This document shows, one piece after another, positions 1-64,000 of a DNA stretch of 64,000 nucleotides. The notes under the pieces are model-generated. The model saw only the letters and a program-made list of their open reading frames with translations. It made no database searches and was not told where the DNA came from. Source of the stretch: Natronosalvus rutilus (GTDB taxonomy: Archaea; Halobacteriota; Halobacteria; Halobacteriales; Natrialbaceae); contig NZ_CP100355.1 in assembly GCF_024204665.1 (NCBI RefSeq), forward strand, positions 1,779,451 to 1,843,450, read 5' to 3'. The position numbers and the translations under genes are program-made. The number at the start of each line of letters is the position of its first letter. Position 1 is the stretch's first letter.

Positions 1-46
1 TACACTACCAGCGCCCGGTTGCACTCTCACCTACACCGGCAAGGGT

Positions 47-55
47 GTATAAGGG
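47..55 (-). promoter_or_regulatory. Possible TATA box of a leftward gene outside the window
   Basis: Read on the minus strand this is CTTATAC-like in otherwise GC-rich sequence. It lies about 47 bases from the left edge, so a leaderless gene would begin close to or before base 1. No coding region in bases 1-165 can be supported. Confidence 0.3.
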
Positions 56-165
56 TTGCGAATTGGGAGGGGTGTGGGCTACGACTGCACGACTCACACC
101 GCGCGCCCGGACGGCGATTTACCGACTCGATAAACACCCTCGAGGCTCGCGGCGACGGCGTTGGC

Positions 166-2079
166 TCACTTGATCTCGAACGACCAGTCGCCGTCGGCCT
201 CGATGTCGATCCAGCAGACGTTGGCGGCGTCGTACGACCGCGAGCCCTGGAACTCCCCGCTCTGGTTCACCAGTTGTTCCCAGCTGCCGTCGACTCCCCA
301 GCCGTCCACGATGACCGACCCGTCCCCGCTGTAACTGCCATCGACGCTGAGGTCCTTTTCGGTCCACAGCGGGCCGACGAACGACGGCCCCGTTCCGGAC
401 GCCGAGGTCGGGATGTCGGTCAGGTCGTCGGCGTGAACTTCGGGTTGATCGAGGTCAATCTCCCACTCGCCGTCGGCCTCGACCTCGAGTTCGTAGGAGC
501 CCCCGCCGACGACCATCATCGATTCGCCATCGGCACCGCCGGCGGTCTGTGCCAGCAGGTTGTCAGCCAGGTTGTCGTCGCTCGACTGGAGCCTGGCGAC
601 GAACTCGCCGTCGGCAGAGAAGTCTCCCACGAGAATTCCTTCCGAGAGGTCGAACGAGTCCGACGTCGCCGAACCATCCCCATCGAAGGAGAGCGAGCGG
701 CCGCTCTCGAAGATCGTTCCCTCCGGCCGTTCGGCGGTTTCGTCTTCTTCGCCGTCACCGTCGCCGCCGTCGTCACCGCCACTCAGGTTGCCGTCGACCA
801 CGTCTGACAGCGTCACGACATCGAGACCACGCTGTTCGATGTGGTTGAGCAAGTGCTCCAGGTCGTCGATCGACATGCTGTTCGAGGTCGATTCGCCCTC
901 GACGATCCGCGGAATGCGAAGGATGGAGAGCTGGTTCCACTGGTCGACGTTGTTGATATGACGGCGAACGCCCTCGTGAAGGGCCGGCCCCCAGATCTGT
1001 GGGAGGGTGTGAATGGAGGTCGGATTGCCACTGGTCGGTCCGCCGCCGAACAGCAGCCCCGACTCGTAGTGCTCGCGGAGTGCCTTGTGAGTCTCCTGGG
1101 TCATCCTATCCTCCGGGACGACGAAGTGCCGGGCGCCCTTTTCGAAGCCCCGCTCTTCGAGCGCGGTTCGGGTGACTTCGAGGACGCGCTTCTGGCGCTC
1201 GATTGGCATCTCCGGAAGCGCACCCTGGCTTACGGGATAGGCACAGACGTCCCAGCCCTGGTCCCGCAGTTCCTCGAGTTGCTCGAGCGACATCTGGCTG
1301 CGCCCGCCGATCTGTTCGGGATCGACGGCGACTGCTGCAGACCAGCCGCGTTCTTCGAGCATCGGCGCGGCGCGCTCGTACTGGGTACGGTGGCCGCCGT
1401 AGAACGCCAGGATTGCCTTGCCGTTGTCGACGCCCTGCTTCTTCCGGAGGTCGTCGACCACAAGTCGCGTGGGTCCGTCCTCGGGGCCGTACCCGATGAT
1501 GTTTAGCCGGGTGACGTTCGGAAGGTCGAGTTCGCCGTACTTCTGGCCGTATCCGAAGTCGATGCGGAGCCAGCCTTCGTACCCGCCAGGGACCACGCGG
1601 ATGCTCTTCAGTCGGTTGTCACGGCTGCCGGTTTCGACCTCGAGGGCGACCCGGTTAGCTGACTCCACCTTGACCGCCAGCGAGACGTCGTAACCGCCGA
1701 GGTCGAGCCGATCCGGGAATGGCGTCGTAGCGATGACCTGACTCGAGTCGCTCTCGAGGACCGCCGCCTGCGACCCCGTTCTGGCCTCGTCAGGTGCGGC
1801 CTCGATCGTCCCTTCCGTCGTCCGCCAGTGCTCGAGATTCTCGAAGGTGTCGATGGGTTCGCCAGTTTCGATCGCGGGCCACGCGATGTTGCCACCGTCG
1901 TCGTCGCCGTTCCCGGTTCGATCGCTGTCGCCGTTCCCGTTGCCGTTGCCCGAGGTTCCGTTTCCATTTCCGTTCCCGTCTCTTGGGTCGCCGCCAGGGA
2001 TCATATCCAGACAGCCAGCGAACGATGCCGAGCCTGCGCCCAGTGCAGCCAACAGTTTGCGTCGGGATGACGGTTGCAT
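166..2079 (-). CDS. Exported NodB-like (polysaccharide deacetylase fold) lipoprotein
   Basis: The 637-aa product begins with a twin-arginine type signal (SRRKLLAALG) and a lipobox (FAGC, Cys about 22), so it should be exported and lipid-anchored. A low-complexity Gly/Asn/Asp linker follows (about 26-66), then a beta-rich domain (about 90-220). A NodB-like barrel (about 222-430) contains AILAFYGGHRTQYERAAPML, and a Gly/Asp linker leads to a beta-rich C-terminal domain. The paired Asp residues of active deacetylases are not visible in the AFYGG strand, so catalysis is doubtful and a carbohydrate-binding or surface role is possible. The ATG at 2079 was chosen because it opens the signal peptide; a minus-strand TATA-like ATTATATC lies at 2118-2125. 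It is divergent from the ribosomal operon. Confidence 0.75.
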   Translation of the reverse strand: MQPSSRRKLLAALGAGSASFAGCLDMIPGGDPRDGNGNGNGTSGNGNGNGDSDRTGNGDDDGGNIAWPAIETGEPIDTFENLEHWRTTEGTIEAAPDEARTGSQAAVLESDSSQVIATTPFPDRLDLGGYDVSLAVKVESANRVALEVETGSRDNRLKSIRVVPGGYEGWLRIDFGYGQKYGELDLPNVTRLNIIGYGPEDGPTRLVVDDLRKKQGVDNGKAILAFYGGHRTQYERAAPMLEERGWSAAVAVDPEQIGGRSQMSLEQLEELRDQGWDVCAYPVSQGALPEMPIERQKRVLEVTRTALEERGFEKGARHFVVPEDRMTQETHKALREHYESGLLFGGGPTSGNPTSIHTLPQIWGPALHEGVRRHINNVDQWNQLSILRIPRIVEGESTSNSMSIDDLEHLLNHIEQRGLDVVTLSDVVDGNLSGGDDGGDGDGEEDETAERPEGTIFESGRSLSFDGDGSATSDSFDLSEGILVGDFSADGEFVARLQSSDDNLADNLLAQTAGGADGESMMVVGGGSYELEVEADGEWEIDLDQPEVHADDLTDIPTSASGTGPSFVGPLWTEKDLSVDGSYSGDGSVIVDGWGVDGSWEQLVNQSGEFQGSRSYDAANVCWIDIEADGDWSFEIK

Positions 2080-2288
2080 TGGGTCACCGTCTGGGACCGG
2101 GGACCTTCTTAATGGAGGATATAATGAATGAAATCCAACCGTTTCACGGATAAGGACCGACCTTTCCCTCTCGCTAAGCCCGCCGAACCCGGTAGCAATT
2201 ACCGCGTTCTCGCGACCATTTTGTGTGCCCAAGTGTCACGAATTCTGCCCTGCGAACCGCTCACAGCCGGGAATCGAATCCGCTACCC

Positions 2289-2294
2289 TTTTAA
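2289..2294 (+). promoter_or_regulatory. Probable TATA box of the ribosomal superoperon
   Basis: TTTTAA lies about 56-61 bases upstream of the first operon gene, in the only AT-rich patch between the divergent lipoprotein and the methyltransferase gene. Transcription would start near 2318 and give a short leader of about 30 bases. The 2080-2349 intergenic region holds nothing else that I can support. Confidence 0.45.
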
Positions 2295-2349
2295 GACACT
2301 GTCCGTAACACATCGCTACAGTCTAGTGACGAGGCGCCGAAGTCGCGGT

Positions 2350-3231
2350 ATGACCGTCAGCGTGCTCGTGCCGTCGTCACTCAGCCGGGAAGCCGAGGAC
2401 AAACGCGAGGCCACTCGCAAACTCGGATACGTCGCCCGTGCGGCGACTATCTTCCGGGCCGATCGCCTGATCGTCTACCCCGATCCAGGGGGCGACGACG
2501 GGCGATTTGGCGACGGGTTCGTCGAAACCGTCTTGCGGTACGCCGCGACCCCCCCTTACCTCCGAAAGGAGGCCTGGGGCAAGCGGGACGAACTGGAGGC
2601 CGTGGGCGTCTTACCGCCGCTCCGTGCCCCGTCACAGACCGGCTCCGAATCGAACGGTTCGGGGTCGACAAGACAAGGAATCGTGACCGAGGTCGGACCT
2701 GAAGGGCGCGTCCGGGTCAATTGCGGACTGCAACACCCGATCTCCCTCAACACGCCTCCCGGAATGGAGGTCGGCGAGGGAGAGCGCGTGACCGTCAGGA
2801 TCTCTTCGCGACGACCGGTCCGGGCGAAACTCGTCGACGAACCCTCACCGGGGTTCGCCGTCGAGCGGACGGACCTCCCGGCAGCACTCGGCCGTGAGGA
2901 CGCCGGCGTTCGTATCGCGGCCTCCCGATATGGTGAACCGCTCACCGTGGGACGCCTCGAGACGCTGGCCGGACGCGTCGAACGGGACGGGATGACCGTC
3001 GCCTTCGGCGCACCCGAGAGAGGGTTGCCGGACATCCTCGGTATCGACCAGGGGGCCATCGAGGCCGCCTACGCCGATACCGAGGACGACGCAAACGTCG
3101 AACCCAGCGATCTGCGCACGGAAACGGGGTTCGACCTCTGGCTCAATACGGTTCCGAACCAGGGGAGCGCGGTCGTGCGAACGGAGGAGGCTCTGTTCGC
3201 CACCCTCGCCCCCCTCTCACTGAGAGCGTGA
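2350..3231 (+). CDS. Putative SPOUT RNA methyltransferase (DUF171/Methyltrn_RNA_3 family)
   Basis: The 293-aa protein begins MTVSVLVPSSLSREAEDKR and carries the N-terminal half of an alpha/beta-knot (RKLGYVARAATIFRADRLIVY). An OB-like insert follows (about residues 105-165, GIVTEVGPEGRVRVNCGL), then the C-terminal knot half (GFDLWLNTVPNQGSAVVRTE). Family members are predicted to methylate rRNA uridines using S-adenosylmethionine. The ATG at 2350 is preferred over upstream in-frame codons because it starts at the conserved beta-strand. The gene sits 4 bases before rpl3, and its homologues commonly head this archaeal ribosomal cluster, which supports a ribosome-linked role. The exact target is not deducible. 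Confidence 0.8.
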   Translation: MTVSVLVPSSLSREAEDKREATRKLGYVARAATIFRADRLIVYPDPGGDDGRFGDGFVETVLRYAATPPYLRKEAWGKRDELEAVGVLPPLRAPSQTGSESNGSGSTRQGIVTEVGPEGRVRVNCGLQHPISLNTPPGMEVGEGERVTVRISSRRPVRAKLVDEPSPGFAVERTDLPAALGREDAGVRIAASRYGEPLTVGRLETLAGRVERDGMTVAFGAPERGLPDILGIDQGAIEAAYADTEDDANVEPSDLRTETGFDLWLNTVPNQGSAVVRTEEALFATLAPLSLRA

Positions 3232-3235
3232 TAGA

Positions 3236-4255
3236 ATGCCACAACCAAACGCACCACGCAAAGGCTCACTCGGGTTCGGCCCACGAAAGCGGGCGACCAG
3301 CGAGGTCCCACGCTTTTCCTCGTGGCCGGACGACGACGGACAGCCAACGCTCCAGGGCTTCGCGGGCTACAAGGCCGGCATGACCCACGTGGTTATGGTC
3401 GACGACACCGCTAACTCGCCGACCGAGGGAATGGAACAGACCGTTCCCGTAACCATCGTGGAGACGCCGCCGATGCGCGCCGTCGCCCTGCGTGCGTACG
3501 AGAACACACCGTATGGACAGCAACCGATTACCGAGGTCTGGACCACCGAGTTCGTCGACGAACTCGAGCGCGTCCTCGACGTCCCCGGCGACGAGTACGA
3601 CGCCGAGGCCGCCGAAGACGAGTTCCGCGAGGAACTCGAGGCCGGTCGGGTCGACGACGTTCGCGTCATCACCCACACCGTCCCCGGTTCGATCCCCTCG
3701 GTTCCCAAGAAGAAACCCGACGTCATGGAAACGCGCGTCGGCGGCGGCTCCGTCGAGGACCGCGTCGACTTCGCGCTCGAGACGATCGCCGAGGGCGGCG
3801 AGCACGTCATGAACGACGTGTTCCGCGCCGGCGAGTACGTCGACGCCAGCGGCGTCACCAAGGGGAAAGGTACCCAGGGTCCCGTCAAGCGATGGGGCGT
3901 CCAGAAGCGCAAGGGCAAGCACGCCCGGCAGGGATGGCGCCGCCGCATCGGGAACCTCGGTCCCTGGAACCCGAGCCGCGTCCGCTCGACGGTCCCCCAG
4001 CAAGGTCAGACCGGGTACCACCAGCGGACCGAGCTCAACAAGCGCCTCGTCGACATCGGCGACGGCGACGACGCGACGGTCGACGGCGGCTTCGTCAACT
4101 ACGGCGAGGTCGACGGCCCGCACGCGTTGATCAAGGGCTCGCTCCCCGGGCCAAACAAGCGCCTCGTGCGCTTCCGCCCGGCGATTCGACCCGGAGACCA
4201 GCCGCGTCTCGATCCCGAGGTGCGCTACGTCTCCACCGCATCCAACCAGGGGTGA
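3236..4255 (+). CDS. rpl3: Large-subunit ribosomal protein uL3
   Basis: This 339-aa protein binds 23S rRNA near the peptidyl transferase centre. The L3 hallmark GYKAGMTHV is near residue 43, and the long basic loop with KGKGTQGPVKRWGVQKRKGKHARQ-like sequence (about 204-227) reaches the catalytic centre. The N-terminus MPQPNAPRKGSLGFGPRKR is typical of archaeal L3 and fixes the start. Length matches other haloarchaeal L3 proteins. It is the second gene of the superoperon. Confidence 0.97.
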   Translation: MPQPNAPRKGSLGFGPRKRATSEVPRFSSWPDDDGQPTLQGFAGYKAGMTHVVMVDDTANSPTEGMEQTVPVTIVETPPMRAVALRAYENTPYGQQPITEVWTTEFVDELERVLDVPGDEYDAEAAEDEFREELEAGRVDDVRVITHTVPGSIPSVPKKKPDVMETRVGGGSVEDRVDFALETIAEGGEHVMNDVFRAGEYVDASGVTKGKGTQGPVKRWGVQKRKGKHARQGWRRRIGNLGPWNPSRVRSTVPQQGQTGYHQRTELNKRLVDIGDGDDATVDGGFVNYGEVDGPHALIKGSLPGPNKRLVRFRPAIRPGDQPRLDPEVRYVSTASNQG

Positions 4256-4266
4256 ACTAGCAACAC

Positions 4267-5019
4267 ATGAACGCAACAGTACGAGACCTGGACGGCGCAG
4301 ACGCGGGGGAGGTCGAGCTCCCGGCGGTCTTCGAGACGGAGTACCGCCCGGACCTGATCGCCCGCGCGGTCCGCGTCGCACAGGCAAACCGAAAACAGGC
4401 TTACGGTGCCGACGAGTTCGCCGGGATGCGTACCCCCGCCGAATCGTTCGGTAGCGGTCGCGGGATGGCCCACGTACCCCGGCAGAACGGACGCGCTCGC
4501 CGCGTCCCGCAGGCCGTCAAGGGACGACGGGCCCACCCGCCGAAGGCCGAGAAGGACCAGGGCGAATCGATCAACAAGAAAGAGCGCAAGCTCGCGACCC
4601 GAAGCGCCATCGCCGCGACGGCCGACGCCGAGATTGTCGCCGAGCGCGGACACGCCTTCGACGACGACGCCGAACTTCCGCTGGTCGTCAGCGACGACTT
4701 CGAGGACCTCGTGAAGACGAAGGAGGTCGTCTCCTTCCTCGAGGCCGCCGGCGTCGATGCAGACATCCAGCGCGCCGACGACGGACGCAGCGTCCGCTCG
4801 GGGCAGGGGAAGCTCCGCGGTCGCAAGCACAAACAGCCCAAGTCGATTCTCTTCGTGACCTCGAGCGAGGCCGGTCCCTCGCGTGGCGCCCGCAACCTCG
4901 CGGGTGCCGACGTGGCGACCGCCGCCGAGGTCAACGCCGAGGACCTCGCACCGGGCACCCAGGCCGGTCGACTGACCGTCTGGACCGAGAGCGCACTCGA
5001 GGAGGTGGCCGACCGATGA
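4267..5019 (+). CDS. rpl4: Large-subunit ribosomal protein uL4
   Basis: This 250-aa protein has the archaeal L4 layout: an N-terminal ATVRDLDGADAGEVELP strand, then an extended basic loop (about 55-105, RGMAHVPRQNGRARRVPQ) that lines the peptide exit tunnel. The C-terminal globular part ends LTVWTESALEEVADR. The stop overlaps the rpl23 start as ATGA (5016-5019), so translation is probably coupled. Confidence 0.97.
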   Translation: MNATVRDLDGADAGEVELPAVFETEYRPDLIARAVRVAQANRKQAYGADEFAGMRTPAESFGSGRGMAHVPRQNGRARRVPQAVKGRRAHPPKAEKDQGESINKKERKLATRSAIAATADAEIVAERGHAFDDDAELPLVVSDDFEDLVKTKEVVSFLEAAGVDADIQRADDGRSVRSGQGKLRGRKHKQPKSILFVTSSEAGPSRGARNLAGADVATAAEVNAEDLAPGTQAGRLTVWTESALEEVADR

Positions 5020-5270
5020 GCGGAATCATCGAACACCCCCTCGTGACCGAGAAGGCCATGAACGACATGGACTTCGAGAACAAGCTCCAGTTCCTCGTGC
5101 ACGTCGACGCCTCGAAACCCAAGATCCGTGACGCCATCGAGGAGCGCTTCGACGTCGAGGTCGCGAACGTGAACACACAGATCACCATGGACGGCACGAA
5201 GAAGGCAACGGTGACGCTGGGCGAGGACGACGACGCCCAGGAAGTCGCCTCACGAATCGGGGTGTTCTGA
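5016..5270 (+). CDS. rpl23: Large-subunit ribosomal protein uL23
   Basis: This 84-aa protein sits at the exit-tunnel rim and docks SRP and the SecY translocon. The start IIEHPLVTEKAMNDM is the L23 signature, followed by KLQFLVHVDASKPKIRDAIE and VNTQITMDGTKKATVTL. Length is normal for archaea. It overlaps rpl4 by four bases. Confidence 0.97.
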   Translation: MSGIIEHPLVTEKAMNDMDFENKLQFLVHVDASKPKIRDAIEERFDVEVANVNTQITMDGTKKATVTLGEDDDAQEVASRIGVF

Positions 5271-5272
5271 GC

Positions 5273-5995
5273 ATGGGACGACGAATCTTCGGTCAGCGTC
5301 GAGGGCGCGGATCGCCCACGTTCCGCGCACCGTCGCACCGATACAAGGCGAATCTCGAGCACAAGACGCTCGAGGACACCGACGTGGTCTCGGGCGAGGT
5401 CGTGAACATCGAGCACGACCCGGCTCGCTCGGCGCCGATCGCGGCCGTCGAGTTCGAGGACGGCGAACAGCGCCTGATCCTCGTTCCCGAGGGCGTCGCC
5501 GTCGGCGAAGAGATCCAGGTCGGCGTCAGCGCCGAGATCAAACCCGGGAACACGCTCCCGCTCGCGGAGATCCCCGAGGGGGTCCCGGTCTGTAACGTCG
5601 AGGCCAAGCCGGGCGACGGCGGCAAGTTCGCTCGCGCCTCCGGCGTCAACGCGGACCTCATCACCCACGACCGCAAGGCTGCGGTCGTCCAGCTGCCAAG
5701 TGGCGAAGTCAAGCGGCTCGATCCCCAGTGCCGTGCCACCATCGGCGTCGTCGCCGGTGGCGGCCGCACGGAGAAGCCGTTCGTCAAGGCAGGAAAGAAG
5801 TACCACAAGATGCGCGCCCGCGGGATCAAGTGGCCGCGCGTCCGCGGGGTCGCCATGAACGCCGTCGACCACCCCTTCGGTGGCGGCGGTCGTCAGCACC
5901 CTGGTCGCCCCAAATCCGTCTCGAAGGACGCACCCCCGGGACGGAAAGTCGGTGACATCGCCTCCCGGCGAACCGGTCGAGGTGGAAACAAATGA
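5273..5995 (+). CDS. rpl2: Large-subunit ribosomal protein uL2
   Basis: This 240-aa protein is needed for subunit association and supports the peptidyl transferase centre. The N-terminus [20 protein letters not shown] is archaeal. The C-terminal half has [20 protein letters not shown], containing the conserved histidine of the L2 HP-GGG loop. Its stop overlaps the rps19 start (ATGA, 5992-5995). Confidence 0.97.
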
Positions 5996-6417
5996 GTTCG
6001 GAATACCGTACCGGCCGCGAGGGTGAGGAGTTCACCTACCGCGGTCACACGCTCGAGGAGCTCCAGGAGATGGAGCTCGAGGAGGTCGCTGACGTGCTTC
6101 CGGCACGACAGCGACGGAGTATCGTGCGCGGGCTCTCGGTCGAGCAGGAGAAGTTGCTCGAGAAGGCTCGCAAGAAAGACGAACAGGAGACGGCCAACTC
6201 GCCGATCCGGACGCACCTGCGCAACATGCCGGTGCTGCCGGAGTTCGTCGGGCTGACCTTCGCCGTCTACACCGGACAGAGCTTCGAGCGCGTTCGGATC
6301 GAGCCCGAGATGATCGGCCACTACCTCGGTGAGTTCCAGCTCACCCGAACGTCCGTCACGCACGGACAGGCCGGCATCGGCGCGACCCGATCGTCGAAGT
6401 TCGTCCCACTGAAGTGA
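5992..6417 (+). CDS. rps19: Small-subunit ribosomal protein uS19
   Basis: This 141-aa head protein of the 30S subunit contacts the tRNA acceptor arms. It has the archaeal/eukaryotic N-terminal extension ([20 protein letters not shown]) followed by the conserved core [20 protein letters not shown] and [20 protein letters not shown]. Length fits archaeal S19 (about 140). Confidence 0.97.
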
Positions 6418-6424
6418 TCATCGC

Positions 6425-6898
6425 ATGGGAATCAACTACTCAGTCGACGCCGACCCGGACACCACCGCGAAAGCGATGCTCCGGGAGCGTCACATGAGCC
6501 ACAAGCACAGCAAGGAGATCGCCCGCGAGATCAAGGGTCGAACGGTCGACGACGCCGTCGAGTACCTCGAGGCGGTCGTCGACGGCGAGCGCTCGGTTCC
6601 GTTCCGGTCGCACAACTCCGGCGTCGGCCACCGCTCGGACATCGACGGCTGGGACGCCGGTCGCTACCCCGAGAAGGCCAGCAAGGCGTTCCTCGAACTG
6701 CTCGAGAACGTGGCGGCCAACGCCGACCACCAGGGCTTCGACGGTGGGTCGATGGAAATCGCCCACTGTGCCGCCCACAAGGTCGGCGAGTCCGTCGGGC
6801 GCAAACCGCGTGCGATGGGCCGGGCCTCCGCCTGGAACACCCCGCAGGTCGACGTCGAAATCGTCGTCGCGGACGCGGACGCAGAAGGTGACGACTAA
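6425..6898 (+). CDS. rpl22: Large-subunit ribosomal protein uL22
   Basis: This 157-aa protein has MGINYSVDADPDTTAKAMLR and MSHKHSKEIAREIKGRTVDD, typical of archaeal L22. Its beta-hairpin (RKPRAMGRASAWNTPQVD-like, about 125-145) reaches into the exit tunnel. An acidic tail ends DADAEGDD. Its last base is the first base of rps3. Confidence 0.97.
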   Translation: MGINYSVDADPDTTAKAMLRERHMSHKHSKEIAREIKGRTVDDAVEYLEAVVDGERSVPFRSHNSGVGHRSDIDGWDAGRYPEKASKAFLELLENVAANADHQGFDGGSMEIAHCAAHKVGESVGRKPRAMGRASAWNTPQVDVEIVVADADAEGDD

Positions 6899-7875
6899 TG
6901 GCAGACGAACACGAATTCATCGAAAACGGCCTGCAGCGGTCCCAGATCGACGAGTTCTTCGAAGAGGAACTCGGCCGCGCGGGCTACGGTGGCATGGACG
7001 TCGCCAAGACGCCGATGGGAACCCAGATCGTCCTCAAGGCCGAGAAGCCGGGGATGGTCATCGGCAAGGGCGGCGAGAACATCCGGAAGGTCACGTCGGC
7101 CCTTGAGGAGAAGTTCAACCTCGAGGACCCCCAGATCGACGTCCAGGAGGTCGACGAACCCGACCTCAACGCGCGGATCGTCGCGGATCGACTGGCTAAC
7201 GCCCTGGAGCGAGGCTGGTACTTCCGGAAGGCCGGTCACACGACGATCGACCGGATCATGGACGCTGGCGCCCTCGGCGCCGAGATTGTCCTCGCTGGCA
7301 AGGTCACGGGCGCACGCTCGCGCGTCGAGAAGTTCAACCGTGGCTACATCAAGCACAACGGCGAACCTGCCGAGGAGATCGTCGACACCGGCCAGGGCGT
7401 CGCGGTCATGAAGCTCGGTACGATCGGCGTGACGGTCAAGATCATCCCGCCGGGAGCCGAGCTTCCCGACGACTTCCGCATCCACGACGACCTCGATCCC
7501 GAGGAAGTCGTCCCAGATGCCGTCGAGGCCAACGAGGCTGAGGGCGTCGAGGAGTTGCTTGAGGGCGAGCCAGAAGAGGCCGAGCCTGACGCCGGAGAGA
7601 CGGAAGCCGAAGCCGGCGAACCGGCCCCGGCCGACGAGGCCGAAATCGACGAAGACGTCGTCGAAGAGGTCATCGAGGAAGAAGTCGCCGACGAGGAAGA
7701 GACCGACGCTGGCGAATCCGAGGCAGCGGTCGACGCCGAGGACGTCGAGGAGGAACTCGACGAACTCAACGAGGAGATCGAGGCCGAAGCGGAGGATCTC
7801 GTCGCGGAGATGGAAGCCGAGGACGAAGCTGAAGCTGAAGACGAAGACGAAGCAGACGAGGGAGGTGACGCCTGA
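6898..7875 (+). CDS. rps3: Small-subunit ribosomal protein uS3 with a long acidic tail
   Basis: This 325-aa protein lines the mRNA entry site. The type II KH domain has the [14 protein letters not shown] loop (GKGG at about 56-59), and the C-terminal S3 domain includes [20 protein letters not shown] and [13 protein letters not shown]. From about residue 200 to the end, roughly 120 residues are almost only Glu, Asp and Ala with scattered Gly and Val. This tail is a halophilic extension, and it makes the protein much longer than the archaeal core of about 200 residues. Confidence 0.97.
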
Positions 7876-8096
7876 TGGCGATCCTCCACACCGAGGAGAT
7901 CCGCGACATGACGCCCGCCGAACGGCAGTCCGAACTCGAGGACCTCGAGACGGAACTGCTGAACGCCAACGCGGTCCTCGCCGCCGGTGGCGCCCCGGAG
8001 AATCCGGGCGAAATCGGCGAACTCAAGCGGACCGTCGCGCGGGTCAAGACGATCCAGAAGGAAGAAGGCGACCTCGACGACACCGACGAGGAATAA
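7875..8096 (+). CDS. rpl29: Large-subunit ribosomal protein uL29
   Basis: This 73-aa helical hairpin protein sits near the exit tunnel. [20 protein letters not shown] and [15 protein letters not shown] are the two L29 helices, and the [19 protein letters not shown] connector is haloarchaeal. Start and preceding stop overlap (TGATG at 7873-7877). Confidence 0.95.
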
Positions 8097-8100
8097 GCAA

Positions 8101-8499
8101 ATGGCACTGACACCCGAAACGCTCCCGCGACACGAACTCAATGGCCTGCCAGTCCGGGTCGTCGATAGCGACGACGCCGGCCGCGTGGGTATCGAGGGAC
8201 GAGTCGTCCTCGAGACGACGAATACCCTCTCGGTCGAAGTTCGCGAGAACGGGACGTCCCGGGTGCTCACCGTGCCGAAATCGGGCTCGGTATTCGAATT
8301 CGCGATCACAGATGAAGCCGCCGGAGACGAGAAGTCTCCGGGGACTACGTCCAAACTGGCCGATACACAACCTGGGGGCGACGACTCGCTCACAGACTGT
8401 GCTGGCGAGGGCGTAGCCTACGTTACGGTCGATGGATCGCGACTGCTCTCACGACCCGCCCGACGCACCGAAACGAAAGGTGACTCACCATGGCAATAG
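8101..8499 (+). CDS. rnp1: RNase P protein component 1 (Rpp29/Pop4 family)
   Basis: This 132-aa protein is the Sm-like subunit of RNase P, which removes the 5' leader of pre-tRNAs. Recognisable strands are [36 protein letters not shown] and [14 protein letters not shown]. About 60 further residues ([20 protein letters not shown]) form a halophilic insert before the final strand [10 protein letters not shown]. The ATG at 8101 is favoured because the Rpp29 core begins there. The gene overlaps rps17 by 10 bases. Its place between rpl29 and rps17 is standard in archaea. Confidence 0.92.
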
Positions 8500-8945
8500 G
8501 ACTAGACGTTGAAACGCCTCCGGAACCCGAAAACCCGGAGGAGTACGACTACGAGAAGTGTCCGTTCTACGGCGACCTGCCGGTCCGAGGTCAGATCCTC
8601 GTCGGCACCGTCGTCTCGACGGACATGGACAAGACCGTAGTCGTCGAGCGAGAGTACGACGTGACGGTTCCGAAATACGACCGTCAAATGAAACGTCGCT
8701 CGCGCATTCCGGCACACGTGCCGGGCGTGCTCGAGCCGCTCTCGGTTGGCGATACGGTCAAGATCGCAGAGACCCGACCACTGTCGAAGACGAAATCGCA
8801 CGTGGTCGTCGAAATAACCCAGGAAGCGACCGCCGTTGACGTCGCCGAACTGACGCTGGAAGAGGAACACGACCCTCAACTGTCGGCCGAAGACTTGGCC
8901 GGCAGTTCCGGCGACGAGGACGAAGCCAACGAGGGTGATGCCTGA
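8490..8945 (+). CDS. rps17: Small-subunit ribosomal protein uS17
   Basis: This 151-aa OB-fold protein contacts 16S rRNA helix 11. Core motifs are [38 protein letters not shown] and [20 protein letters not shown]. About 40 acidic residues follow the core, longer than the roughly 110-aa S17 of many archaea. Confidence 0.96.
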
Positions 8946-9343
8946 TGGAGGCGATGAAAGCCGACGTCACGCAGGGCCTGAAGAAGGGCTCGCTCGTGAC
9001 CTGCGCCGACAACTCCGGCGCACGCGAGCTGAAAATCATCAGCGTCGCGGGCTACCACGGCACCAAGAACCGCCAGCCGAAGGCGGGTCTTGGTGACAAA
9101 GTCACGGTCTCCGTGACGAAGGGTACCCCCGAGATGCGACGCCAAGTCCTCGAGGCCGTCGTCGTCCGCCAGCGGAAGTCGATCCGCCGGCCGGACGGAA
9201 CGCGCCTGAAGTTCGAGGACAACGCCGCCGTCATCGTCGACGAGAACGAGGAGCCTCGAGGCACCGAGATCAAGGGCCCCATCGCCCGCGAGGTCGCGGA
9301 GCGCTTCGGCGCAATCGCCAGCACGGCGACGATGATCGTATAG
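8945..9343 (+). CDS. rpl14: Large-subunit ribosomal protein uL14
   Basis: This 132-aa protein has the L14 signatures [18 protein letters not shown] and [20 protein letters not shown]. It lies at the subunit interface, near the factor-binding region. Length is standard. It overlaps the rps17 stop by one base. Confidence 0.97.
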
Positions 9344-9351
9344 GATAGACT

Positions 9352-9708
9352 ATGAGTAAACAACCACGCAAACAACGAACCCAGACTGAGCAGGCGCCGC
9401 TTCACCAGAAGCACAAGCAGGTTCACGCCACGCTCTCGGCGGACCTCCGCGAGGAGTACGGCGTGCGTCGCACCCGCGTCAACGCGGGCGACCGCGTCGA
9501 GGTCATGCGCGGTGACTTCGCCGGCGACGAAGGCGAGGTCATGCGCGTCGACCTCGATGAGGCCGTGATCCACGTCGAGGACGTGACGGTCGAGACGGCA
9601 GACGGCGAGGAAGTCGCCCGACCGCTCGATGCGTCGAACGTCCGGATCGTGGAGCTCGAGCTCTCGGACGAGCGTCGCGAGGCGCGCCTGGAAGGTGATA
9701 GCGAATGA
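9352..9708 (+). CDS. rpl24: Large-subunit ribosomal protein uL24
   Basis: This 118-aa assembly-initiator protein has a clear KOW motif ([20 protein letters not shown]). The archaeal N-terminal arm reads [20 protein letters not shown]. The stop overlaps the rps4e start (ATGA, 9705-9708). Confidence 0.96.
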
Positions 9709-10433
9709 GCAACCATCAGAAACGACTCTCGGTACCGAAATCGTGGCCGGTCGAGCGCAAGACCGACGTCTTCACCGTCAAAGCGCGCGCCGGCCCCCAC
9801 GGCGAAGCCGGCGTTCCGCTGGTCATCCTCCTTCGGGACGTCCTCGGTTACGTCGACTCGAAGAAGGAAGCCCGGTACGCCCTCTCCCAGGACGCGATCC
9901 TGGTCAACGGCGAACTGATCAACGACGAGAAGCGTCCCATCGGGATGTTCGACATCGTCGGCTTCCCCGGACGCGAGGAGTACTACCGCGTCTTCCCCGA
10001 CGAGGGCGGCCGCCTCTCGCTGATCGATATCGACGCCGACGCCGCGGACAGCCGTCTCGGCAAGGTCGTCGGTAAACAGCAGGTCAGAGGCGGCGAGACG
10101 CAGCTCTCGCTCCACGACGGCACGAACGTCGTCGTCGACGAAGACTACAGCACGAACGACTCGATCGTCGTCGACAACGAGGACAAGTCGGTCGTCGCGC
10201 ACTTCCCCTACGAGGAGGGTGCGCTGGTCACCGCCGTCAGCGGCAATCACGGCGGGAAGATCGGCGAACTCGTCAACATCGACGTCACCCTCGGTAGCGG
10301 CTCGAACATCGTCACGGTCGAAACCGACGACGGCGAGTTCGAAACCGTCGAGGAGTACGTGTTCGTCATCGACGAGAACTTCGTCGGCGACGACGACTCG
10401 TCGGAAGCGGCGAGCGGAGGTGACGACGAATGA
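9705..10433 (+). CDS. rps4e: Small-subunit ribosomal protein eS4
   Basis: This 242-aa archaeal/eukaryotic protein has the N-terminal S4e segment ([20 protein letters not shown]), an S4 RNA-binding domain ([20 protein letters not shown]), a central S4e domain and a KOW-like region ([20 protein letters not shown]). The tail is acidic. It overlaps rpl24 and rpl5 by four bases each. Confidence 0.96.
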
Positions 10434-10975
10434 GCGAAAGTGAAGCCGGCGAGGCCGACTTCCACGAGATGCGCGAACCCCGCGTCGAGAAAGTCGTCGT
10501 CCACATGGGCGTCGGCCGCGGCGGCCGCGACCTCGGACGGGCCGAGGACATCATCGAGGAGATTACGGGCCAGCAGAGCGTCCGCACCCAGGCGAAGGCG
10601 ACCGAACCCGAGTTCGGCATCCGCCAGGGCGACCCGATCGGCACGAAGGTCACCCTCCGCGGTGACGACGCCGAGGACTTCCTCGAGACGGCGCTGCCGC
10701 TCGCGGACCTCTCGGCGTCACAGTTCGACCAGACCGGGAACTTCAGCTTCGGCGTCGCCGAGCACACCGAGTTCCCGAGCCAGGAGTACGACCCGAACGT
10801 CGGGATCTACGGCCTGGACGTGACGGTCAACCTGGTCCGACCGGGCTATCGCGTCACGAAGCGAGCCAAAGCGACCCAGGCGATTCCGTCGCGACACCGA
10901 CTGACCCCCGAGGACGCCATCGCGTACCTCGAGTCGAGTTACGACGTGGACGTGGAGGTGCCAGACGATGAGTGA
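10430..10975 (+). CDS. rpl5: Large-subunit ribosomal protein uL5
   Basis: This 181-aa protein binds 5S rRNA in the central protuberance. Motifs include [38 protein letters not shown] and [20 protein letters not shown]. The C-terminus overlaps rps14 by eight bases. Confidence 0.97.
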
Positions 10976-11150
10976 AAGCGAAACTGAGAACGAACAGACG
11001 GGCGAGCACGCCGCCAAGCGCACGGGGCAGGAAGCGGCCTGCCAGCGCTGTGGTCGCAAGCAGGGGCTGGTCGGCAAGTACGACATCAACCTGTGCCGGC
11101 AGTGCTTCCGCGAGATCGCCCGCGACATGGGATTCAAGAAGTACAAATGA
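10968..11150 (+). CDS. rps14: Small-subunit ribosomal protein uS14 (zinc-binding type)
   Basis: This 60-aa head protein has two zinc-binding pairs, CQRC and CRQC, 16 residues apart, plus the C-terminal signature [13 protein letters not shown]. About 20 N-terminal residues form a haloarchaeal extension. The stop codon overlaps the rps8 start (ATGA, 11147-11150). Confidence 0.96.
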
Positions 11151-11539
11151 CCGGGAACGATCCACTCAGTAACGCGCTGTCGGGCATCGACAATGCCGAG
11201 AGCGTCGGACACCTGAGCCACGAGGTAGAACCCGCCTCCAACGTCATCGGCAGCGTCCTCGAGGTCTTCTACGACCGCGGGTACATCGACGGCTTCGAGT
11301 TCGTCGACGACGGCAAAGCCGGCACGTTCGAGGTCGAACTGAAAGGAGCGATCAACAAATGCGGCCCCGTCAAGCCCCGATATTCCGTCAAGGCCGACGA
11401 ATTCGAGAAGTGGGAGAAGCGATTCCTCCCGGCTCGAGACTTCGGCGCGCTCGTCGTGACGACGAGTGAAGGAATCATGAGCCACTACGAGGCTCGAGAG
11501 CAGGGCATCGGTGGCCAGGTGATCGCGTACGTCTACTAA
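11147..11539 (+). CDS. rps8: Small-subunit ribosomal protein uS8
   Basis: This 130-aa primary 16S rRNA-binding protein of the platform has [18 protein letters not shown] at the N-terminus and [18 protein letters not shown] at the C-terminus. The ATG overlapping the rps14 stop was chosen because it gives the normal family length; upstream in-frame codons lie inside rps14. Confidence 0.97.
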
Positions 11540-11541
11540 CA

Positions 11542-12075
11542 ATGCGAACCGAACTGGACATCCCAGACGACGTAACCGCCGAGGTCGATCACCTCGACGT
11601 GACGATCGAGGGCCCGGAAGGCAGCGTTACCCGCCGCCTCTGGTACCCGGACGTCACTGTCGACGTCGACGACGACCGCGTGGTCATCGAGAGCGAGACG
11701 GAGAACGCGAAAACGAACGCGACCGTCGGCACCTTCGAGAGCCACATCCGAAACGCCTTCCACGGCGTGACCGAGGGATGGGAGTACGAGATGGAAGTCT
11801 TCTACTCTCACTTCCCGATGCAGGTCCGCGTCGAAGGCGAGGAGGTCGTCATCGAGAACTTCCTCGGCGAGAAAGCACCGCGACGAACGACTATCCACGG
11901 CGACACCGAGGTTAACGTCGACGGCGAAGCGCTGACGCTCTCCGGCCCGAACAAGGAGCACGTCGGTCAGACCGCCGCCGACATCGAACAGCTGACCAAG
12001 GTGAAAGGCAAGGACACCCGCGTCTTCCAGGACGGGGTCTACATCACCCAGAAGCCACAGAAAGGAGGTGCCTGA
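11542..12075 (+). CDS. rpl6: Large-subunit ribosomal protein uL6
   Basis: This 177-aa protein lies near the sarcin-ricin loop. It has two repeated beta domains: LDVTIEGPEGSVTRRLWYPD in the first, and VNVDGEALTLSGPNKEHVGQ with TKVKGKDTRVFQDGVYI in the second. Length is normal for archaea. Confidence 0.97.
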   Translation: MRTELDIPDDVTAEVDHLDVTIEGPEGSVTRRLWYPDVTVDVDDDRVVIESETENAKTNATVGTFESHIRNAFHGVTEGWEYEMEVFYSHFPMQVRVEGEEVVIENFLGEKAPRRTTIHGDTEVNVDGEALTLSGPNKEHVGQTAADIEQLTKVKGKDTRVFQDGVYITQKPQKGGA

Positions 12076-12078
12076 TAG

Positions 12079-12786
12079 ATGGCTGACGACGACCAACCAC
12101 AGGAACTCGAAGACATCAGCGGCGTCGGTGAGAGCAAGGCCGACGCACTCCGCGAGGCCGGGTTCGAGTCCATCGAGGACGTCAAAGAGGCCGACCAGGA
12201 CGACCTGGCCGAGGCCGAGGGCATCGGTAACGCGCTCGCTGCGCGTATCAAAGCCGACGTCGGCGACCTCGAGGTTACGGAAGAGACCGAGGCCGAGATC
12301 GAAGACGAGGCCGCCGAGGAAGAAGAAGCGACCGAAGACGTCGAGACCGAACTGCAGCCCCGTGGCCTGACCGAGAAGACGCCCGACCTCGACGACGAGG
12401 AAGCGCGCCTGCTCGGCCGGCGCCACGCCGAGGGCAAGCCGCAGTTCAAGCGACAGGACTACCACAAGAAAAAGCGCACGCCGGAATCGTGGCGGCGCCC
12501 GCGTGGTGGCCTCTCGAAGCAGCGTCGTGGTATCAAAGGCAAGGGCCCGAAGGTCCAGGCCGGCTACCGCACGCCCGAGGCCGTTCGGGGCAAACACCCG
12601 AGCGGTTTCGAGGAGGTCTACGTCGAGAACACGGACGACCTCGAGGGTGTCGACGGCGACACCCAGGCCGTCCGCATCGCCAGCTCCGTCGGCGCTCGCA
12701 AGCGCGAGCGAATCGAGGAGCAGGCCGAGGACGCGGAAATCCGCGTTCTGAACCCGACCTACGTCGAAGTCGAGGTGGACGAATGA
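12079..12786 (+). CDS. rpl32e: Large-subunit ribosomal protein eL32 with an N-terminal helix-hairpin-helix domain
   Basis: The 235-aa product has the L32e core from about residue 95 ([40 protein letters not shown]). An extra N-terminal domain (about 1-60, [20 protein letters not shown]) is a helix-hairpin-helix of the kind seen in DNA- or RNA-binding proteins. An acidic Glu/Asp/Ala linker joins the two. This fusion is known from haloarchaeal L32e; its purpose is unclear. The stop overlaps the rpl19e start. Confidence 0.95.
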
Positions 12787-13232
12787 CTGACCTGAGTTCA
12801 CAGAAGCGACTCGCAGCGGACGTCCTCGACGTCGGGCAGAACCGCGTCTGGTTCGATCCCGAGGCCCAGGGCGACATCGCGTCGGCGATCACTCGCGAGG
12901 AGATTCGCGAACTGATCGACGACGGAACGATCCGGGCGAAAGACGCCCGCGGAAACTCCCGCGGCCGTGCCCGCAAACGCAATGAGAAGCGCTCCTACGG
13001 CCACAAGAAGGGGCCTGGCAAGCGCCGCGGCAAGAAGGGTGCCCGCCAGAACCAGAAAGAGGAGTGGACGAACAAGATTCGCGCACAGCGCCGGAAGCTC
13101 CGCGAACTCCGCGACCAGGGCGAGATTACGCCCACGCAGTACCGCCAGCTCTACCGCAAGGCAGCCGGCGGGGAGTTCCGCAGCGTCCGGTACCTGTTGA
13201 ACTACATCGACAACGAATACGGTGACCAATAA
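12783..13232 (+). CDS. rpl19e: Large-subunit ribosomal protein eL19
   Basis: This 149-aa basic protein contributes to an intersubunit bridge. [40 protein letters not shown] and the Arg/Lys-rich [20 protein letters not shown] segment are diagnostic. The ATG at 12783 overlaps the rpl32e stop. Its last base is the first base of rpl18. Confidence 0.97.
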
Positions 13233-13780
13233 TGGCGACAGGACCACGATACAAGGTACCGATGCGGCGTCGCCGTGAGGTCCGGACAGACTACCATCAG
13301 AGGTTGCGCCTGCTGAAATCGGGGAAACCCCGCCTCGTTGCTCGCGTGAGCAACAAGCACGCCACGGCGCAGCTGATCACCCCCGGCCCTAACGGTGACG
13401 ACACGCTCGCCAGTGCTCACTCGAGCGACCTCGAGGAGTACGGCTGGAACGCGCCGACGAGTAACCTCTCGGCTGCGTACCTGACCGGCCTGCTGGCCGG
13501 GAAGCGAGCGGTAGACGCCGGCGTCGACGAGGCCGTCCTCGATATCGGCCTCAACAAGGCGACGCCCGGAAACAAAGTGTTCGCGATCCAGGAGGGCGCG
13601 ATCGACGCGGGGCTCGAGATTCCCCACAACGACAGCGTCCTCGCCGACTGGTCGCGTACTCGCGGCGAGCACATCGCCGAGTACGCCGAACAGCTCGACG
13701 AGCCGCTTTACAGCGGCGACTTCGACGCGACGGACCTTCCCGAACACTTCGACGACGTACGAGAGGCGATCTTAGAATGA
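13232..13780 (+). CDS. rpl18: Large-subunit ribosomal protein uL18
   Basis: This 182-aa 5S rRNA-binding protein of the archaeal/eukaryotic L5e type has [40 protein letters not shown] and [20 protein letters not shown]. The stop overlaps the rps5 start. Confidence 0.97.
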
Positions 13781-14409
13781 GTGCAAACGACTACGACAAC
13801 GGGTGGCAGCCTGTAACCCGACTCGGGAAGCTCGTTCAGGAGGGCGAAATCGACACGATGGAGGACGCCCTCAACTCTGGACTTCCCCTCAAAGAGCCCG
13901 AACTCGTCGACCAGCTCCTCCCCGGACTGAACGACGAGGTGCTGGACATCAACATGGTCCAGCGGATGACCGACTCCGGCCGCCGGGTGAAGTTCCGGTG
14001 TGTCGTCGCCGTCGGCAACCGCGACGGCTTCGTCGGCTACGCCGAGGGTCGCGAGGACCAGGTCGGCGCCGCCATCCAGAAGGCGATCGGTATCGCGAAG
14101 CTGAACCTCATCCAGGTGCCCCGCGGCTCCGGGTCGTGGGAGGACCGTTCGGACCGGCCTCACTCGCTGACCCGACGGACGACCGGCAAGGCCGGCTCCG
14201 TCGAGGTCGAACTCATCCCAGCCCCCGAGGGGCTGGGCCTGGCCGCGAGCGACACCGTGCGCGCGGTGCTCGAACTCGCCGGCATCGAAAACGCCTGGAC
14301 GAAGAGCCACGGCAACACCCGAACGACGGTGAACCTGGCGAAAGCGACCTACAACGCGCTCGAGAACGCCTCGCAGTCGCGCATCCCACGAGAGGTGGCC
14401 GAACGATGA
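13777..14409 (+). CDS. rps5: Small-subunit ribosomal protein uS5
   Basis: This 210-aa protein acts in decoding accuracy and mRNA entry. It has the double-stranded-RNA-binding-like domain ([40 protein letters not shown]) and the C-terminal S5 domain ([20 protein letters not shown]). It overlaps its neighbours by four bases on both sides. Confidence 0.97.
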
Positions 14410-14879
14410 CGGCGAAAGCAATCGTCCAGATTCGCGGCGAGGTCAACCGCCAGCAGGCTGTCGACGACACGCTGTCGATGCTGAACCTGCACAAGGTCAA
14501 CCACCTCACCATCGTCCCCGACTCCGACACCTACCGCGGGATGATCACCAAAGTCCACGACTTCGTGGCCTACGGCGAACCCGACGCCGAGGTACTCGAG
14601 ACGGTGCTCGAAAAGCGAGCGGAACCGCTCGAGGGCCGCCAGTCCGATGTCAACGAGGACTGGATCGCCGAGCACACCGAGTTCGACGACTTCGCCGCCC
14701 TCGCCGAGGCGCTCCTCGCAGAGGAGACGACGCTTCGCGAGCAGGGGCTGTCGCCGACGCTGCGACTGCACCCGCCACGTGGTGGCCACGAGGGCGTCAA
14801 ACACCCAACCGGAAACGGTGGGCAACTCGGAAAGCATACAACCGAGGAGATTAACGCCCTGCTAACGGCGATGCGATAA
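14406..14879 (+). CDS. rpl30: Large-subunit ribosomal protein uL30
   Basis: The 157-aa archaeal-type L30 begins [20 protein letters not shown] and has [20 protein letters not shown] and [20 protein letters not shown]. The long form (about 155 aa) is usual in archaea, against about 60 aa in bacteria. The ATG overlapping the rps5 stop is the natural start. Confidence 0.96.
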
Positions 14880-14881
14880 CC

Positions 14882-15394
14882 ATGACGAGCAAGAAACGAC
14901 GTCAGCGCGGCTCGCGAACCCACGGCGGCGGTACGCACAAGAACCGCCGCGGGGCCGGCCACCGAGGTGGCCGCGGCAAAGCCGGGCGTGACAAACACGA
15001 GTTCCACAACTACGAATCGAGAGAGAAACACGGCTTCAAGCGACCGCAGGGCGCCCAGCCCACCGTCGCCGAGATCGACGTCCAGAAACTCGACGAGGAC
15101 GCGATCCTCTACGTCGCCGACGATCAGGCTGAAGAGACCGGCGACGGCTACGCCATCGACGCCCGCGACGTCGTCGATGACGGCTACGAGGCCGACGTCG
15201 TCAAGGTCCTCGGCAGCGGCCAGGTCCGGAACGCACTCGAGATCACCGCGGACGCCTTCACCGAGACGGCCCGCGAGAAACTCGAGGACGCCGGTGGTGA
15301 AGCGATCGTCTCCGAGCGTGCACAGCAGGCTGCGGAGGCGGACGATGACGACGCGGACGACGCTGACGAAGCCGACGAGGCGACCGAGGACTAA
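14882..15394 (+). CDS. rpl15: Large-subunit ribosomal protein uL15
   Basis: This 170-aa late-assembly protein has the Gly/Arg/Lys-rich N-terminal arm (KRRQRGSRTHGGGTHKNRRG) and a globular part (KVLGSGQVRNALEITADAFT). The C-terminal 25 residues are almost entirely Asp, Glu and Ala. It is the last ribosomal gene before secY. Confidence 0.96.
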   Translation: MTSKKRRQRGSRTHGGGTHKNRRGAGHRGGRGKAGRDKHEFHNYESREKHGFKRPQGAQPTVAEIDVQKLDEDAILYVADDQAEETGDGYAIDARDVVDDGYEADVVKVLGSGQVRNALEITADAFTETAREKLEDAGGEAIVSERAQQAAEADDDDADDADEADEATED

Positions 15395-15396
15395 CC

Positions 15397-16869
15397 ATGG
15401 GATGGAAGGAAGCCGCCGAACCGGTCTTGACGCGGATGCCCACCGTCCGCCGCCCGGAGGGGCACGTCCCCTTCAAGCGAAAGCTGGGGTGGACGGCGGG
15501 AATCCTCGTGCTGTACTTCTTCCTGACGAACATCGCGGTTTTGGGGATCAGTACCCAGGGTGGTGAGGACCTGTTCGGCCAGTTCCGGGCAATCCTCGCC
15601 GGTGCACACGGCTCGCTCCTGCAGGTCGGTATCGGCCCAATCGTCACCGCCAGCATCGTGTTGCAGTTGCTCGGTGGGGCGAATCTGCTCGGGCTCGACA
15701 CCGACGACCCGCGCGACCAGGTCCTCTACCAGGGCCTGCAGAAGTTGCTCGTCGTCGTGATGACGGCGCTGACGGCCCTGCCGATGGTGTTCGCCGGCAG
15801 CTTCCTTCCGGCAGCGAACGTCATCGAACTCGGCGGCCTCACGCTCACCGGGGCGGAGGTTCAGACGCTGATGTTCATACAGATCTTCATCGGCGGGATC
15901 CTCATCCTCTACATGGACGAGGTGGTCAGCAAGTGGGGCGTTGGCAGCGGTGTCGGCCTGTTCATCATCGCCGGGGTCAGCCAGCGCCTCGTCTCGGGAT
16001 TCCTCTCGCTTTCCGACGAGGGATTCTTCTACAGCTGGTACCAGATCCTGTTCACTGACGAGATCGCGGTCAACTCCTGGCTCAGTAGCGAGGGTTTCAA
16101 CACGCTGTTCATCGCCGATAACGGTGGCCAACTGTTGGCGCTCGCGACGACGCTGTTGATCTTCGGGATCGTCGTCTACGCGGAATCCGTCCGCGTCGAG
16201 ATTCCGCTGAGCCACGCCCGCGTGAAGGGTGCTCGCGGACGCTTCCCCGTGAAGCTCATCTACGCGAGCGTCCTGCCGATGATCCTCGTTCGCGCCGTGC
16301 AGGCGAACATCCAGTTCCTCGGCCAGATCATCCAGAGTCAGTGGTCGATGCCCGGATGGCTCGGCGTCTACGCCAACGGACAGCCGGTCGGCGGGTTCTT
16401 CTACTACTTCGCGCCGATCTACTCGCCGAACGACTGGATGTGGTGGACGGGACAGACCCCCGCGGGAATCGACCCCTGGCAGATCATGGTGCGGATCGGC
16501 ATCGACGTGACCTTCATGGTCGTCGGCGGTGCCATCTTCGCCATCTTCTGGGTCGAGACGACGGACATGGGGCCGAAAGCGACGGCTCGACAGATCCAGA
16601 ACTCCGGGATGCAGATCCCCGGCTTCCGCCAGAACGCGGTTGTCGTCGAGAAGGTCATGGAGCGGTACATTCCGCAAGTGACCGTCATCGGCGGCGCGCT
16701 CGTCGGGTTGCTCGCCGTCTGGGCGAACATGCTCGGCACCATCGGCGCCGTCTCCGGAACCGGCCTGCTGCTCGCGGTCTCGATCACGTACAAACTGTAC
16801 GAGGAGATCGCCGAGGAGCAGTTGATGGAGATGCATCCGATGATGCGCCAGATGTTCGGCGGCGAGTAG
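15397..16869 (+). CDS. secY: Preprotein translocase subunit SecY
   Basis: The 490-aa membrane protein forms the central channel for protein export and membrane insertion. It begins GWKEAAEPVLTRMPTVRRPE and has about ten hydrophobic segments. One includes a plug-region-like GGEDLFGQFRAILAGAHGSL, and the cytoplasmic loop ETTDMGPKATARQIQNSGMQ falls before the last two helices. The C-terminus ends MHPMMRQMFGGE. It closes the ribosomal superoperon, two bases after rpl15, as in other archaea. Confidence 0.97.
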   Translation: MGWKEAAEPVLTRMPTVRRPEGHVPFKRKLGWTAGILVLYFFLTNIAVLGISTQGGEDLFGQFRAILAGAHGSLLQVGIGPIVTASIVLQLLGGANLLGLDTDDPRDQVLYQGLQKLLVVVMTALTALPMVFAGSFLPAANVIELGGLTLTGAEVQTLMFIQIFIGGILILYMDEVVSKWGVGSGVGLFIIAGVSQRLVSGFLSLSDEGFFYSWYQILFTDEIAVNSWLSSEGFNTLFIADNGGQLLALATTLLIFGIVVYAESVRVEIPLSHARVKGARGRFPVKLIYASVLPMILVRAVQANIQFLGQIIQSQWSMPGWLGVYANGQPVGGFFYYFAPIYSPNDWMWWTGQTPAGIDPWQIMVRIGIDVTFMVVGGAIFAIFWVETTDMGPKATARQIQNSGMQIPGFRQNAVVVEKVMERYIPQVTVIGGALVGLLAVWANMLGTIGAVSGTGLLLAVSITYKLYEEIAEEQLMEMHPMMRQMFGGE

Positions 16870-17010
16870 CCACGTCTGTCGCACACTTTCTGCCGTTCTC
16901 ACCGCTCTCGAGCGACGCTACTACCCTCGAGCACTCGAAATCTCTATGGCCGCTGTAGCGTCGTCAGCGACGGATACGTCCCGGTTCGGACTGGTCCGTC
17001 TCCGCGACAA

Positions 17011-17035
17011 TATATCAAAACATATAAAAGTTATA
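17011..17035 (+). promoter_or_regulatory. AT-rich promoter upstream of the HdeD-family gene
   Basis: Two TATA-like stretches (AATATATC and ACATATAAAAGTTATAT) stand out in GC-rich surroundings 36-60 bases before the start at 17071. The region from 16870 to 17070 holds no gene. Confidence 0.5.
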
Positions 17036-17070
17036 TCCTCTCACACGTCGTAGTAGTACTGGTGACTATA

Positions 17071-17658
17071 ATGAGCACAGTGACTACAGAAAGCGGAATG
17101 GGAACGACGAACTGGCGACCGCTGGCCTACGCGGGAAGCGCGATTGTACTCATCGGATTGCTCGCGATTGCCCTCCCGTTCGCCACGGGACTCGCCGTTA
17201 CGTACCTCCTCGGCGGACTACTGGTGGTCGGCGGGATCGCCCACGCTGGACACGCGTTCACCACCCGAGACTGGAAAGGGTCGCTTTGGCAGGCGACGCT
17301 CGCGGGCATTTCCATCGCCGCTGGCTTGCTCCTGTTCGTGAACCCGATCGTCGGACTCGCCAGCCTGACGCTGCTGGTCATTGCGTACCTGCTCGTCGAC
17401 GGGTTCGCCGAGCTCGCCCTCGCCCTGCAGATGGCCGGCGAGGCGGGACGCGGCTGGATCGCCGCCAGCGGGACGCTCTCGCTCATCCTGGCGGGGCTGC
17501 TCTGGGCCGGATTCCCCTCGAGTGCGGCCTGGGTCGTCGGGTTCGTCGTCGGCGCCAGCCTGCTCGCGACGGGAATATCGATGATCGCCGTAGCCTACCG
17601 CGGCCGCAGCGCTGGCGAGGACATGACGCCGCCGGCTACAAGTCCTCGCGGCGCCTGA
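17071..17658 (+). CDS. HdeD-like membrane protein (DUF308)
   Basis: The 195-aa product has about six hydrophobic segments in a repeated pattern (IVLIGLLAIALPFATGLAVT, LLLFVNPIVGLASLTLLVIA, AWVVGFVVGASLLATGISMI). With the small-residue turn before NPIVG this is typical of the HdeD/DUF308 family. The bacterial member HdeD is linked to acid resistance; no such role is shown for haloarchaea. The ATG at 17071 is preferred to a GTG nine bases upstream. It is a single gene with its own promoter. Confidence 0.7.
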   Translation: MSTVTTESGMGTTNWRPLAYAGSAIVLIGLLAIALPFATGLAVTYLLGGLLVVGGIAHAGHAFTTRDWKGSLWQATLAGISIAAGLLLFVNPIVGLASLTLLVIAYLLVDGFAELALALQMAGEAGRGWIAASGTLSLILAGLLWAGFPSSAAWVVGFVVGASLLATGISMIAVAYRGRSAGEDMTPPATSPRGA

Positions 17659-17752
17659 CGCACTCTTTTCGACCCTCGAGCGACCACTGGCGGAGGCACA
17701 ACTGCAGGATATATATGGGCGAAGGGACAAGCCTGTTCTAAGAGCTGGTTCG

Positions 17753-18214
17753 ATGTCAGAGATATACCTGATAAGCACACTCCTGATGGGATTAATCGTG
17801 CTCGGCGCGGCGGCGATCATCACCCGAATGGGTCAGCGCGCGACGCCGAGCGGGCACGCGGGAACGCGCAGCGGGTACGCCGAGTGGTCGCCACGAACGG
17901 CTACCGAAGACAGCCGCATCGTCGCCCTCGCGAAGACGCCCGCGATCTGGGCGCTCGGCTTCGTCGGCACTGCCATCGCCCTCCTGGCCGGCGCGGTCCT
18001 GGTCGTCAGCGAAGGAGAGTACGTGGACTCCGCACTGGTCGAACCGATCGTCTTCGCCGTCGGCGGCGCCGCCCTGATCGGCTACGTCTTCTTCGGTGCG
18101 TACTTCGCCGCTCGAGATCGGTTCGGAAACACGGCCATGGGCGTTGCCTTCGCGACGCTCACCCTGGGCGTCCTGGGACTGCTCGCGGTTGCAGTCCTCC
18201 TCCTGATGGGATAG
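17753..18214 (+). CDS. Small haloarchaeal membrane protein, unknown function
   Basis: The 153-aa product has four likely membrane segments (an N-terminal helix about 5-24, IWALGFVGTAIALLAGAVLV, VFAVGGAALIGYVFFGAYFA, TLTLGVLGLLAVAVLLLMG). A soluble Arg/Ser/Thr-rich loop (about 25-60) lies between the first two. I do not recognise a named family. A TATA-like GGATATATATGGG about 40 bases upstream supports expression as a single gene. Confidence 0.65.
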   Translation: MSEIYLISTLLMGLIVLGAAAIITRMGQRATPSGHAGTRSGYAEWSPRTATEDSRIVALAKTPAIWALGFVGTAIALLAGAVLVVSEGEYVDSALVEPIVFAVGGAALIGYVFFGAYFAARDRFGNTAMGVAFATLTLGVLGLLAVAVLLLMG

Positions 18215-18591
18215 GCTGGCATCTTTTCAGTACTTCAGTACGTTTTCCCGACTGGCCGTATCGATCGCTCGAGCGAGTGCGGACGCTTCTATCGTTCTCG
18301 AGTGTTATCCAGTGACAGTGGGCGCAGCCTGCTGGGGGCACGTCCGTACGATGACTGCCTCGTGATGTGGGTTCATCGGAGACGTCTGTACATCGGGCCG
18401 TGGACTCGCCCAATACGTCTGTGACGTCGGCACCCGGTGTGACTTTGCCGTGACGACGTCCTAGTCGTCGACTCGAGCGAAGTCACGCCACGACGTTCGC
18501 GAGACTGAGAGCGGGAGGAATGAGATGAGAGAAAGAACGGTACAGGCGAGAAAACGGGAGAGGCCATGCGAACCGCCGCGGCCGTCGACCG
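18215..18591. other. Intergenic stretch without a supported gene
   Basis: 377 bases between two convergent genes. Short open frames exist but have no recognisable protein signature, and I see no repeats or RNA gene. Confidence 0.6.
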
Positions 18592-18855
18592 CTACTGGAT
18601 CGAGAAGCCGGCGGCGACCGCCAGCAGGAAGACCATGAAAACGGCGCTGAGCATCACATAGGTGATCGAGCGCGGCTCGTCCACGAGGTGCTGGTACCAG
18701 CCCGAGATGAGTAGGGACTTGATGACGGCGAGGAAGAGCGTCGCTCCTACGGCGAACTCGTAGGTAAACCAGGGGAGTTCGAAGAACACGAACTTTGCCG
18801 TCCCTAACGACAGCAACAGGACGTAGATGATGGTGTAGGTTCGTACACTCGACAT
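18592..18855 (-). CDS. Cytochrome c oxidase subunit IV-like small membrane protein
   Basis: The 87-aa product starts MSSVRTYTIIYVLLLSLGTA and has three hydrophobic helices (about 4-26, 33-54, 63-87). This matches the bacterial/archaeal subunit IV (COX4_pro) pattern, including KFVFFE in the first loop. Subunit IV stabilises heme-copper oxidases. The catalytic subunits are not in this window, so it is an orphan subunit here. The ATG at 18855 is preferred over a codon 24 bases upstream because it begins directly before the first helix. Confidence 0.65.
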   Translation of the reverse strand: MSSVRTYTIIYVLLLSLGTAKFVFFELPWFTYEFAVGATLFLAVIKSLLISGWYQHLVDEPRSITYVMLSAVFMVFLLAVAAGFSIQ

Positions 18856-18950
18856 TGGTGAGACTTCGGAGAGACGCACACTTATACCTTCCTCATGCGG
18901 CTTCCGCGGGTGACTGTTCGCGTTTGGGACCGGTCGCGCTTCACGTGCTC

Positions 18951-19071
18951 AACTGGTCGTGTTGCACGGTCGGAAATGGCCGTGCTACGGTCGAAATTGG
19001 CCGAACTGTACGATCGGCGAAGGTCGCTCTGCATGGTCGACACTGGCTGCCCAGTTTAACCGACACTGGCC
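18951..19071 (+). repeat. Array of degenerate 21-23 bp direct repeats
   Basis: Five copies of a 16-bp core resembling ACGGTCGAAATTGGCC start at 18966, 18987, 19010, 19033 and 19056, a spacing of 21, 23, 23 and 23. The first three are closest to each other and the last two are weaker. It lies between the divergent subunit IV gene (start 18855) and the large membrane protein (start 19179). The two-helical-turn spacing fits a protein-binding array, but that is inference. Confidence 0.6.
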
Positions 19072-19178
19072 ACTCGAGCCGACAATTGCAACATCGGCGA
19101 CGAGCGTCCGGATTATCGGTGGCCGGACCCGACTCGACAACGACACCATCATGCCCGTCCGGGCCCTCGAGTCGACCA

Positions 19179-20585
19179 ATGACTGGGCGATCGGTCGCCG
19201 CTCGCCGAACGGGAATCGTTGCGGGGCTGGCCTTGCTCGCCGTCGCGGTCGCAACGGGCGTCGTCTCCGCGAGCAACATCGCCTCCGGATTGACCCAGAG
19301 CCGCGGCGACGTGAGCGTCCCGACGTGGCTATATCTTGCGACCGGCGCGGGCGTCGTCGGCGTCTCCGCGCTGTTGACGATGCTGGTCACCGATCGGGAG
19401 TTCCTCGCACACGCCCACGATCAGCACGTAGGTCTCTCGAATCGGACGTTCGCTCGCGCCGCCTCGATCATCGGCGGGACGATCGGCGTGGGCGTCCTCC
19501 TCGGAATGGTCGTCGTGGGGATCATCGGCCCGCAGGGGATCGGCCTTACCAGCGCAACGGTGCTCCTCTCGTTCGTCGTCGTCCGCGCCATCTTGACGAC
19601 GGTCGCCTACACGGTCGGCGATCCGTGGCCGACGCTCAACCCCTGGCGACGGATCGTGAGCGTCCTCCCGACGCTCGACCGTGCGTACCCGTCCTCGCTC
19701 GGTTCCTGGCCGGCCGTCGGCGCCCTCCTGGTCTTCGTCTGGCTCGAGGTAGTCGCCCCTGTCATCTCGAGTCCGCGGCTCCTGACGACGATCATCCTCG
19801 TCTACTCGGTGCTGACAGTGGCCGGCGCGGTCGCGTTTGGGTCGTCGACCTGGTTCGAGCGGGGCGACCCGCTGTCGGTCTGGTTTCGCCTCTACGGGTC
19901 GGTCGCTCCGATCCAGCGAACCGACGACGGCCTCTCGCTGCGCTGGCCGGGCGCCCGGTTGAGCGACGACGACGTGGTGACGGACCTCTCGGTGGTCGGG
20001 TTCGTGCTCGTGTTAGTCTGGGAACTCACGTTCAGCGGCTTCATCGTCACCCCACCGGGTGTCGCAGCAATCGAAGCGCTGGTTTGGATCGGTCTGCCAC
20101 CACAGCTGGTCTACCTCCTGTTGCTGGTCGGGGGGTACGCCCTCTGCTGGTGGGTCTACTGGACCGCGGCCGGACTGACTCGCTCGAGAGCGGAGACGTA
20201 TCTCTCCCGTCGGTACATCGCGATCAGGTACGCGCCGCCGCTGCTGGCGATCGCGGCCGGCTACCACTTCGCTCACTACATCGGCTTCTCCATCTCGCTG
20301 TGGCCGGCCCTGCTCGAGGCCCTGAGCGCGCCCCTGAACCCGGGTGCGAACCCGACCCAGCTGGCGCTCACGTCCTGGTTCGGGTACGTCGAGATCGCTG
20401 GCATCCTGGTCGGGCACGTGCTCGCCGTGTGGATAGCCCACGCGGTCTCGATCGAGCTGTTCCCCGGGAAGCTTCAGGCGATCCGGAGCCAGTATCCGTT
20501 CATCGTCGTCATGATCGTCTTCACGATGATCAGTCTGTACCTGGTCTCGTTGCCCACGTTGAGCGCGCCGTTCGTTCCCGCTTAG
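19179..20585 (+). CDS. Polytopic membrane protein, unknown function
   Basis: The 468-aa product has about ten to twelve hydrophobic segments. Conspicuous non-membrane motifs are YTVGDPWPTLNPWRR (about 145-160), SSTWFERGDPLSVWFRLYGS and, near the end, SQYPFIVVMIVFTMISLYLV. The DPWPTLNPWR and WFERGDPLSVWF pattern recalls actinobacterial membrane proteins annotated as fenitrothion hydrolase, but I cannot confirm homology by eye. The ATG at 19179 was chosen because codons further upstream encode low-quality Arg/Ser sequence through the repeat array. Nearness to an oxidase subunit and a zinc-finger membrane protein hints at a respiratory role, weakly. Confidence 0.6.
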   Translation: MTGRSVAARRTGIVAGLALLAVAVATGVVSASNIASGLTQSRGDVSVPTWLYLATGAGVVGVSALLTMLVTDREFLAHAHDQHVGLSNRTFARAASIIGGTIGVGVLLGMVVVGIIGPQGIGLTSATVLLSFVVVRAILTTVAYTVGDPWPTLNPWRRIVSVLPTLDRAYPSSLGSWPAVGALLVFVWLEVVAPVISSPRLLTTIILVYSVLTVAGAVAFGSSTWFERGDPLSVWFRLYGSVAPIQRTDDGLSLRWPGARLSDDDVVTDLSVVGFVLVLVWELTFSGFIVTPPGVAAIEALVWIGLPPQLVYLLLLVGGYALCWWVYWTAAGLTRSRAETYLSRRYIAIRYAPPLLAIAAGYHFAHYIGFSISLWPALLEALSAPLNPGANPTQLALTSWFGYVEIAGILVGHVLAVWIAHAVSIELFPGKLQAIRSQYPFIVVMIVFTMISLYLVSLPTLSAPFVPA

Positions 20586-20738
20586 GTGGGGACTCGAGGT
20601 TCGTAGCTGTTTTCGCCCTCGTCCTAACTCGAGCAACCCGACGCGCTCGCTATTGCTTCTACTCTCGTCTCACTCGAGCGACCCCCTGTTCTGGAGAACC
20701 GGCAGACACTTTTTCGACCGCGCCCTACCTGGGAGTAG

Positions 20739-21023
20739 ATGCACGCGGAGCCCGTCACCGAACCCGAATACGACGTGCCCGATGAGGGACCGGCACTGAC
20801 CTGTCCCTACTGTTCTCGCCCGCTCCAGACCAAGGAACTCCTCACGTATCACGTGGGTCTGGCTCACGACGACGTCTGTAGCGACGACGAGCACGAGGCG
20901 TTCGAGGAGGCCCGCGAGGACGAGGAGTTCGACCTGTTCACCTTCCACGCGAAGGCGGCCGTCTCGGTGTTTCTGGTCTACTTCATGTTCGTGTTCCTCT
21001 ACGGGCTCGTCTGGTCGGGCTGA
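20739..21023 (+). CDS. C2H2-type zinc-finger protein with a C-terminal membrane anchor
   Basis: The 94-aa product has CPYCSRPLQTKELLTYHVGLAH: a CxxC pair and a His-x4-His pair separated by 13 residues, a normal C2H2 finger (about 22-43). A very acidic stretch follows, then one hydrophobic helix (AVSVFLVYFMFVFLYGLVW). It should be a membrane-anchored small zinc protein. Function is unknown. The 20586-20738 gap before it holds nothing else recognised. Confidence 0.7.
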   Translation: MHAEPVTEPEYDVPDEGPALTCPYCSRPLQTKELLTYHVGLAHDDVCSDDEHEAFEEAREDEEFDLFTFHAKAAVSVFLVYFMFVFLYGLVWSG

Positions 21024-21132
21024 CGCGATAGGCCTCGAGTTCGTCCCGCTCGAGCCCAGCCCCCGACCCCATCCGCCAAAACCGGCACGCGCCGCCCGGA
21101 CCTATTTTGGGCTCAGCGTCGTACAGCCGTCC

Positions 21133-21924
21133 ATGGCGACCCACCACGGCTCGACCGATCGGACGGTGGCCATCACCGGCGCCTCCGGACGGGTCGGTCG
21201 ACAGGCGATCGAGGCCCTGTCGGCGTACGACTGTCGACTCTTCAGCCACAGCGAACACGAGGACGTCGACAGCGAGACGCTCGAGATCGCCAACCTCGAC
21301 GCCTTCTCGAACGCACTCGAGGGCGCGGACGTGTTGATCCACCTCGCCGCGAACCCTTCCCCCAGGGCCGAGTGGGACGACCTCGAGGGACCGAATATTG
21401 CCGGCGCGTACAACGCGTTCGAGGCCGCCCTCGAGAACGACCTCGAGCGGGTGATCTTCGCGAGTTCGAACCACGCCGTCAACGGCGACAACGTCGTGGA
21501 CCCGACGAGGGTCGAGACCACCGGAGGCGATCCGCGCGTCGTCCGCCCCGACGACCCGCCCAGCCCCGACAGTTACTACGGCGTGACGAAGGTCTTCGGG
21601 GAGGCGATGGGTGAGTACTACGCCCGCAGACACGGCCTCGAGGTCGTGAACCTGCGAATTGGCTGGCTCCTGGACGAAGACGAGTTGCGCGAAACCTGCG
21701 ACGAACGCGACGGCTCCGGCGAGCGTTACGCCCGCGCGATGTGGCTCAGCCCCGCCGACTGTCGACGCTTGCTTCAGGCGACGGTCTCGGCCTCGCTCTC
21801 GACCCACGCGATCACCGCCCACGGCGTTTCGAACAACGCCGACCGTTTCCTGTCGTTGGCCGAGACGATGCACGAACTCGAGTATCGACCTCGAGACGAC
21901 TCGAGCGTCGTCCTGGACGGGTAA
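21133..21924 (+). CDS. NAD-dependent sugar dehydrogenase of the extended SDR family (Azf/uronate dehydrogenase-like)
   Basis: The 263-aa product has a Rossmann nucleotide loop TGASGRVGR (about 15-23) and the SDR strand VIFASSNHAV containing the catalytic Ser. The YYGVTK motif holds the YxxxK pair, and NLRIGWLL with AMWLSPADCRRLL follows. This order and the sizes match the NAD-dependent glucose-6-phosphate dehydrogenase Azf of haloarchaea and the related uronate dehydrogenases. It probably oxidises a sugar or sugar phosphate at C1. Azf function would feed the oxidative pentose phosphate pathway; paralogues exist, so the substrate is uncertain. Confidence 0.75.
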   Translation: MATHHGSTDRTVAITGASGRVGRQAIEALSAYDCRLFSHSEHEDVDSETLEIANLDAFSNALEGADVLIHLAANPSPRAEWDDLEGPNIAGAYNAFEAALENDLERVIFASSNHAVNGDNVVDPTRVETTGGDPRVVRPDDPPSPDSYYGVTKVFGEAMGEYYARRHGLEVVNLRIGWLLDEDELRETCDERDGSGERYARAMWLSPADCRRLLQATVSASLSTHAITAHGVSNNADRFLSLAETMHELEYRPRDDSSVVLDG

Positions 21925-22011
21925 TCGCTCGGAATGTCTATGCCGAGAATCGCCTGAACCGTTCGAATAATGCGGGTGAGCCGTCGAACAGCTCGATCAC
22001 CACAAGCGGCG

Positions 22012-22422
22012 TTACACTTGTGTCTCGTAGGACTCGAGTACCGTCAGCAGTTCCTGACCCAGGTCGCCGGTGGCGTTCCGAATCCGATTCGTTTCGGGGT
22101 CGCGGACGACCATCCCACACGCTTCCAGTTTCGGGAGGTGGACGTGATGGAGCGCCGTTCGGACGCGTTTTCTGTGCTCACTGTCTGCTCGATCCGTATT
22201 CCGTAGCGCTTCGGCAACCCGGTCCGCAAGCGCGTCCATCTCCATCGCCTCTTCATCGGCGAACTCTAACGTTCGAAGAATAATTCGACGCTGTTCGCTG
22301 GCAATTGCCAGGAGAACTTTGTCGGGAGGATTTGGTTCGCTGCTCACCGGTGAACTGGTTCTCGTCGCCTCTCCCCCGATACCCAATCCTGCCGCGCTCG
22401 ACTTGCTCGACTGGCGATCCAT
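22012..22422 (-). CDS. DUF7344-type winged-helix regulator
   Basis: The 136-aa product has an ArsR-like core: KVLLAIASEQRRIILRTLEF, then a recognition-helix region (KRVRTALHHVHLPKLEACGM) and a wing (VVRDPETNRIRNATGDLGQE). Such small haloarchaeal winged-helix proteins are presumed transcription regulators. The ATG at 22422 is chosen over an upstream GTG. It is the first of three regulator genes in this region. Confidence 0.75.
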   Translation of the reverse strand: MDRQSSKSSAAGLGIGGEATRTSSPVSSEPNPPDKVLLAIASEQRRIILRTLEFADEEAMEMDALADRVAEALRNTDRADSEHRKRVRTALHHVHLPKLEACGMVVRDPETNRIRNATGDLGQELLTVLESYETQV

Positions 22423-22483
22423 ATCCACACATTACCGGGTGAGAAGTGTGAGGATTCGCCATGATGTACGAGGGAACCCGATC

Positions 22484-23140
22484 TCACGTGTCATCCTCGG
22501 AGGGGATGAGCGTGTACGTGACGAGCGCCCCGATCGCTCGGCGGAGTCGTTCCGTAACGGCCTGATCGGAAATCTCGAGTTCGTCGGCGAGTTCCTTGGT
22601 CGTACAGCCTCTCGGGATGTCGTAGTAGCCCATCTCCACGGCCAACGTGATCGCTTCCCGCTGGGGACCGGTCAGGCCGTGCCACGGACCGGCTTCTGGT
22701 TCCGTCGGGTTGTACACGCGAGCCACTTCCAGCGAGATCTGTGCGTCCTCACAGCGGGTCGTGAACTCGCTGAGGGCCGTGTGATCGGGGAACCGCAGTT
22801 CGAAGGCCCACGATTCGGGTGTCCCGGTGGCACTCAAGAGCTGGCCCTCGGTTTCTCTGATTCCCCGAAAGAGGTGGTCCTGGTTCGCGTCCCAATCGAG
22901 CGTGAAGAGCGTCCGGTCCTCGAAGACGTCGACCTCCGATGCGTCGTTGACGGTCGGGTGGCGTTTGACGGCGTCGACAAACGAGCCTCGCGTCGAGTTG
23001 TGGATCCAGAAGAGGGGAACGGTGGCCTCACCGATCGGCACGAGGTTCTCGAGTTCGATGGACGTAATCCCCTCGATGTGCAGAATCCGCCCGAGTTCGA
23101 AGTCGGCGGAGGGGATTCGGAATTCTGCGATCACACTCAT
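22484..23140 (-). CDS. Bat-like regulator with C-terminal HTH_10 domain
   Basis: The 218-aa product has an N-terminal alpha/beta domain of the bacterio-opsin activator type (MSVIAEFRIPSADFELGRIL, ending near 150). Its C-terminal HTH_10 domain has LTGPQREAITLAVEMGYYDI, TTKELADELEISDQAVTERL and a final helix. HTH_10 proteins are haloarchaeal one-component transcription regulators. The start is 16 bases from a long dyad (23156-23204), suggesting autoregulation. It is a divergent paralogue of the gene at 23423. Confidence 0.85.
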   Translation of the reverse strand: MSVIAEFRIPSADFELGRILHIEGITSIELENLVPIGEATVPLFWIHNSTRGSFVDAVKRHPTVNDASEVDVFEDRTLFTLDWDANQDHLFRGIRETEGQLLSATGTPESWAFELRFPDHTALSEFTTRCEDAQISLEVARVYNPTEPEAGPWHGLTGPQREAITLAVEMGYYDIPRGCTTKELADELEISDQAVTERLRRAIGALVTYTLIPSEDDT

Positions 23141-23155
23141 AACTCGCTCTCGTCA

Positions 23156-23204
23156 CCATGGTTAGCCATGCCGGTACAAAACTAGGTGGCATGGCACACC
23201 ATGC
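23156..23204. promoter_or_regulatory. 49-bp dyad with four CATG half-sites (candidate operator)
   Basis: The arm at 23156-23172 (CCATGGTTAGCCATGCC) and the arm at 23188-23204 (GGCATGGCACACCATGC) are inverted repeats matching at 14 of 17 positions. The CATG cores start at 23157, 23167, 23190 and 23200, so pairs are ten bases apart. It lies where the promoter of the leftward HTH_10 gene should be. Binding by that regulator is inference. Confidence 0.6.
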
Positions 23205-23422
23205 TCTACCGAGATTAGAATCGGGAAACCGTTTCCCCGCTTCGAAATCCCACTGCTCAGAGCACCGATCGTGCTCATACTGCTATTACCTGTCACACCG
23301 CGTCTCTAAACTGCCATTACCCGGGTCGCCACGTCGTCCTCGAACCGCCATTGTCGGACTGCTGCGTCGTGGCTTGATACATCACCCACACCGGTTATTC
23401 GTCGTCCCGACGAACTGGGAGT

Positions 23423-24064
23423 ATGGCTACCGTGCTAGAATTCACGAGTCCAGCAGAGGAGTTTCCGCTGGGAACGATATTCGAAAACTTGCCGGGGGTC
23501 ACGGTCGAACTCGAGCGACTCATCCCGCACGAGACCCTGATCATCCCCTACTTTTGGATCCGTGGCGCGGAGGCCGAGGATATTGAAGCCGCCTTCGAGG
23601 CTCACGCTGGCATAGTCAGCGTCAACCTCGTCGACAGCGTCGACAGCGAGTTTCTCATGCGGGCGGAGTGGGAGGAGTCGTACTTCGGTATCCTGAGCGC
23701 GCTTGCCAAGACCAATGTCGCCGTTCTCTCCGGGATCGGGACGAGAGACGGGTGGCGTTTCGAGGTTCGAGGCGAAAGTCGCGGCGCGATCAGCGAGTTC
23801 CGAACCAGTTGCCAGGAACATGACATCCCCATCGAAATCACTGCCGTGCACGCGTTACTCCCGGTACAGGGCGACGGTTACGAGTTGACTGACCCCCAGC
23901 GAGAGGCGCTGGTGCTGGCCTACGAGCGGGGTTACTTCGATTCGCCACGAGAAGCGTCGCTCGAGGACGTTGCCGACGAACTTGGGATCACCCAGCAGTC
24001 GCTTTCGTCCCGACTCAGACGCGGCCATCGCCGTCTCATCGGCGCAACGCTCGCTAATCCGTAG
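23423..24064 (+). CDS. Bat-like regulator with C-terminal HTH_10 domain
   Basis: The 213-aa product is a paralogue of the gene at 22484. The N-terminus (ATVLEFTSPAEEFPLGTIFE, then LIPHETLIIPYFWIRG) aligns with VPIGEATVPLFWIHN of that protein. The HTH_10 domain has LTDPQREALVLAYERGYFDS, LEDVADELGITQQSLSSRLR. It is transcribed away from its paralogue with a 282-base shared upstream region. It probably acts as a DNA-binding regulator; the target is unknown. Confidence 0.85.
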   Translation: MATVLEFTSPAEEFPLGTIFENLPGVTVELERLIPHETLIIPYFWIRGAEAEDIEAAFEAHAGIVSVNLVDSVDSEFLMRAEWEESYFGILSALAKTNVAVLSGIGTRDGWRFEVRGESRGAISEFRTSCQEHDIPIEITAVHALLPVQGDGYELTDPQREALVLAYERGYFDSPREASLEDVADELGITQQSLSSRLRRGHRRLIGATLANP

Positions 24065-24156
24065 ACCTGGCCGGAACGCTCGGTAGACCGGTATTAATAT
24101 CTTCTGTATAATCAGTGCCGCTCTTCACCCGATTCAGGCCGCTAGGGTGACGTAGT

Positions 24157-24510
24157 ATGATTGATACACAGGCCGGTGTCGAGTTGGCATCGATGGCGTT
24201 TCATCCGGAGTCGGAAACGTACAGAGCCGAGTACGACCAGACTTCAGTCTCTGCGAGCATGGCCGTCGTGGCGGTACTCTCGGAGGTGATGGATGTCGAT
24301 CCAGTCGAACTGGAACCACTTCACGCGTCCGTTAACACCGGTGCCCTCGACAATCTTGCCCGCGTTCGAGACGGGACGGGAGAGGGGGTTTCGATCACGT
24401 TTCGGGTAGCGACGTACGCGATAACCGTCTCCAACGACGGTACGGTCGCGCTCACTTCGCGAGAGCAGACGGGAACGGACGGCGTGACCGAGGGAGTGTC
24501 TCCCGTATGA
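24157..24510 (+). CDS. HalOD1 output-domain protein
   Basis: The 117-aa product has the haloarchaeal output domain HalOD1: SASMAVVAVLSEVMDVDPVE, LEPLHASVNTGALDNLARVR, then VSITFRVATYAITVSNDGTV. This domain is found in haloarchaeal signalling proteins; its biochemical activity is unknown. The stop overlaps the next start as ATGA (24507-24510). A TATTAATAT patch near 24095 is a possible promoter. Confidence 0.75.
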   Translation: MIDTQAGVELASMAFHPESETYRAEYDQTSVSASMAVVAVLSEVMDVDPVELEPLHASVNTGALDNLARVRDGTGEGVSITFRVATYAITVSNDGTVALTSREQTGTDGVTEGVSPV

Positions 24511-24692
24511 CCTCCGAAGAAGCCTCGCTCGCGACTCGAGCGGAACTCAATACCGAATTGCAGTCGCTCCTTCGTCGAGCGCACGGTCACGGTGTCGACG
24601 TCGAAGGTGGGTGGGAGTGTCGAAACGGTCCCGAGCATCCGGACTGGGACGTGATCGTCACCGAAGTGCGAAAGAACGACGAGTCGGAGTAA
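24507..24692 (+). CDS. Small acidic protein coupled to the HalOD1 gene
   Basis: The 61-aa product (LATRAELNTELQSLLRRAHG, then VDVEGGWECRNGPEHPDWDV) is predicted to have one helix and a short beta segment, with a single Cys. I do not recognise a named family. The ATGA overlap with the HalOD1 gene indicates an operon and a likely functional partnership. Confidence 0.6.
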   Translation: MTSEEASLATRAELNTELQSLLRRAHGHGVDVEGGWECRNGPEHPDWDVIVTEVRKNDESE

Positions 24693-24798
24693 ACGAATTC
24701 GTCGGCGAACGCGATTTCTGCGGACGGTGATCTTTTCGCTGAACGATGTTCAGCTCCGGTAGCAACGAAGGGAGTGCAGGCGTCCGATCTCTCCTCGA

Positions 24799-25233
24799 TT
24801 ACGTTTCGCTCTGGGCTCGACGGACGAACTCCTCGAGTTCGTCTTCGATGAGCGTCGAAACGCGTTCTCCGTATCGCCAGAGTGCCGCGTTGAGTCGCTC
24901 TTCGGTCTCGTCGTCGAGATCGTCTCCACCTCGGAGGACGGAATCGTCGGTGATCTGTGGGTGATAGACACAGACGACACCGAGCGGGACGTCAGACCCC
25001 CTCTCACCGGCGGTGTGAATACCGTACTGATCGGTTCCCCAGACGCCGTCTCCACCCTGTCGCTCGAGTGCCGAGTCGAGCGCATCGAGGAGCTGTACGT
25101 CCTCGGCCGTGAGAATCGGGTCGTCACCTTCGAACAGTTCGCTGTACGCCTCCGTTCGGGCACGATTCGTCCACTGCTTCAGGTGGGACCGTGCGCGTAC
25201 GATCAGTTGCCGTTCGTCCGGACGCTCAATCAT
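24799..25233 (-). CDS. Haloarchaeal conserved protein, unknown function
   Basis: The 144-aa acidic soluble product has QLIVRARSHLKQWTNRARTE and a helical N-terminus. A central GVWGTDQYGIHTAGERGSDV followed by LGVVCVYHPQITDD looks like a beta segment. The C-terminal helices end LIEDELEEFVRRAQSET. No catalytic motif is evident. Codon use and acidity match the surrounding genes, so it is probably real. Confidence 0.6.
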   Translation of the reverse strand: MIERPDERQLIVRARSHLKQWTNRARTEAYSELFEGDDPILTAEDVQLLDALDSALERQGGDGVWGTDQYGIHTAGERGSDVPLGVVCVYHPQITDDSVLRGGDDLDDETEERLNAALWRYGERVSTLIEDELEEFVRRAQSET

Positions 25234-25377
25234 GGGCTAGTGACGACTGCCAGGTCAATCAACGTTTGCGTCGACGGTCTGTGAGTTCACTGGCGACGGT
25301 GGCGTGACAGCCATTCCTGGGGCGTCCATTAACGTGCCGTCCACAGCGTTATCACGGTCACGACTGTATGTCACTGT

Positions 25378-25776
25378 ATGGCAGACACGAAACGGAGTCG
25401 AGAGAAGCAGGCTCGGGACGAGGAGAACCGACAGCGAGAACGGGAACTCTCGGAGGCGCGCGACCGTGGCGACGAGGCCGAACCGCCGAACGACGAGTGG
25501 GACGAAACCGACGAGGAAGGCGCGGTAGGCGACGATCACGACTCGCCTCGAGAGTGCCACCGCCGCGACTGTACCGAACCGGCGACGTTCGTCGTCGTCG
25601 AACGCTATCAGGAAGAGACCGGACACGGTGCCGTCGAGGCGAAGGCGTTCCTGTGTCGTGCCCACACCGACGAAGAGAGTCCCGCGAATCTCGACGGTGC
25701 GTACGACGACTACCTGTTTCGCGTCGAGATGTTTTCGGAGGCAGGGACAGAGACAGACACCGCGGCGACGGAGTGA
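25378..25776 (+). CDS. Small Cys/His protein with a highly charged N-terminus
   Basis: The 132-aa product begins with about 50 charged, probably disordered residues. A compact domain follows with CHRRDC, FVVVERYQEETGHGAVEAK and FLCRAHTDE. The Cys-x4-Cys and Cys-x2-His spacing suggests one zinc site. It is divergent from the gene ending at 24799. Function unknown. Confidence 0.6.
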   Translation: MADTKRSREKQARDEENRQRERELSEARDRGDEAEPPNDEWDETDEEGAVGDDHDSPRECHRRDCTEPATFVVVERYQEETGHGAVEAKAFLCRAHTDEESPANLDGAYDDYLFRVEMFSEAGTETDTAATE

Positions 25777-25849
25777 TTGGCGCCTCGATTTGCATTTGCA
25801 GTCGACCGCTCGAGGCCCGTTGCCCGACCGCCCGGCGCGTCCGATGAGG

Positions 25850-26896
25850 CTACCGATACGATAGCTCGAGTTCGAGCGCCCGCTCGAGCAATCCCTCGTC
25901 GTACAACTCATCCGTCTGTTCGGGACGGGTACGGTGGATCGCTCGAACCGTCTCGACGGTGTTCCGGAAGTTCTTGAACGTCGCCTCGTCGACCATCTGG
26001 CCGTCGATCGTCACCGCGCCCGTTCCCTCGACCTTCGCGGCGTTGAACCGCTCGATCTTGTCCACGTCGCGCTCGAGTTCCGCCGGCGTGGGCGTGTGGA
26101 TCCGGTTGGCCTGGATCGTCTGTTTGGGGTACAGCGACCAGGAGCCGTCGAGGCCGATCCGCGCCTCGCGCTCGACCTGGTCGGCGTAGCCGTCGGCGTT
26201 GTAGACGGTCACGCCCGCGCGTTCGGCGAAGAGGTCGTCGAACGGGCCGCCGATGGCGAGCAAGTCGCCGGCGCTCGCCTCGTTGGAGAGCGCCTCGAGC
26301 AGGCCGTCCCAGCGCGGGCGGCCGTCGCCGAGGTCGCGTCCGCCGAGTTCGGCGGTGTAGTCGACGGGGCCGAAGACGAGGGCGGTGAGGCGCTCGCCGC
26401 CGGGATCGGTCCGTAATCGGGCGATCTCGCGCAGGTCCGATCGGGCACGTGCCGTCTCGACGATGACCGAGAGGCCGATCGATCCCTCGGGGTGGCCGTG
26501 ATCGGCTTCCGCACTGGCTACCGCCTCGAGGGCGCGCTGGACGTCCCCCTGTCGGCCAACTTTGGGGACCACAACGCCGTCGATATCGTCGCCCACGTCG
26601 CGGACGAGCGTGTCAATTTCCTCGCGGCCCTGAGCACGAACGGTCTCGTCGTCGTAGCTCCACTGGACGCGTGGCCAGATCTCCCCGGGAAATTCGAAGT
26701 CGGGGAGCAACTCGCAGACGTTCTCGAGCCCCTCGGCTTTCATGTCCGGGGCAGTGCCGTCCTCGAGGTCGGGGACGAGCCAGTCGGGAGCCTGGAAGCC
26801 CTCGGCGGTGAGGCCGGATCTGAGGTACTTCGCCGTGTCGTCTTTCGGGACGGCGGCCGGTGCGGTCTGGAAGGTGCGGCAGGTTCGGGTGGTCAT
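25850..26896 (-). CDS. Beta-methylmalyl-CoA lyase (HpcH/CitE family)
   Basis: The 348-aa protein has CitE-family motifs: WLVPDLEDGTAPDMK with an acidic metal-site region, VVVPKVG, SVIVETARARSDLRE and ALVFGPVDYTAELGG. In haloarchaea this enzyme splits beta-methylmalyl-CoA into propionyl-CoA and glyoxylate, the step that ends the branch unique to the methylaspartate cycle. The call rests on the family plus its place as last gene of that cluster, 36 bases after the hydratase gene. Malyl-CoA lyase activity is a possible alternative. Confidence 0.85.
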   Translation of the reverse strand: MTTRTCRTFQTAPAAVPKDDTAKYLRSGLTAEGFQAPDWLVPDLEDGTAPDMKAEGLENVCELLPDFEFPGEIWPRVQWSYDDETVRAQGREEIDTLVRDVGDDIDGVVVPKVGRQGDVQRALEAVASAEADHGHPEGSIGLSVIVETARARSDLREIARLRTDPGGERLTALVFGPVDYTAELGGRDLGDGRPRWDGLLEALSNEASAGDLLAIGGPFDDLFAERAGVTVYNADGYADQVEREARIGLDGSWSLYPKQTIQANRIHTPTPAELERDVDKIERFNAAKVEGTGAVTIDGQMVDEATFKNFRNTVETVRAIHRTRPEQTDELYDEGLLERALELELSYR

Positions 26897-26932
26897 TGGG
26901 AGTGTGGTCGTTGTATCGTAGTGAAACTCGCT

Positions 26933-28078
26933 TCAGTCGTCTCGAGTCAGTATCTCGGCGGTTCGAATCCCGGAGTACACCGGCTCGTCGCGCTGGTTGA
27001 ACGCGACGTGCTGGAAGCGGACGGTCCCCGCCCGCTCGTTCACGGTCGTCGTCTCGCGACTCGTCTCGAGGACGCGCGTGAAGCAGTAGACGGTGTCGCC
27101 GGGGGTGACGAACGCGTGGAAGCGCTCGTCCTCGAAGCCGACTTCGCGGTGGGTTCGCTCGTCCGAACGAGCGTGGCCCAGCGCCGTCGAGCGCGTCACG
27201 TCACCGTAGGCGACGATTCCGCCCGACGGCGCGTCGGCCATCGCGTCGGTGTTGTGGTGCTGTTTCGCCGTGTTGAGCGTCGCCAGCGGCAGGGTCGCGA
27301 CGGTCACGTCGTCCATCGTCCGCCCGCGCTCGTGGCGGTAGGCGACGACGGCGTCCCGGTTCTCGGCCGTCTCGAGGGCGGCCTCGAAGTCCTCGAACGC
27401 GTCGCCTGCGGGGGTCACGAACGTCTCGGGGAGCGCACTCGCGGGACGTTCGGTATCGGACGGGCGGCCGCCGCCGTCGGCCTCGGCGCCGCTCCCGTCC
27501 GTCTCGAGTCGCTCGCGTCGCGGAATCATGTTGGTCCGCTCGTAGGCGCAGAGTGTTTTGCCCGTCCCGGCGTCGTACCCGCGGGTCGCCCAGGTGACGA
27601 TGCCGTAGTCTGGTCTCGAGTTCGACCCCTTCGTAGTCAGGACTTCGCTCTCGACGCGCAGGTCGGTCCCCGGAGCGACGACATCGGCCGGAAAGCGGAC
27701 GTTCGTCCGGCCAAGGAAGTAGCCGCCTTTCTCGCTCAGGTCCTCGACGGTGCACCCGAGGGTGGCCGCCAGCAGGTAGTCCGGGTGGATCGGCGGTTCG
27801 TCGAAGCCGCGGTCGCGGGCGACGTCCGCGCGCCAGTACGCGGGGTCGTGGTTCAGCGTCTGGCTCGTCCACAGTTCGTTCCCCCAGCGAGTCAGCCGGA
27901 GTCCTGGATCGTGCTGGATCACGTCCCCCTCCGCGAAGTCTTCGAAGTAGTGCCCTTTCTCGCGGGTGTCAGCTCGCTCGAGCGCGCTGGTAAAGGTGTT
28001 GGGGTCGGTCCACTCGAGGTCGTTCCTGGTACTCGGGTCGTTCTCATCCCGCGAACCGTCCGCGTCGGCGTCAGTCAT
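26933..28078 (-). CDS. mch: Mesaconyl-CoA hydratase (MaoC-like, double hot-dog)
   Basis: The 381-aa protein has two MaoC-like hot-dog halves: KGHYFEDFAEGDVIQHDPGL and NELWTSQTLNHDPAYWRADV in the first, then VATLPLATLNTAKQHHNTDA and FVTPGDTVYCFTRVLETSRE in the second. It hydrates mesaconyl-C1-CoA to beta-methylmalyl-CoA. The start overlaps the end of the ammonia-lyase gene by eight bases, and the lyase that uses its product is directly downstream. Confidence 0.88.
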   Translation of the reverse strand: MTDADADGSRDENDPSTRNDLEWTDPNTFTSALERADTREKGHYFEDFAEGDVIQHDPGLRLTRWGNELWTSQTLNHDPAYWRADVARDRGFDEPPIHPDYLLAATLGCTVEDLSEKGGYFLGRTNVRFPADVVAPGTDLRVESEVLTTKGSNSRPDYGIVTWATRGYDAGTGKTLCAYERTNMIPRRERLETDGSGAEADGGGRPSDTERPASALPETFVTPAGDAFEDFEAALETAENRDAVVAYRHERGRTMDDVTVATLPLATLNTAKQHHNTDAMADAPSGGIVAYGDVTRSTALGHARSDERTHREVGFEDERFHAFVTPGDTVYCFTRVLETSRETTTVNERAGTVRFQHVAFNQRDEPVYSGIRTAEILTRDD

Positions 28079-29360
28079 CGGCAGTCACCTCCTCCGGGTT
28101 GCTCGAGGCGCTCGGCGCGTGCCCGCGGCGGGCGAGCGTCCGGCGCATCTCGTTCTCGACGATCATGTAGCCCTCGTCGAACCCCATGCCGGGCTTGGCC
28201 AGTACCTGAGCGGCGTCCGTCGCGAGCGCGACGTGCGCACAGGCACGTGCGGAGACGTCCGTCTCGTTGCAGGTGCCACCGAGGTACGCGTGCGTGTCGG
28301 TTCCCTCGCAGTAGCGGACGGCCTCGCCGCTCCGGTGGACGCCGCCGAGGTCCGGCGTCTTCACCTGCACAAGGTCGGCGGCCCCGGCGTCGACGAACGC
28401 CTGGACGTCCGCGAGCGTGTTGCACCACTCGTCGGCCACGATGTCGACCTCCACACCTGCCGACGAGAGCCCGTCGCGCAGTTCGGCCATCGCGCGAATC
28501 TGGTCCTCGCGGGTGCCGACGTCCATCGGCCCCTCGATCTGGAGGGGGATCGAGCCGGCGGCGGCCTCGAGGTCGGCGAAGTACTCGACAATCGCGTCGC
28601 TGTCGAACGGCGCGCCGAATAGCTCGCCGATCGTACCGTAGACGTCGATATGGAAGCGTGGTTCGTAGCCCTCGGGACCCAGTTCGCCAGCGCGCTCGCG
28701 GAGCCACTCGAGGTAGGCGATCAGGTTCTCACCCTCGGGGCCGAGCTTCGGGGGACTGTTGAACAGCCCGTGGGGGAGGACGGGAACGCCCTTGAGCAGC
28801 ATCTTCTCGGCGTTTCGTCGACGGTCGTCGCCAGACTGGCCGAAGACGGGGACCGGCTCGGTCGCCGGTTCCGCCCCGAGCACGTCTGCGAGCACGTCGG
28901 TCATAGTCGTCACGCGCGTGCGCGCGGCTGCGGCGAGGAGGGGCTGGGAGACGCCGTAGCGGACGGCGGTGTGCAGTCGGGAGCCGTCCTGGCGAAGCCC
29001 CTCGAGCACGGCCGCGTTCTCGCCGAAGTCACTCGGGTCGCGGCCGACGAGCGCGTCGGCGACCGCCCCCTCGACCAGTGGGGCGTACTTGGCGGCGCGA
29101 AAGAGCGGATCACGCCCGCCGGCCCCGGAGTACTGGACGGCTGCGCAGTCGCCGCGAACGACTGTCCCGTCGCTCAACTCGAGGTCGACGAGCAGGGCTT
29201 CGCCCGCCTGACGGACCGACTCGAAGCCGTCGGTAAGCGGCTCGCCCGCGTAGGCGAAGCCGTCCTCGCGGGCGCCGCGCTTGATGGCCAGCTGGTCATC
29301 GGTGTAGAAGCCGGAGACCCCGGGAGTCGCTCGAACTGATTCAATCTGCACGGGTGTCAC
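28071..29360 (-). CDS. mal: Methylaspartate ammonia-lyase
   Basis: The 429-aa enolase-superfamily enzyme removes ammonia from L-threo-3-methylaspartate to give mesaconate. The metal-ligand strands are visible (FHIDVYGTIGE, PLQIEGPMD, DIVADEWCN), as is the catalytic lysine in LVQVKTPDLGG. The N-terminal capping domain begins QIESVRATPGVSGFYTDDQL. The start is a GTG that lies inside the end of the mutase E gene (20-base overlap), so translational coupling is likely. Confidence 0.93.
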   Translation of the reverse strand: MTPVQIESVRATPGVSGFYTDDQLAIKRGAREDGFAYAGEPLTDGFESVRQAGEALLVDLELSDGTVVRGDCAAVQYSGAGGRDPLFRAAKYAPLVEGAVADALVGRDPSDFGENAAVLEGLRQDGSRLHTAVRYGVSQPLLAAAARTRVTTMTDVLADVLGAEPATEPVPVFGQSGDDRRRNAEKMLLKGVPVLPHGLFNSPPKLGPEGENLIAYLEWLRERAGELGPEGYEPRFHIDVYGTIGELFGAPFDSDAIVEYFADLEAAAGSIPLQIEGPMDVGTREDQIRAMAELRDGLSSAGVEVDIVADEWCNTLADVQAFVDAGAADLVQVKTPDLGGVHRSGEAVRYCEGTDTHAYLGGTCNETDVSARACAHVALATDAAQVLAKPGMGFDEGYMIVENEMRRTLARRGHAPSASSNPEEVTADD

Positions 29361-30786
29361 CCCCGTTCGGCCGACCGATGAGGCGGCCGTCGCTGATCGC
29401 GTCGACGTCGTCGGCGACCATGCGGAACGACTGCTGGCGGCCCTCGGTTTCGGCCCGCTGGGCGAGGCGCGCGGCGTGGATCTCCTTGACCTCGTCGCTC
29501 ATCGCAAGGTCGCCGAACTCGAGGATGCGGACGCGGCCGTCGTCGTCACGGGCGGGGAGGACGGCTCCGCGGGCGCTGTCACTCGGTGCGAAGGGAACGT
29601 CGAGCGCGCCCGACTCGAACGCCCGGATGGTGCCGCGGGCAACGTCGCCGTCGCCATGCTCGAGGACTGCCTCGAGGAGACAGCGGGTCTCGCGCTCGAT
29701 CAGATCCTGTTCCTCGTCGATGCCGTCGATGTCGATGTCCTGTTCGAGTGCCATATCGATGATCTGTCTCGTGGTTCGGAGGCCAGCCGCGTTCGCCTCC
29801 TTCGTCGGAACGCCCTGGAACTCCTGGGGCGATTTCGTGATGACCTTGTCGGGGCGGGCGATGGCCGCGGTCATCCCGCCGAGGCCGATGACGCCGTTCG
29901 CCCGCGCCTCGTCGGGCGGGAAGCCACCCATCCACTCGTGGAAGACGGTGGTGACGCACACCTCGTTGGGGAGGTACTCCTCGCCGAGGGATCGAAGTGC
30001 GCGGAGCGCGGCCACGTCCTGGACGACGTTCCCGACCTGGCCGTAGCCCAGCGTGAGCGAGCGCACGCCCTGTGTGGCGGCGAGCAGCCCCTCGAGCACC
30101 ATCACCGCGATGGCAATGCTCGGCGGGACGAGCGTTCCCGTGAGCGGGCCGAACGGCTCGCGGTTGATTCGGACGCCGCGTTCGGTGTAGGCACCCGCCA
30201 GCCGGTCGACGAACTGCCAGTGTTCGATGGTCGTCGCCAGGTTGTGGCGTTTGGTGTAGGGGATGTTGTAGGAAATCGGGCCACCCTCGAAGCTCTGGAA
30301 GCCGCCCGCGAAGGTGATCGCGGCCAGCAGACGGGCGTCGGGGGTCCCGTGGCGGACCTCGATTGGCGCGTCGACAGCCTCGATCAACTCGCGACAGCCA
30401 TCGACGCCGTGGTTGACCGCCGGGAAGCCGTTGAGGGTGTCCTCGCCCGACTCGCGGGCGGCCTCGAGTCCCTCCTGGGCCTTCCCGTACTCGTTGTCGC
30501 GCGTGTAGGAGTCGATGGTCGTCGGCAGGAGGTCCGCCTCGCCCTCCGAGTGAAGGTACTCGAGCAGGCCGATCTGGTCCTCGAGGCGTGGAACGCCCGC
30601 CCTCGGTTGCAAGAGCGGGCGGTTGGCCGACTCGAGCACGTCCGCGAAGCGCTTCGCGGACGGCAGCGACTCGTGGAACTCGACGGCTTCGTCGAAGTCG
30701 ACGGCCTCGCCGGTGGGCCAGTTCTCGCGGAGGGCCGCGTCGATGCGTTGCAACTCCTCGGCCGGAATGCGCTCGTCGCGTATCAT
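29341..30786 (-). CDS. glmE: Glutamate (methylaspartate) mutase, E subunit
   Basis: The 481-aa protein is the large substrate-binding barrel of the coenzyme-B12-dependent mutase that turns glutamate into methylaspartate. Characteristic stretches are PLLQPRAGVPRLEDQIGLLE, DSYTRDNEYGKAQEGLE, FPAVNHGVDGCRELIEAVDA, ISYNIPYTKRHNLATTIEHW and LTLGYGQVGNVVQDVAALRA. Length is normal. It directly abuts the S-subunit gene, as needed for a balanced complex. Confidence 0.93.
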   Translation of the reverse strand: MIRDERIPAEELQRIDAALRENWPTGEAVDFDEAVEFHESLPSAKRFADVLESANRPLLQPRAGVPRLEDQIGLLEYLHSEGEADLLPTTIDSYTRDNEYGKAQEGLEAARESGEDTLNGFPAVNHGVDGCRELIEAVDAPIEVRHGTPDARLLAAITFAGGFQSFEGGPISYNIPYTKRHNLATTIEHWQFVDRLAGAYTERGVRINREPFGPLTGTLVPPSIAIAVMVLEGLLAATQGVRSLTLGYGQVGNVVQDVAALRALRSLGEEYLPNEVCVTTVFHEWMGGFPPDEARANGVIGLGGMTAAIARPDKVITKSPQEFQGVPTKEANAAGLRTTRQIIDMALEQDIDIDGIDEEQDLIERETRCLLEAVLEHGDGDVARGTIRAFESGALDVPFAPSDSARGAVLPARDDDGRVRILEFGDLAMSDEVKEIHAARLAQRAETEGRQQSFRMVADDVDAISDGRLIGRPNGGDTRAD

Positions 30787-31233
30787 CTACGAGGTGACGG
30801 TGGCCCGGTCTCGTTCTTGCTCCGTGGCCGTGAGCTGGAGGTCGCGCTTCAGGGCCGCGATCGCCTCCTCGGGCTGGGTCTCGGCGTCGAAGACGCGGTC
30901 GAATCCCAGCGCCTGGAAGGTCTCGCGAGTCCGCTCGAAGTCGTCCTGGCCGACGGCGAGGTTGCCGCCGATGTAGGTCACCGCGTCGACTTCGTGGGCC
31001 TCGAGCGTCTCCTGGAACCCCCGGCAGTCCTGTTCGGCGTGGCCGTACAGCGAGGAGACCAGTACGGCCTCGGCGTCGTGCTCGCTGGCGGCGTCGGCGA
31101 ACTCCTCCTGGGAGGTCTGGACGCCGAGGTTGATGACTTCGAAGCCTGCTGCAGCGAACGCCTGCTCGAGGATCGTGATGCCGACGACGTGGGCGTCGGA
31201 CCCGATGACCCCGAGAACGACCGTGCGGGACAT
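30787..31233 (-). CDS. mamA: Glutamate (methylaspartate) mutase, S (B12-binding) subunit
   Basis: The 148-aa protein is the cobalamin-binding Rossmann subunit. It carries the base-off/His-on motif SDAHVVGITIL (DxHxxG, His about residue 15), then LVSSLYGHAEQDCRGF and VTYIGGNLAVGQDDF. The ATG at 31233 is preferred to one 15 bases upstream. A TTTAAA box 28-33 bases before it (31261-31266) suggests a leaderless mRNA. It is the first gene of the five-gene leftward operon. Confidence 0.92.
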   Translation of the reverse strand: MSRTVVLGVIGSDAHVVGITILEQAFAAAGFEVINLGVQTSQEEFADAASEHDAEAVLVSSLYGHAEQDCRGFQETLEAHEVDAVTYIGGNLAVGQDDFERTRETFQALGFDRVFDAETQPEEAIAALKRDLQLTATEQERDRATVTS

Positions 31234-31260
31234 TGTGTGCACAACCATGATAGACCTGTG

Positions 31261-31266
31261 TTTAAA
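31261..31266 (-). promoter_or_regulatory. Probable TATA box of the methylaspartate operon
   Basis: TTTAAA is centred about 30 bases upstream of the mutase S start, which is the spacing expected for a leaderless haloarchaeal transcript. Confidence 0.55.
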
Positions 31267-31277
31267 GTTAATGGTCG

Positions 31278-31342
31278 ATCATGATAATACTCCTAATACA
31301 CCTTAACGGCCCTCCTGTGGGACTCTATGACACCATCATGAT
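31278..31342. promoter_or_regulatory. Twin ATCATGAT palindromes between divergent methylaspartate-cycle genes
   Basis: The 8-bp palindrome ATCATGAT occurs at 31278-31285 and 31335-31342, 57 bases apart. One copy is next to the leftward TATA box and one abuts the AT-rich TTTATAGTAAAGG before the CoA-transferase gene. The 150-base divergent region is otherwise plain. A shared operator is plausible but unproven. Confidence 0.45.
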
Positions 31343-31383
31343 TTATAGTAAAGGTTTTTACCTCCATTACGTGAGGTGAGGGC

Positions 31384-32556
31384 ATGGGAGCGCTCTCCTC
31401 GCTTCGCGTGCTGGACCTGACGCAGGTGCTCGCCGGACCGTACTGTACGATGTTGCTCGCGGACATGGGCGCGGACGTCGTCAAAATCGAACGGCCGGGT
31501 GGAGACCTCATCCGACCGAACCCGCCGTTCGTCGAAAGCGCCCAGGATGAGGCCTACGGTGGCTACTTCCAGAGCGTGAATCGCGGGAAGCGGAGCCTCG
31601 AGCTGGACCTCGGGGCCGAGCGCGACCGCGAGGCGTTCCTCTCGCTCGTCGAGGAAGCCGACGTGGTCGTCGAGAACTACCGTGCGGGCACGATGGAGCA
31701 GTTCGACCTAGGTTACGAGACGCTCGCCGAGCACAACCCGGCCCTCATCTACTCCTCGATTCGGGGCTTCGGAGACCCGCGGACGGGCGAGACGCACCGC
31801 CAGGGCCAGCCGTCGTTCGACCTCGTCGCGCAGGCGCTGGGCGGCGTCATGGAGATCACCGGCCAGGAAGACGGCCCGCCGACGAAGGTCGGCCCCGGCA
31901 TCGGCGACCTCTTTACGGCGACGCTGAACTGTGTCGGCATCCTCGCGGCACTGCACCACCGCGATCGGACCGGAGAGGGCCAGTACGTCGACACGGCCAT
32001 GTACGACGCGATGATCAGCATGACCGAACGGGCGATCTACCAGCACTCCTACACCGGCGAGGCGCCGACGCGTCAGGGGAACTCCCACCCGACGCTCTTT
32101 CCGTACGACGCCTTCGAGGCTGCCGACGGCCACGTCGTGATCGCCGCGTTCGGCTCGAACCACTGGAACGCCCTCTGTGAGACGATGGATCGTCCGGACC
32201 TCGCCGCCGAGTACCCGGACGCCTCGAGCCGGCTCAGTAATCGAGAAACGCTTCGGGCGGCCATCCTCGAGTGGACGCGCGAGCGCACGTGTGACGGAAT
32301 CTGTGACGCGCTCGAGGGCCGGGTGCCCGTCGCGCCCGTCCAGAACACGGCGGACATCTTCGACGACCCGCACGTGCACGCGCGCGAGATGCTCGTTCCG
32401 GTGGCCCAGCCCGGAGCCGACCGCGAAGTCGAAATTGCGGGCAGTCCGATAAAGATGAGCGAGACGCCGCCACGACCTCGCGGGCGCGCGCCGTTGCTCG
32501 ACGAACATCGCGAGGAGGTACTCAGGGACGCGGTTCGAACGGCGGAATCAGACTGA
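31384..32556 (+). CDS. mct: Mesaconate CoA-transferase (type III CoA-transferase, CaiB/BaiF family)
   Basis: The 390-aa protein begins LSSLRVLDLTQVLAGPYCTM, a clear family III start. It has VVVENYRAGTMEQFDLGYE and GPGIGDLFTATLNCVGILAA, whose Asp is the expected nucleophile. It should load CoA onto mesaconate, probably from succinyl-CoA. It is transcribed divergently from the mutase operon, so both arms can be controlled from one intergenic region. Without the context it would be only a generic type III transferase. Confidence 0.85.
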   Translation: MGALSSLRVLDLTQVLAGPYCTMLLADMGADVVKIERPGGDLIRPNPPFVESAQDEAYGGYFQSVNRGKRSLELDLGAERDREAFLSLVEEADVVVENYRAGTMEQFDLGYETLAEHNPALIYSSIRGFGDPRTGETHRQGQPSFDLVAQALGGVMEITGQEDGPPTKVGPGIGDLFTATLNCVGILAALHHRDRTGEGQYVDTAMYDAMISMTERAIYQHSYTGEAPTRQGNSHPTLFPYDAFEAADGHVVIAAFGSNHWNALCETMDRPDLAAEYPDASSRLSNRETLRAAILEWTRERTCDGICDALEGRVPVAPVQNTADIFDDPHVHAREMLVPVAQPGADREVEIAGSPIKMSETPPRPRGRAPLLDEHREEVLRDAVRTAESD

Positions 32557-32609
32557 GTCGGTGACGGTGGAGAGTAACCCTTTTGCGCCCCCCGGGCACA
32601 CGCTCTGGT

Positions 32610-32930
32610 ATGGACTGGCCACACGACCCCGACGGGGAGGAGGGCAGCGAAGGGATGCGCAAGTTCGACATGGCGATCATCGCCAAGAAAGTCGACGAGG
32701 ACGAGGACTTCCCGCTCTCGCGCGACGAGTTCGTCGAGGCCCACGGCGACGAACCCATCCGGATCAACCACCAGTCGGTCGTCGCGCTCGCGGACATCTT
32801 CGAGTACGTCGACGAGTCGGAATTCGAGACGATCACGGACATGCACAAGGCGGTCGGCGCGGCCATGCGCGAGGGGAACTTCTGGGACTACCACCCGGTC
32901 GGGGCGAATCCCGAGACGAAATCCGCGTAA
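32610..32930 (+). CDS. DUF5785-family haloarchaeal protein
   Basis: The 106-aa acidic soluble product (MDWPHDPDGEEGSEGMRKFD, then FPLSRDEFVEAHGDEPIRIN and EFETITDMHKAVGAAMREGN) matches a small conserved haloarchaeal family. Helices predominate and there is no catalytic motif. The ATG at 32610 is the likely start because upstream codons give Pro-rich sequence unlike the protein. Confidence 0.7.
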   Translation: MDWPHDPDGEEGSEGMRKFDMAIIAKKVDEDEDFPLSRDEFVEAHGDEPIRINHQSVVALADIFEYVDESEFETITDMHKAVGAAMREGNFWDYHPVGANPETKSA

Positions 32931-32995
32931 GTCTCCTGTCGAATCCTCGCTGGGGGTTCCGATAGGCTCTTTTCAGTTGACACGCATCGAAGCGT

Positions 32996-33187
32996 ATGAA
33001 TATCGCCGGTACCTCCCTCGAGGAACGACTCGAGCAGGCGTTCGTCGTCTTTCTCGTGTTTCTCGTCTTCGCCACGATCCGAGATTCGTACGACTGGTCC
33101 TCGGTCGTCGCGATTCCCGTCCTGTTTTTTGCGTTTAAAATCGGTCTCGATCTCGTCTTGCACCGCCTGCTCGAAGGGCGCGGCTGA
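32996..33187 (+). CDS. Small membrane protein
   Basis: The 63-aa product has an amphipathic N-terminus (SLEERLEQA) and two hydrophobic segments (FVVFLVFLVFATI and WSSVVAIPVLFFAFKIGLDL). No named family is recognised. It lies alone between two better-supported genes. Confidence 0.5.
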   Translation: MNIAGTSLEERLEQAFVVFLVFLVFATIRDSYDWSSVVAIPVLFFAFKIGLDLVLHRLLEGRG

Positions 33188-33328
33188 GTCGCCATCGCGT
33201 TACCCCGTTCCAGTCGTCCGCTTGGCTCGCCGTCTTCCTGGCCCCATCCTCGACGTCCACCCGACTCTCCCATCACGAATCTGGATTACGTATCGCTTAT
33301 ACGATATCGTTCGAAACGGACGAGTACC

Positions 33329-34084
33329 GTGACGAACACGCAGGTGACGCTCTTTCAGATCGACAACTATGGGCCGTGGACCGTGACGCCGGAACCGCGA
33401 CGGGAGGCTGACCTCCAGACGCTTCAGTCGCGACTGTACGCCGATCTCTCGCAGTTCATCGGCGCCCGCGACGGCTACGTCTTCTTCACGCGATTCGACA
33501 ACATGATCGCCGTCACGAACGGCCTTGACCGCGAGGATCACGCGCTGATTCAGGAGTCCGTCGGCAACCGCTACCCGGTCACCCTGAGCCTCGGCGTCGC
33601 GACGGGAACGACCCCGGTCCAGGCGCTCTCGGACGCGACGAGCCTGATCCAGAACGCCGGCAGCGCCCAGGACGAGCATCGCCGCGAGATCCTCGAGGGC
33701 CGAACCATCGACGACGCTCACCGAACCGATGGGGACGTCCAGATCGCCCACTTCGACGTGATCGACGCGACAGGGCAGTACACCGACGAACTCAACGCCT
33801 TCGATAGCTTCATCGAGATCGAACAGGGCTACGCCGCGCTCATGCGCCACATGCGCCGCGCCCACGGCAGCCTCTCGTTTTTCGTCGGCGGCGACAACGT
33901 CATCGTCGTCTGCCCCGACCTCGAACGAGCGGACTACCTCGAGGCCATCGAACACGTCGAGTCGGCGGTCGACGTGACCATGCAGGTCGGCGTCGGCACG
34001 GGAGCCAGCGCTCACGATGCGGGATACGCGGCGAAACACGCCCTCGAGCACTGTCGGGCGAACGGGACGCGCGTGGAGTTCTGA
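33329..34084 (+). CDS. gch3: GTP cyclohydrolase III (GTP cyclohydrolase IIa)
   Basis: The 251-aa protein matches the archaeal enzyme that converts GTP to a formamidopyrimidine intermediate for riboflavin and coenzyme F420 synthesis. It has tandem nucleotide-cyclase-like halves: VTLFQIDNYGPWTVTPEPR, LSQFIGARDGYVFFTRFDNM and VTLSLGVATGTTPVQALSDA, then AHGSLSFFVGGDNVIVVCPD in the second half. The start is a GTG; a CTTATA box about 29 bases upstream (near 33297) fits a leaderless transcript. Confidence 0.92.
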   Translation: MTNTQVTLFQIDNYGPWTVTPEPRREADLQTLQSRLYADLSQFIGARDGYVFFTRFDNMIAVTNGLDREDHALIQESVGNRYPVTLSLGVATGTTPVQALSDATSLIQNAGSAQDEHRREILEGRTIDDAHRTDGDVQIAHFDVIDATGQYTDELNAFDSFIEIEQGYAALMRHMRRAHGSLSFFVGGDNVIVVCPDLERADYLEAIEHVESAVDVTMQVGVGTGASAHDAGYAAKHALEHCRANGTRVEF

Positions 34085-34189
34085 ATCGCCGCCGGGCCGT
34101 TCGGGTAGGACAGAAATCGGAACTTCAGTGTGTGACCGTATATACGTGTCGGAGGTACCTTTTAGGTCGTTTGGGCTGTGTATTTGGCT

Positions 34190-34768
34190 ATGGAATCGGA
34201 TCTGTCGGTCAGGGATACCCTGACGACTGAATACGTCGGTGTAAGTGAATCCGACACCGTGCTCGGTGCGGTGCAGTTGATGCGCGAAGAGCGTGCCGGC
34301 TGCGTGCTCGTCGTTCGTGGATCCGAGGCCGTCGGGATCATGACCGAGTGGGACGTCCTGGGCGTCGTCGAAGACGAGGACGACCCGAGTGAGACGACCG
34401 TCGGTGAGGTCATGTCGTCGCCGGTGCTCACGATCGAGACCGACCGCTCGCTGACCGATGCCGCCGACACGATGGCGAGTCAGAATATCCGCAACCTCGC
34501 GGTGGAGGAAAACGGCGAACTCGTCGGTGTGCTGACCCAGCGCGACGTCATCGCCGTCGCGGGGTCGTTCCAGGGTGCGACGAGTCAGCCGGCCGCCGAA
34601 GGGGTCGGCGTCACGAACGAGGGCACCACGACCCTCTCGGACGAGTACGCGACCAACGGCGGCGAGGAGTTCAGCACGCAGGGCGTCTGTGAGGCGTGTG
34701 GGACGCTCACCGACTCGCTCCAGGAGGCCAACGGCCAGCTGGTCTGTGTGGACTGTCGGCAGGTGTGA
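34190..34768 (+). CDS. CBS-domain pair with C-terminal zinc ribbon
   Basis: The 192-aa protein has two CBS domains (VRDTLTTEYVGVSESDTVLG to about 60; VGEVMSSPVLTIETDRSLTD to about 125). A linker leads to a small zinc ribbon (CEACGTLTDSLQ and LVCVDC). CBS pairs usually bind adenine nucleotides and regulate partners. The zinc ribbon suggests contact with nucleic acid or protein. The ATG at 34190 begins the first CBS domain. Confidence 0.8.
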   Translation: MESDLSVRDTLTTEYVGVSESDTVLGAVQLMREERAGCVLVVRGSEAVGIMTEWDVLGVVEDEDDPSETTVGEVMSSPVLTIETDRSLTDAADTMASQNIRNLAVEENGELVGVLTQRDVIAVAGSFQGATSQPAAEGVGVTNEGTTTLSDEYATNGGEEFSTQGVCEACGTLTDSLQEANGQLVCVDCRQV

Positions 34769-34829
34769 CGTGACCGCCGAGATTTGTAGTCAGTCGGTGT
34801 GGCCCGTGGCTCGTTCGTCCGGTCACCCC

Positions 34830-34913
34830 GAGTGGCGATGTCTGTCATTCGAGTGGAGATGCCCGTGCCTCGAGCAACGGCGCCCATCGTTCGAGTGCCG
34901 ACGGCGATTTCCC
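34830..34913 (+). repeat. Four tandem degenerate 21-bp repeats
   Basis: Units begin at 34830, 34851, 34872 and 34893, each starting GAG and often ending in TTC (for example GAGTGGAGATGCCCGTGCCT). A weaker fifth unit begins at 34914. They lie in the leader of the GNAT gene at 34961 and are not part of a convincing protein. Confidence 0.55.
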
Positions 34914-34960
34914 GAGCCGCCAGTACTAGTAAACCCACCTCGAGCGACACCCACCCGCGA

Positions 34961-35476
34961 ATGACGGTCGGCGACGACTTCGACCTCGTGATCGAACCGG
35001 CGACGAGCGACGACCTCGAGGCCGTCACCGAGTGCTGGGTCCGCCTCGCGACCGACCAGCGCCGACACGGCTCCGTCGTTCGCCCGGAGGCCAATCGGGA
35101 GACGATGCGGGCGACCCTCGGCGCCCACCAGGTCGACAACGGATTGCTGGTCGCCAGGGACGGGGACCGACTCGTCGGATTCGCGTCCTTCTCGGTCGAA
35201 CACGGCTCGCTCGAGTTGGCGTGTACGCGCGGTTTCCTCTCGAACCTCTACGTCGACCCCGACTACCGTGGCCAGGGAATCGGGTCGGCATTACTCGACC
35301 GCGTCGAGGCCACCCTCGCCGACCGCGGCGTCGACCGACTGATTCTCGAGGCGATGGCCGACAACGAGGCGGCCAGGCGCTTCTACCGCGAGGCGGGGTA
35401 CGAGTCGTTCAGGATCGGCCTTGAGCGCGAACTCGATCGGCCGGCCGAAAACGATACACACTCAAAGGACGAGTGA
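34961..35476 (+). CDS. GNAT-family N-acetyltransferase
   Basis: The 171-aa protein has the GNAT fold: IEPATSDDLEAVTECWVRLA, a central LLVARDGDRLVGFASFSVEH, and the acetyl-CoA loop LYVDPDYRGQGIGSALLDRV (motif A). LILEAMADNEAARRFYREAG (motif B) follows. The substrate cannot be inferred. The ATG at 34961 starts the domain; upstream in-frame sequence runs through the 21-bp repeats. The gene ends 15 bases before a tRNA gene. Confidence 0.85.
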   Translation: MTVGDDFDLVIEPATSDDLEAVTECWVRLATDQRRHGSVVRPEANRETMRATLGAHQVDNGLLVARDGDRLVGFASFSVEHGSLELACTRGFLSNLYVDPDYRGQGIGSALLDRVEATLADRGVDRLILEAMADNEAARRFYREAGYESFRIGLERELDRPAENDTHSKDE

Positions 35477-35491
35477 TAACTCACAGACCGC

Positions 35492-35565
35492 GCCAGGGGA
35501 GCATGGGTGGTACATGCACTCGACTTGTAATCGAGAGTTCACGGGTTCAAATCCCGTCCCTGGCT
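35492..35565 (+). tRNA. tRNA-Thr (anticodon TGT)
   Basis: A full cloverleaf can be drawn by eye. The acceptor stem is GCCAGGG with CCCTGGC, the D-stem is GCAT/ATGC with loop GGGTGGTAC, and the anticodon stem is CTCGA/TCGAG with loop CTTGTAA (anticodon TGT, reading ACA). The T-arm is ACGGG-TTCAAAT-CCCGT, and the discriminator base is T. No intron and no encoded CCA. A copy of the 3' end that would mark an integrated element was not seen downstream. Confidence 0.95.
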
Positions 35566-36000
35566 CCTTCTTGCGATCGTCGGCTCCGACGTCGAGCGGT
35601 GCGGACGATTGCCTCGATTCGGCGTCGCGCTGTACACGCTGACCCGGAGCGACTCGCCCGCAGTCCAGAAACAGTCCGTCTTCACCTGCTGTCGAACTGT
35701 CGCTGTGAGTGTCACTTACTCACGTGGTTGATGGCGAAAAACCCGGTAAAAATCGTAACCAACTGTGACGTTCGGTCAATTGACCGACTGTTTCATAGAA
35801 TCCAGACGTTCAATACGTGATTACACTCTCGAGTTCGCCACTGAGATCGTTCAGACTATGCTGACAGTACTAATTTTATAATCAAATTAGGTCCCAAATT
35901 GAAAAATAATGGTCATACTAGGTCATTGATGAATAGATATGTGCAGCAAGAGGGGCTTGAGGCCACAGGTTTTATATCCAACCGTGTAAAGCATCCGCCA
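35566..36000. other. AT-richer intergenic region after the tRNA, with a 14-bp palindrome
   Basis: 435 bases with no supported gene. It contains the perfect palindrome CGGTCAATTGACCG at 35773-35786. AT content rises from about 35820 to the HalOD1 gene, and TTTTATAT at 35970-35977 is its likely TATA box. Confidence 0.6.
35970..35977 (+). promoter_or_regulatory. TATA box of the second HalOD1 gene
   Basis: TTTTATAT is centred 27 bases upstream of the ATG at 36001. The spacing decides the start: a leaderless mRNA would begin at 36001, not at the in-frame codon at 35899. Confidence 0.55.
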
Positions 36001-36276
36001 ATGCTACTGTCAGCCGACCGATCGAGCATGAAAGAAGGAATTCCTCTTAGTTTCCGTATCGTCGAAGCCGTTGCCAGAGAAGAGGGTGTCGACCCAGTCG
36101 AAATCGAACCTCCCGAGTACGACGCGCTCTACGACGTTCTCAATCCAGAAGCGCTCGACTCTCTGTTTGCGCCGCGTGAGGATGGCACCCCGCGGAGCTC
36201 CGGCGAGGTAACGTTCACGTTCTGTGGCTACGAGATGGTCGTCGAGAGCGACGGCGAAGTTACTATTCTCGATTGA
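36001..36276 (+). CDS. HalOD1 output-domain protein
   Basis: The 91-aa product is nearly all HalOD1 domain: PLSFRIVEAVAREEGVDPVE, IEPPEYDALYDVLNPEALDS and GEVTFTFCGYEMVVESDGEV. It is a homologue of the protein at 24157. An open frame continues upstream to 35899, but the TATA box at 35970 argues for the shorter form. Its role in signalling is inferred only from the domain. Confidence 0.72.
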   Translation: MLLSADRSSMKEGIPLSFRIVEAVAREEGVDPVEIEPPEYDALYDVLNPEALDSLFAPREDGTPRSSGEVTFTFCGYEMVVESDGEVTILD

Positions 36277-36403
36277 CGCGTTCGCGTTCGTCTCTCCACA
36301 CACTCCTCACAGCAGCGCCCATAGCGACGTAGTGACGCCTGAATCGAACACGGACGGCTCTCTAGCTTGCGTCCGCGGACGGTTATTCGAACCGCGCAGA
36401 CGG

Positions 36404-37162
36404 CTACTCGAGCCCGCGTCCACAGACGGGTTCGAAGACCGACTCGTGGAGGCGTTCGGCCACCGTCTCCATAAGCGGCTCGAGATTCGCGGTGTCGGCC
36501 CGATTGTACCGAACGAGCGTCTCGAGGGCATCCTTGTCGCCGCGTTCGTACTGGTGCCAGAGGCGAACCGCGTCGCGGCCGCTGATGTCTGGCTGGTCGC
36601 GGTCGATGCCCAGGTCCCGTTCGATCCGTTTGAGCCCGCCCGTCAGGTCGAGTTTGCGACAGGGATACATGAGGTCGATGTGGGGCACTGAGGCGTCGAC
36701 CTCGAACGCCGTCTCGAGGAACGGAACGTCGAAGCGCTGGCCGTTGAACGTGACGAGCGCCGCGGCGTCGTCGAACTCGCTCTGGAGGCGGTCTCGCGTG
36801 AGGTCCTGGCCGTTGACGTACGTCCGTGTTTCACCCCGGCGGTGGACGCTCACCGTCGTGACGTCGTGACGGCTTGCGTCGAGGCCCGTCGTCTCGATGT
36901 CGAGGTAGCAGACGTCGTCGCGAACGTTTTCGAAGAATCGCCAGCGACTCGCCGCCGGGAGGGCCTCGGCGAACGGCGAGACGTCACCGGCCTCGAGGTG
37001 GCGTCGCCCGTCGTCGATGAAGGTCTCGATGCGGTCGGCGACGGTCGAGCCGACGACGCTGCCGTCGAACTCGTCCCAGTGGGTGATGCCGTGTTCCCAG
37101 AGGCGACGCTCGGTGGTCTCGCCCACGCCGCGAACGGGGAGAAAGCTATTCTCGATTTGCAC
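36404..37162 (-). CDS. RNase H-like (YprB-type) exonuclease
   Basis: The 252-aa protein has a helix-hairpin-helix-like N-terminus (SFLPVRGVGETTERRLWEHG, about 6-25). A DEDD-family exonuclease domain follows: CYLDIETTGLDASRHD (Asp and Glu of motif I, about 94-96), ALVTFNGQRFDVPFLE (motif II), and a C-terminal LVRYNRADTANLEPLM (motif III with Asp). It probably trims nucleic acid in repair or recombination. The start is a GTG. Convergent with the HalOD1 gene. Confidence 0.82.
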   Translation of the reverse strand: MQIENSFLPVRGVGETTERRLWEHGITHWDEFDGSVVGSTVADRIETFIDDGRRHLEAGDVSPFAEALPAASRWRFFENVRDDVCYLDIETTGLDASRHDVTTVSVHRRGETRTYVNGQDLTRDRLQSEFDDAAALVTFNGQRFDVPFLETAFEVDASVPHIDLMYPCRKLDLTGGLKRIERDLGIDRDQPDISGRDAVRLWHQYERGDKDALETLVRYNRADTANLEPLMETVAERLHESVFEPVCGRGLE

Positions 37163-37373
37163 GTTCGATCAGGGGCGTCCAGGTCGCAAAAACGTGTGGG
37201 TTCGACGGTACACGAGGGATGGGTCCGATGAAGGGGGTAGTGGAGGGTCCGGCCGAAGAACCGGGCTTGGCGTTCTGGTGACGATCTCCGCTGGATCGAT
37301 CGAACTCCGAACAGTGCCGAAACGTCTCGGAGCAGCCGCGTCGAGGCCGAAGGCCGAACCTAGATTCCGATGC

Positions 37374-37571
37374 CTAGTAATAGTACAGCTCGACGGTGTG
37401 ACCGCAGTTGTGACACGTCGTCTCCGTGCCGCTGAGCCGGTGTTCCTCCTCGTTCGACTCGAGATCGTGCCCAGGTTTCCTGATTCCCGGTCCGCCGGGG
37501 ACGGCCGCGCGAACGGACTCGCTACAGGCGGGACAGCCGACCGTTACTCGTGGGCGTTCAGATTGAGACAT
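37374..37571 (-). CDS. Small zinc-ribbon protein
   Basis: The 65-aa product has CPAC near residue 13 and CHNC near residue 53, and ends HTVELYYY, a two-stranded zinc ribbon. The GTETTCHNCGHTVELYYY end is typical of many small haloarchaeal zinc ribbons. The ATG at 37571 is preferred over one nine bases upstream. Function unknown. Confidence 0.65.
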   Translation of the reverse strand: MSQSERPRVTVGCPACSESVRAAVPGGPGIRKPGHDLESNEEEHRLSGTETTCHNCGHTVELYYY

Positions 37572-37675
37572 ACCTGCCACGTACCGTATCGGTCGTTTTT
37601 GTTATACGAGTCATAAGCCCGGTCAGCGTCCGCCTAGCCGGAACCGAACTCGATGATATCGTTCGGAAGCGTACC

Positions 37676-38806
37676 TTACCGATCGAACGAAACGGGCTCG
37701 AAGTCGAAGAACGCGGTCTCGTATCCGTCGTGGCGAGCGACCTGTGGTGCGGTGTCAACGGAGACGGTCACGCGCTCGGCCGCGGTCAGATCCTCGGTCG
37801 CCAGCCCGTAGTGGTGACCGAACTCGTGATCGAGGGTTTCGACCAGCGGTTCCTCGAGCAGCGTCTCGCCGTCGGCCTCGAGGGTGACCGACAGCGACGT
37901 GAAGGGAAGCGGCACGTCGTTGTACGGCGTGCGCGGGAAGACGGCGAGGTACGTGTCTGCGTCCGCGTCGTCGGACAGCCGCTCGAGGTCGGTCTCGATG
38001 GCGGTGATAGCCGCGTCACCGCTCCGTTCGGTGCCGAGGCGGGTTCCGGGGAGGTCCGAGACGGCGGGCCCGGTGAACGCGGGTGCGGTGCCGTTTCCGC
38101 GTTCGTCGTCGTCCGACTCTGTTTCGTCGTGCTCGCCTCCGCTCCCGTGGCTCATCACCTCGAGTGCGCCGCGCGTTCCCTGTTCGTCTTCGGGAATCGA
38201 GATCAGTTCGAGGTCGCGCACGTCCGCGCGTGCGTACTCGAACGGAATCTCGACCGTCTCGGTCGACTCGAGTCGCCCCTCGAGGTCGCCGGTTCGGCGG
38301 GTCGTGAGCGGGCCGACCTGGATGCGAGCCGTGTACGATCCCTCCTCGGGGAGGGTGACGTTGTCGCCGTAGTGAAATCCCATTCGCTGGGCGAGCATCG
38401 ACCAGGGGGCGTCGCCGTGGACGAGGTCGCCGTCGGCATCGACGATCTCGAGGCCCAGGTCGGCGGGGAGGACGACGCCGGTCGCGTCGTCCCAGACGGT
38501 CATCATCAGGTGGTGGGTGTCCTCGGTCTGGACGTCGACGCGCTGGCGCTCGCCGGAGACGAGCCAGAACCGGTGCGGAAAGGTGTAGGTGAGCGAGACG
38601 GCGTAGTCGCCCGCCGTCGCCTGACCGTAGGTAGCCATCTCCTCTTCGCCGGCCGGCATGTAGACAGCGTCGGGACGATCTTCGAGCAGCGGCGGGGTGT
38701 TCCAGGCCGACTGTTCCTCGAAGCCGAGGCGCTCGAGGCAGCCAGCGAGTCCGAGCGAACCGGCGATGGCGGCGTAGCGGAGCGCGTCTCGCCGAGAGGC
38801 GGTCAT
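37676..38806 (-). CDS. P19/Tp34-like metal-binding lipoprotein
   Basis: The 376-aa protein has a twin-arginine signal (SRRDALRYAAIAGSLGLAGC) with a lipobox Cys near residue 23. A P19-like Fe/Cu transport domain follows, with VSLTYTFPHRFWLVSGERQR, DTHHLMMTVWDDATG and QRMGFHYGDNVTLPEEGSYT; the His and Met clusters fit a metal site. A second beta-rich domain occupies the C-terminus (LFPRTPYNDVP-type, then LVETLDHEFGHHYGLATEDL). The starts of this gene and the SCO1 gene are 92 bases apart and divergent, tying it to copper/redox handling. Iron transport is the alternative. Confidence 0.75.
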   Translation of the reverse strand: MTASRRDALRYAAIAGSLGLAGCLERLGFEEQSAWNTPPLLEDRPDAVYMPAGEEEMATYGQATAGDYAVSLTYTFPHRFWLVSGERQRVDVQTEDTHHLMMTVWDDATGVVLPADLGLEIVDADGDLVHGDAPWSMLAQRMGFHYGDNVTLPEEGSYTARIQVGPLTTRRTGDLEGRLESTETVEIPFEYARADVRDLELISIPEDEQGTRGALEVMSHGSGGEHDETESDDDERGNGTAPAFTGPAVSDLPGTRLGTERSGDAAITAIETDLERLSDDADADTYLAVFPRTPYNDVPLPFTSLSVTLEADGETLLEEPLVETLDHEFGHHYGLATEDLTAAERVTVSVDTAPQVARHDGYETAFFDFEPVSFDR

Positions 38807-38898
38807 ACTCGAATCGAGGGCCGAGGCGCCAAAACCGCTGTCGGTTTTCGGATCTCCGAACCAACGAGCCTTTGATCGACCGGTCCCAGGATTCGAGT

Positions 38899-39744
38899 AT
38901 GGACAGACGGACGTATCTCGGCGGTCTCTCGACGGCTGGGCTCGCCGGGGTTGCGGGGTGTCTCGGCTCGGTCGAGAGCGTGCTCGGCGAGGATGAGCCC
39001 GAACCCGGCCGCGGAAACTGGGGCGACGGCCAGACCGCCCTCGAGACGCCGACCGAGGACCGGGGCGATCCGGTCCACCCGATTTACGGCCAGGAGATGC
39101 CGTCGTTTTCCTTCCCGGACCCCTTGACTGGAGAGACCGTCTCCTCGGGCGACCTCGAGGGCGAGAAGTCGTACCTCATGACGTTCTTTTACACGTCTTG
39201 CCCCGATGGTGCCTGCCCGGCGCTGCTGTTGCGCCTGCGTCGTGCCCAGGCCGACGCGGTCGAGAACGACTACGTTGACGACCTCGACCTGCTGGCGATC
39301 ACGTTCGATCCCGAGCGTGACACCCCCGAAGTGCTCGAGGAGTACGCCGGCCAGCAGGGAGCCGACCTCGAGGTCGGCAACTGGCACTTCCTTCGCCCCG
39401 AGGACAACGAGACGGCACACACGACGCTCGACGATACGTTCGGAATGAAACTCGAGCGGGTCGAGGATCACGAGGCGGCAGGTCACGGTGACGGGAACGA
39501 GAGCGAGGACGACGAAGACCACGAGAACGATAGCGAGGGAACCGATGGCAATAGCAACGACTCGAGCGGCCACGAGAACGACTCGAGCGGGGGCGAACAC
39601 GACCACGGCGACTACGCGTTCACCCACATCAACCTGATCCTGCTCGTCAACGAACACGGCGTCGTCGAACGCTCCTATCCGCGCGGGACCACGGTCGACA
39701 CCTCGAAGGTCCTCGAGGACGTACGCACGGTCGTTGGACAGTAA
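38899..39744 (+). CDS. SCO1/SenC-family lipoprotein with a His/Asp-rich insert
   Basis: The 281-aa protein starts with DRRTYLGGLSTAGLAGVAGC, a lipoprotein signal. The thioredoxin-like SCO fold follows: MTFFYTSCPDGACPALLLRL holds the metal-binding Cys pair, and GDYAFTHINLILLVNEHGVV holds the conserved His. The Cys pair is spaced by four residues, against three in classical SCO. About 55 residues of Asp, Glu, Ser, Asn, Gly and His (about 190-245) are inserted before the conserved His. SCO proteins deliver copper to the CuA site of cytochrome oxidase. It is first in a three-gene operon. Confidence 0.85.
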   Translation: MDRRTYLGGLSTAGLAGVAGCLGSVESVLGEDEPEPGRGNWGDGQTALETPTEDRGDPVHPIYGQEMPSFSFPDPLTGETVSSGDLEGEKSYLMTFFYTSCPDGACPALLLRLRRAQADAVENDYVDDLDLLAITFDPERDTPEVLEEYAGQQGADLEVGNWHFLRPEDNETAHTTLDDTFGMKLERVEDHEAAGHGDGNESEDDEDHENDSEGTDGNSNDSSGHENDSSGGEHDHGDYAFTHINLILLVNEHGVVERSYPRGTTVDTSKVLEDVRTVVGQ

Positions 39745-39745
39745 C

Positions 39746-40303
39746 ATGCGCAGGCGCGACCTCATCGCAGGACTCGGCAGTCTCGGCGTCCTCGCCACCG
39801 GCGGCGTGGTCGCCACGACCGACGTCTCGAGCCTGCAGTCTCGCATCCGCCGTCGCTTCGGCGACGAGGCCGAACAACTCGAGGTCGAGACGGTCGACGC
39901 CCAGGGGAGCGAGGCCGGGACCATCGCTCTCCCGTCGCTCGAACAGCCGACGTTCATCGACTTCTTCGGGACGTGGTGTGCGCCCTGCATCAAGCAGATG
40001 CCCGCGCTCATCGAGGCTCACGAGCGACTGGGCGACGAGGTACTGTTCGTCTCGGTGACCAACGAGAACGTCGGGTCGTCGACCGGCGCCGCGATCACGG
40101 AGGCCGAACTCGCCGACTGGTGGGCCGAACACGACGGCAACTGGACCGTCGGACTCGATCGCACCGTCGAACTCGCCGAGCGCTACGGCCTGCAGGGCTA
40201 CCCGTACGCGGTCGCCGTCGACGAGTACGGCTTCGTGCAGTGGTCCGAGGGCGGTATCAAGTCGGCCGACGAACTGATCGCTGGCATCGAACGCGCGATC
40301 TGA
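39746..40303 (+). CDS. TlpA-like thioredoxin-fold protein
   Basis: The 185-aa exported protein has an N-terminal signal (RRRDLIAGLGSLGVLATGGV). Its thioredoxin domain has the WCAPC active site in FIDFFGTWCAPCIKQMPALI, and the cis-Pro region is in YGLQGYPYAVAVDEYG. It likely keeps thiols of SCO1 or apocytochromes reduced outside the membrane. It begins one base after the SCO1 stop. Confidence 0.87.
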   Translation: MRRRDLIAGLGSLGVLATGGVVATTDVSSLQSRIRRRFGDEAEQLEVETVDAQGSEAGTIALPSLEQPTFIDFFGTWCAPCIKQMPALIEAHERLGDEVLFVSVTNENVGSSTGAAITEAELADWWAEHDGNWTVGLDRTVELAERYGLQGYPYAVAVDEYGFVQWSEGGIKSADELIAGIERAI

Positions 40304-40306
40304 TCG

Positions 40307-40981
40307 ATGGTCGACCTCGCCTTCGTATCGACGGTCGCGTTCGCAGTCGGGGCTGGTATCGCGACGTTCTTCTCCCCGTGTGCGTACCCGTTGCTCCCGG
40401 GGTACGTCGGCTACTACGCGAGCCGAACCGAGGACGCAGAGCCAACACTCGGGGGTTCGCTCGCTCGCGGTGTCGTCGCCGGTGCTGGCGTTATCGCCAC
40501 GTTTCTCGTCCTCCTCGGGGCGACGTTCGTGGTCGGCCACGAGACGCTCTCGAACATTACCCTGTTCGAACCGATCGTCGGCGCGTTGCTGATCGTGTTC
40601 GGGCTCCTGGTCGTCGCTGGACGGGCCCCCTCGCTGTCTTTCGCGCTCCCGAAACGCCGCTCGAGCGTCGCCGGATTCGGCGTCTTCGGCGCCGGGTACG
40701 CGCTCGCGGCCGCTGGCTGCGTCGCGCCGCTGTTCATCGGCGTCTTGACCAGCGCGCTCTCACTGTCGGCGGGCGCCGGCGCACTCGTCCTCCTGGCGTA
40801 CGTGGGGAGCGTCACCGGACTCATGATCTCGCTTACCGTCGCGACGGGGATGGGGCTCGTTGCTGGCTCTGGCTGGATCGCCGCGCACACGGGAACGATC
40901 GAACGTCTCGCTGGCGCAGTCATGATCGTCGCCGGCCTCGGGCAACTCTACCTCGCGATCGTGATCCTCGAGGTGCTGTGA
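40307..40981 (+). CDS. CcdA-like thiol-disulfide transporter
   Basis: The 224-aa six-helix protein has the two CcdA cysteine motifs, FFSPCAYPLLPGYVGYYASR near residue 25 and AAGCVAPLFIGVL near residue 145. It should carry electrons from cytoplasmic thioredoxin across the membrane to the TlpA-like protein encoded three bases upstream. This completes a SCO1-TlpA-CcdA maturation operon. Confidence 0.88.
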   Translation: MVDLAFVSTVAFAVGAGIATFFSPCAYPLLPGYVGYYASRTEDAEPTLGGSLARGVVAGAGVIATFLVLLGATFVVGHETLSNITLFEPIVGALLIVFGLLVVAGRAPSLSFALPKRRSSVAGFGVFGAGYALAAAGCVAPLFIGVLTSALSLSAGAGALVLLAYVGSVTGLMISLTVATGMGLVAGSGWIAAHTGTIERLAGAVMIVAGLGQLYLAIVILEVL

Positions 40982-41135
40982 GCGGTTTCGGAACCGACAC
41001 CGCGAACGCAATCGCTCGCTACCGGTCGATACGGTGGGGCTACTTAATCGTCTCAGGCCGGTCGTGTTCGACAGTGACTGACGAGACCGGGCGGCCAGAC
41101 GACTCGCAGACATCACCGCGTCAGAGGTGACTCCG

Positions 41136-44100
41136 GTGAGCGAGCGCACCGGCCTCGAGTCTCGCGGTACGCCGCCCGTCCTCGTGATCGACCCGACCGA
41201 TAGCCTCGGCGGGACGGCGCGAACGCTCGAGGACGCCTTCGGCACGGGAGCCGTTCACCGGGTGACCGACCTGCAGACGGCACTCGAGTACCTCGAGATG
41301 GCGCAGGCGGGCTGTCTGGTGTACCCGTTCGACATCCCGCCGGCCGATCTGGAACGCGTTCGCGAGCGCGCCGAATGTTCGCTCCTGGCGGTCGCGGCTG
41401 GCGCTGACGCTGAGGCAGCGCTCGAGGCCGGGGCGACTGACGTGGTCGATCCGGACGCCCCGCGAGCGGAGGTTCGCGCACGCGTGGAAACAATACTCAA
41501 AGCGTCGTCACCGCCCGCCGTCGACCAGACCTGGACGGCGCTCGAGCGGGCCGTCCTCGAGAACGGGCCCGCGACGGCTCTCGCCGTCGACTCGACGGAC
41601 ATCGTGGAGTCCGCCCTGCCCTCCGTCGAAGCCGTGCTGGGTTACACGCCGGGCGAACTCGTCGGCCGACCCGTCGCGGACGTCGTCCACGACGACGACC
41701 GACAGTCAATCCGGCGCGTGCTCAAGGCGGCACGAACCTCGTCGGCGGAGGAGGCGGGGGACGAGGGGGGAGTTGAGGCGAGAGACGCCCCGGGTGGGCC
41801 GCAAATCGTCCAGTTCCGCCACGACGACGGCACGTGGCGAACACACGTCGTGGCGGTGAGAAGCGGCGACCCGGTACCCGACGACGGCCTCGTTTTGACC
41901 GTCGGTCCCGCGTCAGAACCCGACTCGAGCGACGTCGAAGCCTGGGTCGGCGCACTCGAGCGTCCGGCGTTCGCCGTCGACGAGACGTGGCGAATCGTCG
42001 CAGCGTCGGACGAAGCTAGCGTCCTCTTCGGTGACGGTCCCATGGCCCGTATTCCGATCCAGGAGGCGCTGCCGGCGGATCGTCACGAGGCGATTCTCGA
42101 CCGCCTTCGGGAGGCTCGAGAGAGCGGGTCGTCGGTTCGGTTTCGGACGTCGCTCTCCCTCGCCGGGGAGGGGTCACCGGACGAGGAAGGATCGACGCTC
42201 GAGTGGGTGGCCGCGCCCACGGGATCGGGCGTCCTGGTCACCGCCGTAGGTGTGTCGACAGATCGTGACGAGGCGGGCCGGGACGGCGAGACAACTCGAG
42301 TGCTCGAGACGGCGCGGGCGCTCGAGGCGGTAACAGCGGCGCTCCGAATCGGCGTCGTCGTCTTCGACCGGGAGACGGAGCGAACGCTTGAGGCGAACCC
42401 GGTCGCACGGGAGCTGCTGGGTGCGACGGACGTGCTCGCCGGGGCGCTCGACTCGCTGGTCGACGAGCGGACGCTGGACAGAATCCGACGTCGAGCGGGC
42501 GACTCGACGGTACGTCGCGCGGACACCTTCGAGGCGACCGTCCGAACGGGGGACGGCGACCGAACCGTCTCGGCGACCGTCGTGTCGCTGTCTCGAGACC
42601 GGGCGGCGCTCTGCGTACTCGGCGACCGGCCGCCGTCGGCGGACGACGCCATCGTCTCCGCTCTCTTCCGGACGAGTCGTACGCTCCGGTCGGCGAGTTC
42701 GCCGTCGGTGGTGAGCCAGCGCCTCGCCGACGGCGTCCTCGCGCTCACCCCGTCGTCGGCCGCCTGCTGTTACCTGCTCGACGGTGAGCGACTCTATCCG
42801 GCGGCCGTCGCGCCGACCGACGCCGATCCGGCGATACACTTCCCGACCCTCGACCGTGCGGACGTCCCGGCGCTCGACCCACGGCGACTGTCGGGACCGT
42901 CGCTCGGCCGTCTCGAGTCCGGGGCGTTCGACCCGCTGCTCGCAACGGGTGCGGTGGCGACCGATCAGGTGTTCGTCGTCCCAGTCGGCGACCGCGGCGT
43001 CGTCGTCGCCACGGGACTCGGCCTGCGAACGCTCGATTCGACGGACGTCGAGGCGACCGACTGGGTGACGACGCTGGCCGCGACCGAACTCGAGGCGATG
43101 GATCGTCGGCGCGCGCTCGAGGTGCTGGAGGAGACGGTCGACCGCCTCGAAGCGGACCGCGACCGGCTGGGCGAACTCGAGGCGGTCGTGCAGGGGCTCG
43201 AGTCCACGCTGGCCGACGCCTCGGATCGTCGGGCCACCGAGTCGGTACTCTGTACCGACCTGGCGGCGCTCGAGTGGACCGACGGCGTCTGGTTCGGTGA
43301 CGTCGATCCAGTCGCCGAGACCGTCAGCGAGCGAGCGAGCGCTGGATCGCTAGCCTCGAGTTCGCCGATTACGGGAGCCGACGGCTTCGCGGAAGACGAC
43401 GACTCGCTCTCGGCGGCGATCGAATCTGGATCGGTGAGCCACGTCCCCGCCGCCGATCGGAAAACGCCGGGGGCGGTGGGAGGAACCGACCGTCGTGGTC
43501 GATTCGACCGCCCCGACGACCAAGTCGGCGACGTCGTCTTCCTCCCGCTGTCGTTCGACGACCGGCGATACGGTGTGCTGGCGCTCTCCGTTCCGGCAGC
43601 CGCCGTGACGTCCGACTTGCTCGAGCGACTCGGGAGCCTTCGAACGCACCTCTCGCTCGCCTTCGCCGTCGGCGAGTACCGACGATTCCTGACCGCCGAG
43701 GACCGACTCGAACTCACGTTCGCGCTCCCGGCGGCCGACGACGGGGCGGACCAATCTCTATCTGCGTCGGAGGGGCAATCGGAACGGCACCCCTCGGGTG
43801 ATCCCCTCGTCGCCCTCGCCACACGCTGTCGGTGCCGGATCGACCTGCTGGCGCTCTCGGAGGGGCCGAGCGGGACGTCCGTCGTGTGCTCGATTGCAGA
43901 CGACGACCTCGAAGCGTCGGCCGTTCGCTCGACCGCCGACGGGATCGAGGGGCTCGAGGCGCTCGACGTATCGAGCGAACGAGACGCCCGTCTCCACGTC
44001 GAGGTTCGACTCGCTGGCGAGACGCTCGCCGGACTGGTGGGCGCACACGGGGGAGACCTTCGAACGATAGACGGGCGCGACCGGCGTCCGACGTTCGTCG

Positions 44101-44444
44101 TGGATCTCGCACCCGGAACCAGCATCCGGTCGTTCGTCGACCGCCTCGAACGCTGGGAGCCGGGCGTCGAGATCCGTTCGAAACGCGTCGTCTCGTCCGG
44201 GGACCGTCCGGCCGGTTCGTTCGAGGACCGCGTCAGCGATCAGTTGACCGAACGCCAGCTCGAGACGCTCAGGCTCGCCTACTACTCGGGTTACTTCGAG
44301 TCCCCGCGCGAACACACCGGCGGCGAGGTCGCCGACCTGCTCGACGTGTCTCAGCCGACGTTCACGCGACACTTGCGCATCGCCGAACGCAAAGTGTACG
44401 AACTTCTGTTCGAGGCGGGGTGGCTCGAGCGATCACCGGACTGA
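41136..44444 (+). CDS. Multi-PAS/GAF sensor-regulator with C-terminal Bat HTH_10 domain
   Basis: The 1102-aa cytoplasmic protein lacks a kinase domain. In order I see a receiver-like domain (about 10-120, PPVLVIDPTDSLGGTARTLE), PAS-like domains (about 130-265, 275-380, 390-500), a GAF-like domain (about 510-655) and a coiled coil (about 665-700). A second GAF-like region (about 705-850) precedes a Bat-type domain (about 855-1035) and HTH_10 (LTERQLETLRLAYYSGYFES, VADLLDVSQPTFTRHLRIAE). This layout resembles the bacterio-opsin activator Bat, which senses light or oxygen. The ligand here is unknown. The start is a GTG at 41136 because GAGGTGA sits five bases before it. Confidence 0.85.
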   Translation: MSERTGLESRGTPPVLVIDPTDSLGGTARTLEDAFGTGAVHRVTDLQTALEYLEMAQAGCLVYPFDIPPADLERVRERAECSLLAVAAGADAEAALEAGATDVVDPDAPRAEVRARVETILKASSPPAVDQTWTALERAVLENGPATALAVDSTDIVESALPSVEAVLGYTPGELVGRPVADVVHDDDRQSIRRVLKAARTSSAEEAGDEGGVEARDAPGGPQIVQFRHDDGTWRTHVVAVRSGDPVPDDGLVLTVGPASEPDSSDVEAWVGALERPAFAVDETWRIVAASDEASVLFGDGPMARIPIQEALPADRHEAILDRLREARESGSSVRFRTSLSLAGEGSPDEEGSTLEWVAAPTGSGVLVTAVGVSTDRDEAGRDGETTRVLETARALEAVTAALRIGVVVFDRETERTLEANPVARELLGATDVLAGALDSLVDERTLDRIRRRAGDSTVRRADTFEATVRTGDGDRTVSATVVSLSRDRAALCVLGDRPPSADDAIVSALFRTSRTLRSASSPSVVSQRLADGVLALTPSSAACCYLLDGERLYPAAVAPTDADPAIHFPTLDRADVPALDPRRLSGPSLGRLESGAFDPLLATGAVATDQVFVVPVGDRGVVVATGLGLRTLDSTDVEATDWVTTLAATELEAMDRRRALEVLEETVDRLEADRDRLGELEAVVQGLESTLADASDRRATESVLCTDLAALEWTDGVWFGDVDPVAETVSERASAGSLASSSPITGADGFAEDDDSLSAAIESGSVSHVPAADRKTPGAVGGTDRRGRFDRPDDQVGDVVFLPLSFDDRRYGVLALSVPAAAVTSDLLERLGSLRTHLSLAFAVGEYRRFLTAEDRLELTFALPAADDGADQSLSASEGQSERHPSGDPLVALATRCRCRIDLLALSEGPSGTSVVCSIADDDLEASAVRSTADGIEGLEALDVSSERDARLHVEVRLAGETLAGLVGAHGGDLRTIDGRDRRPTFVVDLAPGTSIRSFVDRLERWEPGVEIRSKRVVSSGDRPAGSFEDRVSDQLTERQLETLRLAYYSGYFESPREHTGGEVADLLDVSQPTFTRHLRIAERKVYELLFEAGWLERSPD

Positions 44445-44687
44445 CTCGCCGTTCCGGACCCTCATCTCGTCGCTGGAACGCACGTCGCGGCCGGAAATTC
44501 CGAATTACTCACCACGCCGTGACTATCACTGAAGTCGACGAATGAATCAGTTTAGCGCCTCGTTAATCGCCCGTTTCGCCATTTAGCGTCTACCACCAAG
44601 TGACTCGGGGCGAAATGCACGCTTGATGTACTTGTCTGCGATAAGCGGCGATTACCCGACTCTCGTTCCATGCGGGGTGGTCCGTCG

Positions 44688-45377
44688 ATGAGCACTAACC
44701 CCCTCGACGCCGATTCGGTTCCGCTTCGATCCCAGGCCGACGGCGGAATCGTCGCCGAACTCGAACTCGATCACGACGCGTTGATTCTCCGACCGACGCT
44801 TCGACGGCTCTCCAGCGGTCGCGTCGACCTCGAGTACTCGAGCAAGCTCGAGGACGGCAGTACGGTGATCTTCTTCGTCGCCGAGGCCGCTCCTTTCGAC
44901 GAACTCGAATCTGCGCTCGCGCGCGATACCACGGTCTCGAATCCGACGCTGGTCGAACGATACCCGCGAAAACGGGTGTATCGAGCCACGGTTACCGATC
45001 GCGCCGTTCGATTCACGAGCCAGGTCGTCGAAGCCGGCGGCCGCGTCCTCGACCTGTCGAGCGGACAGACCGGCTGGGTGCTTCGAACGCGCTTTCCCGA
45101 CCGAGATTGCTTGCTGGCGTTCAACCAGTCGTGTCGCCGACGTGGAATCTCGTTTCACGTCAATCACTTGCGCCTGGCGAAAGCGAACGAGACGACCGCA
45201 ATCGGGCTGACCGAAAAACAGGAAGAACTTCTGAGCGTCGCCTACGAGGAGGGGTACTTCGACGTTCCGCGCGGCATCTCACAGGACGAACTCGCCGAGA
45301 CGCTGGGGATTTCGAAGTCCGCCGTCTCTCAGCGGCTCCGGCGGGCGGTGACCGAGCTGTGTGAGTCGTCGCTCTAG
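44688..45377 (+). CDS. Bat-like regulator with C-terminal HTH_10 domain
   Basis: The 229-aa product has an N-terminal Bat-type domain (GIVAELELDHDALILRPTLR to about 165). The HTH_10 domain has LTEKQEELLSVAYEEGYFDV, ISQDELAETLGISKSAVSQR. It sits 243 bases after the large sensor-regulator and in the same direction, so the two may share a pathway. The ATG at 44688 is favoured over one 18 bases upstream. The 44445-44687 gap carries no gene. Confidence 0.82.
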   Translation: MSTNPLDADSVPLRSQADGGIVAELELDHDALILRPTLRRLSSGRVDLEYSSKLEDGSTVIFFVAEAAPFDELESALARDTTVSNPTLVERYPRKRVYRATVTDRAVRFTSQVVEAGGRVLDLSSGQTGWVLRTRFPDRDCLLAFNQSCRRRGISFHVNHLRLAKANETTAIGLTEKQEELLSVAYEEGYFDVPRGISQDELAETLGISKSAVSQRLRRAVTELCESSL

Positions 45378-45804
45378 GGCTCAACCCGAGCCGGACGGGT
45401 CGCGATTATAGACTGTGTTATGGCCGCCGTTTTCGATCGTGTAATCGGTTCAAAACAGTTTCTGGAGACACGATGGGTGAACATACCGATGGAAAGGACC
45501 GTCTGCGCGGGCGGAATTCTCTCCCATCTCGTGAAATAATTCCATCTGCGTCGAAAGACGGCAATTTCGACGGGCTCGACGCCGGTTCGCGACGTATCAG
45601 CCGGTGGAGAGAGTACGTGGTGACTATCGACTGCGTTAGTGGATCTATAGTAATGGGTCGAGCGGCACTCTGTAGTGCTATGACAGTGCATCGTTTGACG
45701 GTCCGAGCGACCCGTGGCGGCTCCCCCCGAAACCGCTCCGCGTCTCTCTCTCGCACCCGGCAGACTCCCGCGGTCGACGTCGCGGTCAACGAGGTGAGCC
45801 ACTG
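45378..45804. other. Intergenic region and probable leader of glmS
   Basis: 427 bases with no convincing gene. A TATA-like TCTATAGTAATGG near 45643-45655 would place the glmS transcript start near 45675, giving a leader of about 130 bases. A 110-codon open frame here has poor composition and no motif. Confidence 0.5.
45791..45797 (+). promoter_or_regulatory. Shine-Dalgarno site of glmS
   Basis: GAGGTGA ends seven bases before the ATG at 45805. A clear ribosome-binding site implies a leadered mRNA, unlike many single genes in this window. Confidence 0.6.
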
Positions 45805-47619
45805 ATGTGTGGCATCATCGGACGCGTGGGAACCGACCAGGCGATCGATACCCTGCTGACGGGCCTCGAGAACCTCGAGTATCGCGGCTACGACTCCGCG
45901 GGCGTCGCCGTCCAGAACGGCTCCGGAATCAAGGTACAGAAGCGCTCCGGGAAGGTCGACGACCTGAAGCGCACGATCGACAGCGACGATCTCCACGGCG
46001 AGGTCGGCATCGGCCACACCCGCTGGTCCACCCACGGGCCGCCGACCGACGAGAACGCCCATCCCCACACCGATTCGACCCAGGACGTCGCCGTCGTCCA
46101 CAACGGCATCATCGAGAACTACGCCGAACTGAAAGCCGACCTCGTAGCCGCGGGCCACGAGTTCACCAGCGACACCGACACCGAGGTCATCCCGCACCTC
46201 ATCCAGTCGTACTTCGACGAGGGTGCCTCCGCCGAGGCGGCGTTCCGGCAGGCCATCGACGACCTCGACGGCAGCTACGCGGTGGCCGCGATGGTCGCTG
46301 ACGATCACGTCATCTACGCCGCTCGGCAGGGCTCGCCGCTGGTCGTCGGCCTCGACGAAGAGGGCTACTTCCTCGCCAGCGACGTCCCCGCGTTCCTCGA
46401 ATACACCGACAGCGTCGTCTACCTCGAAGACGGCGACGTGATCGTCGTCCGCCCCGACGGCATCGAGTTCACGGATCTCGAGGGCAACGACATCGAACGC
46501 GAGGCCGAGACGGTGAACTGGGACCCCGAACAGGCCGGCAAGGGCGAGTACGACCACTTCATGCTCAAGGAGATTTACGAGCAGGGCACCTCGCTCAGCC
46601 AGGCCATCGAGGGTCGGATCGACCACGAGGCCGGCGACGTCGCTCTCGAGTCGTTCCCGCCGGGGACGTTCGAAGGAATCGAACGCGTCCAGTTCGTCGC
46701 CTGCGGCACGTCCTATCACGCCGCCCTCTACGGATCGATAGCGATGAACTGTGCCGGCGTCCAGACGAGCGCCCACCTCGCCAACGAGTACGGGGTAAGT
46801 GCTCCCCCCGTGGACGAGGACACGCTCGTAATCGCCGTCACCCAGAGCGGCGAGACCGCCGACACCCTCTCGGCGATGCGCCAGGCGGCGGCCGACGGCG
46901 CCCGACTGCTGACGGTGACGAACGTGGTCGGCTCGACGGCCGCGCGACTGGCCGACGACACCCTGCTCATCCGCGCCGGCCCCGAAATCGGCGTCGCCGC
47001 GACGAAGACGTTCTCCTCGCAGGCCGTCATGCTCCTGTTGCTCGCCCAGCGGGTGACCGGTGACGTCGTCGGCGAACAGCGAGCGAACCTGGAGGCACTG
47101 CTCGAGGACGTCTCGGCGCTCCCGGAGACGATCGAGTCGGTCCTCGAGGATGACGATTCGAGGGACCTCGCCGAAACGTACCTCGACAGTCAGTCGTTCT
47201 TCTTCATCGGTCGCGGCCTCGGGTTCCCGGTTGCGCTCGAGGGTGCACTGAAGTTCAAGGAGATCACCTACGAGCACGCCGAAGGGTTCGCCTCGGGCGA
47301 ACTCAAACACGGCCCGCTGGCGCTCGTCACCCCCGAAACGCCGGTGTTCGCGATCTTCACTGGTGAGGAGGACGAGAAAGTACTGAACAACGCCGAAGAA
47401 GCCCAGACGCGGGGTGCGCCGGTGATCGCGGTGTGTCCCGAGGGCCACCGTGCGCTGAACGTCGCGGACGCCCACCTCGAGATTCCGGACGTCGATCCGG
47501 ACCTGGCGGGCTTGCTCGCGAACGTCCAGCTCCAGCTCGTGTCCTACCACGCGGCGAACGCGCTGGGGCGACCGATCGACAAGCCCCGGAATCTGGCGAA
47601 GAGCGTCACGGTCGAATAA
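45805..47619 (+). CDS. glmS: Glutamine-fructose-6-phosphate aminotransferase (isomerizing)
   Basis: The 604-aa enzyme makes glucosamine-6-phosphate from fructose-6-phosphate and glutamine, the entry to UDP-GlcNAc. The N-terminal Ntn-hydrolase domain starts MCGIIGRVG, with Cys2 as nucleophile, and has IGHTRWSTHG and VVHNGIIENYAELK. Two SIS domains follow (FVACGTSYHAALYGSI and FFFIGRGLGFPVALEGALK), ending RNLAKSVTVE. Length and motifs are complete. GlmU is encoded 700 bases downstream on the other strand. Confidence 0.96.
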   Translation: MCGIIGRVGTDQAIDTLLTGLENLEYRGYDSAGVAVQNGSGIKVQKRSGKVDDLKRTIDSDDLHGEVGIGHTRWSTHGPPTDENAHPHTDSTQDVAVVHNGIIENYAELKADLVAAGHEFTSDTDTEVIPHLIQSYFDEGASAEAAFRQAIDDLDGSYAVAAMVADDHVIYAARQGSPLVVGLDEEGYFLASDVPAFLEYTDSVVYLEDGDVIVVRPDGIEFTDLEGNDIEREAETVNWDPEQAGKGEYDHFMLKEIYEQGTSLSQAIEGRIDHEAGDVALESFPPGTFEGIERVQFVACGTSYHAALYGSIAMNCAGVQTSAHLANEYGVSAPPVDEDTLVIAVTQSGETADTLSAMRQAAADGARLLTVTNVVGSTAARLADDTLLIRAGPEIGVAATKTFSSQAVMLLLLAQRVTGDVVGEQRANLEALLEDVSALPETIESVLEDDDSRDLAETYLDSQSFFFIGRGLGFPVALEGALKFKEITYEHAEGFASGELKHGPLALVTPETPVFAIFTGEEDEKVLNNAEEAQTRGAPVIAVCPEGHRALNVADAHLEIPDVDPDLAGLLANVQLQLVSYHAANALGRPIDKPRNLAKSVTVE

Positions 47620-47871
47620 TCGGGCATCGTTCGGGTGACCGCCTCGAGGCGGCGAGGCCGCCGCTTCCGGTCACGTGATCCCGACTATCGAGACGCTGCC
47701 GTGGTGCCGGACGGTTTTCATCGGTTCGGTTCCCAATACTATACAATCAATAGTCAGAACGCGGTCTCGCTACAGGTGGTCGAGTGACTCTCTTCGTCTC
47801 GAATGACGCGCCGATTAGCAGCGAACGCGTCGCTCTCGAGGCGAGCCAGCGAGTACCGTCAGCGAAAACAC

Positions 47872-48156
47872 TCAGTCGATGTGCCCTTCGCGGCGCAGCT
47901 GGTCGGCGTCCTGGCCGGTGTAGCGCCACTCGATCGTCGCCTTCTCGTCCTGCCAGTCCCAGGGTTCGGCGACGACGATGTCGTCCTCGTTGATCCAGGT
48001 CCGGTACTTCATGCGGCCGGGAATACGGCCGAGACGGCTCTTGCCGTCCTCACACTGAAGTCGGACGTGGTTACCGCCGAGGTGTTCGGTAACTACGGCG
48101 AACACTTCGTCGTCGTTGGGCATCCGCAAATTGCGTCGTTGGTGTTCTTCGCTCAC
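47872..48156 (-). CDS. eif1A: Translation initiation factor aIF1A
   Basis: The 94-aa OB-fold factor promotes initiator-tRNA and mRNA binding to the 30S subunit. [40 protein letters not shown] and [20 protein letters not shown] are diagnostic. The start is a GTG; GTTATA about 26 bases upstream supports a leaderless transcript. Confidence 0.96.
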
Positions 48157-48322
48157 ACCATCACTACGAACTCCAGCGGTATAACGTATCGGTGGCTCGT
48201 GGTATCATATAACGAGACACTCGAGAGAGAAACACAGAGACGCACCCGTCGGTTGGCGTCGGACTCGAGCTGCGTCGAGAGCTATCCGTGAGTATCGGTC
48301 CTGGTCGACTGGCGCCTGCTGG

Positions 48323-49504
48323 CTATCGGTCCCGGTCGACGGTCTCTCCTGGATAACTTGTCGCTCCCGCAGAGAGCTTCAACCCCGGCGTCAGGCTGGT
48401 GTTGATGCCCGTTTTGACCTCGTCGCCCGCGACGACGCCGAACTTCCGGCGACCCGTCGAGACGCGCTCGCCCTTCACGGTGAACCGGACGTCCTCGCCG
48501 TCGTGGCGCAGGTTCGCGACGTTCGTCCCGGCACCGAAGTTCACGTTCTCTCCGAGGACGCTGTCGCCCACGTACGAGAGGTGGCCCACGGTCGCTCCCG
48601 CCGAGAGGACGCTGTTTTTCACCTCGACGGCGTGGCCGACTTTCGCGCCCTCGCCGACGAGCGTCGAACCACGAATGTAGGCGTTCGGACCCACAGTCGC
48701 CCCCTCGCGGATCAGCGCCGGTCCCTCGAGCACGACGCCGGCGCGGACCTCCGCGCCCTCTTCGACCACGACCGGTCCCTCAAGTGTGGCGTCCTCGCTC
48801 ACGTCGCCGTCGATCCGGGGCTCGAGTTCGCCGAGTTTCCACTCGTTGGCCTCGAGCAGTTCCCACGGGCGACCCACGTCGAGCCAGCGGTCGACGACCA
48901 CGGGCGTGACGTCGAACTCGTCGATAACCGTCGCGAGCACGTCCGTAATCTCGTACTCGCCACGCTCGCTCTCGGGGACCTCGAGCCACGCTTTCGCCTC
49001 GGCGGGGAAGGCGTAGGCCCCGGCGTTGGCGAGGTTGGTGGGCGGGTTCTCCGGCTTTTCGACGATGTCCGTGACGCTCTCGTCGTCGGTGCTGAGCACG
49101 CCGTAGTGTTGCGGTTCCTCGACTTCGATCGCACAGACGGCGGGACAGCGAGTGAAGAGTTCGTCGATGGCCGCCTGGTCGTAGAGGTTGTCGCCGTTGA
49201 GAACGGCGAAGGGCCCCTCGAGGTGATCGCGCGCCGCGTTGACGGCGTGAGCGGTTCCCTCCTGGGACTCCTGGACGGCGTAGCGGATGGGCGTCGAACG
49301 GTACTCCGTGCCGAAGTGCGAGCGGACCGCATCGGCTTCGTACCCGATTACCAGAACGATTTCGTCGGCTCCGGCGTCGATGGCGGTGTCGACGGTGTGG
49401 CCGAGCAGCGGGCGATCGGCAACCGGGAGCATCGGTTTCGGCAACTCGCCCGAGAGCGGACGAATTCGGGTCCCCTCTCCAGCAGCGAGAATCACGGCTT
49501 TCAT
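48323..49504 (-). CDS. glmU: Bifunctional GlmU-type sugar-phosphate nucleotidyltransferase / acetyltransferase
   Basis: The 393-aa enzyme has an N-terminal nucleotidyltransferase (KAVILAAGEGTRIRPLSGEL, KPMLPVADRPLLGHTVDTAI). A left-handed beta-helix follows, with hexapeptide turns from about 235. VGHLSYVGDSVLGENVNFGA contains the His of the GlmU acetyltransferase site. It should acetylate glucosamine-1-phosphate and form UDP-GlcNAc. Archaeal homologues can also act as glucose-1-phosphate thymidylyltransferases, so substrate breadth is open. GlmS nearby supports the call. Confidence 0.88.
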   Translation of the reverse strand: MKAVILAAGEGTRIRPLSGELPKPMLPVADRPLLGHTVDTAIDAGADEIVLVIGYEADAVRSHFGTEYRSTPIRYAVQESQEGTAHAVNAARDHLEGPFAVLNGDNLYDQAAIDELFTRCPAVCAIEVEEPQHYGVLSTDDESVTDIVEKPENPPTNLANAGAYAFPAEAKAWLEVPESERGEYEITDVLATVIDEFDVTPVVVDRWLDVGRPWELLEANEWKLGELEPRIDGDVSEDATLEGPVVVEEGAEVRAGVVLEGPALIREGATVGPNAYIRGSTLVGEGAKVGHAVEVKNSVLSAGATVGHLSYVGDSVLGENVNFGAGTNVANLRHDGEDVRFTVKGERVSTGRRKFGVVAGDEVKTGINTSLTPGLKLSAGATSYPGETVDRDR

Positions 49505-49707
49505 CAGTACCTACGGGTTATACGAATTCACGGATAACTATACGGGTTATGGGATGAGAAGGTGCAAAACCTCGCCGTTCACGGTGGGGATACGCGCCGT
49601 CACTGGATGACACTACCTACCGATGACTGCACGGCTGGATATTCCACGTACCAACCCAAACATTCACAATAAAAGGCACCATAACTGGTTATGGAGACGT
49701 TTCACGA

Positions 49708-51024
49708 ATGTACGTCCACCGCACATATCGGGCGAAAATCCGCAACCACTCACCAGTGGAGCGGATGCTCGACCTGCACGCATGGAGTGCATCGAAACTG
49801 TGGAACGTTGCGAACCATCACTCCCGGCAAGTGTGGGAGGAAACTGGCGAGATTCCCGACGATTCGGACTTGAAGCGCGAGTTGAAAGGTCACACCAAAT
49901 ACAAGGGACTGCATTCGCAGTCCAGTCAGCGCGTTCTGGAGGAACTCGCTGAAGCCTTCAACTCGTGGTATGGCAAACGCAAGAACGACTCTCGTGCGAA
50001 TCCGCCCGGCTACCGCAAGAAAAACTACTACGACGACAACGGCAACCGCGTCCACGAAGAACACCCGCGTTCCACCGTGACGTGGAAGCAGAAAGGCATC
50101 CGTCACGACTCGAAACACAATCGCGTCCGCCTCTCGAAGGGCGCGAACCACAAAGACCACCCGCGAGACTGGGACTACATCCTCGTCGAGTACGAGACTC
50201 GTCCCGAGGTCACGGTTGAAAACCTGCAACAAGTCAGGGCCGTCTACAGCAAGTCGAAACAGCGGTGGGAACTACACCTTGTCTGCAAACACGAAGTGGA
50301 GACACCCGACGCACCCGGCACCGAGACGGCGGGCATCGACCTCGGCATCTGCAACTTCGCCGCCGTCGCATACAGCACCGAGGAATCCGACCTCTATCCC
50401 GGCAACCGCTTGAAGCAAGACGGCTACTACTTCCCGAAAGAAATCGCCAAGTGCGACGACTCGGGCGGTAAAGAAGCTACTCGTCTGCAAGCGAAGTGGT
50501 CGGAGCGCCGCACCCACTTCTTCCACAGTCTCGCCAAACACATCGTCGAACGGTGTATTGAGAGAGGAGTGGGGCGCATCAACATCGGTAAGCTCAACGG
50601 TATTCGAGAGGACGCGAACGGTGAGTCGAAAAGCTGGGGTCGGCACGGCAACCTTGACTTGCACGGGTGGGCGTTCGACCGCTTCACGAAGATACTCACT
50701 TACAAAGCGAAAGTCGAGGGCATCGAGGTCGTAGAAGTATCCGAACGCGATACGAGCAAGACGTGTTGCGTATGCGGTAGGAAAGTCGATAGTCAGCGCG
50801 TTGAACGCGGCCTGTACGTGTGCGACGAACACGATGATGCGTTCAACGCCGACGTGAACGGGGCGGAGAATATCCGTCTCGACATTAATCAAAGTAACTC
50901 CGAGTCTTCGGCCAGTTTGGACGAGGATAGGAGTACCGGCTGGTTGGCACAGCCCGGAGTCTACCTTCACGACTTGACACGCGGATTCTTACCGCGTGAC
51001 CAAGTGGTAGACTGCAAACCATAA
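49708..51024 (+). CDS. tnpB: RNA-guided endonuclease TnpB family protein
   Basis: The 438-aa protein has the TnpB N-terminal helical part (MYVHRTYRAKIRNHSPVERM), a RuvC-like nuclease start (TAGIDLGICNFAAVAY, Asp211) and VGRINIGKLNGIREDANG (about 288-305). The zinc segment has CCVCG (353-357) and YVCDEH (Cys372, His375), and ADVNGAENI carries Asp382. The second zinc pair reads Cys-x2-His instead of Cys-x2-Cys, and the position where haloarchaeal relatives commonly have GDL reads GKL. TnpB proteins cut DNA using a guide RNA made from the right end of the element. These changes make full activity uncertain. Confidence 0.88.
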   Translation: MYVHRTYRAKIRNHSPVERMLDLHAWSASKLWNVANHHSRQVWEETGEIPDDSDLKRELKGHTKYKGLHSQSSQRVLEELAEAFNSWYGKRKNDSRANPPGYRKKNYYDDNGNRVHEEHPRSTVTWKQKGIRHDSKHNRVRLSKGANHKDHPRDWDYILVEYETRPEVTVENLQQVRAVYSKSKQRWELHLVCKHEVETPDAPGTETAGIDLGICNFAAVAYSTEESDLYPGNRLKQDGYYFPKEIAKCDDSGGKEATRLQAKWSERRTHFFHSLAKHIVERCIERGVGRINIGKLNGIREDANGESKSWGRHGNLDLHGWAFDRFTKILTYKAKVEGIEVVEVSERDTSKTCCVCGRKVDSQRVERGLYVCDEHDDAFNADVNGAENIRLDINQSNSESSASLDEDRSTGWLAQPGVYLHDLTRGFLPRDQVVDCKP

Positions 51025-51041
51025 TATCCCAACGCTCGGGA

Positions 51042-51068
51042 ATCCTCGCCCTTCAGGGCGGGGAGGAT
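51042..51068 (+). other. Right-end hairpin of the IS1341 element
   Basis: A 10-bp stem with a short loop lies 18 bases after the tnpB stop. In this family the right end is both the transposition end and part of the guide (omega) RNA. No separate RNA gene can be proven from the sequence. Confidence 0.6.
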
Positions 51069-51494
51069 GTCAAACGATCACCCGATGGGAACGTGACCGA
51101 CTCTCGAGGACGTCGTTCAGCGAGGGAGACTCGACGGCGTTTCGTCGACCACACCGGTTCGTCGTCAAGATCATGCCACTACCCGAGCGAGCACGGTCGG
51201 GTGAACGGTTCGCGTCCATCTTCCCGAGTATTGCAACTGGCCGTATTGGGTTCGTTCGGGTTCGTTTCCCTCGAAATCGGCAGGGACCACTCGGTCGACC
51301 TGCAGCCGTCTATCCCGCGACTAATTTCGTATTACGTGTGAATAACGATCCATTACACGCCTACCGTCGGCTGATTGTCCGGATTTCGGGACACTGTCCC
51401 ATTCGAGACTTGCACGGCGTTTTGAAACGCTTGCAGCCGATTTCATTCGTTAGGCGACCTATAGTAAATACCCTAACGTCGAAAGAGGCTGTTG
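51069..51494. other. Intergenic region with two inverted repeats
   Basis: No supported gene. GGGACACTGTCCC at 51388-51400 and GCGTTTTGAAACGC at 51417-51430 are adjacent inverted repeats. CTATAGTAAATAC near 51460-51472 is a likely TATA box for the gene at 51495. Confidence 0.5.
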
Positions 51495-51704
51495 ATGTCG
51501 ACTGAACCAACGCAGTGGACCCCGATGGCGTCTCGAGAGGCGGCGACCACGACTACACCCGAGTGCCTGAACTGTGGCAACCGGGTGACCCGGCAGTTCG
51601 CCCGCGTGTTCGGCGACAATCGAGACGACGTCCACGCGTGCCCGGACTGTTCGACCTACCGCGAGATGAAGACGGCCGATTTCATCCCCGAAGATCGACG
51701 CTGA
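51495..51704 (+). CDS. Small zinc-ribbon protein (DUF7563-like)
   Basis: The 69-aa product has CLNCGNRVTRQFARVFGDNR and CPDCSTYREM, two CxxC pairs forming a zinc ribbon. The tail ends KTADFIPEDRR. It matches small haloarchaeal zinc proteins of unknown function. The ATG at 51495 follows an in-frame TTG and lies about 29 bases after the TATA-like sequence. Confidence 0.7.
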   Translation: MSTEPTQWTPMASREAATTTTPECLNCGNRVTRQFARVFGDNRDDVHACPDCSTYREMKTADFIPEDRR

Positions 51705-51817
51705 CCGCCCGTCGTGGTTCGTAAACCCCTACCTGATCACTCGGCCCCCACGCTCCGCGGCTCGAACACCAAAATCGCCTCGTCCGGGAATTGCCTGTCA
51801 CCCGGCATCGAGGCGCT

Positions 51818-52891
51818 TTATTCGACGCGATCGCGCGCCGCCGCCACAACCAGCGGCAGCGTGATGGTCGCGTCGGCGTACACCGACACGTTTTGAGCCT
51901 CCGGCTCGAGTTTCCCCCACGACCGGGCCTCATCGAGGGTCGCTCCCGAGAGGCCGCCGGTCTGGGGCCGGTCCATCGTCAGCTGGACGGCGTAGTCGTA
52001 GGCTCGTGGGGTGACCAGCATCGTCTGGAGCGTGAAGTTCTTCGGCACCCCGCCGCCGACGACGAACGCACCGGCCTCGTCCGCCTCGAACGCCAGGTCG
52101 GTCAGGCCAGTCATGTCTCCCAGCGCATCGAGTGAGAAGGCGGTCGTCTGAGAGTACATCCAGGCCTGGAGTCCCAGCACCGAATCCTGGACCGCAGGAC
52201 AGTAGATCGGCACGTCGTTCTCGTAGGCCGCCGCTGCGAGACCGGGATCCTCCTCGACGTCGTCTCGCTCGTTCATGTCCGCGTTCGCCCGTCCGAGTTC
52301 GCGGGTCAGCCGTTCGATCGAGACCGACCCCTCGTCTTCGCACTCGGACTCGAGGACGGGGAACACTTCCTCGCGGAGGTGGCTCTCGAACTCCGCGAAG
52401 TGTTCCTGGGGGAGGTAAACGTTGTAGATTCGGTCGACGCCCTCCTCACGAAGTGATTCGTCGTGCTCGCGTTCGGTCTTGCCCTCGGCGTGGACGGCGC
52501 CGTGGTGGTGTTTGCCGCCGATGGCCTCGATCGAGTCGTGGGTGAGGTTCGCCCCGGTCGTCACCAGGACGTCGACGTACCCGTCGCGAACGAGGTCGGA
52601 GACGATTTTGCGCATTCCCGTCGGGACCATCGCACCCGCGAGGCCGAAGAAAACGGTGACGTCGTCGTCGAACATGGCGCTCGTGACGTCGATCGCCTCG
52701 TGGAGGTTCGCCGCACCGACGCCCGCGCGTCCGTACTGGCTCGCGAGGTCGTCGACGGACATCCCGGAACGGACTTCGGCGTGGCCGACGGGGTCGTGGG
52801 CGAACGTCTCTCGCTCGGGGTCGTGGTGGTCGGCCTCGTGTTCCGAATCGTGACCGTCGTGGTCGGGATCGTGGGCCTCGTCGCCAGTCAT
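51818..52891 (-). CDS. dys: Deoxyhypusine synthase
   Basis: The 357-aa NAD-dependent enzyme transfers an aminobutyl group from spermidine (or a related polyamine) to a lysine of aIF5A. Family motifs are VTVFFGLAGAMVPTGMRKIV, VLVTTGANLTHD and FVVGGGVPKNFTLQ, which contains the active-site Lys. The first 40 residues are His- and Asp-rich (HDPDHDGHDSEHEADHHDPE), an unusual extension that may bind metal. The ATG at 52891 is preferred over one 30 bases upstream. Confidence 0.93.
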   Translation of the reverse strand: MTGDEAHDPDHDGHDSEHEADHHDPERETFAHDPVGHAEVRSGMSVDDLASQYGRAGVGAANLHEAIDVTSAMFDDDVTVFFGLAGAMVPTGMRKIVSDLVRDGYVDVLVTTGANLTHDSIEAIGGKHHHGAVHAEGKTEREHDESLREEGVDRIYNVYLPQEHFAEFESHLREEVFPVLESECEDEGSVSIERLTRELGRANADMNERDDVEEDPGLAAAAYENDVPIYCPAVQDSVLGLQAWMYSQTTAFSLDALGDMTGLTDLAFEADEAGAFVVGGGVPKNFTLQTMLVTPRAYDYAVQLTMDRPQTGGLSGATLDEARSWGKLEPEAQNVSVYADATITLPLVVAAARDRVE

Positions 52892-53122
52892 ACTCGAGCG
52901 TGAGGGTGCCAGTCGTTTCAACGCCGCGATTTTCCGGTCGACGGTCCGTCGCGAACCACATCCGCGTTTTCGACGCCCTGCTCGTCGGTCTCGAGCGGTT
53001 CAGGCCGAACTGAGAGCCGTACGGCTCGGGCTCGTGACTCGAGGCTCGAGGCTCGTGGCTCACGCGTCGAATCGGCGGCAAAAAATAACAGGAGCGTGGG
53101 AACCGTCGGCGCTCGCGTCAGC

Positions 53123-54808
53123 TCAGTCGTCGTACTCCTCACACAGCGTGTCGGTGTCGGCGTCGGCCTCGTCGATCTTCTTGTTGTTGAAGTAGAGGTT
53201 GACCATCGCCTTCCCCTTCTTGTCGAGGTCGACCCAGAAGTAGTGGGTCTCGCCGACGTCGAGTTTGATCGTGTCGGCCTCTTTGGTGTAGGCGCTCTTC
53301 CAGGTCACCCGGACCTTGTAGTCGTAGCAGTTGTGGATGGCGAACCTGGCCTTCCCGGGCTTCTTGCCCTTCCCAGGCCGGTAGCAGAGTCCGTCGAGGT
53401 CGATGGCCTCTTTGGGGTTCTCGGGGCCACAGACCTTCTCGGCGACCTCGTCGGTGTCGAGTTCCTCGCCGAGGTACGAGAGGGTGACGTCGTCGTCATC
53501 GTCGTCGACGTCGACCCAGACGTCCAGCGAGTCCATCGCGGGCACGTAGCCGGACCCGTCGTAGTCGCAGTCGTCGTCATCGTCGTCATCGTCGTCGACC
53601 GACCAGGACACGGGCACCGTCTGCTGGTTGTAATTGAACACGCGGAAGCGTGCGCGGCCGTTCTCGTGGCAGATCGCCCGGAACCGGATCTTGTGCGGGT
53701 TCGGCGTGCAGCGTTCGTCAGTGTTGGCGTCTGCCTCGTCGACCTGCTCGTCGTCGTAGAGCAGTTTGACGTGCGCTTTCCCCTTCTTGTCGAGGTCCGC
53801 CCAGAAGCACCGCGTGCCGCGTGCGGGAATCGTCAGGAGGCCTCCCTGGTGCATGTAGGTGCTGCGCCAGACGACCTCGACGTCCTCGTAGAACTCGTTG
53901 TGGACGCAGAACTTCGCCATTCCGGGGAAGTGGTCGCCCTTCTTCTTTTTCTTCCCTTTCGAGCCGTCGTCGACGTTACCGATCGTGAACGCGCTGACGG
54001 ACGACTCCTCGTCGTTCAGCGTGAATCGGGCAGTGTAAACGCCAGCTTCGGCCGGGTTCTTGACGTTGTCGAGGCAGACCCGGATTTCGTCGCCCTCCTC
54101 GAGGTCGCAATCGCCATCGAACTCGAGGGTGAGCGTCTCGCCGTCGTCGTCATCGTCGACCTCGTCCAGATCGTCGGTCACGTCGTCGCCATTGAGCTCG
54201 ACCGACACGTCATCGTCATCGACGTTCGAAACGTCGACGCCGCTTCCACAGAAGTCGGCCTCGATCTCGTTCAGCGAGTTCCCGTCGGCGTCGTCACCGA
54301 CTGTGAGCGTGAAGCAGTACGTCGCCTCGTCGCAGGTCCCGTCGGGATCGACAGTGACGTCGTTCTCACCGTTGTAGACCCGTTCATCGATGTAACACGC
54401 GGGCTCGAGATCGATCGCTTCTTTGGGGTCTTCGGGCGCACACACCTTCTGGTCGTTGGCGTGTTTGACGTCGATCTGTTCGCCGTCGTAGAAGAGCCTG
54501 ACCGTGGCGTCGCCGTGGTCGGCGTCGACCCAGAAATACACCGAGTCCTTGCCGGACACTTTGAGCGAGCCGGATTGGTCGGTTCCGTAGACGTCCCAGG
54601 TGACTTTCACTGTCTTCTTGTTGTGGTTGTCGACCCGGAACTTCGATCGGTCTTCCTCGTAGCAACTGGCCACGAGCCTGATGTTGTCGGCCATCCCCTC
54701 GCCTGCGCTTACGGTCCCGGTAGCGAAGCCGGTGCCACCGAGAAGCGCACCGGAGGCGGCGATTCGTTTGAGGCTGTCCCGTCTCGTGATGGATCGTTCG
54801 TCTGTCAT
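53123..54808 (-). CDS. Secreted acidic protein with four homologous beta domains
   Basis: The 561-aa product has a twin-arginine signal (TRRDSLKRIAASGALLGGTG) and no lipobox, so it should be released or surface-associated. Four related domains of 70-85 residues (about 43-123, 297-367, 376-460, 473-556) share a pattern: F-V-N near the start, V-V-W, a Y/F-WVD or FWADLD strand, then LYYDGEQ-like and a closing Cys. A different beta domain (about 137-277, CFTLTVGDDADGN) separates the first and second. Poly-Asp loops occur in the third. The start at 54808 opens the signal peptide. No named family is recognised; a structural or adhesive role is inference. Confidence 0.75.
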   Translation of the reverse strand: MTDERSITRRDSLKRIAASGALLGGTGFATGTVSAGEGMADNIRLVASCYEEDRSKFRVDNHNKKTVKVTWDVYGTDQSGSLKVSGKDSVYFWVDADHGDATVRLFYDGEQIDVKHANDQKVCAPEDPKEAIDLEPACYIDERVYNGENDVTVDPDGTCDEATYCFTLTVGDDADGNSLNEIEADFCGSGVDVSNVDDDDVSVELNGDDVTDDLDEVDDDDDGETLTLEFDGDCDLEEGDEIRVCLDNVKNPAEAGVYTARFTLNDEESSVSAFTIGNVDDGSKGKKKKKGDHFPGMAKFCVHNEFYEDVEVVWRSTYMHQGGLLTIPARGTRCFWADLDKKGKAHVKLLYDDEQVDEADANTDERCTPNPHKIRFRAICHENGRARFRVFNYNQQTVPVSWSVDDDDDDDDDCDYDGSGYVPAMDSLDVWVDVDDDDDDVTLSYLGEELDTDEVAEKVCGPENPKEAIDLDGLCYRPGKGKKPGKARFAIHNCYDYKVRVTWKSAYTKEADTIKLDVGETHYFWVDLDKKGKAMVNLYFNNKKIDEADADTDTLCEEYDD

Positions 54809-55268
54809 CGTAGTCTCCCGGGGGATCGCCCCCAGAGTGAGTACACCTCCACAAGATGGACAGTTTGTAATCGATGAACTACCGGTTTTCACGAGCATCC
54901 TTCGGCGCGAATCGTCTCGCACGCGAGAATGCCACCGTTGCTGATCGAACGAGGGTGTGAGAATCGCTCGAGTAACTGGTCCCAAACTCGATTCCATCAC
55001 TGATTAGACGAGTGACAGGACCCGTATCCAGCCAGCCGGCCCGTCGATTCGTTCCCCAAGTAGCGACCCCCTTCGCCGGAAATTGACCGCCGTTCGAGGG
55101 AGTAGGAGGCAATTAGCGGGCTCGAGAACACCCGTGTGGGACCCGTCGCCTCCCTTCGATGCACTCGCGAGCGTCAGGGTAGCGACGGTGGGAACGAACC
55201 GAAATTCGATGCAATGGTTGGCGAGCTAATTGGTCGGCACGGACGCGGCTCGTCGCCGGATCACCTGC
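54809..55268. other. Intergenic region upstream of the secreted protein
   Basis: No supported gene. GGGGGATCGCCCCC at 54820-54833 could form a small hairpin in the mRNA leader, 12 bases before the start codon at 54808. Open frames around 55136-55438 overlap the next gene and have no protein signature. Confidence 0.5.
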
Positions 55269-56036
55269 TCACAGCCCCGTCGGCGCCTCCAGGAACGTCG
55301 TCTCGAGACCCCACTCCTCGGCCAGCCCCTGCAACGACCGGACGCCGAACGTCTCGGTGGCGTAGTGCCCCGCCAGGACGACGTGTACTCCTGCCTCCTT
55401 CGCCTCGTGGTAGACCTGCTGTTTCCCTTCGCCGGTGACGAGCGCGTCGGCGCCGGCGTCGACGGCCTCATCGAGCCAGTCGACCCCGGAACCGGTGACG
55501 ATGGCGACGTTCTCGATCTCGTCTGGCCCGAACCCGAGGAGTTGTACCGGCTGGCCGCCGGTTTCGAGAGTAGACTCGAGCGTCTCCTGGAGTTCCTCGG
55601 GCGCGTACGACTCGGCCGTGCGCCCTCGCTGGCCGATGTACTCCGGCCCGTACGCGCCGAACGGTCGACACTCCTCGAGGTCGAGCACGTCGGCCACGCC
55701 GGCGGCGTTGCCCAGTTCCTGGTGGCCATCCAGCGGGAGGTGGGAGACGTAGAGCGCCAGGTCGTGCTCGAACAGGGGCTCGAGGCGGTCGTAGGTCTGT
55801 CCGGTGACGCGTTCAAACCCGCCCCAGGAGAGACCGTGGTGCGTGACGAGCACGTCCGCGCCCGCGTCCGCAGCGGCGTCGGTTGTCTCTCGAGCGGCGT
55901 CGACGGCGAAGGCAACGTGCTCGACTGTCTGTTCATCGGGGCCGACCTGGAGACCGTTCGCGCTGGCGTCGAGATCGGCGAAATCCGCGGTTCTGAGTTC
56001 CTCGTCGAAGCGGTCGACGAGCGTGGTGAGGTCCAT
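55269..56036 (-). CDS. Nif3-like dinuclear metal-centre protein
   Basis: The 255-aa protein has FADLDASANGLQVGPDEQTV, DVLVTHHGLSWGG (metal-binding His pair), LYVSHLPLDGHQELGNAAGV (His, Asp), and near the C-terminus VTGEGKQQVYHEAKEAGVHV with LAGHYATETFGV (His and Glu). These are the ligands of the Nif3 di-metal site. Members form hexamers and are sometimes called GTP cyclohydrolase I type 2, but their true activity is unsettled. Confidence 0.9.
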   Translation of the reverse strand: MDLTTLVDRFDEELRTADFADLDASANGLQVGPDEQTVEHVAFAVDAARETTDAAADAGADVLVTHHGLSWGGFERVTGQTYDRLEPLFEHDLALYVSHLPLDGHQELGNAAGVADVLDLEECRPFGAYGPEYIGQRGRTAESYAPEELQETLESTLETGGQPVQLLGFGPDEIENVAIVTGSGVDWLDEAVDAGADALVTGEGKQQVYHEAKEAGVHVVLAGHYATETFGVRSLQGLAEEWGLETTFLEAPTGL

Positions 56037-56137
56037 GCTCGAGGGTTCGTCGGGAGGGGTGTTGAGTCGGACGGTTCGGACTCGACGTCTATCGACGCTC
56101 GACGTAACTCAGGATAGCGGGAGAAACGTGACGATGG

Positions 56138-56398
56138 TCAAAGGAACAACACGATCAGTGTGGCGAGTATCGCGAGAACGAGTATCCCCACGCCGATTCG
56201 CACCGGCGTGAAAGCGCTGCCCTCGTTCGCAGGTTGGGCCGTCGTCTCACGGAACTCCGGTCCGAGGGTGTGAACCTGGTCCAGGTTCGGGCAGTTGTGG
56301 TTCTCGGGAAGACGGTGTTCGCTACAGTAGTATTCGCCACAGTAGTTGCAATCGTTCGGGAGATCCAGCGGTTCGTGGCACACGTGACAGCGGGACAT
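56138..56398 (-). CDS. AN1-type zinc-finger protein with membrane anchor
   Basis: The 86-aa product opens SRCHVCHEPLDLPNDCNYCG, continuing through YYCSEHRLPENHNCP, a full AN1 finger (six Cys and two His). One C-terminal hydrophobic helix follows (IGVGILVLAILATLIVLFL). Archaeal AN1 membrane proteins are of unknown function; many neighbour rhomboid-type proteases, none of which is seen here. Confidence 0.82.
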   Translation of the reverse strand: MSRCHVCHEPLDLPNDCNYCGEYYCSEHRLPENHNCPNLDQVHTLGPEFRETTAQPANEGSAFTPVRIGVGILVLAILATLIVLFL

Positions 56399-56495
56399 CT
56401 GTACTAGCGGTAGCTCTCGATTAGGACGTGATAACGTTTCCCTCGTTCGAGTTGCTGGATGGGGAGTTCTATTCGACCATCGCCTCGGCTCGAGC

Positions 56496-57293
56496 CTACC
56501 GGTACTGATTCAACCGCGCTTTCAGCCGTTTCACCGCCTGGCCCGCGACGTCGGCGAACTTCTCACCTGCCTCCTCGCCAGCGAAGATGATCCCGCGCGA
56601 GGAGTTCACGAGGCCGACTCCATTCGCCAGGCCGAACTCGACGGCCACCTCGGCGTCCCCGCCCTGGGCACCTACGCCCGGCACGAGGAACGGCAGGTCG
56701 GGCACCTGCTCGCGCAGGTCCTCGAGTTCCTCGGGCTTCGTCGCGCCCACGACCAGCCCCACGTTGTCGTTCTCGTTCCAGAGGTCCGCGAGGGCCGCGA
56801 CGCGTTCGTACAGTGGTTCGCCCGTCTCGAGCTCGAGGTCCTGCAGGTCGGCCCCGCCGGGGTTCGACGTGCGACAGAGGACGAAGACGCCCGCCTCCTC
56901 GTTCGCCAGGAATGGCTGGAGGGAGTCCCGGCCCATGTAGGGGTTGACGGTGATGGCGTCTACTTTCTCGAGCAACTGGGCATACTGCCTGGTCGTGTTC
57001 CCGATGTCTGCCCGCTTGGCGTCGAGCAGGACGGGAACGCCCTTCCCGTGGGCGTAGGCGATGGTCTCCTCGAGCGCCCGCCAGCCGTCAGGGTCCTCGT
57101 AGAACGCGGCGTTCGGTTTGAACACGGCCGCGTGTTCGTGCGTGGCGTCGATGATCCGGCGGTTGAACGCCCACCGCGGGAGGTCGTGGTTCCGCAGGTG
57201 CTCGGGAATGCGTTTGGGGTCCGGGTCGAGACCGACGCTGACGACGCTGTCGACCGTCACGATGCGGTCGTGCAACCGATCGAAGAAGTTCAT
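56496..57293 (-). CDS. pyrF: Orotidine 5'-phosphate decarboxylase
   Basis: The 265-aa enzyme makes UMP, the last step of de novo pyrimidine synthesis. The catalytic motif LLDAKRADIGNTTRQYA (Lys, Asp) is near residue 95, with VSVGLDPDPKRIPEHLRNHD at the start and FLVPGVGAQGGDAEVAVEFG near the end. The long form resembles the class shared with some bacteria rather than the shorter 220-aa archaeal type. Confidence 0.94.
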   Translation of the reverse strand: MNFFDRLHDRIVTVDSVVSVGLDPDPKRIPEHLRNHDLPRWAFNRRIIDATHEHAAVFKPNAAFYEDPDGWRALEETIAYAHGKGVPVLLDAKRADIGNTTRQYAQLLEKVDAITVNPYMGRDSLQPFLANEEAGVFVLCRTSNPGGADLQDLELETGEPLYERVAALADLWNENDNVGLVVGATKPEELEDLREQVPDLPFLVPGVGAQGGDAEVAVEFGLANGVGLVNSSRGIIFAGEEAGEKFADVAGQAVKRLKARLNQYR

Positions 57294-57857
57294 ATGGCCT
57301 CGAGTGCTCGAGGCAGGGACGAAAACGTTACTATTGTGGACGTACCGACGGAGCGGTAGTCGCTCGTTCGAACGACTGGTCGGGGTGGAATGGGATTCGA
57401 TACCTGATACGGTCGGTTCGCCCTCTGGGTTGCGCCTCGAGAAGGGGATCTGGCGCTCATCTCCAGGTACATGTATTATACAGCATAAACTCGGATGCGT
57501 TCGAACGCGCCAAAATAAACGCTCGAGCGGCGCTCGCCGCGGGGAGCGCGGATAGTCGTTACCGCGCGTAACGCGTGGCGCTCTCGAGCCGCTACTGCGT
57601 CGTCGTGGATCGTACGACGATGGTCGTTCCAGGACACGTACTTCGCGACCGGCGTCGCCCCGACTGGGACGGTCGGTCGGCGCTGTACATTCGGGTGCTT
57701 CATAGCACAGATACTTATGTCACGTGTGAACATAAGACAGTCGTCGACTTCCCGTCGACACAAACGTTTGCTGGCACGAGTGAGAACCCGTTCGCGGAAC
57801 GGCTCTCGTTGGATCCTCCTGGCCCTGTTGAAATCCTCAACCGTTGATAGGAATAGG
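57294..57857. other. Intergenic region with an inverted repeat
   Basis: 564 bases with no supported gene. An inverted repeat CTTATGT (57714-57720) and ACATAAG (57730-57736) surrounds CACGTGTGA, in a promoter-like setting. Open frames here have no recognisable protein signature. Confidence 0.5.
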
Positions 57858-57858
57858 G

Positions 57859-57960
57859 TGCTGAATACAGAGGGTGGGAGAATGGATGCAGCACATTGTC
57901 CTCGTTTATTTCAATCATATTGAATGGAACCAACCGGTACATATGGGTACGAACTGAACA
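57859..57960 (+). repeat. Left-end repeat, copy A
   Basis: It begins TGCTGAATACAGAGGGTGGG and ends its first part with GCAGCA (57893), so TGCTG and CAGCA form a stem. About 65 further bases (TTTATTTCA, GGAACCAACC, TACATA, GAACT) match copy B at 58827-58917. No matching right-end repeat was found between copy A and copy B. Confidence 0.65.
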
Positions 57961-58826
57961 TGCTCCCTAACGAATAGAGGAATTCACAGGGGTGAGCACT
58001 TCTATGATCGTATTGGCCAGACTACCTTGGTGATCATAACCACGACAGCTGTCCGGAAGATGTGTGTAGAGGTGGCCTATGAACGAATCTAGGAAGAGAT
58101 CCTGGAGTGAGTGATTATCGCTCGAGATGGCGTCCAGGACAGAGGGAGGCGTGAGTGGGAGAAAGAGAGTGACCCGAAAAGAGGGAGAAATCACGCTTTC
58201 AAAAGTTCATAATCGGTTTCCGTCTTGCGTTTTTCGGGTTGGCGGTAACCAGGAAGAGAAACACTACGAAGAGAGCCTCAAGCTAAACTCACGGAATCGG
58301 ATTCGGCGGTTTAGAGCCTTCTCTGAAGGGATCTCACTCATTCACTCGAGTCGATCGTAGGCCCAGTCAGCATACGATTCAAAAGTTCATAATCGGTTCC
58401 CTGCTATCGGTTTTGAGGTGCTAGACAGCACTGGAACCACCGATGGGACTGAGATACTTTTCGAGAAGGAAAACACACCATAGAGCGCGTCTCGAACCGG
58501 ATATGGACGTTTGACGCTTCGAGCCCTGCATCTGCTCAGCGAGTACCGACCACCAAATGGACCTCGCTCGCCCATCAGCCCCGGCAATCACTAAAACATA
58601 CGCGAACGCTCCTTAATCGCCTCGAGGGGGCTCTTACTCGGCGATTTGGTCACAAGTTATATGCTCGAGGGAGATCTTCATCGTGAAACCGTTCCTAGAC
58701 TAACTTCATAATCGGCCCTCGAAGAGAGACCAAACCTACTCTTCCGGACGGAAAACCCGATTATGAACCATCTGAAACGTGATTAGTACGTTTTGTTGTA
58801 ATCCTCAGTAGGTTCCAAGAGTTCTC
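57961..58826. other. AT-richer non-coding island with a second repeat family
   Basis: 866 bases with no convincing gene; a 75-codon minus-strand frame (57967-58194) has no known motif. It contains four copies of a GTTCATAATCGG repeat, described separately. Stop codons are frequent in every frame. Confidence 0.55.
58198..58768. repeat. Four copies of the GTTCATAATCGG repeat
   Basis: A 21-base block (TTCAAAAGTTCATAATCGGTT) is identical at 58198-58218 and 58378-58398, exactly 180 bases apart. A third copy (CTTCATAATCGG) is at 58704-58715 and a fourth, inverted (CCGATTATGAAC), at 58757-58768. The last two face each other and bound a 65-base near-hairpin. Confidence 0.7.
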
Positions 58827-58917
58827 TGCTGAATATAGAGGATGGATGCAGCACGGTGGCGCCATTTATTTCACGCACTCAAACCGGAACCAACCGCTAC
58901 ATACGGCTGCGAACTAG
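58827..58917 (+). repeat. Left-end repeat, copy B
   Basis: It begins TGCTGAATATAGAGGATGGA and closes its stem with GCAGCA (58853). It is similar to copy A over about 90 bases and ends exactly at the stop codon of the amphi-Trp gene. Confidence 0.65.
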
Positions 58918-59205
58918 TCACTCGATTTCTAACTGACCGCTCCCGCCGTCCCCCTCATTGCCGTTCTCGTCCCATTCGAGTTCGAACTCGATACTCAATT
59001 CTCCGGGGGCGTCCGTTGGCCCCTCGCGTTCGGCTTTGACCTCAAACGTCGGGCGCGATGGCGGTTCCATTGTCACGGACTCGGAACCGGATTTGAGTGT
59101 GATTGTATCCCCTTGTTCAAGCTTATCAGCGACACTGCGGAGATACGAGGCGATGTCTTCTCGGGTCTGGTCACTCTCTGATTTGAACAGGACTTCTTCA
59201 GGCAT
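58918..59205 (-). CDS. Amphi-Trp domain protein
   Basis: The 95-aa acidic product has EVLFKSESDQTREDIASYLR, VADKLEQGDTITLKSGSESV and a C-terminal ELSIEFELEWDENG, the amphi-Trp pattern of a helix followed by alternating beta strands. The family is small and of unknown function. A CTTATC box about 28 bases upstream suggests a leaderless transcript. The gene lies between left-end repeat B and right-end repeat 1, with its own promoter inside them. Confidence 0.8.
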   Translation of the reverse strand: MPEEVLFKSESDQTREDIASYLRSVADKLEQGDTITLKSGSESVTMEPPSRPTFEVKAEREGPTDAPGELSIEFELEWDENGNEGDGGSGQLEIE

Positions 59206-59269
59206 AATGAACGATACGCTGCCTGCACCGATAAGTGAATCCCCTGTACTGAACGATCACTACCGGCAC

Positions 59270-59313
59270 AATCGAGCCAAATCTCATGCGACATTCGCGC
59301 TCTCTATTCAGCA
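59270..59313 (+). repeat. Right-end repeat, copy 1
   Basis: A 44-base block starting AATCGAG and ending TATTCAGCA. It matches copy 2 (60061-60104) at 36 of 44 positions. Its last bases are the inverse of the left-end TGCTGAATA. Confidence 0.7.
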
Positions 59314-59352
59314 GACGAGATCAGGCTTGGCGAATTGTTGGCAGGAACTGCC

Positions 59353-59379
59353 TGCTGAATATAGAGGATGAGTGCAGCA
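59353..59379 (+). repeat. Left-end repeat, copy C
   Basis: TGCTGAATATAGAGGATGAG and the following GTGCAGCA match copy B at 25 of 27 positions. Similarity fades after this. The gap to right-end copy 1 is only 39 bases. Confidence 0.7.
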
Positions 59380-59535
59380 ACCAGCGATCTCTCGTTTCAG
59401 TCCATCTGAGAGGATCTTAGCGTTCGGTAGGTGGACATATGCATCACTGATCATCGTTTTGGAGGACGAGAACACAGGGTCATAAGGGCGAAATCAAACC
59501 AATACTTTCTCCGTCATCGACAAGAATTCACGTCC

Positions 59536-60042
59536 ATGATGGGGGATGTTTCCATACGGGAGGCGACCAGAGACGATGCAAAAGCAATCAAGCACGTCGC
59601 CCGTGACTCGTGGCACGCGGCATACGATTCTGTGCTTGGGGCAGATCGGGTAGACGAGAAAGTAGAGTCGTGGTACGACCCGGAGCGGCTGGTTACTGAT
59701 GATATCGAGCAGGATGACCGGCTGTTCTTCGTGGCGATCGTCGATGAGACAGTTGTCGGCTTCGTCGAGATGGTTCCCGATGAGTCCGACGACAAGCTCG
59801 CTCACCTCTACCGCATCTATGTCGCTTCTGACTACTGGGGACGAGGAATTGGCAGTTCGCTTCTTGACCACATTGAGACAGTTCTCGAAGAGCAGGGATT
59901 CGACCGGCTCCAACTTTCAGTGATGGCCGAGAACAATGTCGGCGTTAGCTTCTACGAATCCAACGGGTTTCACCGAACCTCGACGACCCACAACGACCAA
60001 CTCGATTTCCAGCAATATGAGTACCTAAAGCACCTGGGTTGA
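59536..60042 (+). CDS. GNAT-family N-acetyltransferase
   Basis: The 168-aa protein has SIREATRDDAKAIKHVARDS, the acetyl-CoA loop RIYVASDYWGRGIGSSLLDH and LQLSVMAENNVGVSFYESNG, all standard for GNAT. The substrate is unknown. ATG codons at 59536 and 59539 are both possible. The gene is the only one between left-end repeat C and right-end repeat 2. The segment 59206-59535 before it holds only the promoter of the amphi-Trp gene and repeat ends. Confidence 0.85.
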   Translation: MMGDVSIREATRDDAKAIKHVARDSWHAAYDSVLGADRVDEKVESWYDPERLVTDDIEQDDRLFFVAIVDETVVGFVEMVPDESDDKLAHLYRIYVASDYWGRGIGSSLLDHIETVLEEQGFDRLQLSVMAENNVGVSFYESNGFHRTSTTHNDQLDFQQYEYLKHLG

Positions 60043-60060
60043 GCGATCACCCCTTACGCA

Positions 60061-60104
60061 AATCGAGTCATATTGCGTGCCACATTCGCGCTGTGTATTC
60101 AGCA
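60061..60104 (+). repeat. Right-end repeat, copy 2
   Basis: A 44-base block starting AATCGAG and ending TATTCAGCA, 18 bases after the GNAT stop. It is the partner of copy 1. Confidence 0.7.
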
Positions 60105-60268
60105 CAGTCGTTGAAAACTATAACTGTGTGGGTATTTCAACAAATATGATAGTACTGCGACCGTCAGTCCTCGCGCTCGAGAGTGAACACCTCGAGGCCG
60201 ACGTCGTCGCTCGGCCTATATGCTGGGCGCTCATCGACGCTACAGAAACGTTGAGGTCGCGGGCGAGG

Positions 60269-60688
60269 CTACCGCTCGAGTACTTCCACCAGGTTCCCCT
60301 CCGGATCGCGCAGAAAGAGGATCGCGGTGCCACTCTCGGTGGTCCGAGGCTCGCTCAGCGTCTCGACCTCGGCGGGCAGGGACTCGAAGAACGCCTCGAG
60401 ATCGGCCACCGAGAAGCCGACGTGGGTCGCTCCCGACTGATTCAGTTCGGATTTCGACCTGGCCGTTCCCGCCGGCGCGTACTCGACGAGTTCGAGGCGG
60501 ACGTCCCCGGCCTCGAGGTGGGCGAATCTGCCCGCGGCCTCGGGGACGTCCACGGCCGTAGCGAACGCTTCACCCGAAACGGCGAAGCGATCGAGCACGT
60601 CGAACCCGAGGACGTCGCGGTAGAAGAGAAGGACGGACTCGAGGTCAGAGACGGTGATCCCAACGTGGTGTGTACGTGGCGTCGTCAT
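60269..60688 (-). CDS. VOC-superfamily (glyoxalase-like) protein
   Basis: The 139-aa protein has two beta-alpha-beta-beta-beta halves: THHVGITVSDLESVLLFYRD and LEAGDVRLELVEYAPAG, then THVGFSVADLEAFFESL and TAILFLRDPEGNLVEVLER. The usual metal ligands (His at the start of each half, Glu at the ends) are present. It may be a lyase, dioxygenase or isomerase; the substrate is unknown. The ATG at 60688 begins the domain. Confidence 0.82.
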   Translation of the reverse strand: MTTPRTHHVGITVSDLESVLLFYRDVLGFDVLDRFAVSGEAFATAVDVPEAAGRFAHLEAGDVRLELVEYAPAGTARSKSELNQSGATHVGFSVADLEAFFESLPAEVETLSEPRTTESGTAILFLRDPEGNLVEVLER

Positions 60689-60739
60689 CGCCTCGACCTC
60701 GTGGGGGCGGCGCCAAAAGCACCTCGACTGCCTCACGGG

Positions 60740-62293
60740 TTACGACCGCCAGTACGCCGCCGTCAGCAACACCAGCACGGGGAAAATCTCGAGGCGACCG
60801 ATCCACATGTAGAGGATCATCAGGAGCCGCGAGGTGACCGGGAACTCGCCGTAGCCGCCCATCGGACCGATGATGCCGAACCCGGGCCCGATGTTACCCA
60901 GGGTAGCGATCGAGGCTGTGACCAGTTCGATCGCCTCGAGGTCGAGACCGACGCGGGCGGCGTCGGCGGCCAGCAAGAGGACCCCCAGGAAGAACAGGCC
61001 CAGGTACAGCAACGTGAACGCGTAGATGCCCCGGATAGCCTCCTCGTCGAGGGGTTCGCCGTTCATTCGGACCGGGCGAACGGCCTCGGGGTGGACGGTC
61101 GTAAACAGTTCCCGCCGCAGGGATTTGAGGATGACGAGCCACCGGAGTACTTTGATTCCCCCGCCGGTCGACCCGGTGCTCCCCCCGATGAACATTGCAA
61201 AGAGCATCACGGCCTTCGCGGTGCCGCCCCACTGATCGAAGTCGACGTTCGCAAAGCCGGTCGAGTTGGTCAGCGAGGCGATCTGGAACGTGGCGTACCG
61301 TATCGAGGGCTCGAGGCGACCGCCGATCTGGCCGACCTCGTCGGTGCTCACGGTGGCGTCGAAGAAGAGGACGGCCGTGAGCACGACCGAGAGCGTGGTG
61401 ACGGCCCCGAGGTAGAGTCGGAACTCGTTGTCCCGAAACAGGGCTCGCGTGTCCCCCGAGACGAGGTGCCACCAGAGGACGAAGTTGACCCCGGCGATGA
61501 ACATGAACGGCATAATGAGCCACTGGACGGCCGGCGAGAACGCCTCGATGCTTCTGGCTTCGGGCGAAAAGCCGCCGGTGGGGAGCGTCGAGAGGCCGTG
61601 AGCGATCGAGTTGTACAGGTCCATCTCCGGCGCGAACCCGGCCTGGTGGAGGCCGTAAAGCAGCGCCATCAGGAGAAGGGTGAAGCCGATGTAGGCGAAC
61701 CAGAGCACCCGCGCCGTCTCCGCGATGTGGGGCGTCAGCTTCGAAACACCCGGGCCCGGGCTCTCGGCTTCCATCAACTGCGCGCCACCGACGGACATCT
61801 GGGAGAGGATCGCCACGGCGAGGACGATGATCCCCATCCCGCCGACCCACTGGGTGAGCTGTCGCCAAAGCAACATCGCCCTCGAGTGGGTGTCGAAGGA
61901 GATGTCGCCCATCACCGTCGCGCCGGTCGTCGTGAAGCCGCTCATGCTCTCGAAGAGGGCGTTCGTCGGGTGAGCGACTGTTCCGTTCCCGGCCAGGAGG
62001 TAGGGAAGTGCGCCGAAGATTGCGGCGAAAAGCCACGTCAGCGCGACGACCATGAACGCCTCTCGAGCGCCGGGATCCGGATCCGGGTCGAGTTGTCGGA
62101 GCACGAGGCCGAACCCGACGGTGACGCTCATCGAGATGACGAAGACCCAGAGATCCTCGCCGCCGTATGCGAATGCCGTTACGATCGGCAGGACGAAAGC
62201 GAGCGAGAGAAACGCGAGTATCGTCCCGACGAGGCTCAGCCCGGCCCGCCAGTCGACACGGAGGTGGGTGTCGACGTGGAGATGGGAGTCCAT
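60740..62293 (-). CDS. trkH: TrkH-family potassium uptake membrane subunit
   Basis: The 517-aa protein has about ten to twelve hydrophobic helices and repeated pore loops such as ESMSGFTTTGATVMGD, SIAHGLSTLPTGGFSPEARS, SLTNSTGFANVDFDQWG and TASIATLGNIGPGFG. These are the four selectivity-filter loops of the Trk/Ktr/HKT fold. It imports K+, the main compatible cation of haloarchaea. Its start overlaps the trkA stop by one base. Confidence 0.93.
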   Translation of the reverse strand: MDSHLHVDTHLRVDWRAGLSLVGTILAFLSLAFVLPIVTAFAYGGEDLWVFVISMSVTVGFGLVLRQLDPDPDPGAREAFMVVALTWLFAAIFGALPYLLAGNGTVAHPTNALFESMSGFTTTGATVMGDISFDTHSRAMLLWRQLTQWVGGMGIIVLAVAILSQMSVGGAQLMEAESPGPGVSKLTPHIAETARVLWFAYIGFTLLLMALLYGLHQAGFAPEMDLYNSIAHGLSTLPTGGFSPEARSIEAFSPAVQWLIMPFMFIAGVNFVLWWHLVSGDTRALFRDNEFRLYLGAVTTLSVVLTAVLFFDATVSTDEVGQIGGRLEPSIRYATFQIASLTNSTGFANVDFDQWGGTAKAVMLFAMFIGGSTGSTGGGIKVLRWLVILKSLRRELFTTVHPEAVRPVRMNGEPLDEEAIRGIYAFTLLYLGLFFLGVLLLAADAARVGLDLEAIELVTASIATLGNIGPGFGIIGPMGGYGEFPVTSRLLMILYMWIGRLEIFPVLVLLTAAYWRS

Positions 62294-63627
62294 CAGATCG
62301 CCTCGAGCACCTGATCGAGAACCGTCGCATCGACGAACAGCACGATGTGGTCGCCGGGCCTGAGCGTCGTGTCTCCACGCGGGGTCACGAGGTTGCCGCC
62401 GCGGGAAATGGCGCCAATGACGACGCCCTCGGGGAGGTCGGCGACCGAGTCCATGATCGTTCGTTCGGCCAGGGCGCTGTCGGCACCGACCTCGATCTCG
62501 ATGACCTCGGCGCGGTCGTGCTCGAGCATGGCCACTTTCTCTGCGCGGTTCGATCGCGTGAATCGGACGATTTCCTCGGCGGTCTCCTCGCGGGGGTTGA
62601 TCGCCACGTCGACGCCCACGGTCTCGAACAGTTCGGCGTACTCGAGGTTCTCGATGACGGCGACGGTGCGGTCGACGCCGAGCCGTCGAGCGAGCAGGGA
62701 GACGAGAAGGTTGCGCTCGTCGCTGCCGAGAGCGGAGATGACGATGTCTGCCTCGTCGACGTGCTCGCGCTCTAGGAAGTCCGTATCGGTGGCGTCGCTC
62801 TGCATAACGAGCGTGTTCGGCAAGGCTTCGGCGACTTGCCGAGCGCGGTCAGGATCTCGCTCGATGAGACGCGGTTCGTAGCCGTGTTCCTCGAACTCGC
62901 GGGCGGCCTGGTAGCCGATCTCGCTGGCGCCGACGATGACGACCTCCTCCTGTTCGGTTTCCGGGAGACAGACGAGGTCGTCGGCGAAGGTCGAGACGGA
63001 GTCGGGGCTGCCGATGACGACGACGCGGTCGTTCGGTTCGATCACCGTCTCTCCGCGAGCAACGATCATGTCCCCGTTTCTGAATATCCCTGCGAACGTC
63101 AACGAGTCGTACCGGTCGGCGTCCTGGACGCTCTGGTTGGCGATCGGGCTCTGGGGGCTGATCTCGAACTCGGCCATCCGTACGAGGCCGCCGGCGAACA
63201 TGTCGACGTCCTGGGCGCCGGGGAGGCCGGAGATGCGGAAGATCGCCTGGGCCGTGAGCAGGTCGGTACAGACCATGAAGTCGACGCCGAAAGCACCCTC
63301 CGACCCCTCCCACGTCTCGAGCAGCGTCCGCCGTCGCACGCGGGCGATGGTGAACGCGTCGGTCAGTGTCTTGGCCGCACCGCAGATTACGAGGTTCACT
63401 TCGTCGTCGTCCGTACAGGCGATGACGAGGCCGGCCTCCTCGACGTTCGCCTCGTGAAGCGTCGTGATTTCGGTCCCGTCGCCCTCGATGGCGAGCACGT
63501 CGAGCGAGTAGGTGAGGTCCTCGACGATGTCAGAATCCTGATCGACAATCACGACGTCGTGGGTCTCTTCGAGATTCTTGGCGATCGATCGACCGACTTC
63601 GCCAGCACCGACGATGACTACGTGCAC
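62293..63627 (-). CDS. trkA: TrkA potassium uptake regulatory subunit
   Basis: The 444-aa cytoplasmic ring protein has two RCK units. Each has a Rossmann nucleotide site (VVIVGAGEVGRSIAKNLEET and VVIVGASEIGYQAAREFEEH) followed by a TrkA-C domain (DRVVVIGSPDSVSTFADDL and DHIVLFVDATVLDQVLEAI). It gates TrkH in response to NAD(H) or ATP/ADP. The start is a GTG at 63627, directly before the first beta-strand; the open frame extends upstream but without similarity. Confidence 0.93.
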   Translation of the reverse strand: MHVVIVGAGEVGRSIAKNLEETHDVVIVDQDSDIVEDLTYSLDVLAIEGDGTEITTLHEANVEEAGLVIACTDDDEVNLVICGAAKTLTDAFTIARVRRRTLLETWEGSEGAFGVDFMVCTDLLTAQAIFRISGLPGAQDVDMFAGGLVRMAEFEISPQSPIANQSVQDADRYDSLTFAGIFRNGDMIVARGETVIEPNDRVVVIGSPDSVSTFADDLVCLPETEQEEVVIVGASEIGYQAAREFEEHGYEPRLIERDPDRARQVAEALPNTLVMQSDATDTDFLEREHVDEADIVISALGSDERNLLVSLLARRLGVDRTVAVIENLEYAELFETVGVDVAINPREETAEEIVRFTRSNRAEKVAMLEHDRAEVIEIEVGADSALAERTIMDSVADLPEGVVIGAISRGGNLVTPRGDTTLRPGDHIVLFVDATVLDQVLEAI

Positions 63628-63946
63628 GATGCCACCCGTGAAGGCTCGTTCATTGAGGTGGTGTTTTGCTGGTACCGAAATAGACGTTACGACGTGGTAC
63701 GACGGGCTGACTGACTGGTTAGTATGCCCGAGCCCACAATCTGGACGTTGCTGACGAAGAGAGAGCGAAGCCCTGATATCACCCGTGTGAATACGTGGTG
63801 GTAGCAGACGTATTCTTCCCACCAATGTTCATACTCGCTCACCCATCTGCCGGCCGCATCGACGGACGAACGCCCCCGACTCGGATCGAGACGTCGCGCT
63901 CGACCGGCACTCTCGCCCGCGACGAGGTCCCTCGAGGTGACCCGAC
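63628..63946. other. Divergent intergenic region between trkA and the next gene
   Basis: 319 bases with no supported gene. It should hold the leftward trkA promoter and the rightward promoter of the following transporter gene. I see no repeat or clear operator. Confidence 0.5.
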
Positions 63947-64000
63947 GTGAGTGGCGACGAGGAACTCGCCAAGGACCTCGGGCCTCTCGCGGCGCTGACC
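63947..64000 (+). CDS. Start of a probable APC-family transporter (partial)
   Basis: Eighteen codons are visible from a GTG, giving MSGDEELAKDLGPLAALT before the window ends. This N-terminus resembles haloarchaeal amino acid/polyamine permease-like proteins (APC superfamily), in which AKDLGPLAALTIG leads into the first helix. The call rests on very few residues. Confidence 0.4.
   Translation, partial: MSGDEELAKDLGPLAALT

Follow-up and report, generated by a model that had tools for sequence, protein, structure and literature searches.

The HTH_10 regulator encoded by gene A probably controls itself and its neighbors from a predicted palindromic site in its promoter, since most of the relatives that were compared carry a near-identical site ahead of A. 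What matters is a 14-bp palindromic unit with the consensus CWTGGTNNACCAWG, two copies of which, termed D and P, flank a TATA-like TTTTGTAC in the window, i.e., the whole stretch of 64,000 nucleotides of Natronosalvus rutilus DNA that was analyzed (Table 1). The core conserved among the relatives is TGGTNNACCA. D is positioned 8 bp upstream of TTTTGTAC, exact in the window, and P is located downstream of the TATA-like element, 3 bp from it and 33 bp from D. In the promoter of the divergent paralogue B, the site CTTGATACATCACC is degenerate: relatives carry CATGGTACACCACC-like DNA, which is altered here to TGATNNATCA with the spacing kept. Judged by sequence comparison, autoregulation of A together with cross-regulation of B is well supported.

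Table 1 Features of the gene A/gene B locus, in window coordinates
Feature	Position	Strand	Description
Site D, CATGGTGTGCCATG	23190..23203	-	14-bp palindrome spanning -63 to -50 relative to the gene A start; candidate activating dimer site (UAS)
Site P, CATGGCTAACCATG	23157..23170	-	Second copy, position -30; candidate negative-feedback site
TATA-like TTTTGTAC	23174..23181	-	Conserved element of the gene A promoter, in the dyad spacer
Gene A	22484..23140	-	Regulator of 218 aa with BAT and HTH_10 domains; recognition helix ISDQAVTERLRRAI; candidate binder
Gene B	23423..24064	+	Divergent paralogue of 213 aa with BAT and HTH_10 domains; recognition helix ITQQSLSSRLRRGHRR
B-proximal site, CTTGATACATCACC	23373..23386	+	8 bp upstream of TTAT in the B promoter
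Weak copy, CCTCGTACATCATG	22460..22473	-	In the gap separating A from the DUF7344 gene, at -51 to -38 relative to the ATG at 22422
DUF7344 protein	22012..22428	-	Downstream of A; conserved neighbor; GTG start at 22428, ATG at 22422 possible
HalOD1-domain protein	24157..24510	+	Downstream of B; conserved neighbor

The initial annotation had described the region as a single 49-bp dyad with four CATG half-sites, located between two paralogous Bat-like regulators and including the TATA region of the leftward gene. The layout is as claimed: two 17-bp arms (23156-23172 and 23188-23204) pair at 14 of 17 positions across a 15-base spacer, each arm holds two CATG sequences ten bases apart, TTTTGTAC falls within the spacer on the minus strand (23181-23174), and the flanking genes both encode HTH_10 and BAT domains and share 35% mutual identity. 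A bare dyad of this quality is unexceptional for a window of such size; a search for dyads with at least 14/17 paired positions and a spacer of 10-20 bp returned nine overlapping matches at four places in the window, whereas 100 shuffles averaged 3.5 and gave at most 12, and the dyad was absent from the output of a repeat search of the window. Both copies of CATGN6CATG that the window contains fall within the dyad (shuffle mean 0.25); two or more occurrences anywhere were obtained in 2 of 100 shuffles, and a pair at most 60 bp apart in none of 300 dinucleotide shuffles. The argument is built on the recurrence and conservation of the 14-mer, not on the long dyad. Each arm of the dyad is itself palindromic, and the parse as one long dyad was abandoned for two separate 14-bp palindromes because the 14-mer recurs at differing spacings in the relatives: the 33 bp between D and P in the window compare with 27 bp between distal and proximal copies at loci without a neighboring B (18 pairs), and the distance from A-site to B-site at loci with B is mostly 93-97 bp. 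CATG was likewise rejected as an essential core, since the relatives often have CTTG or CAAG at the outer positions.

Relatives of A were collected at E ≤ 1e-60 from 391 genomes of the class, which gave 148 genes in 124 genomes and 51 genera with 45-100% identity, and the upstream DNA of all 148 was read for the pattern CATGGTNNACCATG within 200 bp. As expected of an autoregulatory operator, different species retain the site in the promoter of the regulator itself, where it is present with at most two mismatches at 133/148 loci (57 of them exact) versus 11/148 for the reversed pattern. The remaining loci comprise eight with three mismatches and seven with four or more; two of these seven have little upstream DNA, and one of the two is a pseudogene. 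Two A genes have in-frame stops, L017 in genome G004 and L162 in G204, and G004 keeps an exact site at -59, beside the broken A and an open B frame.

The site is furthermore specific for the A locus. Allowing one error, CWTGGTNNACCAWG has 192 copies in 794 kb of A loci, compared with 7 for the reversed control. The exact 14-mer pattern occurs 83 times across the 391 genomes: 60 copies are situated just upstream of an A start (51-164 bp), three more within 0.4 kb downstream of A, and 20 away from the A locus, versus 21 for the reversed-pattern control. By a mechanical count, 16 of these 20 overlap open frames that are 100 aa or longer. Of all 83 copies, 75 were located directly (52 upstream of A), and eight were taken from a per-genome table and placed at A promoters. 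Among the matches listed for 41 genomes, one-mismatch copies number five in genome G000, with two for the control. The excess of exact copies at the A locus argues for a local, self-directed regulator.

The position of the site within the promoters is equally constrained. The loci were classified as type I (65, by any opposite-strand B match) and type II (83, without a neighboring B); the matches at L103 and L075 are merely weak, downstream ones, which leaves 63 loci with a true divergent B. The A promoters of type I carry the site (up to three errors) at -66 to -50 in 64 of 65 cases, and TTT is found at offset +23 from the site in 63/64 of these and in 36/45 type II proximal sites, with a background of 1.7%, so that the shared layout consists of the site, 8 bp, and then TTTTGTAC or TTTA. 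The B promoters, from which the adjacent B of L047 (in pieces) was excluded, have the core with at most one mismatch at -46 to -49 in 67/79 cases, and 57 of these 67 have TTAT 8 bp past the 14-mer. At type II loci the better copy is the distal one (-90 to -77) in 48 cases and the proximal one in 22, the two are equal in three, and neither has three or fewer errors in ten; all 18 distal-proximal pairs mentioned above are spaced by exactly 27 bp. The suggestion of the initial annotation that the region may be an auto- or cross-regulatory site of the HTH_10 pair thus gains strong support from conservation upstream of A orthologues, the check that it proposed, and of B. Of the two sites, D alone is widely kept, and P is present mainly in near relatives of A: a copy with up to three errors at the same spacing as P was found at 13 loci, i.e., 12 of the 15 with an A at least 76% identical, and one other. 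The gap between A and the DUF7344 gene holds a core with at most one mismatch in 17/61 cases (0-2/61 for four control patterns), and no TATA-like element is present 8 bp from this copy.

Protein A belongs to both PF15915 and PF04967, with 64.5 bits for HTH_10 (cut-off 23.1) and 40.4 bits for BAT (cut-off 25.8). The Pfam search gave just these two domains and no PAS or GAF domain, which sets A apart from Bat proper. Homologues of A number 36 at E ≤ 0.001 in the genome of the window. Structure prediction for A (17 sequences, mean pLDDT 78.6) gave two beta-alpha-beta-beta-alpha-beta repeats and a C-terminal HTH. An initial Foldseek ranking, composed mostly of gyrase rows with an rmsd of about 27, was set aside; re-examination of the Foldseek matches showed that residues 1-145 align with Ta1207 (5m86; Z 11.1, rmsd 3.0, 137 residues aligned). 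The C-terminal HTH resembles sigma region 4 (SigD) and DosR-type domains with Z scores of 5-8, a likeness to be read as compatibility, since Z scores below 8 are common and may reflect just a common arrangement. Sequence searches for solved relatives of A returned none that was convincing, the best being GerE (E 0.025).

In our judgment, it is fairly likely that A would bind the sites as a dimer and activate itself and B, possibly also the DUF7344 gene, with P limiting expression in the lineage of the window. Composed of two ACT/ferredoxin-like repeats and a sigma-region-4/NarL-like HTH, A would sit on CWTGGTNNACCAWG as a dimer with one recognition helix per 6-bp half-site. From D, directly upstream of the BRE and 8 bp from the TATA-like element, it would aid the assembly of TFB/TBP and thereby exert positive autoregulation; the same geometry would enable it to turn on B, its divergent paralogue, and the next gene, encoding the DUF7344 protein, may be activated as well. 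P, a weaker site with the TATA-like element on one side and the start codon on the other, would be filled when A is abundant and then block initiation, and it probably adds negative feedback in the lineage of the window.

An opposite regulatory sign, whereby A would repress itself by hindering TFB at the BRE from D and by blocking the start region from P, is rather unlikely. Against it, D does not cover the TATA-like element, from which it keeps a constant distance of 8 bp, as does the site of the B promoters, and GvpE elements beside the BRE, as described in PMC4390858, need a comparable short distance for activation. Self-repression is nevertheless in keeping with the location of P past the TATA-like element but ahead of the start codon, and with the negative elements described in PMC6085418. 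In the sptA promoter of Natrinema sp. J7-2, according to that source, a positive effect is exerted by one semi-palindrome located upstream of the TATA box and a negative one by SPS2, which overlaps it and covers the BRE, while a semi-palindrome at the start site acted negatively in some of the tests; also cited there is the phaRP promoter of Haloferax mediterranei, where a semi-palindromic element directly preceding the BRE is negative. Owing to these negative elements near the BRE in phaRP and sptA, the position of D is in itself no proof of activation. Activation by A, i.e., positive autoregulation via D and cross-activation of B, is favored by the GvpE-like layout, in which the element is placed beside the BRE at a strict distance.

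With respect to the binder, the conserved site is linked to A rather than to B. In genomes without B (threshold for presence at least 64% identity, list compiled by hand), a site with no more than two mismatches is retained at 54/64 A loci (5/64 for the control), and the recognition helix of A, [IV]SDQAVTERLRR in 122/145 proteins with near variants in the other 23, differs from the helix consensus of both B (ITQQSLSSRLRR) and B2 (ISQQAVASRLRR); L116, L151 and L162 are excluded from the helix tables. These observations speak against B, or an A-B heterodimer, as the binder, and such a reading, in which the site would mark cross-regulation by B, is improbable. It would account for the presence of the site before 67/79 B genes, as given above, among which are 7 of the 12 solitary B genes examined (core with at most one mismatch); A was found in three of the five genomes in which solitary B lacks the core. 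B without A at E ≤ 1e-45 occurs in three genomes. In G156 and G292, which belong to the same genus and have a B 82% identical, the site is absent, against B as the binder, whereas B of G098 (locus L190) has a good site, CATGGTACACCACC, in a genome where the best match to A is 37% identical. G098 is the clearest contrary case to binding by A, and reflects either a recent loss of A or another binder. The site was absent from the eight B2 genes among the matches listed (best 4-5 mismatches) and from 14 other HTH_10 genes (L016, L018-L030; best 3-5 errors), of which L022 fits the bare core with one mismatch. The nearest of the 14, L016 (46% identity), has the helix ISAQAVTERLRR and lacks the site, which is a single case; L150 and L160 retain VSDQAVTERLRR in the absence of the site, so loss of the site is not generally explained by the helix. 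If the binder were a third, unlinked global regulator, other targets should exist, and the exact copies away from the A locus do not exceed the control level, which makes this very improbable. A chance palindrome in a CATG-rich stretch might be entertained because bare 14/17 dyads are not rare in the window; because 124 genomes show the site to be conserved in sequence, position and spacing, this has already been refuted for practical purposes.

Most of the loci with divergent B (63/148) share a conserved island made up of A, DUF7344, B and HalOD1. Type II loci have instead, in 63/83 cases, a divergent acidic protein of about 65 aa encoded about 217 bp upstream of A (e.g., -423 to -222 relative to A in L014), two of which were tried against Pfam and gave no match. 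A PAS histidine kinase is present at 18/83 type II loci, which hints at a link between A and a sensor kinase. At L134, L145 and L163, for example, a PAS-HisKA-HATPase kinase follows behind the small divergent gene.

A second HTH_10 subfamily suggests a lead toward a rule for the family. Three HTH_10 genes of another subfamily, used as negative controls, were found to share a common upstream element, and most members of this ISDSAVSQRLRRGL subfamily have the helix [IV]SDSAVSQRLRRGL. Among its 22 members (L018, L236-L256; 194 genomes), 20 are preceded by a CTTCGATATCYAAC-like element with at most three mismatches (reversed control 2/22), mostly 150-210 bp before the ORF start as used; TCTTGTAA-like DNA comes 8 bp after the element, and 16 of the 20 elements have T[TC]TT at +22, i.e., the same 14+8 geometry. 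Its specificity away from these loci is poor, with exact copies in at least 83 of the 194 genomes when just 22 hold a member, so that the argument for this second motif comes from promoter conservation. We tentatively put forward, as a possibility a little short of even, an HTH_10 code in which the promoter of each subfamily would hold its own 14-bp palindrome 8 bp before a TATA-like element, with the half-site read by the recognition helix.

Haloarchaea possess tens of HTH_10 homologues, and to our knowledge few HTH_10 binding sites are known. If such a code were true, the specificity of this large family could be read from the promoters of its own genes, and the two sites flanking the TATA-like element in the lineage of the window would constitute a self-limiting switch. 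One HTH_10 subfamily now gains a predicted site, a paired helix, a distance to the TATA-like element and candidate targets (A, B and perhaps DUF7344), whereby HTH_10 recognition and the action of these proteins on TFB/TBP become directly testable.

Bat is of the HTH_10 type, and the UAS of the bop promoter is close to the TATA box. The Halobacterium protein activates bop and has a C-terminal HTH, as A does, but carries PAS and GAF domains in addition, where A has just BAT and HTH_10. NarL binds paired half-sites in a 7-2-7 arrangement, and the half-sites of the present palindrome are likewise split by 2 bp. The HTH fold of A is like that of NarL/FixJ/LuxR proteins and sigma region 4; the A system is, however, archaeal and TFB/TBP-dependent, and the N-terminal part of A is Ta1207-like. 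NarO is presumably tied to the denitrification motif CGAAYATDKTYG. As described in PMC11218638, NarO is without PAS and GAF domains, a feature that A shares, and the Haloferax denitrification promoter motif is an imperfect palindrome whose regulon includes a bacterioopsin-activator gene; it occurs in 82 promoter regions of Haloferax mediterranei, and that source describes its binder as undisclosed. Both elements are palindromes, but neither D, P nor the consensus CWTGGTNNACCAWG corresponds to CGAAYATDKTYG, and the exact site described here is confined to its own locus.

Five site strings gave no match in the literature searched, and none of the papers listed deals with this site as judged by title and start of abstract. 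A parallel in promoter architecture is provided by GvpE, a dimeric activator for which, according to PMC4390858, UAS_A and UAS_D of divergent promoters are placed directly beside each BRE, and the short UAS-BRE distance is essential. GvpE is leucine-zipper-like and its UAS consists of two 8-nt boxes split by 4 nt, whereas the present site is a 14-bp 6-2-6 palindrome with an HTH_10 protein as its candidate binder; it is the place beside the BRE alone that the two have in common. Autoregulatory operators and palindromes linked to HTH_10 proteins are both kinds of element that are already known.

Follow-up and report, generated by a model that had tools for sequence, protein, structure and literature searches.

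Near one end of the 64,000-nucleotide stretch of Natronosalvus rutilus DNA analysed here (the window) lies an array of two gene cassettes, joined by a 39-bp linker and flanked at both outer ends by terminal repeats (T). The left-end (LE, ~100 bp) and right-end (RE, ~70 bp) repeats are common to all cassettes, and each cassette is delimited by two short sites, S_L and S_R. The array is made up of the following parts:

57820–57858, plus strand: left array terminus T, GGCCCTGTTGAAATCCTCA-N5-TGATAGG..., an IS5-family (ISH1-like) terminal repeat
57859–57960, plus strand: first LE copy (the third left end), an S_L with a short insertion, running into the leader
57960–58787, plus strand: leader module, non-coding and genus-specific, with copies of TTCATAATCGG
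58788–58826, plus strand: 39-bp site of the leader type, ahead of cassette 1
58827–58853, plus strand: S_L of cassette 1 (9-bp arm, spacer TAGAGGATG, inner arm)
58827–59313, plus strand: cassette 1, 487 bp, with a second copy at G000:C2:191676-192162, identity being limited to the cassette
58918–59205, minus strand: amphi-Trp domain gene of cassette 1, 95 aa (PF20068, E 3.5e-38)
59287–59313, plus strand: S_R of cassette 1, TGCGACATT-CGCGCTCTC-TATTCAGCA
59314–59352, plus strand: linker I, 39 bp, joining cassettes 1 and 2; the same length recurs genome-wide
59353–59379, plus strand: S_L of cassette 2
59353–60104, plus strand: cassette 2, 752 bp
59536–60042, plus strand: GNAT acetyltransferase gene of cassette 2 (PF00583, E 1.7e-21)
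60078–60104, plus strand: S_R of cassette 2
60105–60143, minus strand: right array terminus T, inverted; the orthologous terminus is retained in the congener G175

The two repeat-bounded segments had been recognised in a sequence-only reading, and their coordinates and identities are right: the left repeats (28 bp, at 58826 and 59352) are 93% identical and the right repeats (44 bp, at 59270 and 60061) 82%, with five occurrences of the left core in the window against 0.65 expected by chance (up to 3 mismatches) and two of the right core against 0. The cargo was likewise correctly named as amphi-Trp and GNAT genes, as the Pfam matches listed above attest; the GNAT gene probably starts at 59536 or 59539, and its longest open reading frame begins at 59431. 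Beyond that reading lie the third left end at 57859, a leader of ~870 bp, the 39-bp linker and the outer terminal repeats, and the real cassette end, absent from it, is a 27-bp dyad (TGCTGAATA-N9-TATTCAGCA-like). The leader (57960–58826, between the left ends at 57859 and 58827) is conserved and non-coding with repeated TTCATAATCGG, and no meaningful match to the region was found in Rfam. It has 7 copies in the source genome at ~83–85% identity, each immediately upstream of a left end, and further copies in congeners only; being genus-specific, it was ruled out as a universal component of the arrays.

Read on one strand, S_L and S_R are copies of one dyad, oriented alike, with a 27-bp, 9-9-9 layout. 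S_L comprises an arm like TGCTGAATA or TGCRAGATA, the spacer CAGAGGATG and a second arm that is TATTCAGCA-like, and S_R comprises an arm like TGCAAGATA, the spacer CGCGCTCTG and the arm TATTCAGCA. The arms are variable, the spacers are conserved within each class, and degenerate site pairs also occur. The idea that cassette ends carry a direct TA target duplication was abandoned because the variable arms do not retain TA. An 18-bp end motif occurs ~46 times in the 4.31-Mb source genome and not once in a reversed control, and several consecutive cassettes are found on a 127-kb replicon of this genome. Loci fetched from the source genome and its relatives contain 155 pairs of outward-facing neighbours less than 1 kb apart, of which 151 are spaced by exactly 39 bp, all 151 of them running from a right end to a left end; when the 9-bp cores alone are used, this spacing holds for 50 of 52 pairs. 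Gene modules and linker modules alternate along the arrays, the linker module being usually 39 bp long, sometimes ~800 bp with a recombinase gene, and taking the form of IS5-type terminal repeats at the array ends.

A search of 391 haloarchaeal genomes for the joined motif TATKCAGCA-N39-TGCTGMATA, tolerating at most one mismatch, found it in 71 genomes and in 39 of 86 genera, including Natronococcus, Natronolimnohabitans, Halovivax, Halogranum, Halorarius and Haloferax marisrubri, with up to 54 occurrences in a single genome; the reversed control matches one genome. The repeats recognised in the sequence-only reading are part of a large system. Matches outside haloarchaea in a 257-Gb scan are scattered singletons, which we estimate to be at about chance level for an 18-base pattern. 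In viral contigs the pattern has 3 matches. Across 203 cassettes, a single open reading frame is the commonest content and may lie in either orientation (160 versus 142), and the 150 main cassette proteins represent 135 Pfam families, with HTH_10/BAT regulators most frequent, in keeping with the claim that the cargo consists of unrelated single genes. A few cassette proteins match defence families (e.g. mad2), and the smallest cassette (154 bp) is an LE fused to an RE without a gene. Integrase families are missing from the 25 Pfam families listed for the cargo, and an integrase motif scan of the first locus set found none. Such varied single-gene cargo, together with the constant polar 39-bp junctions, favours the earlier suggestion of a haloarchaeal counterpart of a cassette array, or of a non-autonomous element capturing single genes.

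Genes for HalOD1, HTH_10/BAT and DUF7344 proteins are frequent in the cassette cargo, and the proteins of several cassettes match lone defence-system components (mad2, mad3, mad8).

Cassettes can be followed from one context to another. The amphi-Trp cassette is duplicated on replicon C2 between unrelated flanks, and the identity begins and ends within the end site. In cassette pairs from differing contexts, S positions 15–27 are mostly identical, and the outer arm (down to 3/9) and the 39-bp flank change; where the arms are unlike, several independent pairs agree in confining the switch to a 5–14-bp window at the outer edge, and the breakpoints fall, by eye, in CAGAG. With the inner part of S identical and the outer arm and flank switched, the alignments place the crossover in the 9-bp S spacer. 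At the orthologous locus of G175 the flanks are 91–92% identical, and the leader (90%) is retained together with both array ends around different cassettes, four by our reading. Transfer of one cassette between contexts with end-site breakpoints and turnover at an orthologous locus both agree with the cassette-array interpretation; no empty slots or palindromic remnants were found in the fetched loci, and no recombination products or circles were seen. The cassettes could in principle be shuffled without a dedicated enzyme, by gene conversion or homologous recombination acting on the LE (~100 bp) and RE (~70 bp) repeats, as these offer homology common to all cassettes and the source genome has no array-specific recombinase. 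The switches, however, occur in the 5–14-bp outer-edge window rather than anywhere in LE or RE, and many genera have a recombinase gene in the linker slot; of the alternatives weighed here we give this one the least credence. It is also conceivable, if unlikely, that in the same system the recombinase cleaves inside the 39-bp linker, or depends on the entire ~93-bp S_R-linker-S_L junction, with S being merely accessory. The linker sequence is indeed conserved between genera, and linker-like sequence is visible by eye beside both LE and RE of the recombinase module, but the breakpoints are seen in S and none in the linker.

The outer ends of the arrays are IS5-family terminal repeats. The sequence outside the first and last cassettes (GGCTCTGTTGAAAYCCTC...) is inverted between the two array ends, this T repeat flanks single cassettes as well as arrays in the source genome, and the array-end motif is present in 319 of 381 genomes. 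An intact autonomous IS5-family insertion sequence (L220) has the same ends as the arrays and an 8-bp duplication; with this copy found, the IS5 family replaced the IS6 family, which had been guessed as the origin from GGCTCTGTTG and 8 bp. Of 12 end pairs in the source genome, 5 have target duplications of 7–8 bp, among them those of a 9.4-kb multi-cassette array, and the window array has none. Given the same ends on an intact IS5-family element and these duplications, whole arrays are therefore transposase-less IS5-type elements, and they meet the criteria of mobile insertion cassettes, namely the terminal repeats of an insertion sequence, target duplication, passenger genes and no transposase. 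Assignment of the ends to a known insertion sequence, which would have refuted that reading, applies to the array boundary and not to the cassette ends; its alternative of two decayed insertion sequences finds no support. In one further locus (L212:1501-2892), IS5-type ends with the 8-bp duplication GAATAGCT enclose an unrelated 286-aa gene, without a Pfam match, in place of the transposase.

A second IS5-family element, with ends GGCCKTGTTTAGACGC, sits exactly in the S_L or S_R spacer at several loci (G000:C1:2395248-2396181, C1:3190949-3191882, C2:306602-307535 and C1:1305866-1306799), where the 9-bp spacer is now present twice. Elements aimed at attC or res sites insert likewise, and by this analogy the insertions fit S as a putative recombination site. 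Could IS5-type transposition alone explain the arrays, as single-gene insertion cassettes on which ISH1-like transposases act in trans, with tandems arising from adjacent or nested insertion? The IS5-family repeats that close the arrays, the target duplications present in 5 of their 12 end pairs, the autonomous element with matching ends and its own 8-bp duplication, and the breadth of the array-end motif would all be accommodated. The internal junctions, in contrast, are exactly 39 bp without target duplication or a second terminal repeat, cassettes travel without their 39-bp flanks, and the array ends at the G175 locus persist while cassettes change, observations that already weaken this explanation and leave it doubtful.

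Mapping of tyrosine recombinases in array-rich genomes identified two proteins, 234 and 241 aa long, that share 73.5% identity although they come from different archaeal families; both are encoded exactly between a right end and a left end. Linker recombinase genes include those at G175 C1:3020746-3021450 and G209 C23:35038-35763. Among the 29 loci that reach 70% identity or more, which span haloarchaeal genera, we count 20 flanked on both sides, within ~80 bp, by S sites that face outward and 7 flanked on one side, the sites usually being ~780–804 bp apart; the same scan of window positions 1–56000, taken as background, gave no S site. The ~235-aa protein scores 51 bits against PF00589 (cut-off 27), 20.9 against integrase_gron (cut-off 265) and 47.7 against its best model, XerA_Arch (cut-off 220), and in 13 homologues R65, K124, R184, W207 and Y216 are invariant, with H181 in 12. 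The criteria of a tyrosine recombinase (Pfam domain; catalytic R, K, HxxR, W/H and Y) are met by this linker protein, which begins nearly at the catalytic domain and is without the usual N-terminal core-binding domain; its fold model, of moderate confidence (pLDDT 70), best matches XerA. Homologues (E ≤ 1e-30) occur in 80 of 391 genomes, and close ones in 9 of 25 genomes with at least three linkers versus 26 of 366 others (p 1e-4). Many recombinase-bearing genomes have no exact-pattern linker, and a close copy is absent from the source genome and from the array-rich G311, G056 and G264; in this absence the source-genome arrays resemble the integrase-less arrays of integrons. The small linker tyrosine recombinase is probably what moves the cassettes, its activity on S sites being inferred with no reaction observed.

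We consider it likely, though not secure, that the window segment, with its two cassettes, is an array belonging to a site-specific recombination system of haloarchaea, integron-like or dif-module-like, whose gene modules are swapped at S. The array system itself, with its observed architecture, spread, cassette mobility with breakpoints in S, turnover in a resident platform and fixed recombinase position, is well supported, and the recombinase mechanism is inferred. Each gene module lies between two same-orientation 27-bp dyads, S_L and S_R, and the recombinase, acting in trans on arrays without their own copy such as that of the window, would join S_L to S_L and S_R to S_R. A cointegrate would be formed and then resolved, exchanging the gene module and leaving the linkers with each array, and whole arrays would be moved separately as transposase-less IS5-type elements. 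Two constant spacer classes, alternating modules and spacer breakpoints are what this pairing of sites would predict, an inference for a reaction as yet unobserved. Since the S_L and S_R spacers differ, excision of a single cassette through S_L × S_R would need spacer heterology.

The closest known systems include integrons and CALINs (IntI, attC), archaeal integrons among them (PMC9668308), which also form arrays of mostly one-gene cassettes with polar, array-specific junction sequences, a resident platform with cassette turnover, and a tyrosine recombinase in some arrays with many lacking one. The haloarchaeal junction, however, stays behind when a cassette moves, and the linkers differ on both sides of an identical cassette; the cassette genes do not share one orientation (again 160 versus 142), and the ~235-aa enzyme, located inside the linker, is far below the IntI model. 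Dyad S sites, moreover, stand where integrons have attC. The dif (pdif) modules of Acinetobacter plasmids are likewise separate units bounded by short dyad sites, and fall into two alternating classes to which the haloarchaeal gene and linker modules correspond; a module is exchanged singly as a cointegrate forms and is then resolved, through sites whose spacers match (PMC13141974). Their 28-bp site, with two 11-bp Xer arms (XerC/XerD) and a 6-bp spacer, differs from the 27-bp 9-9-9 site, and constant 39-bp linkers and a linker-encoded recombinase in some genomes further separate the two. Mobile insertion cassettes and MITEs of the IS5 family (ISH1-like) share with the arrays the lack of a transposase, the terminal repeats of an insertion sequence and some 7–8-bp target duplications. 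To our knowledge, they are not known as arrays with exchangeable sub-modules.

The haloarchaeal arrays fail the tested defining features of integrons and dif modules, yet work like both. We lean, with limited assurance, towards regarding them as a third, independent gene-cassette platform, with alternating gene and linker modules, two spacer classes of a single dyad site and a linker-borne, catalytic-domain-only tyrosine recombinase. Such a platform would be nested within IS5-type transposons and would distribute single genes among haloarchaeal genera. Integrons in haloarchaea were not reported in the papers found, and halobacteria are not mentioned in that on archaeal integrons (PMC9668308). 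Searches of the open-access literature for gene cassettes or integron-like arrays in haloarchaea turned up no description, although a subscription paper could exist, and the family is apparently widespread and undescribed. Haloarchaea are noted for very high gene exchange. If the interpretation is true, a native cassette system equipped with a small recombinase of its own would provide a concrete route by which single accessory genes (sensors, regulators, acetyltransferases, methyltransferases and defence parts) are captured and shuffled, many orphan genes could be annotated as cassettes, and the compact recombinase would be open to testing in laboratory haloarchaea.

Other tyrosine recombinases are encoded in these genomes. 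Plasmid-borne proteins of 444 and 434 aa (L130/L132) were considered as the array enzyme and rejected because G386 and G175, both array-rich, lack them and array-poor genomes have them. A divergent family of 430–450-aa plasmid tyrosine recombinases (G000:C3:5104-6432 and C2:338324-339559), under the Pfam cut-off, is widespread in haloarchaea. Orthologous 350-aa tyrosine recombinase genes (G000:C1:3302174-3303226 and G175:C1:3514154-3515206) stop ~13 bp before an array terminus, and the cassettes beyond this terminus differ between the two genomes.
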